Shown here in pieces: positions 1-33,339 of a DNA stretch of 33,339 nt. How positions within the stretch are numbered: position 1 is the stretch's first letter; each line of letters opens with the position of its first letter. The notes beneath the pieces were generated by a model that saw only the letters and a list, made by a program, of their open reading frames with translations, did no database searches and was not told the origin of the DNA. Origin of the DNA: a virus; IMG/VR virus record IMGVR_UViG_3300020446_000041, positions 1 through 33,339 of that record; one strand, 5' to 3'. Both the position numbers and the translations under genes were made by a program.

Positions 1-1
1 C

Positions 2-853
2 AAGTTTGGCAATTTTACCGATCTTAAAAAAATTATTCAGTCCCGTCTATTCTATCCAGCGTTCATTACTGGACTCTCTGGAAACGGTAAAACGTTCTCG
101 GTTGAGCAAGCGTGTGCTCAATTGGGTCGCGAACTTATCCGTGTAAATATCACTATTGAAACCGATGAAGATGATCTTATTGGCGGTTTCCGTCTTGTTA
201 ATGGTGAGACCGTTTGGCACAATGGCCCAGTCATTGAAGCACTCCAGCGAGGAGCAATTCTGCTCCTTGACGAAATCGACCTTGCCTCAAACAAAATTCT
301 TTGCCTCCAATCTATTCTCGAAGGAAAAGGAGTTTTCCTTAAGAAGATTGGCAAATGGGTTGCGCCCTCAAAAGGCTTCAACGTACTCGCCACCGCCAAC
401 ACTAAAGGAAAAGGTTCCGACGATGGCAGATTCATTGGTACTAACGTGCTCAACGAAGCGTTCCTTGAGCGATTCCCAGTAACCTTTGAGCAGCAGTATC
501 CCACTGTCAAAACTGAGCAGAGAATTCTTGAAAATGTTGCTAAGGAACTTGGCATGAATGACTCTGATTTCTGTAAGCACCTTGTAGATTGGGGTGATAT
601 TATCCGTAAGACCTTCTATGATGGTGGTATCGAAGAAATTATCTCCACCCGTCGTCTGGTCCACATCATCCGTGCTTATAGCATCTTCAATGATAAGGCA
701 AAGGCAATTCAAGTCTGTGTCAATCGCTTCGATGATGAAACTAAGCAAGCATTCATGGAACTCTATGACAAGGTTGATGCTGACTTCGCTATCTCGTCAG
801 AGGATGAAGACGGAGATCGTATCTACGTAATTGACAACACTAAGGCAATCTGA
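2..853 (+). CDS. cobS: CobS-like AAA+ ATPase (5' partial)
   Basis: The reading frame is open from the window edge, so the true start lies upstream. The 283 visible residues form a MoxR/CobS-type AAA+ core: Walker A GLSGNGKT at fragment residues 24-31 and Walker B ILLLDEIDLAS about 60 residues later. Family knowledge: CobS is the ATPase subunit of the aerobic cobaltochelatase that inserts cobalt into the corrin ring, and cyanophages commonly carry a cobS homologue next to the clamp genes, as here. Whether the phage protein really serves cobalamin synthesis cannot be told from sequence; a general MoxR-like remodelling ATPase is the alternative. A consensus promoter for the next genes lies in its last 25 bases. 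Confidence 0.8.
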   Translation, partial: KFGNFTDLKKIIQSRLFYPAFITGLSGNGKTFSVEQACAQLGRELIRVNITIETDEDDLIGGFRLVNGETVWHNGPVIEALQRGAILLLDEIDLASNKILCLQSILEGKGVFLKKIGKWVAPSKGFNVLATANTKGKGSDDGRFIGTNVLNEAFLERFPVTFEQQYPTVKTEQRILENVAKELGMNDSDFCKHLVDWGDIIRKTFYDGGIEEIISTRRLVHIIRAYSIFNDKAKAIQVCVNRFDDETKQAFMELYDKVDADFAISSEDEDGDRIYVIDNTKAI

Positions 854-859
854 TATAAT
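831..859 (+). promoter_or_regulatory. Early sigma70-type promoter before the clamp operon
   Basis: TTGACA (831-836), exactly 17 bases, then TATAAT (854-859): full consensus at both boxes. It lies inside the end of cobS, and its -10 box overlaps the ATG at 858 of the next gene. Predicted transcription starts near 866 and would serve gp45 and gp44. Confidence 0.8.
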
Positions 860-1271
860 GACAAATGCTTGGTCCCTCCTTTATGATGAAATGACTGAAC
901 ATTCTAAGTATTATTACGACTATGATCGTAATGATCTTGATAGAGAAAAACCCTTTACCATGAACGTCTCTATGACTGAAAACAACAAATACAAATATAG
1001 TGAGGAAGAAATCCTCAAAGAACTGACCGATTATATTTCCGGCACATACAATCAGCATTATTCTGCTGGTGATGATAAAATTCAGACACTTGATCTGATT
1101 GAAGCATGTGGTGATGGTGAAGCATTCTGCCGATCCAACATCCTCAAGTATGCCTCTCGCTACGATAAGAAGGGCACTGCCCGCCGTGACATTATGAAGA
1201 TTCTGCACTATGCTGTGCTTCTGATGCACTTCAATGACAAGAACGCCCAACGTGAAACTTACAACCAATGA
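858..1271 (+). CDS. Conserved hypothetical protein between cobS and the clamp gene
   Basis: A 137-residue acidic, Tyr- and Asp-rich soluble protein with no recognised motif. It begins MTNAWSLLYDEMTEHSKYYY. The ATG at 858 follows the cobS stop by 4 bases. The frame extends upstream to a TTG at 831, but that lies inside cobS. A strong promoter has its -10 box on the 858 ATG, so a transcript from that promoter would lack this codon. From that message the first in-frame ATG is 891, and the longer form would need read-through from cobS. The stop overlaps the gp45 start (ATGA). Function unknown. Confidence 0.7.
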   Translation: MTNAWSLLYDEMTEHSKYYYDYDRNDLDREKPFTMNVSMTENNKYKYSEEEILKELTDYISGTYNQHYSAGDDKIQTLDLIEACGDGEAFCRSNILKYASRYDKKGTARRDIMKILHYAVLLMHFNDKNAQRETYNQ

Positions 1272-1942
1272 CTATGAAACTGTCTGAAAAAACTGTCAAC
1301 CTTTTGAAGAACTTTGCTTCTATCAATCAGTCTATTGCATTCAAGAAGGGCAATACTCTTCGTACAATGTCCGTGATGAAGAACATCCTGGCAGAGGCAG
1401 AGATTGAAGAAGAGATCCCTCAGGACTTTGCAATCTATGATCTGGTTCAATTCTTGAATGGTGTCACTCTGCATGACAATCCTTCTATCGAGTTTCCTAA
1501 CGAGTCAAACCTGACCATCCGTGAAGGCAAGGATCGCAAGACCAAGTATTTCTTTGCAGACCCTAGCGTGATCGTTTCTCCCCCCGAGAAGTCCATTGCA
1601 CTGCCCACAGAGGACGTTTGCTTCAACCTTGACAGCACCCAGTTACAGTCGCTCCTGAAAGCATCTGCGGTCTATCAACTCCCTGACCTGGTGGCAGTTG
1701 GAGAAGCAGGTGTGGTCAAACTGGTTGTCCGTGACAAGAAGAATGACACCTCCAACGAATACTCAATCAACGTCGGTTTGACCGATCAAGAGTTCAACTT
1801 CAACTTCAAGGTTGAGAACATCAAGATTCTTCCTGGAACATATGAGGTTGTCATCTCCCAGAAACTGTTGGCACGATTTGTCAATAGTAATTTCAATCTT
1901 ACATATTTCATCGCACTTGAACCTGATTCGACCTTTGGATGA
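1268..1942 (+). CDS. 45: Sliding clamp, gp45-like
   Basis: 224 residues, close to the 228 of T4 gp45. The trimeric clamp encircles DNA and tethers gp43; in T4 it also couples late transcription to replication. The N-terminal half (MTMKLSEKTVNLLKNFASIN) and the C-terminal FIALEPDS segment resemble T4-type clamps, and the position directly before gp44 supports the call. The start overlaps the previous stop (ATGA). The gene is probably read from the promoter at 831-859. If late TATAAATA promoters are used as in T4, this protein would be part of the switch to late transcription (inference). Confidence 0.92.
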   Translation: MTMKLSEKTVNLLKNFASINQSIAFKKGNTLRTMSVMKNILAEAEIEEEIPQDFAIYDLVQFLNGVTLHDNPSIEFPNESNLTIREGKDRKTKYFFADPSVIVSPPEKSIALPTEDVCFNLDSTQLQSLLKASAVYQLPDLVAVGEAGVVKLVVRDKKNDTSNEYSINVGLTDQEFNFNFKVENIKILPGTYEVVISQKLLARFVNSNFNLTYFIALEPDSTFG

Positions 1943-2475
1943 ATATCTTTGCAACTTGTCAGGACCCTCTGCTATCTGCACGAGTTCTTCCTGACAAACA
2001 TATCGTCAAGATGCCTCTGGAATCCTGCCAGATGCTCGCTATCATTTACTCTAATTGGTATTATGATTGGGGCACTCTACCAAAGGCAAATGGTGAACCA
2101 TACGCCACAGAGAAAGGTGCATTCCGTAATCACCCCTCCACTAAGTGGGCAGCAGCATCAATCTACAATACTGCTTGGTTGATTCAACATGGGTGTGCTC
2201 TAGCAGAAGAGTATACTCACCGGTATGGTAAGGTCCACACATGCGCTAAGACTTTGTTTGAGGCAAAGAAACTGTTCCATCGTAAGACAGAACAACCCAT
2301 TGTATGTTGGGGAATGGCAGAGAACTTCTCTCGTGCTATGCCTGACGAATGGAAAAAAGATGATACAATAGATACGTTCACCGCATACAGGCGGTACATC
2401 GCATCTAAACCTTGGGTGAAGGATAACTACCTTCGCATCCCTGATCGTAAACCTGATTGGATTGATTATGAGTGA
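1939..2475 (+). CDS. Conserved phage protein, possibly related to pyrimidine-dimer glycosylase-type proteins
   Basis: 178 residues, starting MNIFATCQDPLLSARVLPDK and followed by KHIVKMPLESCQML. This pattern of an N-terminal D-P, then KH-VKM-LE, then a downstream HPS-KW and EY-HRYGK (near residues 76-104) is a family I have seen in many phages. It is sometimes annotated as a pyrimidine-dimer DNA glycosylase relative, but I cannot confirm enzymatic activity from the sequence. The start is fixed by the ATGA overlap with gp45, and the end overlaps gp44 by 8 bases, so it is translated within the clamp/clamp-loader operon. A role in DNA repair or replication is suggested only by position. Confidence 0.6.
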   Translation: MNIFATCQDPLLSARVLPDKHIVKMPLESCQMLAIIYSNWYYDWGTLPKANGEPYATEKGAFRNHPSTKWAAASIYNTAWLIQHGCALAEEYTHRYGKVHTCAKTLFEAKKLFHRKTEQPIVCWGMAENFSRAMPDEWKKDDTIDTFTAYRRYIASKPWVKDNYLRIPDRKPDWIDYE

Positions 2476-3409
2476 TTTTATCTGGGTCGAGAAGTATCGA
2501 CCTAAGACTATTCAGGAGTGTATTCTTCCTGAAGAGACCAAGAAAATGTTCCAAGATTTTTTAAATAAGGGTGAGATTCCCAATATGTTACTGGCGGGTC
2601 CTCCTGGTATCGGCAAGACCACAGTAGCAAAGGCACTGTGTAACGAACTAGGAGTAGATTTCTATGTCATCAACGGGTCCGATGAAGGGCGATTCTTGGA
2701 TACTGTCAGAAACAATGCGAAGAACTTTGCTTCGACCGTATCGCTTCAAGCAACTTCAAAACACAAAGTCATCATCATTGATGAAGCAGATAACACGTCC
2801 AATGATGTACAACTCTGCTTACGGGCGTTTATTGAGGAGTTTGCTAGCAACTGCAGATTCATCTTCACCTGTAATTACAAAAACAAAATCCTCGAACCAC
2901 TTCATTCCCGTTGCACAGTGGTTGAGTTCGGAATTAAAGGAAAAGAACGAGCAAAGATTGCCAACGGTTTCTTCCTTAGACTTCAAGAAATCCTCGCAGA
3001 AGAAGCAGTTGAGTACGACAACAAGGTACTCATTGAACTCATCAGTAAACACTTCCCCGACTGGAGACGAGTCCTCAATGAGTGTCAGCGATACTCCGTG
3101 GCTGGAAAGATTGATTCGGGGATCCTTGCGTCGTTTGGGGATATCGCAGTAAATGATCTGGTCAAGAATCTTAAGGAGAAAAACTTTACGGAGGTTCGTA
3201 AGTGGATCGTTTCTAATTTGGACAATGATCCTAACGTACTTCTGCGTCGTGCTTACGATGCTCTTTACGAAGTTCTGGACGGTCCTAGCATTGCTGCTGC
3301 TGTCCTCATTGTTGCTAAGTATCAGTATCAGTCTGCCTTCGTTGCCGACCAAGAGATTAATCTTCTGGCGGCGATGACTGAAATTATGGTGGAGTGTGAA
3401 TTCAAGTGA
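2468..3409 (+). CDS. 44: Clamp loader large subunit, gp44-like AAA+ ATPase
   Basis: 313 residues (T4 gp44 has 319). It starts MSDFIWVEKYRPKTIQECIL, typical of RFC/clamp-loader ATPases. Walker A GPPGIGKT is at 44-51, Walker B IIIDEAD at 102-108, and the arginine-finger SRC motif sits in LEPLHSRC near 145. Four copies plus gp62 load the gp45 clamp using ATP. I prefer the ATG at 2468 over the in-frame TTG at 2462 because the protein then begins directly at the conserved N-terminus. Unlike T4, gp62 does not follow; about 2 kb with seven small or accessory genes lies between them. Confidence 0.95.
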   Translation: MSDFIWVEKYRPKTIQECILPEETKKMFQDFLNKGEIPNMLLAGPPGIGKTTVAKALCNELGVDFYVINGSDEGRFLDTVRNNAKNFASTVSLQATSKHKVIIIDEADNTSNDVQLCLRAFIEEFASNCRFIFTCNYKNKILEPLHSRCTVVEFGIKGKERAKIANGFFLRLQEILAEEAVEYDNKVLIELISKHFPDWRRVLNECQRYSVAGKIDSGILASFGDIAVNDLVKNLKEKNFTEVRKWIVSNLDNDPNVLLRRAYDALYEVLDGPSIAAAVLIVAKYQYQSAFVADQEINLLAAMTEIMVECEFK

Positions 3410-3624
3410 CTGAGAACGAACTAGAAGAACTCAGATATGATGTAGCACATTATCTACTCAGTAAAATGAGTAAGGGTTCTCAGTTTCAATATGCCCTAGA
3501 TCGTATGATTCAACTCTGTAATCACTATGATGAAGAAGGGTTGAAAGAGATTCTTTCTGAATCAAAACCAGATATGAAAAACCATCTTAAAAAGAAAAAA
3601 AATAAAGGCGGAGGATTTTTATGA
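3406..3624 (+). CDS. Small hypothetical protein after gp44
   Basis: 72 residues from a GTG at 3406 that overlaps the gp44 stop by 4 bases. It is mostly helical in character and ends in a Lys-rich tail (KKKKNKGGGFL). No family recognised. I considered whether this was gp62 because of its position, but it is too short and does not match; the gp62 homologue lies at 5435. The stop overlaps the ATG of the next gene. Confidence 0.6.
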   Translation: MTENELEELRYDVAHYLLSKMSKGSQFQYALDRMIQLCNHYDEEGLKEILSESKPDMKNHLKKKKNKGGGFL

Positions 3625-3893
3625 TTGAACTTTTGACACAAACCCAATTTACCTGGGCTGCTAATCATACGATTGCAGAATTTCTTGCTGGGTATGTATT
3701 TGGAGCAGCACTCATCCTTGGAGCACCCGGTGTGTTCTTCTTTGTCGTGTTCAATGCAGCACTGCAAAGGACTAAGGGAGCACAGATTGGATATAAGGAC
3801 TATAAAGATTACGGTCCTTCTTCTACTTATGAGAATGGTAAGATGGCAGATCAGAAACCTTATAAGCACTACATCAGGGCAGCAGTACAATGA
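3621..3893 (+). CDS. Small single-pass membrane protein
   Basis: 90 residues. A strong GGAGG ribosome site at about 3610 precedes the ATG. Residues 17-45 are hydrophobic (AEFLAGYVFGAALILGAPGV and on) and should form one membrane helix. The tail is polar and Lys/Tyr-rich. No signal cleavage site is evident. The gene overlaps both neighbours by 4 bases. Function unknown. Confidence 0.7.
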   Translation: MIELLTQTQFTWAANHTIAEFLAGYVFGAALILGAPGVFFFVVFNAALQRTKGAQIGYKDYKDYGPSSTYENGKMADQKPYKHYIRAAVQ

Positions 3894-4036
3894 GTAAAAT
3901 CTTAGGTTACTGGGAACAACTCAAAGATATTGCAAATGCCCTTGGTGGAGAACTGAAAATTGTTTACACAAAAAACAGTTACGGAAAAGAAACAAAACAA
4001 ATTATTATTGAATACGAAACGGAGAACTCAAAATGA
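3890..4036 (+). CDS. Very small hypothetical protein
   Basis: 48 residues, starting MSKILGYWEQLKDIANALGG and ending in a charged segment. It is supported mainly by exact ATGA overlaps at both ends, which continue the run of coupled small genes. No family recognised. Confidence 0.6.
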   Translation: MSKILGYWEQLKDIANALGGELKIVYTKNSYGKETKQIIIEYETENSK

Positions 4037-4317
4037 ATGTAAAACTGTTACGCATCAGCACTGGCGAAGAAATCGTTGCTGAGATTGTTGAAGAGAACGC
4101 CGCAAGTGTCACTGTAAGGAATGGACTAGTCTGTATTCCTCAACAGCAGAGTGTTGGATTTATTCCTTGGGCAACCGTGGTTGACAAGATGGAACCTGAG
4201 ATTCAAGTCTCAAAGAACTTCATTGTTTATATCGCAGCAGTTGACCCCACTGTAAAAAACAAGTATAGTGAAATGTTCGGTGGTATCACCACTCCTGAAA
4301 AGAAACTCATTCTGTGA
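4033..4317 (+). CDS. Sm-like fold protein, copy 1
   Basis: 94 residues, starting MNVKLLRISTGEEIVAEIVE. A short, strand-rich N-terminus with the S/N-GEEI-A-I pattern matches a family of small cyanophage-origin proteins reported to have an Sm-like (LSm) fold; that link is from memory and moderate. Sm-like proteins usually form rings that bind RNA, so a post-transcriptional role is possible but inferred. A second, longer relative lies at 6929-7345 (ALLKSGEEVIADI). The end overlaps the methylase start (TGATG), and a promoter for the methylase lies within its last 80 bases. Confidence 0.65.
   Translation: MNVKLLRISTGEEIVAEIVEENAASVTVRNGLVCIPQQQSVGFIPWATVVDKMEPEIQVSKNFIVYIAAVDPTVKNKYSEMFGGITTPEKKLIL
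4241..4269 (+). promoter_or_regulatory. Early-type promoter before the DNA methylase
   Basis: TTGACC (4241-4246), 17 bases, TATAGT (4264-4269). Both boxes are one mismatch from consensus. It lies in the 3' end of the Sm-like gene, 48 bases before the methylase ATG. Confidence 0.55.
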
Positions 4318-5159
4318 TGAAGTCCTACAAGACACCCTTGAGATATCCAGGTGGCAAGTCTCGTGCTTGTCAAAAGATGGATGTGTATTTCCCTGACCTA
4401 AGGGAGTACAAAGAATATCATGAACCATTTCTTGGTGGTGGCAGTGTCGCCATTCATGTCACTAAGAAGTATCCACATCTTGACATTTGGGTGAATGACT
4501 TATATGAACCTCTATATAACTTTTGGAGAGTTCTACAAGACTCTGGTGCTGAACTCGCTGAGCAAATTGGCGAACTAAAGTCACAGCATCCCGAACCAGG
4601 ATCTGCTAAGGATCTATTCTTGAAGTCCAAGGAGACTGTAAATGATTATAATGAATCGGATACATCTCGCGCAGTTGCTTTTTATATTGTTAACAAGTGT
4701 AGTTTTAGTGGTCTCACTGAATCCTCCTCATTCAGCAAACAAGCAAGTGTCTCCAACTTCTCAGTGCGAGGCATCGAGAAACTTCCAGGATACTCTCAAC
4801 TAATCAAAGATTGGAAAATTACTAACCTCAGTTATGAACAACTCCTTACTGACAACAAACAGTGCTTTACCTACCTTGATCCCCCCTACGACATACGAGA
4901 TAATCTATATGGAAGGAAAGGGAGTATGCATAACGGATTCAACCACGACGATTTTGCTACCGATTGTGATCGGTTTATTGGTCCTCAACTCATATCTTAC
5001 AATTCGTCTCAGTTGGTTAAAGAAAGGTTCCAAGGGTGGGAAGTAGGAGAGTTTGATCTTACATATACAATGAGATCAGTAGGCGAATATATGCGCGAGC
5101 AAAAAGAACGAAAGGAACTTTTATTGTTTAATTATGACAAACCCCAATCAGTTGTATGA
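4317..5159 (+). CDS. dam: DNA adenine N6-methyltransferase, D12 (Dam) class
   Basis: 280 residues. The N-terminal TPLRYPGGKSR (6-16) and FLGGGSV (38-44) form the AdoMet-binding motif, and DPPY at 188-191 is the catalytic motif of adenine methylases. The order fits the alpha/Dam group, whose members typically methylate GATC. Such enzymes usually protect phage DNA from restriction or change promoter reading; the actual target site is not visible here. I chose the ATG at 4317 over the GTG one codon before it, because it overlaps the preceding stop (TGATG). It lies between the clamp-loader genes gp44 and gp62. Confidence 0.9.
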   Translation: MKSYKTPLRYPGGKSRACQKMDVYFPDLREYKEYHEPFLGGGSVAIHVTKKYPHLDIWVNDLYEPLYNFWRVLQDSGAELAEQIGELKSQHPEPGSAKDLFLKSKETVNDYNESDTSRAVAFYIVNKCSFSGLTESSSFSKQASVSNFSVRGIEKLPGYSQLIKDWKITNLSYEQLLTDNKQCFTYLDPPYDIRDNLYGRKGSMHNGFNHDDFATDCDRFIGPQLISYNSSQLVKERFQGWEVGEFDLTYTMRSVGEYMREQKERKELLLFNYDKPQSVV

Positions 5160-5283
5160 GGATATGGCAAAACTCAATGCACTCTATGAAGAGTTGCTTT
5201 GGGGTCATGAAGATGTTCTTGAGTTCGTAGCAGACTACGAGAATGATAGAATTATTATCAGGAACAAAACGAAGGAAGGATGA
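5134..5283 (+). CDS. Small acidic conserved phage protein
   Basis: 49 residues, starting MTNPNQLYEDMAKLNALYEE. I recall similar short sequences in other cyanophages, but no function is known. The ATG at 5134 lies inside the methylase end (26-base overlap); an alternative in-frame ATG is at 5164. The longer form is preferred because the N-PN-LYEDM start looks conserved. The stop overlaps the next gene. Confidence 0.65.
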   Translation: MTNPNQLYEDMAKLNALYEELLWGHEDVLEFVADYENDRIIIRNKTKEG

Positions 5284-5444
5284 GAAAATTAGGACGCATT
5301 TGGAAATATAGTCTAGGTAGTTTTTCTGATGACAAAACCCACAGATATGACAACTACGTGGTTCTGGTACGGACTGCTATATTCTTTTCTTATCTCATTA
5401 CTAATTGTTTTATTATTGCAGGAGTGATTCGACATTGGAACTAA
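5280..5444 (+). CDS. Very small membrane protein
   Basis: 54 residues with a basic N-terminus (MRKLGRIWKY) and a hydrophobic segment at about 28-50 that should span the membrane. It starts in an ATGA overlap, and its last 10 bases overlap the chosen gp62 start. No family recognised. Confidence 0.6.
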   Translation: MRKLGRIWKYSLGSFSDDKTHRYDNYVVLVRTAIFFSYLITNCFIIAGVIRHWN

Positions 5445-5809
5445 AAGATTGGTTGAATTCCATCAACATTAACAAGAGGGATCTTCGCCTGGAAGATCCT
5501 GATGCAAAGTATCCAGCATATATTGTGAACCGCTGTTTGTCCGGTCAATTGGACACAGTTCTGTATGCAAATGAAATGAACTTAAACTCACACTTAGACC
5601 CTAACCTCCAGTATTCTTTTATGCTAAATAGTGTGAGGAAACGGAAAAGATTCTCTCCGTGGCTCCGCAAGGACGAGATCAGAGATTTAGATTATGTGAA
5701 ACGTTACTATGGATATAGTAACGAAAAAGCAAAACAGGCTCTGAGCATTCTTACCAAACAACAATTGTCATTCATTAAATCTAAATTTGAAACTGGAGGA
5801 AAAAGATGA
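5435..5809 (+). CDS. 62: Clamp loader small subunit, gp62-like
   Basis: 124 residues from a TTG at 5435. The sequence (DWLNSININKRDL, YIVNRCLSGQLDTVLYANEM, then YYGYSNEKAKQAL) matches the cyanophage form of gp62, which is shorter than the 187 residues of T4. It joins four gp44 subunits in the clamp loader. No ATG exists near the N-terminus. TTG at 5435 has AGGAG 10 bases upstream and gives the conserved start; an upstream TTG at 5405 would add ten unlikely residues. regA follows with an ATGA overlap, keeping the T4 order gp62-regA. Confidence 0.85.
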   Translation: MELKDWLNSININKRDLRLEDPDAKYPAYIVNRCLSGQLDTVLYANEMNLNSHLDPNLQYSFMLNSVRKRKRFSPWLRKDEIRDLDYVKRYYGYSNEKAKQALSILTKQQLSFIKSKFETGGKR

Positions 5810-6237
5810 TTCAGGAACCTGAAGTTCGTTGGTCAGCAGACCAGATGATTGAAGTTACGTTGAATGAACCTGACGACTTTTTAAAGGTTCGTGAAACTCT
5901 GACACGTATCGGGGTCGCATCCCGTAAAGAGAAAAAGATTTATCAGTCCTGCCATATTCTGCATAAGCAGGGACGGTATTACATTGTACACTTTAAAGAA
6001 CTGTTTGCCTTGGATGGTAAGCATGCAAATCTGACAGTGAATGATGTTCAGAGACGCAACAGGATTATTCAACTGCTTTGTGACTGGGGTCTGGTTAGTG
6101 TTATTGAACCAGAGAAGGTTACAGATATTGCACCCTTGAATCAAATCAAGGTGCTGGCATATAAAGAAAAGCACGAGTGGGTGCTTGAAACCAAGTATAA
6201 TATTGGCAAGAAGAAAAAAGTAGAAGGAACCGAATAA
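5806..6237 (+). CDS. regA: RegA translational repressor
   Basis: 143 residues (T4 RegA has 122). Segments closely match T4 RegA: EVTLNEPDDFLKVRETLTRI, YQSCHILHKQGRYYIVHFKE, the LLCDWGL segment and a C-terminal KHEW. RegA binds ribosome sites of early phage mRNAs and shuts off their translation. Compared with T4 there are about a dozen extra residues at each end, the last ones Lys-rich. GGAGG precedes the ATG. The operon ends here at a strong terminator. Confidence 0.95.
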   Translation: MIQEPEVRWSADQMIEVTLNEPDDFLKVRETLTRIGVASRKEKKIYQSCHILHKQGRYYIVHFKELFALDGKHANLTVNDVQRRNRIIQLLCDWGLVSVIEPEKVTDIAPLNQIKVLAYKEKHEWVLETKYNIGKKKKVEGTE

Positions 6238-6244
6238 AAATTGT

Positions 6245-6269
6245 AGGGGATTCCACATCCCCTTTTTTT
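6245..6269 (+). terminator. Rho-independent terminator after regA
   Basis: A perfect 7-bp stem, AGGGGAT / ATCCCCT (6245-6251 and 6257-6263), with a 5-base loop followed by six T. It closes the clamp-to-regA operon 8 bases after the regA stop. Confidence 0.9.
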
Positions 6270-6279
6270 ATGTTTCATG

Positions 6280-6287
6280 CTTAAATA
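6280..6287 (+). promoter_or_regulatory. Late-type promoter before hsp20
   Basis: CTTAAATA resembles the T4/cyanophage late box TATAAATA. It lies 10 bases after the terminator T-run and about 97 bases before the hsp20 start. Confidence 0.5.
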
Positions 6288-6299
6288 TACGTGTAGGAG

Positions 6300-6348
6300 G
6301 AAGAGGTTTCTAGAACCCCTTCTACGCCAAAGATCGCCTTCGGGGATC
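6300..6348 (+). promoter_or_regulatory. Two hairpins in the hsp20 leader
   Basis: Hairpin 1 (6300-6322): GAAGAGGTT pairs with AACCCCTTC with one mismatch around the loop TCTAG. Hairpin 2 (6332-6348): GATC-G-CC pairs with GG-GATC around a TTCG tetraloop with one bulged G. Both lie between the late-type promoter and the AAAGGAG ribosome site of hsp20. An RNA-stabilising or temperature-sensing role is possible but unproven. Confidence 0.5.
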
Positions 6349-6383
6349 ACACAATCTAATCTCGCTTTAAAAGGAGAAGTACA

Positions 6384-6818
6384 ATGGTCAACATTCAGAA
6401 GTTTCACTCTGCCGATTTAAATTCTTTGGTGGATCGTATAAATAAGTACAGTATCGGTATGGATGATATATTTGATAGATTATCCCATGTCAATGAAACA
6501 CAGGGAAACTATCCTCCATACAACCTAGTTCAAGTCAGTAATACAGAATCAAGACTTGAATTAGCACTTGCTGGATTTAAACAAAAAGAAGTAAATGTCT
6601 ACACACAAGACGGAAAATTATTTGTCGAAGGAACTAAAGACCAACCAAAAGAAGAACCGACATACTACCACAGAGGAATGGCTCAAAGATCTTTCACCAG
6701 ATCTTGGACACTCGGTGATGAAACGGAAGTTAGATCAGTTACTTTTGAGAATGGGTTACTAACAGTTGAGTTAGGGAAAGTAGTACCAGAGCATCACCAG
6801 AGAAAGAACTGGTTCTAA
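6384..6818 (+). CDS. hsp20: Small heat-shock protein Hsp20 (alpha-crystallin family)
   Basis: 144 residues. An alpha-crystallin domain spans about 48-140: LELALAGFKQKEVNVYTQDG, then FTRSWTLGDETEVRSVTFEN, then GLLTVELGK, the hallmark G-L-x-V strand. Small heat-shock proteins are ATP-independent holdases, and hsp20 is a near-universal gene of T4-like cyanophages, thought to help capsid folding. The ATG has a good AAAGGAG site. The gene stands alone between two terminators, with its own late-type promoter and a structured leader, so it is probably expressed late. Confidence 0.95.
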   Translation: MVNIQKFHSADLNSLVDRINKYSIGMDDIFDRLSHVNETQGNYPPYNLVQVSNTESRLELALAGFKQKEVNVYTQDGKLFVEGTKDQPKEEPTYYHRGMAQRSFTRSWTLGDETEVRSVTFENGLLTVELGKVVPEHHQRKNWF

Positions 6819-6854
6819 ATAGTTGCGGCTACCTTGTTAAATATCGTCGCCTGC

Positions 6855-6895
6855 GGAGGGGAACTGGCAAAATCCAGTTGCGTCCCCTCCTTTTT
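6855..6895 (+). terminator. Rho-independent terminator after hsp20
   Basis: A two-part stem: GGAGGGG pairs with CCCCTCC (6855-6861, 6884-6890) and AACTGG pairs with CCAGTT (6862-6867, 6874-6879), then five T. The unpaired GCGT on the 3' side also forms part of the next promoter's -35 box. Confidence 0.88.
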
Positions 6896-6906
6896 CATGC
6901 TATACT
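6878..6906 (+). promoter_or_regulatory. Early-type promoter overlapping the terminator
   Basis: TTGCGT (6878-6883), 17 bases, TATACT (6901-6906), with TG one base upstream of the -10 box (extended -10). The -35 match is weak. It lies directly before the Sm-like protein, its downstream partner gene and gp43. Confidence 0.55.
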
Positions 6907-6928
6907 ACCTGAAGGAAAATACTGATCT

Positions 6929-7345
6929 ATGAGCGTACAAATTGCACTACTGAAGTCCGGTGAGGAAGTCATCGCAGACATTAAGGAGTTTCGTGACTCT
7001 GATGATAATCTAGTATCATATTTTTTTGGTGACCCCCACTGCATTAGGATTAAAACCCAGGAGGTTCTTCTTGAAGCAGAAGATGCTCCACCGAAACACG
7101 AACTAATTTTTTACAAGTGGATGGGTCTATCTAAGGATAAGGATATCATTGTAAATAAAGATTGGGTGGTTTGCATTGCTGACCCACTTGATTCAATTGT
7201 AGAATCTTACGGAAAGAGAAATGGAAGAAACGAATCTAGCGACAGACGAGATGATGTTGCCACCGGATCAACCAACGGAACCGGAACCCCCGACAGTACA
7301 GGTACTTTGCTTAACGAACAAGCTACTTTTACTGAGCAAGATTGA
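6929..7345 (+). CDS. Sm-like fold protein, copy 2
   Basis: 138 residues, starting MSVQIALLKSGEEVIADIKE. The first ~95 residues resemble copy 1 at 4033 (shared K/S-GEE-I-A-I start and a later NKDWVVCIADP against SKNFIVYIAAVDP). This copy has an insert in the middle and a low-complexity Gly/Thr/Ser tail. The tail (about residue 98 on) is read from bases that also encode the start of the next gene in another frame, so it may be unconstrained. The RNA-binding idea rests on the Sm-like assignment, which is moderate. Confidence 0.65.
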   Translation: MSVQIALLKSGEEVIADIKEFRDSDDNLVSYFFGDPHCIRIKTQEVLLEAEDAPPKHELIFYKWMGLSKDKDIIVNKDWVVCIADPLDSIVESYGKRNGRNESSDRRDDVATGSTNGTGTPDSTGTLLNEQATFTEQD

Positions 7346-7538
7346 GGAAGTTCTTGCAGATATCGGACAACCCGATTGCAAACTGACTAAACCCTGTCTG
7401 GTTGATAACGGAGAACTCACACCTTGGTTAACTGATGTATCAGATGACGAGGTGGTTATGATGAGTTCTGATAAAATATTGACAATGGTTACACCGAACC
7501 AAAAACTACTTGATGAATACGAATCACTGACTAAATGA
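7221..7538 (+). CDS. Conserved hypothetical protein before the DNA polymerase
   Basis: 105 residues. The first 30 are Pro/Glu/Thr-rich and the rest is a compact domain starting near VQVLCLTNKLLLLSKIEEVL. Similar proteins precede gp43 in other cyanophages as far as I recall, with no known function. The ATG at 7221 gives a 125-base overlap with the Sm-like gene. No later ATG preserves the conserved domain, so a long overlap is needed under any likely start. The stop overlaps the gp43 ATG (TGAGA after A). Confidence 0.65.
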   Translation: MEETNLATDEMMLPPDQPTEPEPPTVQVLCLTNKLLLLSKIEEVLADIGQPDCKLTKPCLVDNGELTPWLTDVSDDEVVMMSSDKILTMVTPNQKLLDEYESLTK

Positions 7539-10030
7539 GATTTTACACTAATGTCTATCAGCGATTCAATGAAATGCTGGTACGTGGATATGAAGACGGT
7601 AAGCACTTCTCTTACCGGGAAGAGTTTTACCCTACATTCTTTGTGCCGTCGAAGAGGGAATCAAACTATAAGACACTTGACGGCAAGTCTGTAGAACCAA
7701 TCAAACCCGGTAAGATCTCAGACTGTAAAGAGTTTGTAGAGAAGTACAAGGATGTAGAAGGGTTTGATGTATATGGTAATGACCGATATGTTGCCCAGTA
7801 TATTTCAGAGAAGTATCCTGAGGATGAGATCAAGTTTGATATTTCAAAGATTGGACTCTACACAATTGACATTGAGGTTGCTGCTGAAGAAGGTTTCCCT
7901 GACGTGTTTAACGTTGCAGAGGAACTTCTTGCTATCACATTGCAGGATGCTGCTACTAAGCACATCACCTGCTTTGCCTCACGTCCATTCAACAATACAC
8001 GCAAGGATGTCACCTTCGTGCTGTGCCATGACGAGTTCGACCTAATCAATAAGTTCCTAGACTGGTGGCAGGTAACCGCCCCTGACGTGATCACAGGGTG
8101 GAACTGTGAACTGTATGATATCCCCTACATCGTTGGTCGTATCGGTCGTCTGATGGGCGAGAAGGTAGTCAAGAAACTCTCTCCTTGGGGCAATGTCCGA
8201 ACCCGTGAGATCCAGAACCACGGTCGCACAGCACTGGTCTGTGAGATGGCAGGCATCACTGTGATTGACTACCTTGACTTGTACAAGAAGTTTACCTATA
8301 CTAATCAAGAATCGTATCGACTGGACCACATTGCATTTGTGGAACTAGGGCAGCGTAAGTTGGACCACTCGGAGTTTGATACCTTCCGTGATTTTTATAC
8401 AGGCAACTGGCAGAAGTTCATTGAATACAACATTATTGACGTGGAACTTGTTGACCGATTGGAAGACAAGATGAAACTGATTGAGTTGGCATTGACTATG
8501 GCATATGACGCCAAGGTAAATTACAACGATGTGTTTTTTCAGGTTCGTACTTGGGATGCAATTATCTATAACTACTTAAAGAGGAACAATATTGTTATCC
8601 CTCCAAAAGAGCGATCTGAAAAAGATTCACAATACGCAGGTGCCTATGTTAAGGAACCGATTCCAGGAAAGTATGATTGGGTTGTGTCTTTTGACCTTAA
8701 CAGTCTCTACCCTCATCTTATTATGCAGTACAACATCTCGCCAGAGACATTACAGGACACCCGGCACCCCTCAACTACAGTTAATAAGATACTTAATCAG
8801 GAAATAACCTTTGAGATGTATAAGGATTATGCGGTATGCGCCAATGGTGCAATGTACCGTAAGGACATCAAAGGTTTCCTACCACAGTTGATGGAGAAGA
8901 TGTACGGTGACCGTGTGATCTTCAAGAAAAAGATGCTTGCTGCGAAACAACAATATGAGAAGACTCCTACTAAAGCACTTGAAAAGGAAATTGCCAGGTG
9001 CAACAACATCCAAATGGCAAAGAAGATTTCTCTTAACTCTGCTTATGGTGCTATTGGTAATCAATACTTCAGGTATTTCAAACTAGCAAACGCAGAAGCA
9101 ATTACTCTGTCCGGTCAGGTGTCTATCCGCTGGATTGAGAATAAGATGAATGAGAAACTGAACAAAATCCTCAAGACGGAGAATACTGATTATGTTATTG
9201 CTTCAGATACTGATTCCATTTATCTTAATCTGGGTCCTTTTGTTGACTGGGTATTCAAAGAAAGAGAGAAAGATCCTGAGGTCATTGTCAACTTCCTTAA
9301 TAAGGTCTGTGAAGTGGAATTTGAACCTTATATTGAAAGTTCTTACCAAGCGTTGGCCGACTACGTAAATGCTTATGACCAGAAGATGCAGATGAAGCGA
9401 GAGAATATCGCTGACCGTGGTATCTGGACTGCTAAAAAGCGATACATCCTGAACGTCTGGGATAGTGAAGGTGTGCGATATGCAGAACCCAAACTCAAGA
9501 TCATGGGTATTGAAGCAGTCAAGTCATCAACACCTGCCCCCTGTCGTCAGATGATCAAGGATGGTTTGAAACTGGTGATGAGCGGAACAGAGGATGAGGT
9601 GATTGAGTTCATTGAGAACTCCCGTAAAGACTTCCGTAATCTACCACCTGAGGAAGTTGCATTCCCACGTTCAGTTTCTAGTGTGACCAAGTATAAAGGT
9701 GCAAATACAATCTATGCAAAGGGAACACCAATGCATTGTCGTGGTGCTCTTCTCTATAACTTCTATATAAAAGAGCGTGGTTTGGATAAGAAGTACGCTC
9801 CCATACAAAACGGAGACAAGATTAAGTTCTGCTACCTCAAAAATCCAAACCCGACTAGAGAGAATGTAATATCCTTCATTCAAGACTTTCCCAAAGAACT
9901 GGACTTAGAACGATTCGTCGATTATGAGATGCAGTTCAATAAGGCATTCCTTGATCCGCTCAAAGTGATCTTGGATGCCATCGGGTGGTCTGTCGAAAAG
10001 AAGGTAAGTTTAGAGAGTTTCTTTTCATGA
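7535..10030 (+). CDS. 43: Family B DNA polymerase, gp43-like
   Basis: 831 residues (T4 gp43 has 898). The 3'-5' exonuclease has DIE at 112-114 (motif I), GWNCELYDIPY (motif II) and a YNIIDVELVD block (motif III). Polymerase motif A DLNSLYP begins at 387, motif B KKISLNSAYG lies near 496-505, and motif C has catalytic DTDS at 558-561. The enzyme copies the phage genome with the gp45 clamp. The frame is continuous; there is no intron, intein or split as seen in some T4-like polymerases. The ATG overlaps the preceding stop. Confidence 0.98.
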   Translation: MRFYTNVYQRFNEMLVRGYEDGKHFSYREEFYPTFFVPSKRESNYKTLDGKSVEPIKPGKISDCKEFVEKYKDVEGFDVYGNDRYVAQYISEKYPEDEIKFDISKIGLYTIDIEVAAEEGFPDVFNVAEELLAITLQDAATKHITCFASRPFNNTRKDVTFVLCHDEFDLINKFLDWWQVTAPDVITGWNCELYDIPYIVGRIGRLMGEKVVKKLSPWGNVRTREIQNHGRTALVCEMAGITVIDYLDLYKKFTYTNQESYRLDHIAFVELGQRKLDHSEFDTFRDFYTGNWQKFIEYNIIDVELVDRLEDKMKLIELALTMAYDAKVNYNDVFFQVRTWDAIIYNYLKRNNIVIPPKERSEKDSQYAGAYVKEPIPGKYDWVVSFDLNSLYPHLIMQYNISPETLQDTRHPSTTVNKILNQEITFEMYKDYAVCANGAMYRKDIKGFLPQLMEKMYGDRVIFKKKMLAAKQQYEKTPTKALEKEIARCNNIQMAKKISLNSAYGAIGNQYFRYFKLANAEAITLSGQVSIRWIENKMNEKLNKILKTENTDYVIASDTDSIYLNLGPFVDWVFKEREKDPEVIVNFLNKVCEVEFEPYIESSYQALADYVNAYDQKMQMKRENIADRGIWTAKKRYILNVWDSEGVRYAEPKLKIMGIEAVKSSTPAPCRQMIKDGLKLVMSGTEDEVIEFIENSRKDFRNLPPEEVAFPRSVSSVTKYKGANTIYAKGTPMHCRGALLYNFYIKERGLDKKYAPIQNGDKIKFCYLKNPNPTRENVISFIQDFPKELDLERFVDYEMQFNKAFLDPLKVILDAIGWSVEKKVSLESFFS

Positions 10031-10188
10031 GTAAATACATTGTTCGCTGGTCCGAACCTGGAGAATTATCTCCCAGACAACACAGCAGATACTTTAACGA
10101 TGAAACAAATGCAAGATGGTTTGCAAATGAGATGAAAAAGAGTTATAATTGGGTTATCTGCACAGAATCAAAAAACGTAATGGAGTAG
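10027..10188 (+). CDS. Small hypothetical protein after gp43
   Basis: 53 residues, starting MSKYIVRWSEPGELSPRQHS. The ATG overlaps the gp43 stop (ATGA). Trp/Tyr-rich and basic. The frame extends upstream to 9985 only within gp43. A promoter for the following genes lies near its 3' end. No family recognised. Confidence 0.65.
   Translation: MSKYIVRWSEPGELSPRQHSRYFNDETNARWFANEMKKSYNWVICTESKNVME
10121..10149 (+). promoter_or_regulatory. Early-type promoter before uvsX
   Basis: TTGCAA (10121-10126), 17 bases, TATAAT (10144-10149). The -10 box is perfect and the -35 box moderate. It would serve the 56-residue gene at 10190 and uvsX. Confidence 0.5.
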
Positions 10189-10189
10189 A

Positions 10190-10360
10190 ATGGATCTGCC
10201 AATCAACGACAAAGAACTGAATACTATTGTAAGTGCTCTTCGCCTCGGTGGAGATGCTGCCCTATATCAAAAGATGGTAAGAATCAAAGAGATTAGGGAT
10301 GCTAATCCAGGCGGACCTTATAAGAAAATTGCCCGTGAAGAATTTGGATTTGTATTGTAA
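10190..10360 (+). CDS. Small hypothetical protein before uvsX
   Basis: 56 residues, starting MDLPINDKELNTIVSALRLG. Predicted helical, with a basic C-terminal half. It starts 1 base after the previous stop and ends 2 bases before uvsX, so it fills the gap exactly. No family recognised. Confidence 0.65.
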   Translation: MDLPINDKELNTIVSALRLGGDAALYQKMVRIKEIRDANPGGPYKKIAREEFGFVL

Positions 10361-10362
10361 TT

Positions 10363-11370
10363 ATGGATTTATTAAAAGAGATTGTAAAAGAGATCGGAGA
10401 TGACTACACCCAACTTGCCGCAGACATCGACGACAAAGAACAGTATGTGGACACGGGTTCGTACATTTTTAACGGACTTGTTTCAGGGTCTATATTTGGT
10501 GGTGTATCTGGGAATAAGATTACTGCCATTGCTGGCGAGTCTAGTACTGGAAAAACTTTCTTCTCGCTTGCGGTTGTCAAGAATTTCCTGGATTCTAATC
10601 CTGATGGGTATTGCCTATATTTCGATTCTGAAGCGGCTGTTAATAAGAGTCTACTTGCAAGTAGAGGGATTGACCTTGCCCGAGTGGTTGTCGTCAATGT
10701 CGTAACCATTGAAGACTTCCGCCAGAAGGCACTGAAAGCAGTAGACATTTATCTGAAAAAACCCACAGAAGATCGCAGTCCATGCATGTTCGTGCTAGAC
10801 TCTTTAGGAATGCTTTCCACAGAGAAAGAGATCACCGACGCACTGAACGAAAAACAAGTTCGTGACATGACCAAATCCCAATTGGTTAAAGGTGCATTCC
10901 GCATGCTCACTCTGAAACTGGGACAAGCAAACATTCCACTTCTAGTAACCAACCACACCTACGATGTCATTGGATCATACGTTCCCACCAAAGAAATGGG
11001 CGGAGGCAGCGGCCTCAAATATGCAGCGTCTACGATCATTTATCTCAGCAAAAAGAAAGAAAAGGATGGAACAGAAGTCGTTGGCAATCTTATTAAAGCT
11101 AAAACAGCAAAGTCGCGTCTAAGCAAGGAGAACAAGGATGTTACAGTGCGCCTTTATTACGATGAGCGTGGTCTTGATCGATATTACGGTCTTCTTGAAC
11201 TCGGTGAAATTGGCGGACTTTGGAAAAACGTTGCTGGTCGATATGAGATAGACGGCAAGAAAGTCTATGCTAAGGCAATCTTGAAAGACCCTGAAACATA
11301 CTTCACACCAGAAGTAATGCAGAAACTTGATGAGATTGCGAAGCAAGAATTTAGTTATGGTTCTACTTAA
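10363..11370 (+). CDS. uvsX: UvsX RecA-like recombinase
   Basis: 335 residues. Walker A GESSTGKT is at 58-65 and the Walker B segment MFVLDSLGML lies near 141-150. A RecA-type MGGGSGLKYAAS segment follows. UvsX forms ATP-dependent filaments on single-stranded DNA and drives strand exchange and recombination-dependent replication. It is somewhat shorter than T4 UvsX (391). No strong ribosome site precedes the ATG at 10363, so translation may depend on coupling to the small upstream gene. The end overlaps the oxygenase start by 14 bases. Confidence 0.95.
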   Translation: MDLLKEIVKEIGDDYTQLAADIDDKEQYVDTGSYIFNGLVSGSIFGGVSGNKITAIAGESSTGKTFFSLAVVKNFLDSNPDGYCLYFDSEAAVNKSLLASRGIDLARVVVVNVVTIEDFRQKALKAVDIYLKKPTEDRSPCMFVLDSLGMLSTEKEITDALNEKQVRDMTKSQLVKGAFRMLTLKLGQANIPLLVTNHTYDVIGSYVPTKEMGGGSGLKYAASTIIYLSKKKEKDGTEVVGNLIKAKTAKSRLSKENKDVTVRLYYDERGLDRYYGLLELGEIGGLWKNVAGRYEIDGKKVYAKAILKDPETYFTPEVMQKLDEIAKQEFSYGST

Positions 11371-11905
11371 TGATTTTGTTCGTGTCTATGATGATGCATT
11401 AGATGAAGAGACCTGTGACTTTCTCATAGGTTTCTTCGATCAGAATTCAGATAAACACCAACGCATTGATGAAGATAGCAAACCATCCTTTACACAGTTA
11501 AATCTCACAGCACACTCTAAGGAAATCAGTCACATACACAATCTCTTGATTGCAAAGACATTTGAGTATCGAAATGATTACTATGAGTTTGTAGATAAAA
11601 GAGTTTTTCCAGAGTCACATGCCTTTGAACAATATCGTATCAAGAGGTATGAACCTGATGGAAAAGATATGTTTGATACTCATGTAGATGTGAAGACCCA
11701 CGCATCTGCACGGAGGTTTTTGGCATTTCTATGGTATCTAAATGATGTACCTAATGAAGGTAATACTGTGTTCAATGGTTTGACAATTGAACCTAAGAAG
11801 GGTAAACTGGTTATCTTCCCTCCCTTGTGGATGTTCCCACATAGGGGTGATCCAGTGGTTGAATGTCCAAAGTACATTCTAAGTACGTATCTACATTATA
11901 AGTAA
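11357..11905 (+). CDS. 2-oxoglutarate/Fe(II)-dependent oxygenase (P4H-like)
   Basis: 182 residues. The metal triad is visible: H109-x-D111 in FDTHVDVKTH and H162 in MFPHRGDPV. K172, ten residues later, is placed to bind 2-oxoglutarate. Such enzymes hydroxylate proteins, nucleobases or metabolites. Cyanophages carry several without proven substrates, and their use of 2-oxoglutarate links them to host nitrogen status (inference). The ATG at 11357 lies in the uvsX end and yields the natural start MVLLNDFVRV; an upstream in-frame ATG at 11327 would add ten residues inside uvsX. The stop shares one base with the gp41 ATG. Confidence 0.85.
   Translation: MVLLNDFVRVYDDALDEETCDFLIGFFDQNSDKHQRIDEDSKPSFTQLNLTAHSKEISHIHNLLIAKTFEYRNDYYEFVDKRVFPESHAFEQYRIKRYEPDGKDMFDTHVDVKTHASARRFLAFLWYLNDVPNEGNTVFNGLTIEPKKGKLVIFPPLWMFPHRGDPVVECPKYILSTYLHYK
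11780..11808 (+). promoter_or_regulatory. Possible promoter before gp41
   Basis: TTGACA (11780-11785), 17 bases, TAAACT (11803-11808). A perfect -35 with a poor -10 box, 97 bases before the gp41 ATG. Confidence 0.35.
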
Positions 11906-13281
11906 TGGAACGAATTGAGTCTACAGTCATACAAAACCTAGTCTTCAATGAGGACTTCTCCCGTAAGGTTCTACCATTTGTGCGGGAAGAATACTTTGAG
12001 AACTATCACGAGAAGATTATCTTCACTGAGATATCAAAGTTCATTGCAAAATACAATACGCTTCCGACAACTGCTGCACTCATGATTGAGGTTGAGAATC
12101 GAACTGACCTAAATGATGAAGTATATAAACAGACTGTTGAATCTCTTTCTGCACTAGAGCATGTTCCTAATGACAAGCAATGGTTGATTGATACTGCTGA
12201 AAAGTGGTGTCGTGATCGTGCAATCTATCTTGCACTCGTAGAGTCAATCAGTATTGCAGATGGTGGAGAAGACCAGAAGAAAGGTAGAGATGCTATCCCA
12301 TCAATCCTTTCTGATGCTTTAGCAGTCTCCTTTGATAATCACGTTGGACACGATTATCTGAATGATTACGAAGAAAGATACGACTTCTACCATCAAACTG
12401 AGGAGAAGATTCCTTTTGACTTGGACTTCTTCAACAAGATCACAAAGGGTGGTCTTTGTAATAAGTCTCTCAATATTGCTCTTGCAGGCACTGGCGTGGG
12501 TAAGTCTCTCTTTATGTGCCATGTTGCCTCTGCTTGCCTTTTACAGAATAAGAATGTTCTGTACATTACGATGGAGATGGCTGAGGAAAAGATTGCCGAA
12601 AGGATAGATGCTAACCTGTTGAACGTAAACATCCAGGAGATTGCAGATCTGCCACGTCAGATGTTCGAGACAAAAGTTTCAAACATTTGTAAAAAAACAC
12701 AGGGGTCATTGATAATTAAAGAATATCCAACAGCGAGTGCCCATAGTGGACATTTCAAGGCACTTCTTAATGAACTTGCACTTAAGAAGTCATTTAGACC
12801 TGATATTATTTTCATTGATTACCTTAATATATGTGCTTCCTCGCGATATCGCGCAGGCAGCAATGTCAATTCATATACAACTATTAAGTCTATTGCAGAA
12901 GAACTTAGAGGGTTGGCTTGTGAAGCAAACGTCCCTATCATTTCTGCCACGCAGACCACTCGTTCTGGTTATGGTAGCTCTGATGTTGAGCTTACTGATA
13001 CAAGTGAGTCCTTTGGTCTCCCTGCTACTGCTGATCTTATGTTTGCCCTTATTAGCACAGATGAGCTTGAAGAACTCGGACAAATTATGGTGAAGCAGTT
13101 GAAGAATCGATACAATGATCTGTCTATCAATAAGAGATTTGTAATCGGTATCGACCGTGCCAAGATGCGTCTGTATGATTGTGAGCAGTCTGCACAGCAT
13201 GACATCCTTGACAGCGGACAAGAAGAGGAGTATAATAATGAAGAAAGAACCACTAAGAAATTCGCATCTCTTAAATTCTAA
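11905..13281 (+). CDS. 41: Replicative DNA helicase, gp41-like (DnaB family)
   Basis: 458 residues (T4 gp41 has 475). The N-terminal domain (~1-160) is followed by a RecA-type ATPase: Walker A AGTGVGKS at 194-201, MEMAEEKIAERIDANLL, Walker B IIFIDYLN, then a conserved Q-TTRSGYG segment. The hexameric helicase unwinds DNA at the fork and recruits primase gp61, whose gene lies about 9 kb downstream. The start shares one base with the oxygenase stop. The last 75 bases contain a consensus promoter for mazG. Confidence 0.95.
   Translation: MERIESTVIQNLVFNEDFSRKVLPFVREEYFENYHEKIIFTEISKFIAKYNTLPTTAALMIEVENRTDLNDEVYKQTVESLSALEHVPNDKQWLIDTAEKWCRDRAIYLALVESISIADGGEDQKKGRDAIPSILSDALAVSFDNHVGHDYLNDYEERYDFYHQTEEKIPFDLDFFNKITKGGLCNKSLNIALAGTGVGKSLFMCHVASACLLQNKNVLYITMEMAEEKIAERIDANLLNVNIQEIADLPRQMFETKVSNICKKTQGSLIIKEYPTASAHSGHFKALLNELALKKSFRPDIIFIDYLNICASSRYRAGSNVNSYTTIKSIAEELRGLACEANVPIISATQTTRSGYGSSDVELTDTSESFGLPATADLMFALISTDELEELGQIMVKQLKNRYNDLSINKRFVIGIDRAKMRLYDCEQSAQHDILDSGQEEEYNNEERTTKKFASLKF
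13208..13236 (+). promoter_or_regulatory. Early sigma70-type promoter before mazG
   Basis: TTGACA (13208-13213), 17 bases, TATAAT (13231-13236): full consensus. It lies inside the gp41 coding sequence, 47 bases before the mazG ATG. Confidence 0.75.
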
Positions 13282-13282
13282 T

Positions 13283-13693
13283 ATGACTAAATCTGTTGAC
13301 TTTGAAAAGTACCAAGAGTTCGTTAACGCAGTAACCTCTGATGCTTCTACTGATTTTCTTGCTTTGTCTGACCGTCTTGTTCAACTGGATGAGAAGGGTG
13401 CAAACATTGAAAGACTCTTGACTGCTGGTGTTGGTATTAATGCCGAGGGCGGTGAGTTTCTTGAAATTATCAAGAAGATGATTTTCCAAGGCAAACCCTT
13501 CAGTCCTGAGAACAAGGAACACATGGTTATTGAACTCGGTGACCTGATGTGGTATGTTGCACAGGCATGCATGGCACTTGAAGTTTCCTTTGACGAGGTT
13601 GTTGCTCGTAATGTAAAGAAACTGGAAGCACGTTATCCTGGTGGTGCATTTGATGTATACTATTCAGAGAACCGTGCAGAGGGTGATCTGTGA
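13283..13693 (+). CDS. mazG: MazG-like nucleotide pyrophosphohydrolase
   Basis: 136 residues. The MazG/all-alpha NTP-PPase signature is present: E58xxE61 (GGEFLE), then E84LGD87 (IELGDLMW), with N110/K113 and RYP at 117-119. These acidic residues bind Mg and cleave NTPs or dNTPs to the monophosphate. Cyanophage MazG was first proposed to lower (p)ppGpp; later biochemistry favoured dGTP/dCTP-type substrates. The ATG at 13283 follows gp41 by one base; the frame is open further upstream but only within gp41. A consensus promoter lies just upstream. Family call good, substrate unknown. Confidence 0.85.
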   Translation: MTKSVDFEKYQEFVNAVTSDASTDFLALSDRLVQLDEKGANIERLLTAGVGINAEGGEFLEIIKKMIFQGKPFSPENKEHMVIELGDLMWYVAQACMALEVSFDEVVARNVKKLEARYPGGAFDVYYSENRAEGDL

Positions 13694-13848
13694 ATAAAGA
13701 TGCTGATATTCGTAATATCGATGTCAGCAGCAATGCTGATGATGGCACTGGGAGTGATACTAATCGACCCCCAGAAACCATGAATGATTTACTTAAAGAC
13801 ATTGGTGAGTTGGAAGCAACTGCACCTGATTATGGAGTTGGAAAATGA
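13690..13848 (+). CDS. Very small acidic hypothetical protein
   Basis: 52 residues from a GTG at 13690 overlapping the mazG stop. Asp/Asn-rich, probably disordered at the N-terminus, with a short helix MNDLLKDIGELEA. Supported by ATGA-type junctions on both sides. No family recognised. Confidence 0.55.
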   Translation: MNKDADIRNIDVSSNADDGTGSDTNRPPETMNDLLKDIGELEATAPDYGVGK

Positions 13849-14027
13849 GTTGTAACAAAGACATTAATCTTACATTAAACGTTCATGATGCAGCAGCAGT
13901 TCGACAAGAACTGTTTCGCACTACAAAGCAAGATAGTTATGAGTTTCCTGGACAGAGGACTCAATCAATCCGTAGGGTAATCGTTGCATTGGATGAGCAG
14001 ATTGAAGAAGCACTGAAGGATGACTGA
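13845..14027 (+). CDS. Small hypothetical protein
   Basis: 60 residues, starting MSCNKDINLTLNVHDAAAVR. A strand followed by helices, ending in DEQIEEALKDD. ATGA overlap with the gene before and an 8-base overlap with the next. No family recognised. Confidence 0.65.
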   Translation: MSCNKDINLTLNVHDAAAVRQELFRTTKQDSYEFPGQRTQSIRRVIVALDEQIEEALKDD

Positions 14028-14256
14028 CCGCGAGATCAGAAAAGATGCTAAGAATTATAGGTTCGGTGGATTTCCAGTAACTCCAACGAACCTTCTTATT
14101 TTGATCAGTAATCTTGAGGGTACATATCAAGAACTCAAGTATATGGGATTCAAGGAAGATATGGACACCCTTAAAGAAATGAAAAAGGGATACTACAAAC
14201 TGTATTTTAAAAAGAACAAAGAGGAGAAACTAAAAAATGAAAATTCTAACACTTGA
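14020..14256 (+). CDS. Small basic hypothetical protein
   Basis: 78 residues with a Lys-rich C-terminal third (KKGYYKLYFKKNKEEKLKNE). Predicted helical. The 20-base overlap with the next gene contains that gene's ribosome site. No family recognised. Confidence 0.6.
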   Translation: MTDREIRKDAKNYRFGGFPVTPTNLLILISNLEGTYQELKYMGFKEDMDTLKEMKKGYYKLYFKKNKEEKLKNENSNT

Positions 14257-14449
14257 AGATTACCAAAAGGCAGGCGAAACATTCTGGCCAAAGTATTGGT
14301 ATGTTGCTAAGGAACTTGGTGAAGATGCAAAACCAGAAGACGTTATCAAGGTGATGGAAGCAGTCGGTGCTGTTGCATTGAAACTTGCATTGGAAGAAAA
14401 AGAAGGACCATTTGGATTTAACAAAAAGGACGACGCTGAAAAATTATAA
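14237..14449 (+). CDS. Small acidic hypothetical protein
   Basis: 70 residues, starting MKILTLEDYQKAGETFWPKY. A GAGGAG ribosome site precedes the ATG. Last gene of this early block; a late-type promoter overlaps its stop codon. No family recognised. Confidence 0.65.
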   Translation: MKILTLEDYQKAGETFWPKYWYVAKELGEDAKPEDVIKVMEAVGAVALKLALEEKEGPFGFNKKDDAEKL

Positions 14450-14452
14450 ATA
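14445..14452 (+). promoter_or_regulatory. Late promoter TATAAATA
   Basis: An exact match to the T4 late promoter box, 27 bases before the ATG of the gene at 14480, at the boundary between early small genes and a block of basic proteins. Confidence 0.65.
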
Positions 14453-14479
14453 CTTACTAAGAAATAGTATAGTCTCAAG

Positions 14480-15820
14480 ATGAACTTACAAGGTATTGCT
14501 GAAGCATATAGTCAGGTACATGAGAAGAAAGACCCTTCTTATCTTGAGACTGATATGAAAAAGCGTCAGAAAAATAATGAAAAAGCGCGTAAAGATATGA
14601 AGAAGATGGGTTCTATGAGTAACCCACACTTTGGAGATGGTCCAACAGGTAGTATGTCCTCTGAGGAAATGAGTGCTGATGAGAAGAGCATGAAGAAGTT
14701 CCAGGAACTTCAAAAGAATGTAGATCAGAAGAAGAAAAATATCAGAGGTAATGATTCCGCCGAGCAGAAGGCACGTCTTGAGAAGAAGCGCGGAATGAAA
14801 CTTGATGACCATCCTCAGTTCAAGAAAGAGGAAGTCAGTGGTATTGCTGCTGCATACCAGGCAGTTTATAACAAAGTAGAAGAAGAAGTAGAAGATATTG
14901 AAGAAGCAGATTCATTAGCAGCAATGGCGGCACGTCGTGAAAAGCGTCTTGCTGCACAGAGAAAGCGTGAAGGCACTACCGCATCTGGAAGAGACTTTGG
15001 TCACGACTATTCACTGTCTGATAAACAACAAAAAGCAAGAAGAGATGCTGAGTTTAAGGCAGGAATGAAGAAAGAAGAAGTAGAGCAGGTTGCTGAAGCA
15101 GATTCATTAGCAGCAATGGCGGCACGTCGTGAGAAGCGTCTTAAGGCACAGAGAAAGAAAATGGGCACTAGTGCTACCGGTCAAGACTTCGGTCATGACT
15201 ATAGCCTTACTGCTGCCGAGCGTAAGAAGAGACAAGACAAAGAATTTGATGCTTTCATTGGTAGAGGAAAGAAGAAGACCAACGAAGAAGTAGAAGCAGT
15301 TGATGAAGGACTGACTGGTGTAAGAGCAGACCGTGCCCGTCAGATGCAGGATTCTGATACCAAGTCAAAGGGTGGAAAGAGAACTCCTGCTGACCGTGAC
15401 ACTGCTTTCAGACTCGGAACTGGCACTGCTGAAAAAGGTACGAGAAAAGTAGGTGGTAGAGGTGGCGATGAATATGGTGATCGTGGTAGAGGTAATGCTG
15501 CCAAGCGCCGTATGACGACGGAAGAACTGGAAGGTAATCCAGTTTATGAAGCAACCAAGAAAGACATCAAAGAATTTGTTGGTGCTATGCTTGGTAACGC
15601 AGCAAAGGGTGCGGCAATGGGAGCAGTGAATTCTGCTGGTAAAGCACTTGCCACTCCTGTAGGTGCAGGACTTATTGCTGGAACTGCGGGTGCTGTTACT
15701 GGTGGAAAGAAAAAAATTAAGAGATCAGTAGCAACTGGTGCTGGTGCAGCTGCTGGTGCTGCACTTGGTGGATTGCCTGGTGCTGTAATCGGTGGTATTG
15801 CTGGTCGCGCACTTTCGTGA
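14480..15820 (+). CDS. Basic repeat protein with C-terminal glycine zipper, probable virion or internal head protein
   Basis: 446 residues, very rich in Lys, Arg, Glu and Ala. The N-terminus MNLQGIAEAYSQVHEKK contains IAE-A, like the T4 prohead protease site (I/L-x-E). A similar element, SGIAAAYQAVYNK, recurs near residue 120. Two 38-residue repeats (142-179 and 206-243) begin EADSLAAMAARREKRL and end DFGHDYSL. The C-terminus (~370-446) is a glycine zipper (GAAMGAVNSAGKAL, VGAGLIAGTAGAVTGG, GGLPGAVIGGIAGRAL) able to insert in or pack against membranes. It is behind a late promoter. Function not established; a head-packaged or ejected protein is my inference. Confidence 0.6.
   Translation: MNLQGIAEAYSQVHEKKDPSYLETDMKKRQKNNEKARKDMKKMGSMSNPHFGDGPTGSMSSEEMSADEKSMKKFQELQKNVDQKKKNIRGNDSAEQKARLEKKRGMKLDDHPQFKKEEVSGIAAAYQAVYNKVEEEVEDIEEADSLAAMAARREKRLAAQRKREGTTASGRDFGHDYSLSDKQQKARRDAEFKAGMKKEEVEQVAEADSLAAMAARREKRLKAQRKKMGTSATGQDFGHDYSLTAAERKKRQDKEFDAFIGRGKKKTNEEVEAVDEGLTGVRADRARQMQDSDTKSKGGKRTPADRDTAFRLGTGTAEKGTRKVGGRGGDEYGDRGRGNAAKRRMTTEELEGNPVYEATKKDIKEFVGAMLGNAAKGAAMGAVNSAGKALATPVGAGLIAGTAGAVTGGKKKIKRSVATGAGAAAGAALGGLPGAVIGGIAGRALS
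14903..15208 (+). repeat. Two 114-base direct repeats within the coding sequence
   Basis: Units at 14903-15016 and 15095-15208, in frame. The first 36 bases differ at no or almost no positions and later parts diverge. Each encodes EADSLAAMAARREKRL and continues to DFGHDYSL. This indicates an internal duplication of a protein module. Confidence 0.85.
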
Positions 15821-15838
15821 TATAATCACCACTAAATA
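15821..15838 (+). promoter_or_regulatory. Late-type box with adjacent early-like -10
   Basis: ACTAAATA (15831-15838) resembles the late box. TATAAT (15821-15826) lies 10 bases upstream with a weak TTGCTG 17 bases before it (15798-15803). TATAAT is at the centre of a small inverted repeat, GTGAT-ATA-ATCAC. Both precede the nucleotidyltransferase gene. Confidence 0.45.
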
Positions 15839-15875
15839 TAGTATACTGGTATCGTAAGGAAACCTTTACAGAGTT

Positions 15876-17135
15876 ATGAAAAAGTTCAGTCAGTTCCTTT
15901 CCGAAGCAGGAGAAACGACTGTATCCTCTCAGGCCCGCAAAATGGGTCTGAAAGGAGACGGACATGGTGGATGGTATGATCAACAGGGCAAGTTCAAAGC
16001 AAAAACTGTTGATGGCAAGTTAAAGGTTTTCTCAGGACGTGAAGCAAAGGCAGAAGAAGAGAAACAAAATAAAAAGAAAGCAGCGGCAGACAACGTAAGG
16101 AGTGCTGCTAAGACTCCTGCTGCAACTCCTGCACAGAAGAAGCAACCTGCACAGCAACAACAAAAGCAAGCAACGAAACCAGCACCAGAAGCAGAGACAG
16201 AAAGTGAAGAGTCCACTTCTACTGGCGCTGTGATTGTATTCGGTCGTTTTAATCCTCCAACGATTGGACACGAGAAACTGTTGAAAGCAGCAGCAACTCA
16301 GGCAAAGAGAGAGGATGCAGATTTAGCAATCTATCCTAGTAGAACTCAGGATAAGAAAAAGAATCCACTTGATCCCAAGACCAAGATTGGATTCATGAAG
16401 ACGATGTTCCCAGACTATCAGGAGAGCATCTTTGATGATAATAATGCAAAAACTATCTTTGATGTTCTGTCTGCTAAGTATGCAGTTGGATATAAGAGTG
16501 TAACCATTATGGTTGGTCAAGATCGTCTTGCAGAGTTCCAAGGTCTTGCTCAGAAATATAATGGTTCTGATCTGTATTCTTTTGATGAGATTAAGGTTGT
16601 CTCTGCTGGTGCTCGTGACCCTGATGCAGATGACGTATCAGGAATGTCTGCATCTAAACTAAGAGCACATGCTGTCGAAAATGATTTCAATGCATTCTCT
16701 AAGGGTGTTCCCAATAAGATGACGGTCATCCAGAAGAAAGAGATGTTCAATGCTGTTCGTAAATCTATGAACATCAAAGAAGAACTGTGGCAGATCGCAC
16801 CTAAATTTGACCCTGAGTCATTGCGTGAGTCATATGTCAAAGGAAAGATTTTTAAAATCGGTGATATTGTAGAGAACTTGAACACTGGTTTGGTTGGTCA
16901 AGTCAACCGCCGTGGAACCAACTATATCATCTGTGTGACAGAGAACGGTATCATGTTCAAGTCTTGGTTGAGGGATATCAAAGAGTATACCGAAGTCAAG
17001 ATGGACAGTATGATGAGAGATAAGAAGCATCCAAATACTTTGGTAGGGACTAGTGGATTCTTGAAGTATGTTCAGAGCATGACCCCAGGAGCAATGCTCA
17101 ATAAACGCTATGTAGTAAAGGTAGGTAAAAAGTAA
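15876..17135 (+). CDS. Nucleotidyltransferase with a capsid-targeting-like N-terminus
   Basis: 419 residues. Residues 1-10 (MKKFSQFLSE, followed by AGE) align with the T4 internal-protein capsid-targeting peptide MKTYQEFIAE-A, including a prohead-protease-type L-x-E site. Residues 55-115 are a Lys/Ala/Gln/Pro linker. The core (~118-300) is an NMNAT/PPAT-type nucleotidyltransferase: GRFNPPTIGH at 123-132 (the H-x-G-H-like site) and GMSASKLR at 256-263 (the ISxxxxR-like motif). Residues ~323-372 (KIFKIGDIVENLNTGLVGQV) look like an SH3/KOW-type barrel. Likely reaction: transfer of AMP or CMP from an NTP to a small phosphate substrate; which one is not visible. Late-type promoter upstream. Confidence 0.8.
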   Translation: MKKFSQFLSEAGETTVSSQARKMGLKGDGHGGWYDQQGKFKAKTVDGKLKVFSGREAKAEEEKQNKKKAAADNVRSAAKTPAATPAQKKQPAQQQQKQATKPAPEAETESEESTSTGAVIVFGRFNPPTIGHEKLLKAAATQAKREDADLAIYPSRTQDKKKNPLDPKTKIGFMKTMFPDYQESIFDDNNAKTIFDVLSAKYAVGYKSVTIMVGQDRLAEFQGLAQKYNGSDLYSFDEIKVVSAGARDPDADDVSGMSASKLRAHAVENDFNAFSKGVPNKMTVIQKKEMFNAVRKSMNIKEELWQIAPKFDPESLRESYVKGKIFKIGDIVENLNTGLVGQVNRRGTNYIICVTENGIMFKSWLRDIKEYTEVKMDSMMRDKKHPNTLVGTSGFLKYVQSMTPGAMLNKRYVVKVGKK

Positions 17136-17143
17136 TATAAATA
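17136..17143 (+). promoter_or_regulatory. Late promoter TATAAATA
   Basis: An exact late box directly after the nucleotidyltransferase stop, 28 bases before the ATG at 17171. The extended TATAAATAATTT is shared with the site at 31138. Confidence 0.65.
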
Positions 17144-17170
17144 ATTTCAACTCCTTGTTTTTTGGCGGAA

Positions 17171-17347
17171 ATGAAGTCCTGGAAAGAATTTGCTCAAGAT
17201 TTAGAAGAGAAGAAGCAACTTGATCCCGTAGGTCAAGAAGACGGCGACATCGATAATGATGGCGACGAAGATGAGACCGATAGTTATCTGGCAAAGCGTC
17301 GTAAGACTATCGGTAAGGCAATCGCTAAGAGCAAGGGTAAGAAATGA
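17171..17347 (+). CDS. Small protein with capsid-targeting-like start and EF-hand-like acidic loop
   Basis: 58 residues. MKSWKEFAQD at 1-10 resembles the T4 targeting peptide MKTYQEFIAE. Residues ~27-42 (DGDIDNDGDEDETDSYL) look like a calcium-binding EF-hand or dockerin-type loop (D-x-D-x-D-G). The tail is very basic (KRRKTIGKAIAKSKGKK). The ATG at 17171 is preferred over a TTG at 17162. The stop overlaps the next ATG. Probably a late, small head-associated protein (inference). Confidence 0.6.
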   Translation: MKSWKEFAQDLEEKKQLDPVGQEDGDIDNDGDEDETDSYLAKRRKTIGKAIAKSKGKK

Positions 17348-19764
17348 CTCCCGAGAAGAAAGAAGCCGTACAGAAGGCACTTGACGACACGATGACCGTC
17401 AGTCAAGCAAGGCAACGCAAACTTGATCTCAGGGCAAAGGAGTTAGAGATTCGTCAAGGAACTCTAGATCGTAAGAAGAAGAATGATGCTGCCGCCCAAG
17501 AGCGGAGAGATGCTGCTGCCAAGAAGAAGGAGAGTAATGCAGTAACTGATGCTATTAGTCGTCGTAAGAAAAAGAAAGCAGATATAGAAGCAAAGAAATT
17601 AGAGAAAATCAAGGGTATCGCTGCTAAGAGAAAAGCAGGTGTTGATAAGAGTCTTTCCCGTGCGAAACAAGTATCAAAGACAGGAAGAAGTTCTGAGACA
17701 ATTCAGGGTGCCGGTGAGACTGCCGATGGCGATGCAACAGCACAAACCAAGATGATGAAGGGTGCTGCCAGTGCTGGTCTTGCCGCTGCAAGAACAGGAT
17801 TTAATCTTGCCAAAGCAGGAGCAAAGGCACTTGGATCTGCTCCTTCGAGAATGAAGGCAGGTTCATTACAGCGTAAAGCAGATAGAAAGCAGAAGAAAAT
17901 TGATGATCGTAATGAAAAACTAGTTGCTGCACAAGACAAGAAGGTTAGTGACAGACTCAATCGTAGAAGAATGAGTAAGGTCAAGAGCAAGGTTGAGAAA
18001 CTCAATCCCTTTCGTAGTAAGTCTAGTGGCAGTGATTCTACTGATACTGCTGCAGAAAAACGATCTGCCGCAAAGGAAAGAAATGATTCTGCAAAAACAA
18101 AGTCTGCATCAAAGGTAATAGAAAAACCCAAAGCATTAAGTCCTGCTAAACCCACTAAGAAATCTGCCGCTGGCGATCCTCTGGCAAAGGCAGCACCTAA
18201 TGTCAAAAAACCAACTGCTCCCACTAAAGCATCTGCTGCTAAGGATCCTCTGGCAAGAGCATCTTCAAACAAACCAGTAAGACCTGCTCGTAGAGCACTG
18301 CCACCAGCAGGTGGAGTTAACAAACCAACTACACAAGCAAAACCATCAGCAGCAGGTAAAATGTCTGACGCAGAGAGAGCACGAAAGGATCCTAAGTTTA
18401 GAAGAGAGTTGATTGCTAAGAGAAACAAAGGTATGAACGAAGAGTTCTATCAGTATCTCATGGAAATTGAGAGAATGGAGAAGAAGACTGATAAGGTCAT
18501 CGACATCATGAAGGGTAAGAACAAGATTGAAATCTCTCCAAAGGTTAGTGAAGAAGTTACTGGTGGTATCCTGATTCAAGATGCTGAAGATTACAAACCA
18601 CTTGAGATTGAAACTGTTGACGTAATCAAAGCAGAACCACTCCAAGAATACAGTGCTCTGGTCAGACAGGGTATCAAAGTTGGCGGTAAGAAAGGTGGCA
18701 GAGCAGTTCAGGCAGGTGAAAAGGCAGCAATTGCCAAGGGTCAAAAGATGAAGGCAGACGCTGCAAAAGGTTCAGCAGAAGCAGGTAAAGGTGAAAAGAT
18801 TGGTGCTGCTGTAGGCGGAACCCTTGGTAGTGCTGCTGGATTTTTAGTTCCAGATGGTCCTGCAATGGTTGCTGGTGAAATCGCTGGCGGTATTGCTGGT
18901 TCTAAGATTGGTGGCGCAATCGGTAAAAAATTCGACAAGAAACCTCCCATGAAAGAAGAAGCATCTGATGCAATGAAGGATCGTCGCATGGAACGTGGCG
19001 GTGTTGGTGGTAATATTGATTACAGCAAACCACCTGCTGCACCAAATACATTTGGTAAAAAGAAACCAAAGAAAGGTGGTCCATCTGCAATGGATATTGT
19101 AAAGTCACAAATCCGTGCAAAGTATGGAGATAAAGCAATCGTGGACACCAAGAAAACTAAGAAAGAAAGTTTCTCTGATTGGAGACGTGATCTTGATATT
19201 CAAGAGTTTATTAAATTCACTGATGCTGCCAAGCGTAGGGCAGAGTACAGAAAGAACTCTCCTACCGGTGGTGATTATACTAAGTGGAAACCAGGTGTAG
19301 ATGTTCCTTTTGTTGATAATGATCTTAAACTTGAACCATTCAAGGCAGGTTCGCATAAAAATCCACTCACCTATAAAGGTCAGGATGTAACTGCTGACAT
19401 GGCAAAGGATTATGCAGGCAAAAAACTAAGTCAGGCAGGCGATGCGGTTAAGGGTGCCGCTAAGTCAGTAGCGGATTATGCAACGAAGAATCCTGGTAAG
19501 GCAGCTGCTATTGGGGCAGGTGTCGTTGGTGCCGGACTCCTTGCCAAGAAAGTTCTTGGTGGTGATAAGAAGAAAGAACAGCAAGAACATAGTGCTTGGC
19601 GTTCTGAACTAAATTATGTTGAGGAAGGTGAAGGTAAAAAGGATGCTTGCTACCACAAAGTGAAGGCATCTGCTAAAGTGTGGCCAAGTGCATATGCTTC
19701 TGGTCGTCTTGTCCAGTGCCGTAAGAAAGGTGCTGCTAACTACGGAAACTCTAAAAAGGACTGA
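17344..19764 (+). CDS. Large basic modular protein with glycine zippers, probable virion or internal protein
   Basis: 806 residues. About 1-230 is a charged helical region rich in KK, RR and AA; 230-345 is Lys/Ala/Pro/Ser low complexity. About 370-445 carries an acidic part (NEEFYQYLMEIERMEKK). A glycine zipper (IGAAVGGTLGSAAGF to IAGSKIGGAIGKK) spans ~485-530, and a second (KAAAIGAGVVGAGLLAKK) lies near 718-735. FSDWRRDL (~610) and SAWRSEL (~750) are related Trp-Arg elements. The last ~43 residues hold a two-Cys domain (DACYHKVKASAKVWPSAYAS, then QCRKKGAANYG) recalled from other cyanophage proteins. No enzyme motif seen. Late cluster; function not established. Confidence 0.6.
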   Translation: MTPEKKEAVQKALDDTMTVSQARQRKLDLRAKELEIRQGTLDRKKKNDAAAQERRDAAAKKKESNAVTDAISRRKKKKADIEAKKLEKIKGIAAKRKAGVDKSLSRAKQVSKTGRSSETIQGAGETADGDATAQTKMMKGAASAGLAAARTGFNLAKAGAKALGSAPSRMKAGSLQRKADRKQKKIDDRNEKLVAAQDKKVSDRLNRRRMSKVKSKVEKLNPFRSKSSGSDSTDTAAEKRSAAKERNDSAKTKSASKVIEKPKALSPAKPTKKSAAGDPLAKAAPNVKKPTAPTKASAAKDPLARASSNKPVRPARRALPPAGGVNKPTTQAKPSAAGKMSDAERARKDPKFRRELIAKRNKGMNEEFYQYLMEIERMEKKTDKVIDIMKGKNKIEISPKVSEEVTGGILIQDAEDYKPLEIETVDVIKAEPLQEYSALVRQGIKVGGKKGGRAVQAGEKAAIAKGQKMKADAAKGSAEAGKGEKIGAAVGGTLGSAAGFLVPDGPAMVAGEIAGGIAGSKIGGAIGKKFDKKPPMKEEASDAMKDRRMERGGVGGNIDYSKPPAAPNTFGKKKPKKGGPSAMDIVKSQIRAKYGDKAIVDTKKTKKESFSDWRRDLDIQEFIKFTDAAKRRAEYRKNSPTGGDYTKWKPGVDVPFVDNDLKLEPFKAGSHKNPLTYKGQDVTADMAKDYAGKKLSQAGDAVKGAAKSVADYATKNPGKAAAIGAGVVGAGLLAKKVLGGDKKKEQQEHSAWRSELNYVEEGEGKKDACYHKVKASAKVWPSAYASGRLVQCRKKGAANYGNSKKD

Positions 19765-19769
19765 CTATC

Positions 19770-20804
19770 ATGGATACCGAGATTGTAAAAGAGGACTTAC
19801 GTAAGTGGTTCAAAGATGGTGGTTGGAACCGATACAACACCAAAGGTGAGAAGGTGGGTAAATGTGCCCGCGAGGATAAGGATGGTGATGGCAAGGCAGA
19901 TGGTCCAAAACCAAAATGTCTTCCTGCATCCAAGGCAGCAAGTCTCGGTAAGAAAAAAGTAGCAGCAGCAGTCAAGAGAAAAAGAGCAGAAGATCCCAAT
20001 CCCGATAGAACAGGAGCAGCAAAGAACGTGAAAACAGAAGAAGTTCAACAGTTCATGGAGAAGTGCTGGAAGGGGTATGAGAAAAAAGGTATGAAGACTA
20101 TGTTTGGTAAGAGATATCCAAACTGTGTCAAAAAAGAAGAAGTCGAACAGATTGATGAACTTATTAATCCTAAAATCAATCTTCCTTTTAGTGGAGATAA
20201 GATAGTCCATAGTGGCGGTTTTGGATCTACTCTAGGAGGTGCTGCAGCAGCAGGACTTGGAGCAGCAACTGCTTATGGTCTGAGTCAACTGAATAAAAAG
20301 AAAAAGAAAAAAGAGGTCAAAAAAGAATCATTCCAATCTTTTAATGAGAAGGCAATGAAATGCTGGGACACCCATAAAAAAGTTGGAATGAAGATGAAAG
20401 GTGGTAAACTGGTAAACGACTGCCGCCCAAAGAATGAGGAAGTCGAAGTAGAAGAGAGTCACAAGAATCCTGAGAGTGTAAAAGGTATTGCCAAAGAATT
20501 AGATAAGGCAGTCGAAATGCACAAGAGTCAGGCAAAGAGACTTAGAAAAGCGGGTGTATCTGAGGCAGCAGCATGGACAAAAAAGGAAGGTAAAAATGAA
20601 AAAGGTGGACTTAATGAAAAAGGTAGGAAGTCGTATGAACGTGAAAACCCAGGAAGCGATCTTAAGAGACCTTCAAAGAAAGTTGGGAACAAGCGTAGAG
20701 CGTCTTTTTGCGCGAGAATGAAGGGCATGCGTAAGCGTCAGAAACCATCTAATAATACTGGCGAAGACCGTCTGTCTAAATCACTTAGAGCGTGGAACTG
20801 TTAA
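19770..20804 (+). CDS. Basic modular protein with two Cys-Trp repeats
   Basis: 344 residues, strongly basic. Residues 1-85 form a conserved basic domain with C32 and C50 (PKPKCLPASKAASLGKKK). Two related modules follow: 98-119 (EKCWKGYEKKGMK to PNCV) and 196-218 (MKCWDTHKKVGMK to NDCR), each with two Cys. Between them is a small glycine zipper (149-173, GGFGSTLGGAAAAGLGAATA). Residues ~235-344 contain AAAWTKKEGKNEKGGLNEKG and KRRASFCARMKGM, a domain I recall at the end of other phage proteins. DNA binding in the head would fit the charge, but nothing proves it. It starts 5 bases after the large gene, with an AAAAAGGA ribosome site. Confidence 0.6.
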   Translation: MDTEIVKEDLRKWFKDGGWNRYNTKGEKVGKCAREDKDGDGKADGPKPKCLPASKAASLGKKKVAAAVKRKRAEDPNPDRTGAAKNVKTEEVQQFMEKCWKGYEKKGMKTMFGKRYPNCVKKEEVEQIDELINPKINLPFSGDKIVHSGGFGSTLGGAAAAGLGAATAYGLSQLNKKKKKKEVKKESFQSFNEKAMKCWDTHKKVGMKMKGGKLVNDCRPKNEEVEVEESHKNPESVKGIAKELDKAVEMHKSQAKRLRKAGVSEAAAWTKKEGKNEKGGLNEKGRKSYERENPGSDLKRPSKKVGNKRRASFCARMKGMRKRQKPSNNTGEDRLSKSLRAWNC

Positions 20805-20822
20805 TTAATTTTTAAGGTTGTT

Positions 20823-21002
20823 ATGACTACTAAAGATCAAAAGCGTAGAGATGCGTTGGGGTTATTTTATGAGAGCGTATTGAAACCCGACCCTAAACTT
20901 AGGAACTGTGCTCACAATCAAGAGTGCTATCATGAGTTGATGGAGTGGCGAGAAGAAATCATTAGATATCTGGATGAGCGTAGAAACAAAGAGTTTCACT
21001 AA
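20823..21002 (+). CDS. Small hypothetical protein
   Basis: 59 residues, starting MTTKDQKRRDALGLFYESVL, with two Cys (CAHNQEC) and a charged helical C-terminus. It lies 18 bases after the preceding gene. Its stop codon is part of a late-type box for the next gene. No family recognised. Confidence 0.65.
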   Translation: MTTKDQKRRDALGLFYESVLKPDPKLRNCAHNQECYHELMEWREEIIRYLDERRNKEFH

Positions 21003-21005
21003 ATA
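20998..21005 (+). promoter_or_regulatory. Late-type promoter ACTAAATA
   Basis: ACTAAATA overlaps the TAA stop of the gene before and precedes the ATG at 21029 by 23 bases. Confidence 0.45.
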
Positions 21006-21028
21006 AGCCAGTTATCATAGATAAAATT

Positions 21029-21223
21029 ATGCTGTCATTTCTATTACCCCTCGCATCAAAGATTATTTCTGATGCCGTAAACAAGATTCCTGAGAACGAG
21101 GAATTGGGCGAAAAACTTATTGATGTATGTCTGGTTATCCTTGGTAAAGCAGTGAAACTTACCAAGACCGATATGGACGATAAACTTCTGGAACAGGTAT
21201 CAGCAGCAATCAAAGCTCGCTGA
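21029..21223 (+). CDS. Small amphipathic hypothetical protein
   Basis: 64 residues, starting MLSFLLPLASKIISDAVNKI. The hydrophobic N-terminus and the alternating helix KLIDVCLVILGKAVKL suggest membrane association or a helical bundle. A small membrane-active protein is possible, but there is no lysis-specific motif. A terminator follows at once. Confidence 0.6.
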   Translation: MLSFLLPLASKIISDAVNKIPENEELGEKLIDVCLVILGKAVKLTKTDMDDKLLEQVSAAIKAR

Positions 21224-21228
21224 TTTAT

Positions 21229-21258
21229 AGGAGACCAAAAGTACGGTCTCCTTTTTTT
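21229..21258 (+). terminator. Rho-independent terminator
   Basis: AGGAGACC pairs with GGTCTCCT (21229-21236, 21245-21252) around an 8-base loop, followed by T to 21258. The last T is the first base of the next late promoter. Confidence 0.9.
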
Positions 21259-21265
21259 ATAAATA
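21258..21265 (+). promoter_or_regulatory. Late promoter TATAAATA
   Basis: An exact late box fused to the terminator T-run. It is 35 bases before the ATG of the probable virion protein at 21301. Confidence 0.7.
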
Positions 21266-21300
21266 TCAATATATCACAAAGGATTAAAGGAGAGTTAGTA

Positions 21301-21795
21301 ATGTCTCTTTGGGGAACAAAAGACACAGTATACTCAACGGGTAACGTCAATCTTGACGTTTCTACCGGAGTAGTCACGAAGCAAAGTGGCAGTATTGATT
21401 TCGCATCAAACGTAGAAGCGGGTCAGATTATCACCATCGACGGAACTGCTGAAGGTGTAATTGAGAGCGTCGATAGTGCTACTCAACTTACCATTGGTAC
21501 TGAGTATCTGCCAGCTAGTGACCTTAGCAATAAAACTTACGAGGTTCGTGAGAAACCCAAGTCAACACTGTTCGATTCAAACTACAGTGCTGCTGAAATC
21601 TTTGGTGTAGACACCACTGAACAATCAGTTGCTCGTGACGCCGGTTCGCAATATAGACCTGCTCATGCTGGTTGGGTTGGAATTAGTTCTTATACCGACC
21701 AACATGGTAACACCAGAGTCAAGACTGAAGTTTTAGTTGCTGGAAGCAGCATCTCTGCTGATGCCGGTGACGATCAACAACTGCCAGATAGCTGA
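21301..21795 (+). CDS. Probable virion structural protein
   Basis: 164 residues, starting MSLWGTKDTVYSTGNVNLDV. It is strand-rich, Ser/Thr/Gly/Asp-rich and acidic, with repeated small beta elements (AGQIITIDGTAEGVIESVDS). This start and composition resemble a cyanophage protein reported in virions; I recall the family but cannot verify it. An exact late promoter, its own terminator upstream and an AAAGGAGAG ribosome site point to strong late expression. Residues ~113-126 (GSQYRPAHAGWVGI) look like a distinct C-terminal element. Confidence 0.65.
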   Translation: MSLWGTKDTVYSTGNVNLDVSTGVVTKQSGSIDFASNVEAGQIITIDGTAEGVIESVDSATQLTIGTEYLPASDLSNKTYEVREKPKSTLFDSNYSAAEIFGVDTTEQSVARDAGSQYRPAHAGWVGISSYTDQHGNTRVKTEVLVAGSSISADAGDDQQLPDS

Positions 21796-21813
21796 TAACT
21801 AATTTGATTTAAT

Positions 21814-22185
21814 ATGCGATTTGATGAACTCAATGAATCGAACTACATAATGTTCGCCATGAAAAATTATGAGAATCCTCAGGCAGTAACGCAAGAGGAT
21901 TTTTATGATGACATGAAGCGATTTAAGTGGATCAAAAGGTTATTGAATAAGTACAGAAATACAGGAGAGATGAATGTTCCTCTCCTGTTAAATCACTTTA
22001 TTATTCTCTATAATATTTTTGGTGATGCCACGACACCACTTCTATTTTATCGAATAGATAGTGAATTGTGGACTATCCTTAAAACTTTTATAGTTTACCT
22101 TGACCGATTACCAGAATACCCAATCTCATATATTCATAAGATTCCAATCGACTGTGGATGTATGGATATCTTAGATAACTTATGA
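21814..22185 (+). CDS. Conserved hypothetical protein
   Basis: 123 residues, starting MRFDELNESNYIMFAMKNYE. Helical, with aromatic residues and three Cys or C-G-C near the C-terminus (IDCGCMDIL). A perfect 9-bp hairpin lies in the coding sequence at 21961-21988. It overlaps the next gene by 4 bases. I recall similar proteins in cyanophages, function unknown. Confidence 0.7.
   Translation: MRFDELNESNYIMFAMKNYENPQAVTQEDFYDDMKRFKWIKRLLNKYRNTGEMNVPLLLNHFIILYNIFGDATTPLLFYRIDSELWTILKTFIVYLDRLPEYPISYIHKIPIDCGCMDILDNL
21961..21988 (+). other. Perfect 9-bp inverted repeat inside a gene
   Basis: ACAGGAGAG (21961-21969) pairs with CTCTCCTGT (21980-21988) around a 10-base loop. No T-run follows, so it is not a terminator. 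The GGAGAG arm and an ATG in the loop could also mimic an internal ribosome site. Confidence 0.6.
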
Positions 22186-22376
22186 AAACCTTCTATCAGT
22201 TTTACGAAGAAATGATGGCTGCTAATGCCGCTGGCGCTAGTGGTGGTTTTGGTGCTAACTCTCCTGCTGCAGGACCCACTGCTGGTAAAGAAACCCCTAT
22301 GGGTAAAGTCCAGAAAAGGAAGGTAATCGGTCTTGGTCCTGGATCAAGAAAACGTTGGATGCAGAAAAATGGATGA
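22182..22376 (+). CDS. Small protein with capsid-targeting-like N-terminus
   Basis: 64 residues. MKTFYQFYEE at 1-10 resembles MKTYQEFIAE of T4 internal proteins. A flexible Gly/Ala/Pro region follows, then a basic end (KVQKRKVIGLGPGSRKRW). No enzymatic motif. The ATG overlaps the preceding stop. A small packaged internal protein is a reasonable inference. Confidence 0.6.
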   Translation: MKTFYQFYEEMMAANAAGASGGFGANSPAAGPTAGKETPMGKVQKRKVIGLGPGSRKRWMQKNG

Positions 22377-22755
22377 TTCCGGTGTTAATGGTGCTATCAT
22401 AGAAAGACTTGAAAGAGTTGTAGAATCCTTACAGGATAACTCTGTAAAAATGGGACAACTTCTTGCTGTTCATAATGAAAAGTTAGAAAAACAAGATAGA
22501 ATAGACGCAGTTCTATTTGAGAAAGTAGAAAGCGTACACAGAGAAGTCAACAGAAGAGCAGACGAGATAAAGAAGGGATGTGAAAGAGACATCCGAAAGA
22601 TTGACGAACGCCTACGTTTGATGGAAAAGAAGATGTGGACCATTGCTGGTGGTCTAATCGTTATCTCATTCATCGTGAGTGTGCCAGGTCAGAAAGTATT
22701 AGGAAACATCTTGACGCCCAACGCTCAACCGGTTATAATAGAACGAGGAAAGTAG
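22369..22755 (+). CDS. Coiled-coil protein with C-terminal membrane helix
   Basis: 128 residues from the ATG at 22369. Residues ~8-88 are a charged heptad-like coiled coil (ERLERVVESL, then RKIDERLRLMEKKM), and 90-106 (WTIAGGLIVISFIVSVP) is one membrane helix. The layout is like XhlA-type proteins and other lysis accessory proteins, but the similarity is architectural only. A consensus promoter for the primase operon lies in its last 45 bases. Confidence 0.65.
   Translation: MDDSGVNGAIIERLERVVESLQDNSVKMGQLLAVHNEKLEKQDRIDAVLFEKVESVHREVNRRADEIKKGCERDIRKIDERLRLMEKKMWTIAGGLIVISFIVSVPGQKVLGNILTPNAQPVIIERGK
22711..22739 (+). promoter_or_regulatory. Early sigma70-type promoter before gp61-nrdA-nrdB
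   Basis: TTGACG (22711-22716), 17 bases, TATAAT (22734-22739). One mismatch in twelve. It lies inside the end of the coiled-coil gene, 27 bases before the primase ATG. Confidence 0.75.
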
Positions 22756-22765
22756 TCCCCTTGTA

Positions 22766-23758
22766 ATGAGTTTTGTTGACAGCAAGTATATCGGACTGGT
22801 TTCGGTTCGGTTGCAGAAGTTTAGTCGAAAAAAGGAAAACCTTTATACTTTTAGATGCCCATACTGCGGAGACTCGCAGAAGAATAAGAACAAGACCAGG
22901 GGTTATATCTACAAGTATAAGAACGACCACAACTTCAAGTGTCACAACTGTGGTGCTTCAAAGAGTTTTACTAACTTTCTGAAGGATCAGGATGTAGGTC
23001 TCTATGACCAATATGTAATGGAACGATACAAGTCAGGATTGACTGGTAGAGCATCCAATACACCAGATCCAGTGATCCCGAGTAGCAAACCACACTTTAA
23101 GAAGAAAGACTTTGATCTTCAAAGAATTTCTGAACTAAATATTTCTCACCCGGCAAAGATCTACCTTCAAAAAAGACAAATACCAGACAAGTTAATGCGG
23201 GAGTTTTACTTCTGCGAGAAGTTCAAACAGTGGACTAATACTCAGAAACAAATGTTTGAGAGTGAAGAGAATGACGAACCTCGGATCATCATTCCACTCA
23301 AGGATAAAAAAGGAATCTTCGGGTTCCAGGGACGGGCACTCAACCCCAAGTCCAAACTTAGATACATTACTGTAATGCTGAATGATGAAAGACCAAAGAT
23401 CTATGGATTGGATAAAGTCGATGCGTCCAAACCTATCTACATCGTCGAAGGACCCTTCGACTCGACGTTCATCAATAATGCGGTTGCAATGTGTGGGTCT
23501 GACGTTAGTATTAGGTCGCTTGGTTGGAGCGATTATATTTGGGTTTTTGATAACGAACCACGTAACAAACAAATCTGTGACCGAATCTCCCGAACCATCG
23601 ACAACGGAGATAAGGTAGTAATCTGGAAACCAGAGATAAAAGAAAAGGATCTCAATGATATGGTCCTTGCGGGACTAGATGTACAAGAAGTGGTACGGTC
23701 TAACACCTATCACGGATTAAATGCAAAAGTAAAATTTAACACTTGGAAAAGAGTATGA
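22766..23758 (+). CDS. 61: DNA primase, gp61-like
   Basis: 330 residues (T4 gp61 has 342). The N-terminal zinc site has C31-P-Y-C34 and C59-H-N-C62. A TOPRIM-like segment YIVEGPFDS has E228 as the likely metal-binding Glu, followed by IWVFDNEPRNKQI, the Asp element. Gp61 makes RNA primers with helicase gp41. The start follows a ribosome-site-like GAGGAAAG and a strong promoter. The stop overlaps nrdA by 4 bases, so primase and reductase are translated from one message. Confidence 0.95.
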   Translation: MSFVDSKYIGLVSVRLQKFSRKKENLYTFRCPYCGDSQKNKNKTRGYIYKYKNDHNFKCHNCGASKSFTNFLKDQDVGLYDQYVMERYKSGLTGRASNTPDPVIPSSKPHFKKKDFDLQRISELNISHPAKIYLQKRQIPDKLMREFYFCEKFKQWTNTQKQMFESEENDEPRIIIPLKDKKGIFGFQGRALNPKSKLRYITVMLNDERPKIYGLDKVDASKPIYIVEGPFDSTFINNAVAMCGSDVSIRSLGWSDYIWVFDNEPRNKQICDRISRTIDNGDKVVIWKPEIKEKDLNDMVLAGLDVQEVVRSNTYHGLNAKVKFNTWKRV

Positions 23759-26055
23759 CCAACGGGACAAAAGTTCAAAAGCGTAATGGTTCTGTTGAAC
23801 CACTGAATTTAGATAAGATTCACATCATGGTAGAGCAAGCATGTGAAGGTCTTGCTGGAGTGTCTGCCTCACAGGTAGAGATTCAATCTGGTATCCAGTT
23901 CTATGATGGCATCACTACGGGTGAGATTCAGGAGATTCTTGTAAGGTCTGCTAGTGACCTGATTGACCTGGATACCCCTAACTACCAGTTCGTTGCTGCG
24001 AGACTGCTTCTGTTCGGTCTCTACAAGCAGGTATTCGGTTCTGAGTGGAATCAAGGTTTCCCTCATATTCAGGAGCACCTTGTAATCGGTGCCCAAAAGG
24101 GAATCTATGATAAGGAACTTGACGAATCATATACTGATGAAGAGTGGGACAAGATTAATTCTTGGATTGACCATGAACGTGATATGACATTCACATACGC
24201 TGGATTGCGTCAGGTTGTGGATAAATATCTGGTGCAGGATAGAAGCACTGGTGAGTTGTATGAAACTCCTCAGTACATGTATATGTTGATTTCTGCAACT
24301 ATATTCGCTAAGTATCCTAAGGATACTAGGTTAGACTACGTACACAGGTACTATAATGCAATCTCCCGACACAAAATCAACATCCCAACGCCAATCATGG
24401 CAGGGGTCAGAACGCCCCTTAGACAATTTGCTTCTTGTGTCCTTGTTGATGTTGATGACTCCCTCGATAGTATCTTTAGCAGCGATATGGCTATTGGCAG
24501 ATATGTTGCACAAAGGGCGGGTATCGGTATCAACGCAGGCAGAATCCGTGGCATCAACAGTAAGATCAGAGGTGGAGAAGTTCAACACACAGGTGTTGTA
24601 CCATTCCTTAAAAAGTTTGAATCAACTGTCCGGTGTTGTACACAAAATGGAATACGAGGTGGCTCAGCGACTGTCCACTTCCCAATCTGGCACTCCGAAA
24701 TAGAAGACATCCTGGTTCTTAAGAACAACAAAGGAACCGAAGATAATCGCGTAAGGAAACTTGACTATTCTATTCAACTCTCAAAACTCTTCTACGAACG
24801 ATTCATCACCAACGGAGAAGTATCCCTTTTCAGTCCTCATGACGTGCCTGGTCTCTATGATGCTTTTGGTACTGATGGGTTCGATGAGCTTTATACACGT
24901 TACGAAGCAGATGATTCTGTACCAAGAAAAACTGTCGGAGCTCAGGGACTCTTTCTTGATCTACTGAAGGAGAGAGCAGAGACTGGTCGAATCTATATCA
25001 TGAACATCGATCACTGTAACACTCACTCATCATTCAAAGACAAGGTTGAGATGAGTAACTTGTGTCAGGAAATCACACTGCCCACCAAACCACTGGAACA
25101 CATTGATGGTGAAGGTGAGATTGCTCTGTGCATTCTGTCTGCTGTTAACATCGGTAAGATCAATAAACTGACTGAACTAGAAGAACTCTGCGACCTGTCA
25201 GTAAGAACTTTGGATGAACTGATTGATTATCAGCAGTATCCTATCACTGCCGCAGAGATTGCTACCAAGAACCGTAGGTCTCTAGGGGTGGGTTACATCG
25301 GACTCGCACATTATCTTGCAAAGAACGGACACAAGTACGACTCACAAGATGCGTGGGACGACATCCACAGACTCACAGAGGCGTTCCAATACTACCTTTT
25401 GAGGTCTTCTAACAAACTGGCAGAAGAGAAGGGTCCTTGCGGTTATTTCAGTCGCACCAAATATGCTGATGGACTCCTCCCGATTGACACCTACAAGACT
25501 GATGTAGATGAAATCTCTAACCCTGGATATGATTATGACTGGGAAGCATTACGACGAGATATTATGGACAAGGGTTTACGGAACTCCACCTTGTCTGCTC
25601 AAATGCCATCGGAGAGTAGTTCCGTTGTGTCAAATGCCACAAACGGAATTGAACCGCCTAGAGGGTATCTGTCCATTAAAAAATCGAAGAAAGGTCCACT
25701 CAAACAGATTGTTCCGGGTTACCAGCACCTCAAAAACAATTATACGCTTCTGTGGGATATGCCTGACAACACTGGGTATATTAATGTTGTTTCTGTAATG
25801 CAAAAGTTCTTCGACCAGGCAATCAGCGGCAACTGGAGTTATAATCCTAAGAACTACGCTGACAATGAGGTTCCTGTCTCTGAAATGGCACAAGATCTTT
25901 TGAGAACATACAAGTATGGTTGGAAGACCAGTTACTACCAGAACACCTACGACTTCAAGTCCGATGAGAATGTTGAAGATGTCAAATCCCTAGATATTCT
26001 TGTAGGAGAATTAGAAGGTGCGGAGGAAGCAGATTGCGAGAGTTGCACGATTTAA
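23755..26055 (+). CDS. nrdA: Ribonucleotide reductase class Ia, alpha subunit
   Basis: 766 residues (E. coli NrdA 761). The catalytic residues are in place: C228 (QFASCVL), N435-L-C437-Q-E439 (MSNLCQE) and C459 (ALCILSA), matching E. coli C225, N437/C439/E441 and C462. The C-terminal redox pair is CESC, three residues from the end. Residues ~5-95 look like an ATP-cone. It reduces ribonucleoside diphosphates for phage DNA. The ATG at 23755 overlaps the gp61 stop. This enzyme type does not need B12, unlike the class II reductases common in cyanobacteria. Confidence 0.97.
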   Translation: MTNGTKVQKRNGSVEPLNLDKIHIMVEQACEGLAGVSASQVEIQSGIQFYDGITTGEIQEILVRSASDLIDLDTPNYQFVAARLLLFGLYKQVFGSEWNQGFPHIQEHLVIGAQKGIYDKELDESYTDEEWDKINSWIDHERDMTFTYAGLRQVVDKYLVQDRSTGELYETPQYMYMLISATIFAKYPKDTRLDYVHRYYNAISRHKINIPTPIMAGVRTPLRQFASCVLVDVDDSLDSIFSSDMAIGRYVAQRAGIGINAGRIRGINSKIRGGEVQHTGVVPFLKKFESTVRCCTQNGIRGGSATVHFPIWHSEIEDILVLKNNKGTEDNRVRKLDYSIQLSKLFYERFITNGEVSLFSPHDVPGLYDAFGTDGFDELYTRYEADDSVPRKTVGAQGLFLDLLKERAETGRIYIMNIDHCNTHSSFKDKVEMSNLCQEITLPTKPLEHIDGEGEIALCILSAVNIGKINKLTELEELCDLSVRTLDELIDYQQYPITAAEIATKNRRSLGVGYIGLAHYLAKNGHKYDSQDAWDDIHRLTEAFQYYLLRSSNKLAEEKGPCGYFSRTKYADGLLPIDTYKTDVDEISNPGYDYDWEALRRDIMDKGLRNSTLSAQMPSESSSVVSNATNGIEPPRGYLSIKKSKKGPLKQIVPGYQHLKNNYTLLWDMPDNTGYINVVSVMQKFFDQAISGNWSYNPKNYADNEVPVSEMAQDLLRTYKYGWKTSYYQNTYDFKSDENVEDVKSLDILVGELEGAEEADCESCTI

Positions 26056-26096
26056 AAATGAACGAATACAAGTTTACTACAAAGGAGAACAAGCAT

Positions 26097-27236
26097 ATGG
26101 AAGGCATGACCGTCTTCAATGCTCAGAAGGTAGATACCAAGAAGCAACCAATGTTTTTTGGTAAACCCCTCGGAGTCCAGAGGTACGATCAGTACAAGTA
26201 TCCAGTGTTTGATAAATTGACTCAACAGCAGTTGGGTTACTTCTGGAGACCCGAAGAGGTTTCTCTTCAGAAGGACAGAGCAGATTATGCTAACTTGCGT
26301 CCAGAGCAGAAGCACATCTTCACCTCTAACCTCAAATATCAAATCCTGCTTGACTCTGTTCAAGGTCGTGGTCCTAGTATGGCATTCATGCCTTACTGCT
26401 CTCTGCCTGAACTAGAAGCATGCATGGAAGTGTGGGGATTTATGGAGATGATCCATAGCCGTTCCTACACCTATATCATCAAAAATGTCTACCCAGATGC
26501 CTCTGAGGTCTTCGATAAGATCTTGGATGATGAGAAGATTATTGAACGCGCTAAGAGCGTTACAGAGGCGTATGATGACTTCATTAACGCTGCCCAGCGA
26601 TGGGGTGCTAGCAATATGTGGAAGGAGTCTTGGGCAGACTCCCCTAACATGTTGGATGAGCGTAAGGAACTGAAGCGTAAACTCTATCGCGCAGTTACCA
26701 ACGTGAATATCCTTGAGGGTATTCGCTTCTATGTCTCGTTTGCATGTTCGTTTGCATTCGGTGAACTGAAACTTATGGAAGGTTCAGCAAAGATTATCTC
26801 ACTTATTGCTCGTGATGAAAACCAGCACCTGGTGCTGACTCAGAACATTCTCAACAAATGGAAGCAGGGCGACGATCCAGAGATGGAAGAGATCGCCAGA
26901 GAAGAGCAGGAGCATACAATCAATATGTTCCGCAAGACAGTCGATGAAGAAAAAGCATGGGCGGAGTATCTGTTCAAAGACGGATCTATGATCGGTCTGA
27001 ATGACAAACTGTTACATCAGTATGTCGAATGGATTGCAAACCGTAGAATGAAAGCAATCGGTATTAAACCGATCTATGACATTCCAGCAAAGAACAACCC
27101 CCTGCCCTGGACTGAGCACTGGATTTCCTCTAAGGGTCTCCAGGTGGCACCACAGGAGACGGAGGTTGAATCGTACATCGTCGGAGGTATCAAGCAAGAT
27201 GTCAAAAAAGACTCATTCGCAGGATTCAAACTTTGA
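26097..27236 (+). CDS. nrdB: Ribonucleotide reductase class Ia, beta subunit
   Basis: 379 residues. Iron ligands and radical site are visible: KDRADY (Asp), FMEMIHSRSY (Glu, His and the radical Tyr at 124), ILEGIRFY (Glu) and RDENQHL (Glu, His). The C-terminus SFAGFKL binds NrdA. I choose the ATG at 26097: AGGAG stands 9 bases upstream and the protein then aligns with the E. coli NrdB start (TVFNAQK against TTFSQTK). An in-frame ATG at 26058, 3 bases after the nrdA stop, would add 13 residues and lacks a ribosome site. Confidence 0.95.
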   Translation: MEGMTVFNAQKVDTKKQPMFFGKPLGVQRYDQYKYPVFDKLTQQQLGYFWRPEEVSLQKDRADYANLRPEQKHIFTSNLKYQILLDSVQGRGPSMAFMPYCSLPELEACMEVWGFMEMIHSRSYTYIIKNVYPDASEVFDKILDDEKIIERAKSVTEAYDDFINAAQRWGASNMWKESWADSPNMLDERKELKRKLYRAVTNVNILEGIRFYVSFACSFAFGELKLMEGSAKIISLIARDENQHLVLTQNILNKWKQGDDPEMEEIAREEQEHTINMFRKTVDEEKAWAEYLFKDGSMIGLNDKLLHQYVEWIANRRMKAIGIKPIYDIPAKNNPLPWTEHWISSKGLQVAPQETEVESYIVGGIKQDVKKDSFAGFKL

Positions 27237-27375
27237 GGAAATTTGGAAGGAGATGGAGGAGATTGAACCTTTGACTCCTATCATAGACTACCAGCAAGCG
27301 TACATAGAAGCAGCAAAGGCAGATGCCATAATGTTCGGCAACTATGACGCCACAGACGCATACAAGAGGGACTGA
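27199..27375 (+). CDS. Small acidic protein at the end of the nrd operon
   Basis: 58 residues, starting MSKKTHSQDSNFEEIWKEME and ending DATDAYKRD. It overlaps nrdB by 38 bases with GGAGG 11 bases before the ATG. The stop codon TGA sits exactly in the loop of the following terminator. It holds no glutaredoxin-type motif, though reductase operons often carry one. Function unknown. Confidence 0.6.
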   Translation: MSKKTHSQDSNFEEIWKEMEEIEPLTPIIDYQQAYIEAAKADAIMFGNYDATDAYKRD

Positions 27376-27390
27376 GGTCCCTCTTTTTTT
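27365..27390 (+). terminator. Rho-independent terminator of the gp61-nrd operon
   Basis: AGAGGGAC pairs perfectly with GTCCCTCT (27365-27372, 27377-27384) around TGAG, followed by six T. The loop contains the stop codon of the small gene. Confidence 0.92.
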
Positions 27391-27397
27391 GTATTTG

Positions 27398-27405
27398 GAT
27401 AAATA
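27398..27405 (+). promoter_or_regulatory. Late-type promoter GATAAATA
   Basis: Seven of eight bases match TATAAATA. It lies 7 bases after the terminator T-run and 18 bases before the ATG of the large gene at 27424. Confidence 0.55.
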
Positions 27406-27423
27406 CTTAAAAGCGTCAAAGTA

Positions 27424-29202
27424 ATGAATCTATATAAGCATGCCCGTAAATATATTGACGTAAAGGACCTTAGGCGTTTACACAAAGAAAAGATAAAGAA
27501 AAGAAATATTGCTGAGAAAAAGAAACAGCAAGAGATAATTCTTGATGAACTGAAAAAAAATGAGATGAAAACAAGTCCAAAGTTTTCTAATTGGAGAAAG
27601 GAACTTCAAGAGAGTGAATGGTTTCCCATTCCTGGATCTGGACCAACCAATTCTGCGTCACAGTCATTTGAATATGGCGGAGAGGGTGGTCCTCGATTTA
27701 CAGCTAATGGTCTTGGTGGTCAGGATGTATATCCACAAAATATAGATTTCTTTGGAGATCAAATTCCAACACCATCTTATTCTAATCTAGCACTTCAAGG
27801 TTATGCTCCTTTGTTGCAAATGCAAAAGAGGGGAAATCAAACGGAAGATGAAAGAATTGATGCTGAGATAAGAAAGTTACAAGAACAGATAAAACAACTT
27901 GATCAAAAAATATCCAATCTTAGTTTAGAACAAAAGGAGTTTGAACCCGAATATACGGGGATGACACAAGATCAATATCTTGATAGAAAGGAAGAGATCA
28001 ACAAGAAATGGGCCGAGAAAACTAGTTCACTTAGACAAAGCTTGAATTTTTTACGACTAATGATGCGTAGTAAATCAGCATCAGAGTCAGAGTTAATAGC
28101 AGCTTTCAACAAATATTATGCATATGATGATGCTCGTATGAAAGAACTTGCTGCATTAGATGCTGAATATAAAAGTCAAATAGACTCACACGCAAAAGCA
28201 GTTGATGCTCATTCTATTCTTTATGCTGCAAAAATTAATTCTGCCAATCAAAAGCAAGATGCGCTAAGAGCAAAAATTGTTGAATTAGAAAAACAAAGAC
28301 CCATTAATCAACAACTTGATGCTTCTCAGGAGGCATATCCAAATCTTCCCTTTATGGGTGCTAGGGTTCAATCTGCTGCTGGACAACCATCATTTAATTA
28401 TGATCCCTCCAAAACTCCATTTGGTGCTGATGCGTTTATGGGTGAAAGATCTGCTGCTGCCAATGCTGAAAAGCAAGAACTTGCTAAGGCAGAAGCTCAG
28501 AGAAGGAGAGAGGCAGCAGCACCTGAACCAGCACCTGAACCAGCACCTGAATCAGCACCAATTCCTATTCTTGATTATGGTGTTAATATTGCAAGATCAA
28601 TTGCTGCAAATAAACCAATTAGAATACCACAAAGTAAAATACCACAATCTGAAATTGATAAATTAGTTCAGGGTATATCTAATTCACCTGGGACTCTATA
28701 CCGAATTCCCATCAATACAAAAGAGGAACCATACTCGGATGAAAACATTTATGAACTTCCAAATGGAGAAGTTCGTACTCATACTGCAGGAACTAAAGCA
28801 AGGTATGGTAATAATACTATGCACGTTGATCTCAATGATTTAGGTCATTTTGGAAATATTAATCCTCTTGCCGCTGCAGGACAAGCACAACTTCAAATTG
28901 TTAAACCAGAAGACGGTGAACCATATTTGGTTTACACTGACCATGCTTATCGAAACTTGACTTCTACTGATCCTGGTGAAGGATCATACAATCCCCTTGT
29001 AGGAGCTGCAGATTGGGTTGTACATACGGTTCTTGGAAAAAATGATCCCAATAAACCAAATACTGGTGCAATGGCAAACTATCCTCCCAATATTAAAGGT
29101 GATGTAAGAAAACAAATCAGAGTTCCATATAGTCAATTAACACAGATGATAAAACATCATATCAATTTTCCAGGTCGTAAAAAGAGAAAGAAAAAACCTT
29201 GA
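27424..29202 (+). CDS. Large late protein, probable virion structural protein
   Basis: 592 residues. The basic N-terminus (KHARKYIDVKDLRRLHKEKI) is followed by FSNWRKEL at 54-61, an element shared with the modular protein at 17344. A long coiled coil (~138-290, DAEIRKLQEQIKQLDQKISN) comes next, then PAPE repeats near 366-378, a mixed C-terminal domain (~390-580) and a basic tail (GRKKRKKKP). No enzyme motif recognised; VDLNDLGHFGN and YTDHAYRN are distinctive. The gene uses more A/T than the replication genes. A late box and its own position after a terminator support late expression. Confidence 0.6.
   Translation: MNLYKHARKYIDVKDLRRLHKEKIKKRNIAEKKKQQEIILDELKKNEMKTSPKFSNWRKELQESEWFPIPGSGPTNSASQSFEYGGEGGPRFTANGLGGQDVYPQNIDFFGDQIPTPSYSNLALQGYAPLLQMQKRGNQTEDERIDAEIRKLQEQIKQLDQKISNLSLEQKEFEPEYTGMTQDQYLDRKEEINKKWAEKTSSLRQSLNFLRLMMRSKSASESELIAAFNKYYAYDDARMKELAALDAEYKSQIDSHAKAVDAHSILYAAKINSANQKQDALRAKIVELEKQRPINQQLDASQEAYPNLPFMGARVQSAAGQPSFNYDPSKTPFGADAFMGERSAAANAEKQELAKAEAQRRREAAAPEPAPEPAPESAPIPILDYGVNIARSIAANKPIRIPQSKIPQSEIDKLVQGISNSPGTLYRIPINTKEEPYSDENIYELPNGEVRTHTAGTKARYGNNTMHVDLNDLGHFGNINPLAAAGQAQLQIVKPEDGEPYLVYTDHAYRNLTSTDPGEGSYNPLVGAADWVVHTVLGKNDPNKPNTGAMANYPPNIKGDVRKQIRVPYSQLTQMIKHHINFPGRKKRKKKP
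28519..28560 (+). repeat. 12-base tandem repeat encoding PAPE
   Basis: GCACCTGAACCA twice, then GCACCTGAATCA and a partial unit. In frame it encodes an (A-P-E-P) spacer between the coiled coil and the C-terminal domain. Confidence 0.85.
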
Positions 29203-29227
29203 CAAGTATCTAAAATCCCAGTAGAAT
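29199..29227 (+). promoter_or_regulatory. Early sigma70-type promoter
   Basis: TTGACA (29199-29204), 17 bases, TAGAAT (29222-29227). The -35 box includes the stop codon of the preceding gene. It would serve the nuclease-like gene at 29280. Confidence 0.7.
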
Positions 29228-29279
29228 AACTCTGTTAGGGTTCATAGATAACTAGTATATAAGCTACTATGAATACTTG

Positions 29280-29621
29280 ATGAAGACGCAGAGTGCGAAA
29301 GCGAAAGGTCGTAGACTACAACAATGGGTAGTTCAACAACTTATAGAGACCTTTGACATACACCCAGAGGATATCAAATCCTGTTCTATGGGTGCTGGTG
29401 GTGAAGACGTGCAGATGGCACGTTCTGCCAGAGAAAAGTTTCCGTATTCTGTTGAATGTAAGAATGTAGAGAAATTGAATGTATGGGATGCGTATGATCA
29501 AGCAAAAGCAAATGCTGGTGATTACGAACCAATTGTAGTTATGAAAAAGAATGGAAAGAAACCATTAGTCATTATTGACGCTGAATCGTTTATTGCACTA
29601 AATAAAGAAAAGAATTCATAA
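29280..29621 (+). CDS. Putative PD-(D/E)XK nuclease, resolvase-like
   Basis: 113 residues. A basic start (SAKAKGRRLQQWVVQQLIE), then GGEDVQMA with D43, then VECKN with E59-x-K61, fits the PD-(D/E)XK core of Hjc- or RecB-type nucleases. Such enzymes cut branched or foreign DNA. The small size fits a minimal resolvase; activity is inferred from the motif only. The ATG at 29280 is preferred to the TTG directly before it. Own early promoter. Confidence 0.6.
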   Translation: MKTQSAKAKGRRLQQWVVQQLIETFDIHPEDIKSCSMGAGGEDVQMARSAREKFPYSVECKNVEKLNVWDAYDQAKANAGDYEPIVVMKKNGKKPLVIIDAESFIALNKEKNS

Positions 29622-29623
29622 CG

Positions 29624-29782
29624 ATGACACCGACCCCTAAGGAACTACAAGAACACAACAAATACTACGAGAAGGTAGTTGAGCACCTGATCTCTGAGGG
29701 TTTTACAGACGACAGAGAAGGCGCAGAAAGCATTATCAATGGAATGAGTGAAACATGGTACAGTCTAATCGTCAAGCGGTAA
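29624..29782 (+). CDS. Small acidic hypothetical protein
   Basis: 52 residues, starting MTPTPKELQEHNKYYEKVVE, with a helical core and a C-terminal WYSLIVKR. It starts 2 bases after the nuclease-like gene stop. No family recognised. Confidence 0.6.
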   Translation: MTPTPKELQEHNKYYEKVVEHLISEGFTDDREGAESIINGMSETWYSLIVKR

Positions 29783-29898
29783 TCAGGGGCATTCTGATGG
29801 GTGTCTGCGTTTGGGGCACCTTATTGTGTATGCTAAATTTGCCCTTGACCACGCAGGATAAACCTGGTATAATATGGGAGTCCCACAAGGGCTCATAG
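29755..29898 (+). CDS. Possible very small membrane protein overlapping a tRNA
   Basis: 47 residues with one hydrophobic segment (~12-29, GILMGVCVWGTLLCMLNL). It overlaps the preceding gene by 28 bases, and its last 10 bases run into tRNA-Arg. The tRNA promoter lies in its 3' half. It may be chance; the membrane-like segment is the only support. Confidence 0.4.
   Translation: MVQSNRQAVIRGILMGVCVWGTLLCMLNLPLTTQDKPGIIWESHKGS
29845..29873 (+). promoter_or_regulatory. Promoter of tRNA-Arg
   Basis: TTGACC (29845-29850), 17 bases, TATAAT (29868-29873), with TG one base upstream of the -10 box. Transcription would start about 8-9 bases before the tRNA. Confidence 0.75.
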
Positions 29899-29960
29899 TT
29901 AAACGGATATAACTACTGCCTTCTAAGCAGTTATTCTAGGTTCGATTCCTAGTGAGCCTG
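29889..29960 (+). tRNA. tRNA-Arg (anticodon UCU)
   Basis: A 72-base cloverleaf. Acceptor GGGCTCA pairs with TGAGCCT (one G-U end pair). D-stem GTTA/TAAC, anticodon stem ACTGC/GCAGT with loop CTTCTAA (TCT), T-stem CTAGG/CCTAG with TTCGATT. No encoded CCA. It reads AGA, a codon frequent in these phage genes and rarer in high-GC hosts. Confidence 0.93.
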
Positions 29961-29976
29961 TTTTGTAAATGAACTT

Positions 29977-30444
29977 ATGAATTCAATACAGCCCTACTCG
30001 ACTGTTCTGGTTCTGAATAGTTCTTATGAACCTCTTCACTTTACCAATTGGAAGAGGGCAATTGTTCTTTTGTATAAAGAGAAAGCAAAGGTAATCTCCA
30101 AGACAGTGATACGTCTGGTGAATTATGTTATTATACCCTTTCGTCGTATGAATAATTTGTATCCCACAAGGGGATTGATTTACAAAAGAGACAAGAACAA
30201 GTGTCAGTATTGTGGATCAACAAAGAGTCTTACCATAGATCATGTAATTCCTAAATCAAAGGGAGGAGAAGACACTTGGGAGAATCTTGTAGTTGCCTGT
30301 TCATCATGTAACGTCAAGAAAGGTGATAAATTATTAGAACAGACTAATATGAAACTTGCAAAGACTCCTAGGGCACCACTCAGTAAAATCCTGATGGACC
30401 TGGAGAACACTAGCAATGAAGAATGGATTGATTATGTTTACTAA
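29977..30444 (+). CDS. HNH endonuclease
   Basis: 155 residues. N-terminal VLVLNSSYEPLHFTNWKRAI is typical of the cyanobacterial/phage HNH family. The HNH core has C76-x-x-C79, D88-H89 (IDHVIPKSKGG), N103 and C108-x-x-C111, so zinc and catalytic residues are complete. It is free-standing, 16 bases after tRNA-Arg; no intron features are visible around it. It may be a homing nuclease maintaining this tRNA region, or have a packaging or recombination role. Confidence 0.88.
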   Translation: MNSIQPYSTVLVLNSSYEPLHFTNWKRAIVLLYKEKAKVISKTVIRLVNYVIIPFRRMNNLYPTRGLIYKRDKNKCQYCGSTKSLTIDHVIPKSKGGEDTWENLVVACSSCNVKKGDKLLEQTNMKLAKTPRAPLSKILMDLENTSNEEWIDYVY

Positions 30445-30455
30445 GGAGAAATAGA

Positions 30456-30686
30456 ATGGCACTTTCACAGACCACTTTGGACAACCTGCTTGAATCAGAA
30501 TCTTATTTAAGAGCAGCAATCAAATCTGCTGCTGTAAATGAGAAACCACTGGTAGTCAAACAGTTGTCAGACATCCTTATCAATATGGAACAATGCAAAA
30601 AGTTCGATGAGATTATGGATATGATTGATAACCGCAAACCTGGCAGCAGCGGTCAATACGGTTCTTTTTTCAACGATGAAGATTAA
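30456..30686 (+). CDS. Small hypothetical protein
   Basis: 76 residues, starting MALSQTTLDNLLESESYLRA. Helical, acidic, with a Gly/Ser end (PGSSGQYGSFFNDED). A good AAGGAG ribosome site. It overlaps the next gene by 11 bases. No family recognised. Confidence 0.7.
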   Translation: MALSQTTLDNLLESESYLRAAIKSAAVNEKPLVVKQLSDILINMEQCKKFDEIMDMIDNRKPGSSGQYGSFFNDED

Positions 30687-30852
30687 TCTTTGGTATTCAA
30701 AAAGTATGGCACAGTGGCGTTGGACTCTCATCGAAGAGTTTCGTAATGGCGTCACTAAGACCGAACAACACTCAGGTCAACAACCAGACCTGAGAGATGC
30801 TATGAATGATGTAGCAAACACTGTCGAATATATGCTAGAGGAAAAGAGATGA
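30676..30852 (+). CDS. Small hypothetical protein
   Basis: 58 residues from the ATG at 30676, starting MKINLWYSKSMAQWRWTLIE. The frame opens further upstream only inside the gene before. ATGA junction with the following gene. No family recognised. Confidence 0.6.
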   Translation: MKINLWYSKSMAQWRWTLIEEFRNGVTKTEQHSGQQPDLRDAMNDVANTVEYMLEEKR

Positions 30853-30971
30853 AAATGTGGGAAGTCAAATGCAGTAGTTGTGGCAAGATGACTCCTGCTA
30901 ATAAGTGCCCACAGTTGATGATGACTCCTCTTTGCAAACCCTGCTGGGTTGACAGCAAAAAGAATAAGTAG
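30849..30971 (+). CDS. Tiny zinc-ribbon-like protein
   Basis: 40 residues with CSSC (8-11) and CKPC (29-32) plus C20: two CxxC pairs that could bind one zinc. ATGA overlap with the previous gene. A tRNA promoter covers its last codons, the -10 box beginning right after the stop. Confidence 0.6.
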   Translation: MKMWEVKCSSCGKMTPANKCPQLMMTPLCKPCWVDSKKNK

Positions 30972-30977
30972 TATACT
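30949..30977 (+). promoter_or_regulatory. Promoter of the tRNA-Asn/tRNA-Val pair
   Basis: TTGACA (30949-30954), 17 bases, TATACT (30972-30977). It lies 11 bases before tRNA-Asn. Confidence 0.78.
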
Positions 30978-30988
30978 ATCTTCATCGT

Positions 30989-31061
30989 TCCTCTATAGCT
31001 CAGTTGGTAGAGCAGGTGACTGTTAATCACCCTGTCCCTGGTTCGAGTCCAGGTGGAGGAG
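30989..31061 (+). tRNA. tRNA-Asn (anticodon GUU)
   Basis: A 73-base cloverleaf. Acceptor TCCTCTA/TGGAGGA (one wobble pair), D-arm with AGCTCAGTTGGTAGAGC, anticodon stem GGTGA/TCACC with loop CTGTTAA, T-stem CCTGG/CCAGG with TTCGAGT. No encoded CCA. Confidence 0.95.
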
Positions 31062-31064
31062 TAC

Positions 31065-31136
31065 GGGCGATTAACTCAGTGGTAGAGTGACTGCTTTACA
31101 CGCAGTAGGTCACTGGTTCAAATCCAGTATCGCCCA
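31065..31136 (+). tRNA. tRNA-Val (anticodon UAC)
   Basis: A 72-base cloverleaf 3 bases after tRNA-Asn. Acceptor GGGCGAT/ATCGCCC (perfect), anticodon stem ACTGC/GCAGT with loop TTTACAC, T-stem ACTGG/CCAGT with TTCAAAT. No encoded CCA. Probably cut from the same transcript as tRNA-Asn. Confidence 0.95.
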
Positions 31137-31137
31137 T

Positions 31138-31145
31138 TATAAATA
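31138..31145 (+). promoter_or_regulatory. Late promoter TATAAATA
   Basis: An exact late box starting 1 base after tRNA-Val and 34 bases before the ATG at 31180. The 12-base TATAAATAATTT is the same as at 17136. Confidence 0.6.
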
Positions 31146-31179
31146 ATTTGCTTTTGAGGATACAGATTGGTACAGTTCA

Positions 31180-31425
31180 ATGTTACGAGTAAGATGCAAG
31201 CAGTGCGGTAAAGAACTCACAGGGCGTGGGTCAAAACCAGTATCCTGCGGATGCCCAAATATGACCACAGTCAAGGGAGATAAGATCTCAGCGAACGATT
31301 TATCTCACGTTCTGATGATTGATAATGGTCAGGAAAAACAAACAAAACTCTCTTCATCCGACATGGAATGGCAAGAATCAAGAAGAAAACGTAAGATTCG
31401 TCGCTTAGATTTCGATATTCGTTAG
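31180..31425 (+). CDS. Small zinc-ribbon-like conserved protein
   Basis: 81 residues. C6-x-x-C9 and C23-G-C25 (VSCGCPNMTTV) suggest a zinc ribbon; the tail is basic (ESRRKRKIRRLDFDIR). I recall close relatives in many cyanophages, none with a known role. Read from a late-type box. Confidence 0.7.
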   Translation: MLRVRCKQCGKELTGRGSKPVSCGCPNMTTVKGDKISANDLSHVLMIDNGQEKQTKLSSSDMEWQESRRKRKIRRLDFDIR

Positions 31426-31432
31426 GATTTGC

Positions 31433-31461
31433 TTGACATAGGTCTAAATACTTTCTAAGAT
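31433..31461 (+). promoter_or_regulatory. Early promoter with a late-type box in its spacer
   Basis: TTGACA (31433-31438), 17 bases, TAAGAT (31456-31461). CTAAATA (31444-31450) lies inside the spacer. This is the nearest promoter upstream of gnd and zwf. Confidence 0.55.
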
Positions 31462-31498
31462 AATGGGGAGTAAGCAAACGCTACACAGGTAACAACAA

Positions 31499-31666
31499 AT
31501 GCACCCTGACGAATTAGCAAACTGGGTAAGAATTAAAGAAATGTTCGATGAAAGCGGTAACACGGAAAACTTTTATTACAAACGTGCTTGCGCTATAATC
31601 GAAGGAAAACCGGACCCGCTAAAAAATCTTGGAAATGGCGCACAGGATGACACAACTGAAACCTGA
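31499..31666 (+). CDS. Small hypothetical protein
   Basis: 55 residues, starting MHPDELANWVRIKEMFDESG. Acidic with a disordered-looking end. It overlaps the next gene. A TATAAT at 31594 inside it has no good -35 partner. No family recognised. Confidence 0.6.
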   Translation: MHPDELANWVRIKEMFDESGNTENFYYKRACAIIEGKPDPLKNLGNGAQDDTTET

Positions 31667-31910
31667 ACATTGTTATACGAAAGCAGAAGTTGATAGATTG
31701 ATCAAAGATGCTATTGATGAAGCAATGCGAAAACATAATCGCAATGCATCTATTATCAGTATGTGTCTAGGCATTCTTTTTCTTGCTGCTTTTGTGGATG
31801 GATTCCTGAGAGCGATTGGAATTATACCGCCATTCCTGAATATTGATATCAACCTAATGAATCAGGTTATTGATCGAGTAAAAGATGAGGTAATCAAAGT
31901 TATCAAATGA
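31635..31910 (+). CDS. Small single-pass membrane protein
   Basis: 91 residues from the ATG at 31635; the ATG at 31647 (MTQLKPEHCYTKAEVDRLIK) is an equally likely start. A soluble helix is followed by a membrane segment (SIISMCLGILFLAAFVDGFL). I recall relatives in cyanophages. The stop overlaps gnd (ATGA), tying it to the carbon-metabolism operon. Confidence 0.65.
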   Translation: MAHRMTQLKPEHCYTKAEVDRLIKDAIDEAMRKHNRNASIISMCLGILFLAAFVDGFLRAIGIIPPFLNIDINLMNQVIDRVKDEVIKVIK

Positions 31911-32944
31911 AAGTAGGATTAATTGGTCTAGGTCGAATGGGTGAGGGCATGTCTCGCCGTATGATGAAACAAGGTATTGAAGTATGGGGTTACAGAAGAA
32001 ATTACAAGAAAGCAGAAGAGGCATATGAAAAAGGATATGTCAGTGGAGTTACTACCACTTTAGAAAATCTTGTAACCCAAGTGCATCATCAAGATAATCA
32101 AATTGGTAAAGCACCGGGTATCTTTCAACTTGTTATTCCCGCAGAATTAGTAGAGGACACACTGAATGAGTTATTACCATTACTTGGCGACGGGGATATT
32201 ATTATTGATCATGGCAATAGCAACTTTAAGGATTCTCGACGGAGAGCAGAAAGGCTTTCTAAGTTGGGTATCCAATTTATTGACTGTGGTACTAGCGGTG
32301 GAGTTTATGGTTTGGAGCGTGGATATTGTCTTATGGTTGGTGGTGCAACTGGGGCAGTATCTGTCTGTTCCCCCATTTTCAGGGCACTGGCACCTGGCAT
32401 TGCCTCTGCACCCCGCACAAACCCACACACTAGGGCAACCAGTGCTGAGTATGGTTGGTTACATTGCGGCGGTCCTGGAGCAGGTCATTTTGTAAAGATG
32501 GTCCACAACGGAGTCGAATATGGAATCATGCAAGCGTATGCCGAAGGGTTTAATATTCTCCATCATGGTAATCTTGGTTCCCAATATGTTAAGGAAGGGG
32601 ATGCTGAGGTTGCTCCGATGGAAAATCCGGCAGACTATCAGTATGATATTGACTGTACTGAAGTTGCTGAGTTATGGAGGCGCGGTAGCGTTGTTGGTAG
32701 TTGGTTACTTGACCTTACCGCTGATGTTCTACGGCATGATCATGACCTTAGCAAGTTCGATGGGGGAGTTAGCGATAGTGGTGAAGGTCGTTGGACTCTT
32801 CACGCTGCTGTGGATCTTGGTGTACCCACACCTGTTATCTCTGCCGCACTATTTGAACGGTTTAATTCTCGCAGACTGGGGGAATTCGGCAACAAAATCT
32901 TAAATGGAATGCGTTATATGTTTGGAGGTCACAATGTTCGGTGA
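31907..32944 (+). CDS. gnd: 6-phosphogluconate dehydrogenase (short form)
   Basis: 345 residues. A Rossmann start [12 protein letters not shown] (4-15) with R30/R31 after the second strand, consistent with NADP binding. [13 protein letters not shown] (101-113), [13 protein letters not shown] (127-139) and [16 protein letters not shown] (191-206) form the substrate and catalytic site (K197, N201, E204). Oxidises 6-phosphogluconate to ribulose 5-phosphate, CO2 and NADPH. The length matches the short bacterial 6PGDH form. The pairing with zwf indicates redirection of host carbon into the oxidative pentose-phosphate pathway, as known for cyanophages. Confidence 0.95.
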
Positions 32945-33062
32945 AGTACTTAAATGGATTGCGATACCCTTTGTGGTATCCACAATATATTTCGGGTTAC
33001 GAAAAGGTGAAAATGTTTACTACGAGTCAGACAAATACAATGGAAACGGAACCGCTCACTAA
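32934..33062 (+). CDS. Tiny membrane protein between gnd and zwf
   Basis: 42 residues with a hydrophobic stretch (~8-21, [14 protein letters not shown]) and a polar tail. A strong GGAGG is 5 bases before the ATG. It overlaps gnd by 11 bases and the zwf start by 50. The ribosome site favours real translation. Confidence 0.55.
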
Positions 33063-33339
33063 GCGCATAGTAATCTTCGGTGCAACTGGAGATCTTTGCA
33101 AGAGAAAACTTATACCTGCATTGTATGAATTATGGAAGAAAAATCTTCTTCCAGAAAATCTTTTAATCGTTGGTGCATCTCGTAGAGAACATACAAAGGA
33201 ATCCTGGTTAGAACATCTTGGGAATTATCCCGATAAATTTACTGACTGGATGAACTTTGTATGTTGCGATCTTGATTGTAAAGATAGTTTGATGAATCTT
33301 CATGATGATAGTGTAGACACAACTTATTTTCTATCAGTC
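33013..33339 (+). CDS. zwf: Glucose-6-phosphate dehydrogenase (3' partial)
   Basis: The first 109 residues; the frame runs off the window. The NADP-binding signature [20 protein letters not shown] is characteristic of G6PDH (G-A-T-G-D-L then RKL-PALY). It makes 6-phosphogluconolactone and NADPH, the step before gnd. The ATG at 33013 has AAGGTG a few bases upstream; a second in-frame ATG at 33040 is possible and would remove nine residues before the conserved core. It begins inside the tiny membrane protein gene. Confidence 0.93.

Follow-up and report, generated by a model that had tools for sequence, protein, structure and literature searches.

A T4-type capsid-targeting-like peptide on a nucleotidyltransferase-fold protein of T4-like cyanophages

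Does a nucleotidyltransferase gene of a T4-like cyanophage encode a protein addressed to the phage head? The question is raised by an open reading frame (ORF) at positions 15876-17135 of a virus record of 33,339 bases (the window, meaning the whole stretch of DNA analysed), in which the order of genes (DNA polymerase, UvsX, gp41, MazG, enzyme locus, gp61, nrdA and nrdB) is that of the T4-like cyanophages (Kyanoviridae). The frame, the length of 419 aa, the start and the N-terminus MKKFSQFLSEA were read from the window and agreed with those of an earlier note on this DNA, which had proposed that the product is an enzyme bound for the head. The ORF was assigned to phrog_395 (2.2e-98), and its orthologue in P-SSM2 is T4-GC190, at the equivalent place. 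T4-GC190, a 'cytitidyltransferase' of phrog_395 called 'NMNAT' in S-SCSM1, corresponds to the window enzyme in both family and locus and has been detected in the virions of four phages.

Architecture of the protein and its neighbourhood

The AlphaFold2 model of the full protein, built with 47 sequences, had a mean pLDDT of 81, and the core modelled alone reached 92. The features recognised in the protein and around its gene are listed in Table 1. The flexible linker had been placed directly after the peptide, which proved wrong: a small conserved domain (GDGHGxWYD, residues ~15-54), confidently modelled, intervenes and is followed by a helix, the disordered stretch lying at residues ~75-115 (pLDDT near 45-53 over residues 71-110). 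The small barrel claimed by the earlier note was recovered in the predicted structure; Foldseek returned for it a weak match, with a low TM-score, to a chain of an RNA polymerase II elongation complex.

Table 1. Features of the enzyme ORF and of the surrounding genes in the window
Feature	Position	Strand	Observation
446-aa neighbour, upstream	14480..15820	+	partly similar to S-SCSM1 virion protein ORF89; TATAAATA 34 nt upstream
late-type promoter-like ACTAAATA	15831..15838	+	44 nt before enzyme ATG; substituted form resembling T4 late motif TATAAATA
capsid-targeting-like peptide MKKFSQFLSE, residues 1-10	15876..15905	+	gp21-type cleavage after E10 (15905/15906) predicted
small conserved domain GDGHGGWYD, residues ~15-54	15918..16037	+	kept in 84 homologues; pLDDT ~93 over 21-50
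helix leading into disordered A-, K-, E- and Q-rich linker, residues 55-116	16038..16223	+	conservation low
HIGH-superfamily nucleotidyltransferase core, residues 117-300	16224..16775	+	PF01467, phrog_395, core model, PDB folds
[T/H]xGH motif GRFNPPTIGH, residues 123-132	16242..16271	+	(nearly) invariant family-wide, pelagiphage homologues included
second active-site motif GMSASKLR, residues 256-263	16641..16664	+	SxTxxR loop counterpart
SH3/KOW-type small beta barrel, residues ~328-371	16857..16988	+	five strands in model; related to phrog_4808
58-aa neighbour MKSWKEFAQDLEE..., CTS-like start	17171..17347	+	body like part of S-SCSM1 virion protein ORF92
806-aa lysine-rich protein	17344..19764	+	C-terminus matches S-SCSM1 virion protein ORF29
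344-aa lysine-rich protein, DUF6321	19770..20804	+	matches S-SCSM1 virion protein ORF29
164-aa protein	21301..21795	+	homologue of S-SCSM1 virion protein ORF95; TATAAATA 42 nt upstream
64-aa protein MKTFYQFYEE..., CTS-like start	22182..22376	+	body resembles S-SCSM1 virion protein ORF97, E 8e-4

Around the enzyme gene of S-SCSM1, ORFs 89, 90, 92, 93, 95 and 97 likewise encode virion proteins. The matches of the window neighbours to S-SCSM1 proteins are partial in several cases, and that of the ORF at 22182 is weak. The late-type promoter that the earlier note had seen before the gene is present as ACTAAATA; read-through into the enzyme gene from the exact TATAAATA at 14445-14452 is also possible. 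The exact motif precedes the ORFs at 14480, 17171 (34 nt upstream) and 21301, and one or the other form lies 30-44 nt before five ORFs (14480, 15876, 17171, 21029 and 21301). In the whole window the two forms showed no excess over chance; the promoter argument is one of motif position.

Other characteristics of these genes were observed. A GF..S...GP.AG.DP stretch in the family of the ORF at 22182-22376 also occurs in cyanophage gp23, in its N-terminal region. An AYxxVxEK-like N-terminal peptide (for example IAEAYSQVHEK and LSEAYAAVYSN) recurs on proteins of the island (14480-15820, S-SCSM1 ORF89 and neighbours in P-RSM4 and Sf-FS3) and may be a second targeting signal. The lysine-rich proteins at 17344-19764 and 19770-20804 contain repeated SFxxW/SAWRxEL-like segments (SFSDWRRDL, HSAWRSEL, SFQSFNEKA) and could be prohead protease substrates with several cut sites each. 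Small proteins near the enzyme gene in loci L058 (515-925) and L043 (575-1033) start MKTFSEFIAEA and MKTFLEFISEA, almost the T4 IPIII peptide, and S-CREM2 gp136 (L278:7301-8014), a lysine-rich protein of 237 aa with eight virion peptides in the published MS passages, has the CTS-like start MQTFSMFFSED.

The N-terminal peptide and the virion location

In the T4 record (NC_000866) IPII and IPIII start MKTYQEFIAEA and IPI starts MKTFKEFT, so that the match of MKKFSQFLSE/A to the IPII/IPIII capsid-targeting sequence (CTS) MKTYQEFIAE/A (the slash marks the cleavage site) is real and without gaps, as the earlier note had aligned them. Like the three T4 internal proteins, the enzyme opens with a peptide of ten residues having an aromatic residue at position 4, F7, a hydrophobic residue at position 8 and E10, followed by A as in IPII and IPIII; in the model, residues 4-11 form a helix. 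Virion location is a further likeness, seen in the relatives of the enzyme. The T4 internal proteins differ in their small size and are not known to be enzymes (IPI is an inhibitor of a restriction endonuclease), whereas the window protein carries a nucleotidyltransferase. Alt resembles it as an enzyme packaged into a T4-type head, but is an ADP-ribosyltransferase, and a Pfam search of the window enzyme found no ART domain. As a model for the peptide, Alt was ruled out by its N-terminus, MELITELFDE; the match is therefore to IPII/IPIII and not to Alt.

A set of 84 homologues from IMG/VR and phage genomes was aligned after reduction to <85% identity. F4 was found in 82 of them (L in the other two), while F7, a hydrophobic residue at position 8 and E10 were present in all (84/84 each); A11 occurred in 76/83, and residues 3, 5, 6, 9, 12 and 13 were variable. 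The conserved positions are those mapped in IPIII, where targeting depends on residues 4 and 7 and processing on residues 8 and 10 (review, PMC9026906). At positions 4, 7 and 10, Phe and Glu are each encoded by both of their codons. Only the best 80 matches to full-length queries were kept, which may have biased the selection; the patterns of the larger scan lie in the core. The comparison of the first 12 residues suggested by the earlier note thus upheld positions 4, 7, 8 and 10 among the 84, but some homologues lack the peptide, namely those of pelagiphages, S-PM2, S-CAM4 and S-PRM1 (S-PRM1 and HTVC008M, both without it, were omitted from the set). These are a minority belonging to separate lineages.

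The pattern M-x(1,2)-[FYW]-xx-[FY]-[LIVMFT]-x-E opened two of the 282 S-SCSM1 proteins, against a mean of 0.13 with shuffled N-termini. The carriers were the enzyme and a 106-aa protein, one virion-listed and the other absent from the virion list, too few for an enrichment among virion proteins to be used. On the alignment, conservation at the functional CTS positions is stronger evidence than the rarity of the pattern.

The LSE/A of the enzyme conforms to the (L/I)xE rule, as do the sites that cyanophage gp23 proteins have at the place of the T4 gp23 site (SFLAE/AP in S-SCSM1, LLTE/AP in S-CREM2, ILTE/AA in S-SZBM1 and ILTE/TL in S-SM1; SFLTE/AE in T4), which are taken as cut sites by analogy with T4. 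Cleavage by a gp21-type protease after E10 is predicted and seems likely. A depletion of other (L/I)xE sites in the enzyme was considered as evidence and discarded, there being none overall (3.75 observed versus 2.86 expected); the linker holds few (0.02 observed versus 0.12 expected).

In passages of published virion proteomics, T4-GC190 was found in S-SM1 virions and listed as encoded yet undetected in those of S-PM2 (PMC3037559), and the enzyme was found in CsCl-purified particles of S-SCSM1 (ORF91, PMC9602691), S-CREM2 (ORF154, 3 peptides, PMC10665884) and S-SZBM1 (S-SZBM1_140, 2 peptides, PMC9146016). All four MS-positive relatives have the peptide: MKKFSAFLNEA in S-SM1, MKSFLQFLKEA in S-SCSM1, MKNFSSFLTEA in S-CREM2 and MRFRQFIIEA, shorter by one residue, in S-SZBM1. 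The S-PM2 protein lacks it and has an N-terminus resembling the end of DUF6267; this sole MS-negative case without the peptide differs otherwise too, being fused to part of DUF6267.

In the passages cited, the S-SCSM1 and S-CREM2 authors warned that the enzyme was possibly carried over during CsCl purification (PMC9602691, PMC10665884). It would then belong to the ordinary late metabolism of the infected cell, its peptide being a helix for interaction or for the membrane with no bearing on the head, and the low peptide counts of S-CREM2 and S-SZBM1 point that way. We consider this very improbable: the enzyme was reported from four phages, each studied independently, the conserved residues are those of the CTS and include an invariant E10 for which a generic helix would have no use, and the island of the gene holds homologues of virion proteins. 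The head address proposed in the earlier note is well supported, and packaging of the enzyme directed by the CTS is very likely, on the basis of the peptide at the mapped positions, its presence in the MS-positive relatives, its absence from S-PM2 and the virion homologues of the neighbours.

The head location of the family was already known, for the relatives. The mechanism offered by the peptide appears new to the searchable papers: the published passages on T4-GC190 give neither a packaging mechanism nor a tested activity, and no earlier report of a CTS in cyanophages was found in open-access papers, which is not proof of absence.

The nucleotidyltransferase core and its substrate

The NMNAT/PPAT-like core announced by the earlier note stood as to fold, conserved motifs and PF01467 (CTP_transf_like, 25.6 bits against a gathering cut-off of 21), but not as to the curated NMNAT models, which remained below cut-off; the NMNAT equivalog TIGR00482 gave 14.4 bits against 112.45. 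Foldseek against the PDB scored NadD/NMNAT and CoaD folds alike (TM ~0.55-0.6 by query), and PDB sequences searched with a profile of the enzyme family gave weak matches only. PADLOC returned no match. The modelled core belongs to the HIGH-superfamily adenylyltransferases, and its nearest folds are those of NadD/NMNAT and CoaD; since the curated models stayed below cut-off and the NadD and CoaD folds scored alike, we call it NMNAT-like in fold and not NMNAT. Phage NAD+ salvage enzymes (NadM/NadR, with NadV) share the HIGH-superfamily adenylyltransferase domain but have a Nudix or kinase domain, whereas the Pfam search of the window enzyme found neither a fused Nudix nor a P-loop kinase domain. 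No NadV was seen among the annotated ORFs of the 33,339-base window.

Conservation of GRFNPPTIGH, GxDR and SASKLR extends to the pelagiphages, and G256, S258 and R263 were invariant in 47/47 sequences. The maintenance of both active-site motifs in cyanophage and pelagiphage homologues suggests that catalysis has been selected. This argues against a role in the head itself, in which a CTS-packaged protein would take part in core assembly or bind DNA or internal proteins and would keep the catalytic fold for ligand binding; the barrel and the small N-terminal domain, as modelled, are possible binding modules and the neighbours are lysine-rich, but we regard such a role as improbable. The enzyme is probably an active adenylyltransferase, and that it is at once CTS-packaged and catalytically active, whatever its exact substrate, is fairly probable.

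For NMN or NaMN as the substrate the chances seem slightly below even. The sub-threshold matches to curated models are mostly of NadD/NadR type, the best coming from the S-PM2 homologue (8.5e-7). A variant of the preferred explanation, differing in substrate only, is nearly as plausible but still short of even: the packaged enzyme might use phosphopantetheine, glycerol-3-phosphate with CTP, FMN, or RNA or protein ends together with DUF6267. The fold matches CoaD no less well than NadD, the family is labelled cytidyltransferase in databases, and DUF6267, with its ligase-like motifs KWDGAPA and EGFV, lies next to the enzyme in many phages or is fused to it; the NadD/NadR-type matches just given and the lack of DUF6267 in the window speak the other way.

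The DUF6267 partner and the proposed mechanism

DUF6267 is encoded upstream of the enzyme in many relatives, and the two are fused in phrog_455; it was not found in the window. The enzyme of pelagiphages starts MKTLKELL, without E10, and their DUF6267 has a short peptide ending in LxE immediately before KNTHLEHLED (for example MELLNE/DKNTH). Three loci from another group (L273-L275) have a full CTS on DUF6267, MKKFNQFIIE/AKNTHMEHVED, where untagged homologues read MAKNTHLEHLED. Over the loci fetched, the tag was on the enzyme only in 51, on DUF6267 only in 48 (for example L273:345-1571, L276:1715-2938 and L030:5544-6776), on both in none and on neither in two; the 51 and 48 are not independent events, because the loci fall into few lineages. 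From these sequences we infer one tag per enzyme-DUF6267 pair.

In DUF6267 (L032:3296-4270 and homologues) KWDGAPA and EGFV..KLVDR resemble motifs I and IV of ATP-dependent ligases. The likeness is a reading by eye, as a search of the PDB with the DUF6267 profile gave no meaningful match.

In the mechanism that we propose, the enzyme would be a T4-type internal head protein carrying a catalytic domain. Residues 1-10 would act as the capsid-targeting sequence, with F4 and F7 docking the protein on the core of the prohead. Cutting at L-S-E/A, after E10, the prohead protease gp21 would free the mature enzyme inside the head. The mature enzyme would be expelled along with the DNA, and its entry into the host is somewhat favoured; there the core, as an adenylyltransferase of NMN/NaMN type, would work on a cofactor or nucleotide. 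A wider proposal, unlikely as a whole, is that marine T4-like phages (Kyanoviridae) use a T4-type tag to load a conserved adenylyltransferase, which they inject when infecting, that the tag is modular and sits on DUF6267 in pelagiphages, and that both proteins may enter the head together as a single-tag complex, to restore NAD+ or to modify nucleic acid before phage gene expression.

The enzyme is a cyanophage core gene product whose recurrent detection in virions has so far been read as either cargo or carry-over. The peptide supplies a candidate packaging mechanism, predicts the exact mature N-terminus and allows candidates for head cargo to be listed from sequence. If the enzyme is injected, cyanophages would change a nucleotide or cofactor pool of the host ahead of gene expression.

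Follow-up and report, generated by a model that had tools for sequence, protein, structure and literature searches.

The locus described here raises the question of whether a block of late genes in a cyanophage fragment encodes proteins carried inside the phage head, and by what signal they would be brought there. A preliminary description had listed four proteins with N-termini resembling a capsid-targeting sequence and had compared them to T4 IPI-IPIII as a set of internal head proteins. The window, by which we mean the whole stretch of 33,339 nucleotides that was analysed, is judged by gene content a 33-kb piece of a T4-like cyanophage and constitutes the entire record. It carries in order a sliding clamp, clamp loader, gp43, UvsX, gp41 and MazG and, further on, a gp61-type primase, NrdA and NrdB, and its nearest sequenced relative by DNA comparison is S-SRM01. 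Genes are named here by their first nucleotide (Table 1). We consider it likely, from sequence and from published mass spectrometry of related phages, that the block encodes head-interior proteins, namely an enzyme (15876) packaged by means of an N-terminal tag and a gp61.1-type mimic of the capsid arm (22182).

Table 1. Features of the block, with positions in the window (arrows in sequences mark the cleavage site)
Feature	Position	Strand	Basis or remark
TATAAATA late-promoter-like box	14445..14452	+	Before the 14480 gene
446-aa basic repeat-rich protein; tag rejected	14480..15820	+	Start unconserved; matrix score -23.8; TATAAATA at 14445
Cytidylyltransferase/NMNAT-like protein, 419 aa	15876..17135	+	phrog_395, E 2e-98; PF01467 above cut-off
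Capsid-targeting-like N-terminus MKKFSQFLSEA, predicted gp21 site LSE↓A	15876..15908	+	Matrix rank 1/460; in training family
Second leader module AxxxGLxGDGHGGWYDxxGxFxAKTVxGxL, about residues 14-52	15915..16031	+	Model; recurs in S-CREM2 gp14 and gp12
TATAAATA late-promoter-like box	17136..17143	+	Box scan
58-aa acidic protein, MKSWKEFAQDLEEKK and D-rich/KRR module; weak tag candidate, not accepted	17171..17347	+	Matrix score -1.5; module common to cytidyltransferase family phrog_764
806-aa modular basic protein, pI 10.0, glycine-zipper-like stretch (weak)	17344..19764	+	phrog_727/38880
344-aa modular basic protein, pI 9.9, two CWxxYxxxG-like motifs, C-terminal DUF6321	19770..20804	+	PF19846, E 3e-20
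TATAAATA late-promoter-like box	21258..21265	+	Before the 21301-22376 genes
gp61.1-like small basic protein, 64 aa, pI 10.3	22182..22376	+	Two genes before gp61-type primase at 22766; matrix rank 2/460
Capsid-targeting-like N-terminus MKTFYQFYEE	22182..22211	+	In L007, L009, L011, L012; not in L015, L016
Mimic of post-cleavage N-terminal arm of major capsid protein	22209..22307	+	Capsid-arm profile match

The tag and its occurrence in virion proteins

N-termini were scored with a matrix of 11 positions built solely from those of 13 cyanophage cytidylyltransferases. Among the 460 start codons of the window, 15876 ranked first (27.2) and 22182 second (8.2). Shuffled N-termini, a comparison that the preliminary description had proposed, bore out the rarity of the pattern: a score of at least 8 was reached by 2 of the 49 window genes where 0.0085 would be expected (about 0.01 such starts per proteome), and the independent match is that of 22182 only, because the matrix was trained on the family to which 15876 belongs. 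When the 1580 start codons of T4 were ranked with this cyanophage-built matrix, gp61.1, IPIII and IPII took places 1 to 3 and IPI the ninth.

Mutagenesis in T4 has assigned targeting to residues 4 and 7 and processing to residues 8 and 10, Asp-10 stopping processing and not targeting (PMC9026906). The 15876 start agrees with this pattern, having aromatic residues at 4 and 7, the processing residues at 8 and 10 and a small residue after Glu-10; by the T4 rule, targeting of the protein and a cut at LSE↓A are to be expected. For 22182, in which F4, F7, Y8 and E10 are present and Met, not Ala, follows Glu-10 (in near relatives only), targeting would follow from the same rule and cutting is uncertain. 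The N-termini MKSWKEFAQD (17171), MKTFYQFYEE (22182) and MNLQGIAEA (14480) stand exactly where the preliminary description placed them; of its four candidates those at 15876 and 22182 held, and the other two had to be given up. At 17171, W4 and F7 are followed by Asp-10 and Leu-11, with neither Glu-10 nor the Ala after it, and the score is -1.5; because Asp-10 blocks only processing in T4, this protein is perhaps targeted but uncut. The 14480 start (-23.8) lacks the features of a capsid-targeting tag and is unconserved, its homologues beginning with MNRHDLQKLAEAY or MNRHDLEKLNVAY, so that its IAE-A site is incidental.

The virion list of S-CREM2 contains 52 proteins (PMC10665884). The five top-scoring annotated starts of this phage (gp154, gp14, gp13, gp6 and gp136) all belong to virion proteins on that list (p 6.5e-4), as do all of those scoring above 10 (4/4, by published mass spectrometry). 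A rank-sum test over all S-CREM2 starts gave p 0.78: for the great majority of virion proteins the score carries no information, and the tag singles out just a few of them. In S-SCSM1 alone, one of two clear tags, that of the NMNAT, is flagged as virion and the other is not, which amounts to no enrichment (p 0.31). Pooling both phages at a score of at least 10 gave 5 of 100 virion-flagged proteins against 1 of 401 others (p 0.0015), small numbers in which gp154 and the NMNAT are members of the training family of the matrix. A generic [LIVMFY]xE[AGS] site near the N-terminus did not serve as a predictor, as virion proteins were not enriched for it (p 0.33 and p 0.44).

Tag-like sequences were also seen elsewhere. 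In T4 gp23 (L051:4945-6510), the protein's own cleavage region at residues 57-66, AFGSFLTE↓A, resembles the targeting tag, which suggests a recognition element common to both. A small tag-bearing family, M[KR]xFxQFMSESVNISGDFNG, is found in L012 (101-aa frame), L025:13451-13771 and L088:44215-44535; it is not virion-flagged in S-SCSM1 despite virion genes on either side. Short Cys-containing proteins with a tag are MRSFDNFIEEAATKRCPTGKYYCFTDKKCKK (L047, 80-aa frame in a stretch around a capsid gene) and, in S-SRM01, MKSFQEFLFEEEKS (L064, 67-aa frame).

A copy of the capsid arm at 22182

The genes 21814, 22182, 22373 and the primase at 22766 stand in an order that is repeated in relatives. When the 368 window frames were compared with a capsid-arm profile, 22182 alone matched significantly (E 2.6e-4); the phage's own capsid gene lies outside the fragment. 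A profile of the remaining cyanophage mimics also matched 22182 (E 2.2e-4). As in the gp61.1 family, an E[ED]M[MVI]xAG-like motif, here YEEMMAANAAGASGGF..., is followed by the arm copy. In tblastn, 22182 or the first 63 residues of S-CREM2 gp160 used alone gave zero cross-phage matches.

The same gene comes up in other phages when capsid proteins are compared with whole phage genomes. The S-CREM2 capsid protein gave extra short matches, spanning its residues 40-95 or so around and just past the LLTE↓A site, in gp160, S-H34, P-RSM4, Sf-FS3 and L016, and T4 gp23 gave matches of this kind in CC2, EC-F1 and Apostate when compared with five other T4-like genomes. In most phages examined the mimic gene is found next to the gp61 primase gene or shortly ahead of it, the Sf-FS3 copy being unplaced. 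T4 61.1 itself reads MKTFKEFIKEDMVAGDSGGNPENISIGTTSGAVVNKGP... against FLTE↓AEIGGDHGYNATNIAAGQTSGAVTQIGP in gp23. In 11 of 14 phages the mimic aligned with its cognate capsid arm better than any of 500 shuffles did; ACG-2014f, P-SSM2 and S-SKS1 show little or no mimicry. The alignment score of T4-type mimics is 81 with the arms of their own family and 27 with those of cyanophages; for cyanophage mimics it is 53 with their own family's arms and 27 with T4-type ones, and the two kinds of mimic are scarcely alike. Judged by these alignments, the gp61.1 family copies the mature N-terminal capsid arm, each virus family its own. A finer correspondence, in which a mimic matches the capsid of its own phage best, was found within cyanophages (p 0.003) and was rejected within Straboviridae (p 0.39).

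A tag stands in front of the mimic in near relatives of the window, in P-SSM2 (MKTFKQFQEAA) and, separately, in T4 (gp61.1, MKTFKEFIKE) and Boboto, and other mimics have a different N-terminal part. Compared with T4 gp61.1 (phrog_1823) and cyanophage phrog_696, 22182 is alike in tag, arm copy, basic tail and proximity to gp61, and it gives weak in-register matches (E 0.7 and E 0.07, respectively); unlike gp61.1, it copies the cyanophage and not the T4 arm, and the direct sequence match is not significant. It is probable from this combination that 22182 is the orthologue of T4 gp61.1. Published mass spectrometry places the products of two genes at the 22182 position, S-CREM2 gp160 and S-SCSM1_97, among the virion proteins of their phages. 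The core of 22182 would probably bind inside the shell at the arm site, with the basic tail possibly directed towards DNA or cargo. More generally, and tentatively, the gp61.1 family from T4 to cyanophages may be a virion peptide that copies the arm of its own capsid, occupies inner-shell arm-binding sites (for example, those left free by absent arms close to the portal or the pentons) and evolves in step with the capsid, a proposal that we regard as possible and short of probable.

The mimic might instead regulate the assembly core or the prohead protease, for example as a substrate decoy, and not serve as a shell-binding tether. In favour of this, the alignment of T4 gp61.1 with gp23 residues 58-94 is free of gaps and runs across the FLTE↓A cleavage site, and the tag and the capsid cleavage site both read F-x-x-F-[LI]-x-E. 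Most orthologues beyond T4, Jiaodavirus and the window group, however, keep the mature-arm part only and are without the pre-cleavage part, which makes such a role appear unlikely.

The tagged enzyme and a portable leader

The AlphaFold model of the 15876 protein is a moderate one (mean pLDDT 62, 17 sequences). It consists of a small module fold (pLDDT about 75-80), a disordered linker at residues 53-113, an NMNAT/NadD-like core and a small C-terminal beta domain, and Foldseek relates the core to NadD/NMNAT structures (best E 5e-5); a PDB sequence search with the protein gave no match. The signatures of NMN/NaMN adenylyltransferases, (H/T)xGH and SxSxxR on a NadD-like fold, are present as PPTIGH and GMSASKLR. 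According to published mass spectrometry, orthologues occur in the virions of S-CREM2, S-SCSM1 and S-SM1, the S-SM1 cytidylyltransferase starting MKKFSAFLNEA, and virion presence has been reported for an S-CRM01 kinase that starts MISFDQFLSEK. Because the tag is found on virion-borne enzymes of S-CREM2, 15876 is very probably a packaged enzyme, predicted to be NMN-adenylyltransferase-like. In S-SKS1, the cytidylyltransferase frame (L026:9001-10251), which is unannotated in the record, is broken by stop codons beyond the leader.

In this family the tag is followed by a second module with the consensus AKxxGLxGDGHGGWYDxxGxFVAKTVxGxL. The tag, often together with this module, stands on three unrelated enzymes of the S-CREM2 particle, namely the cytidylyltransferase, an APH/ChoK-like kinase and an HNH protein. 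When tag and module were combined in a profile made from 11 sequences, its only matches in the whole S-CREM2 genome were the APH/ChoK-like kinase gp14 (twice), gp12 and gp154, all of them virion proteins. The gp12, gp14 and ACG-2014f leaders are part of the profile, and the informative part of this result is therefore that there were zero matches to non-virion S-CREM2 proteins. Outside S-CREM2 the profile found counterparts of both the kinase and the HNH type in S-H34 and, in ACG-2014f, one of the HNH type, with no match in T4; the S-SCSM1 NMNAT, a virion protein, carries the leader as well. Read from these sequences, tag and second module form a portable leader that is common to the kinase and HNH protein of related phages. 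S-CREM2 gp12 (L004:7704-10313), deposited as Cas9-like, is by our reading of the sequence an HNH protein that bears the leader, and it has relatives in S-H34 and ACG-2014f.

Alternatively, these N-termini might be merely tag-like, the enzyme acting in the infected cell as an auxiliary metabolic gene product and its detection in virions being due to contamination. Carry-over of such enzymes in CsCl preparations is raised by the authors of both mass spectrometry studies, and some cytidylyltransferase orthologues, such as those of S-PM2 and HTVC008M, are without the tag. Nevertheless, contamination seems distinctly unlikely, given that M1, F4, F7, E10 and A11 are invariant in 17 sequences (15876 and relatives) whereas the linker varies freely in sequence and length, that the tagged S-CREM2 proteins are unrelated enzymes that were all detected, and that such starts are so rare among shuffled sequences. 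If 15876 is packaged, its T4-type targeting sequence would carry it into the prohead, where the prohead protease would then remove the tag at LSE↓A; the enzyme would be packaged with the DNA and probably delivered at infection, and the predicted NMN/NaMN adenylyltransferase activity could affect NAD pools ahead of phage gene expression.

The late block and its known counterparts

Most of the boxes that had been described in front of the genes of this block were confirmed. TATAAATA occurs at 14445, 17136, 21258 and 31138, each 35-43 nt from the next start, and other boxes are GATAAATA at 27398 and CTAAATA at 15832. NATAAATA lies at most 80 nt upstream of five genes, against 0.78 ± 0.86 at random positions (1 of 500 trials as high); T4 61.1 has no TATAAATA box within 120 nt upstream. 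Long modular proteins with a basic pI (9.7-10.0) are encoded by 14480, 17344 and 19770. The C-terminus CYHKVK..VWPSAYASG of 17344 and the CWxxYEKKG module of 19770 both recur in the S-CREM2 virion protein gp160. Across 14480-20804 the genes are late and encode mostly basic, modular proteins that have relatives among virion proteins, and the corresponding MazG-primase interval of S-SCSM1 contains seven virion-flagged genes, among which are the NMNAT, the counterpart of 22182 and a long basic neighbour.

It is accordingly fair to describe the block as a set of head-interior proteins, on the ground of these virion-protein relatives and not of a tag shared by all; virion presence is known for the orthologues, from the published mass spectrometry of other phages. 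The internal-head-protein reading is upheld for 15876, by its invariant tag and its orthologues in three virions, and for 22182, by the tag in near relatives and by the same-position orthologues in S-CREM2 and S-SCSM1 virions, and it fails for 14480 on the ground originally given. The likeness to IPI-IPIII needs revision, as the block holds one tagged enzyme and one capsid-arm mimic related to T4 gp61.1 and not to the internal proteins, beside large untagged neighbours. T4 IPI-IPIII and Alt, with their capsid-targeting sequence, share the N-terminal pattern M-K-x-aromatic-x-x-F-hydrophobic-x-E-A and basic character, and the cyanophage-tag matrix finds the internal proteins. Unlike these, however, the window cargo is an NMNAT-like enzyme, the mature parts are without visible homology, and the second leader module gave no match in T4.

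The virion enzymes of S-CREM2, S-SCSM1 and S-CRM01 belong to the same families and were found in virions by mass spectrometry; the available parts of those papers propose no packaging signal, and the common leader offers one. It would provide a sequence rule for head-loaded cyanophage enzymes, for which cargo or contaminant is an open point in virion proteomics papers. In our search of the open-access literature (subscription journals lay outside it), gp61.1 was named in two papers, in one of them only as a table entry, and 'cyanophage' and 'capsid targeting' occurred together in a review. For gp61.1, uncharacterised in the best-studied of phages and sometimes automatically labelled a capsid protein, the arm mimicry points to a role that can be tested. 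That 22182 and gp61.1 are functionless, decaying pieces of a duplicated capsid gene, as the shortness of the common stretch and the label 'major capsid (domain-containing) protein' in some T4-like records might suggest, is very improbable in view of a position by gp61 kept in two virus families, a gene present in over a thousand records, a mimic that tracks the arm of its own family and two detections in virions.

Downstream of the GATAAATA box, 27424-29202 encodes a 592-aa protein with no PHROG or Pfam match, whose motif FSNWRKELQE resembles the F[SD]xWRxxL stretches of the 17344 protein.
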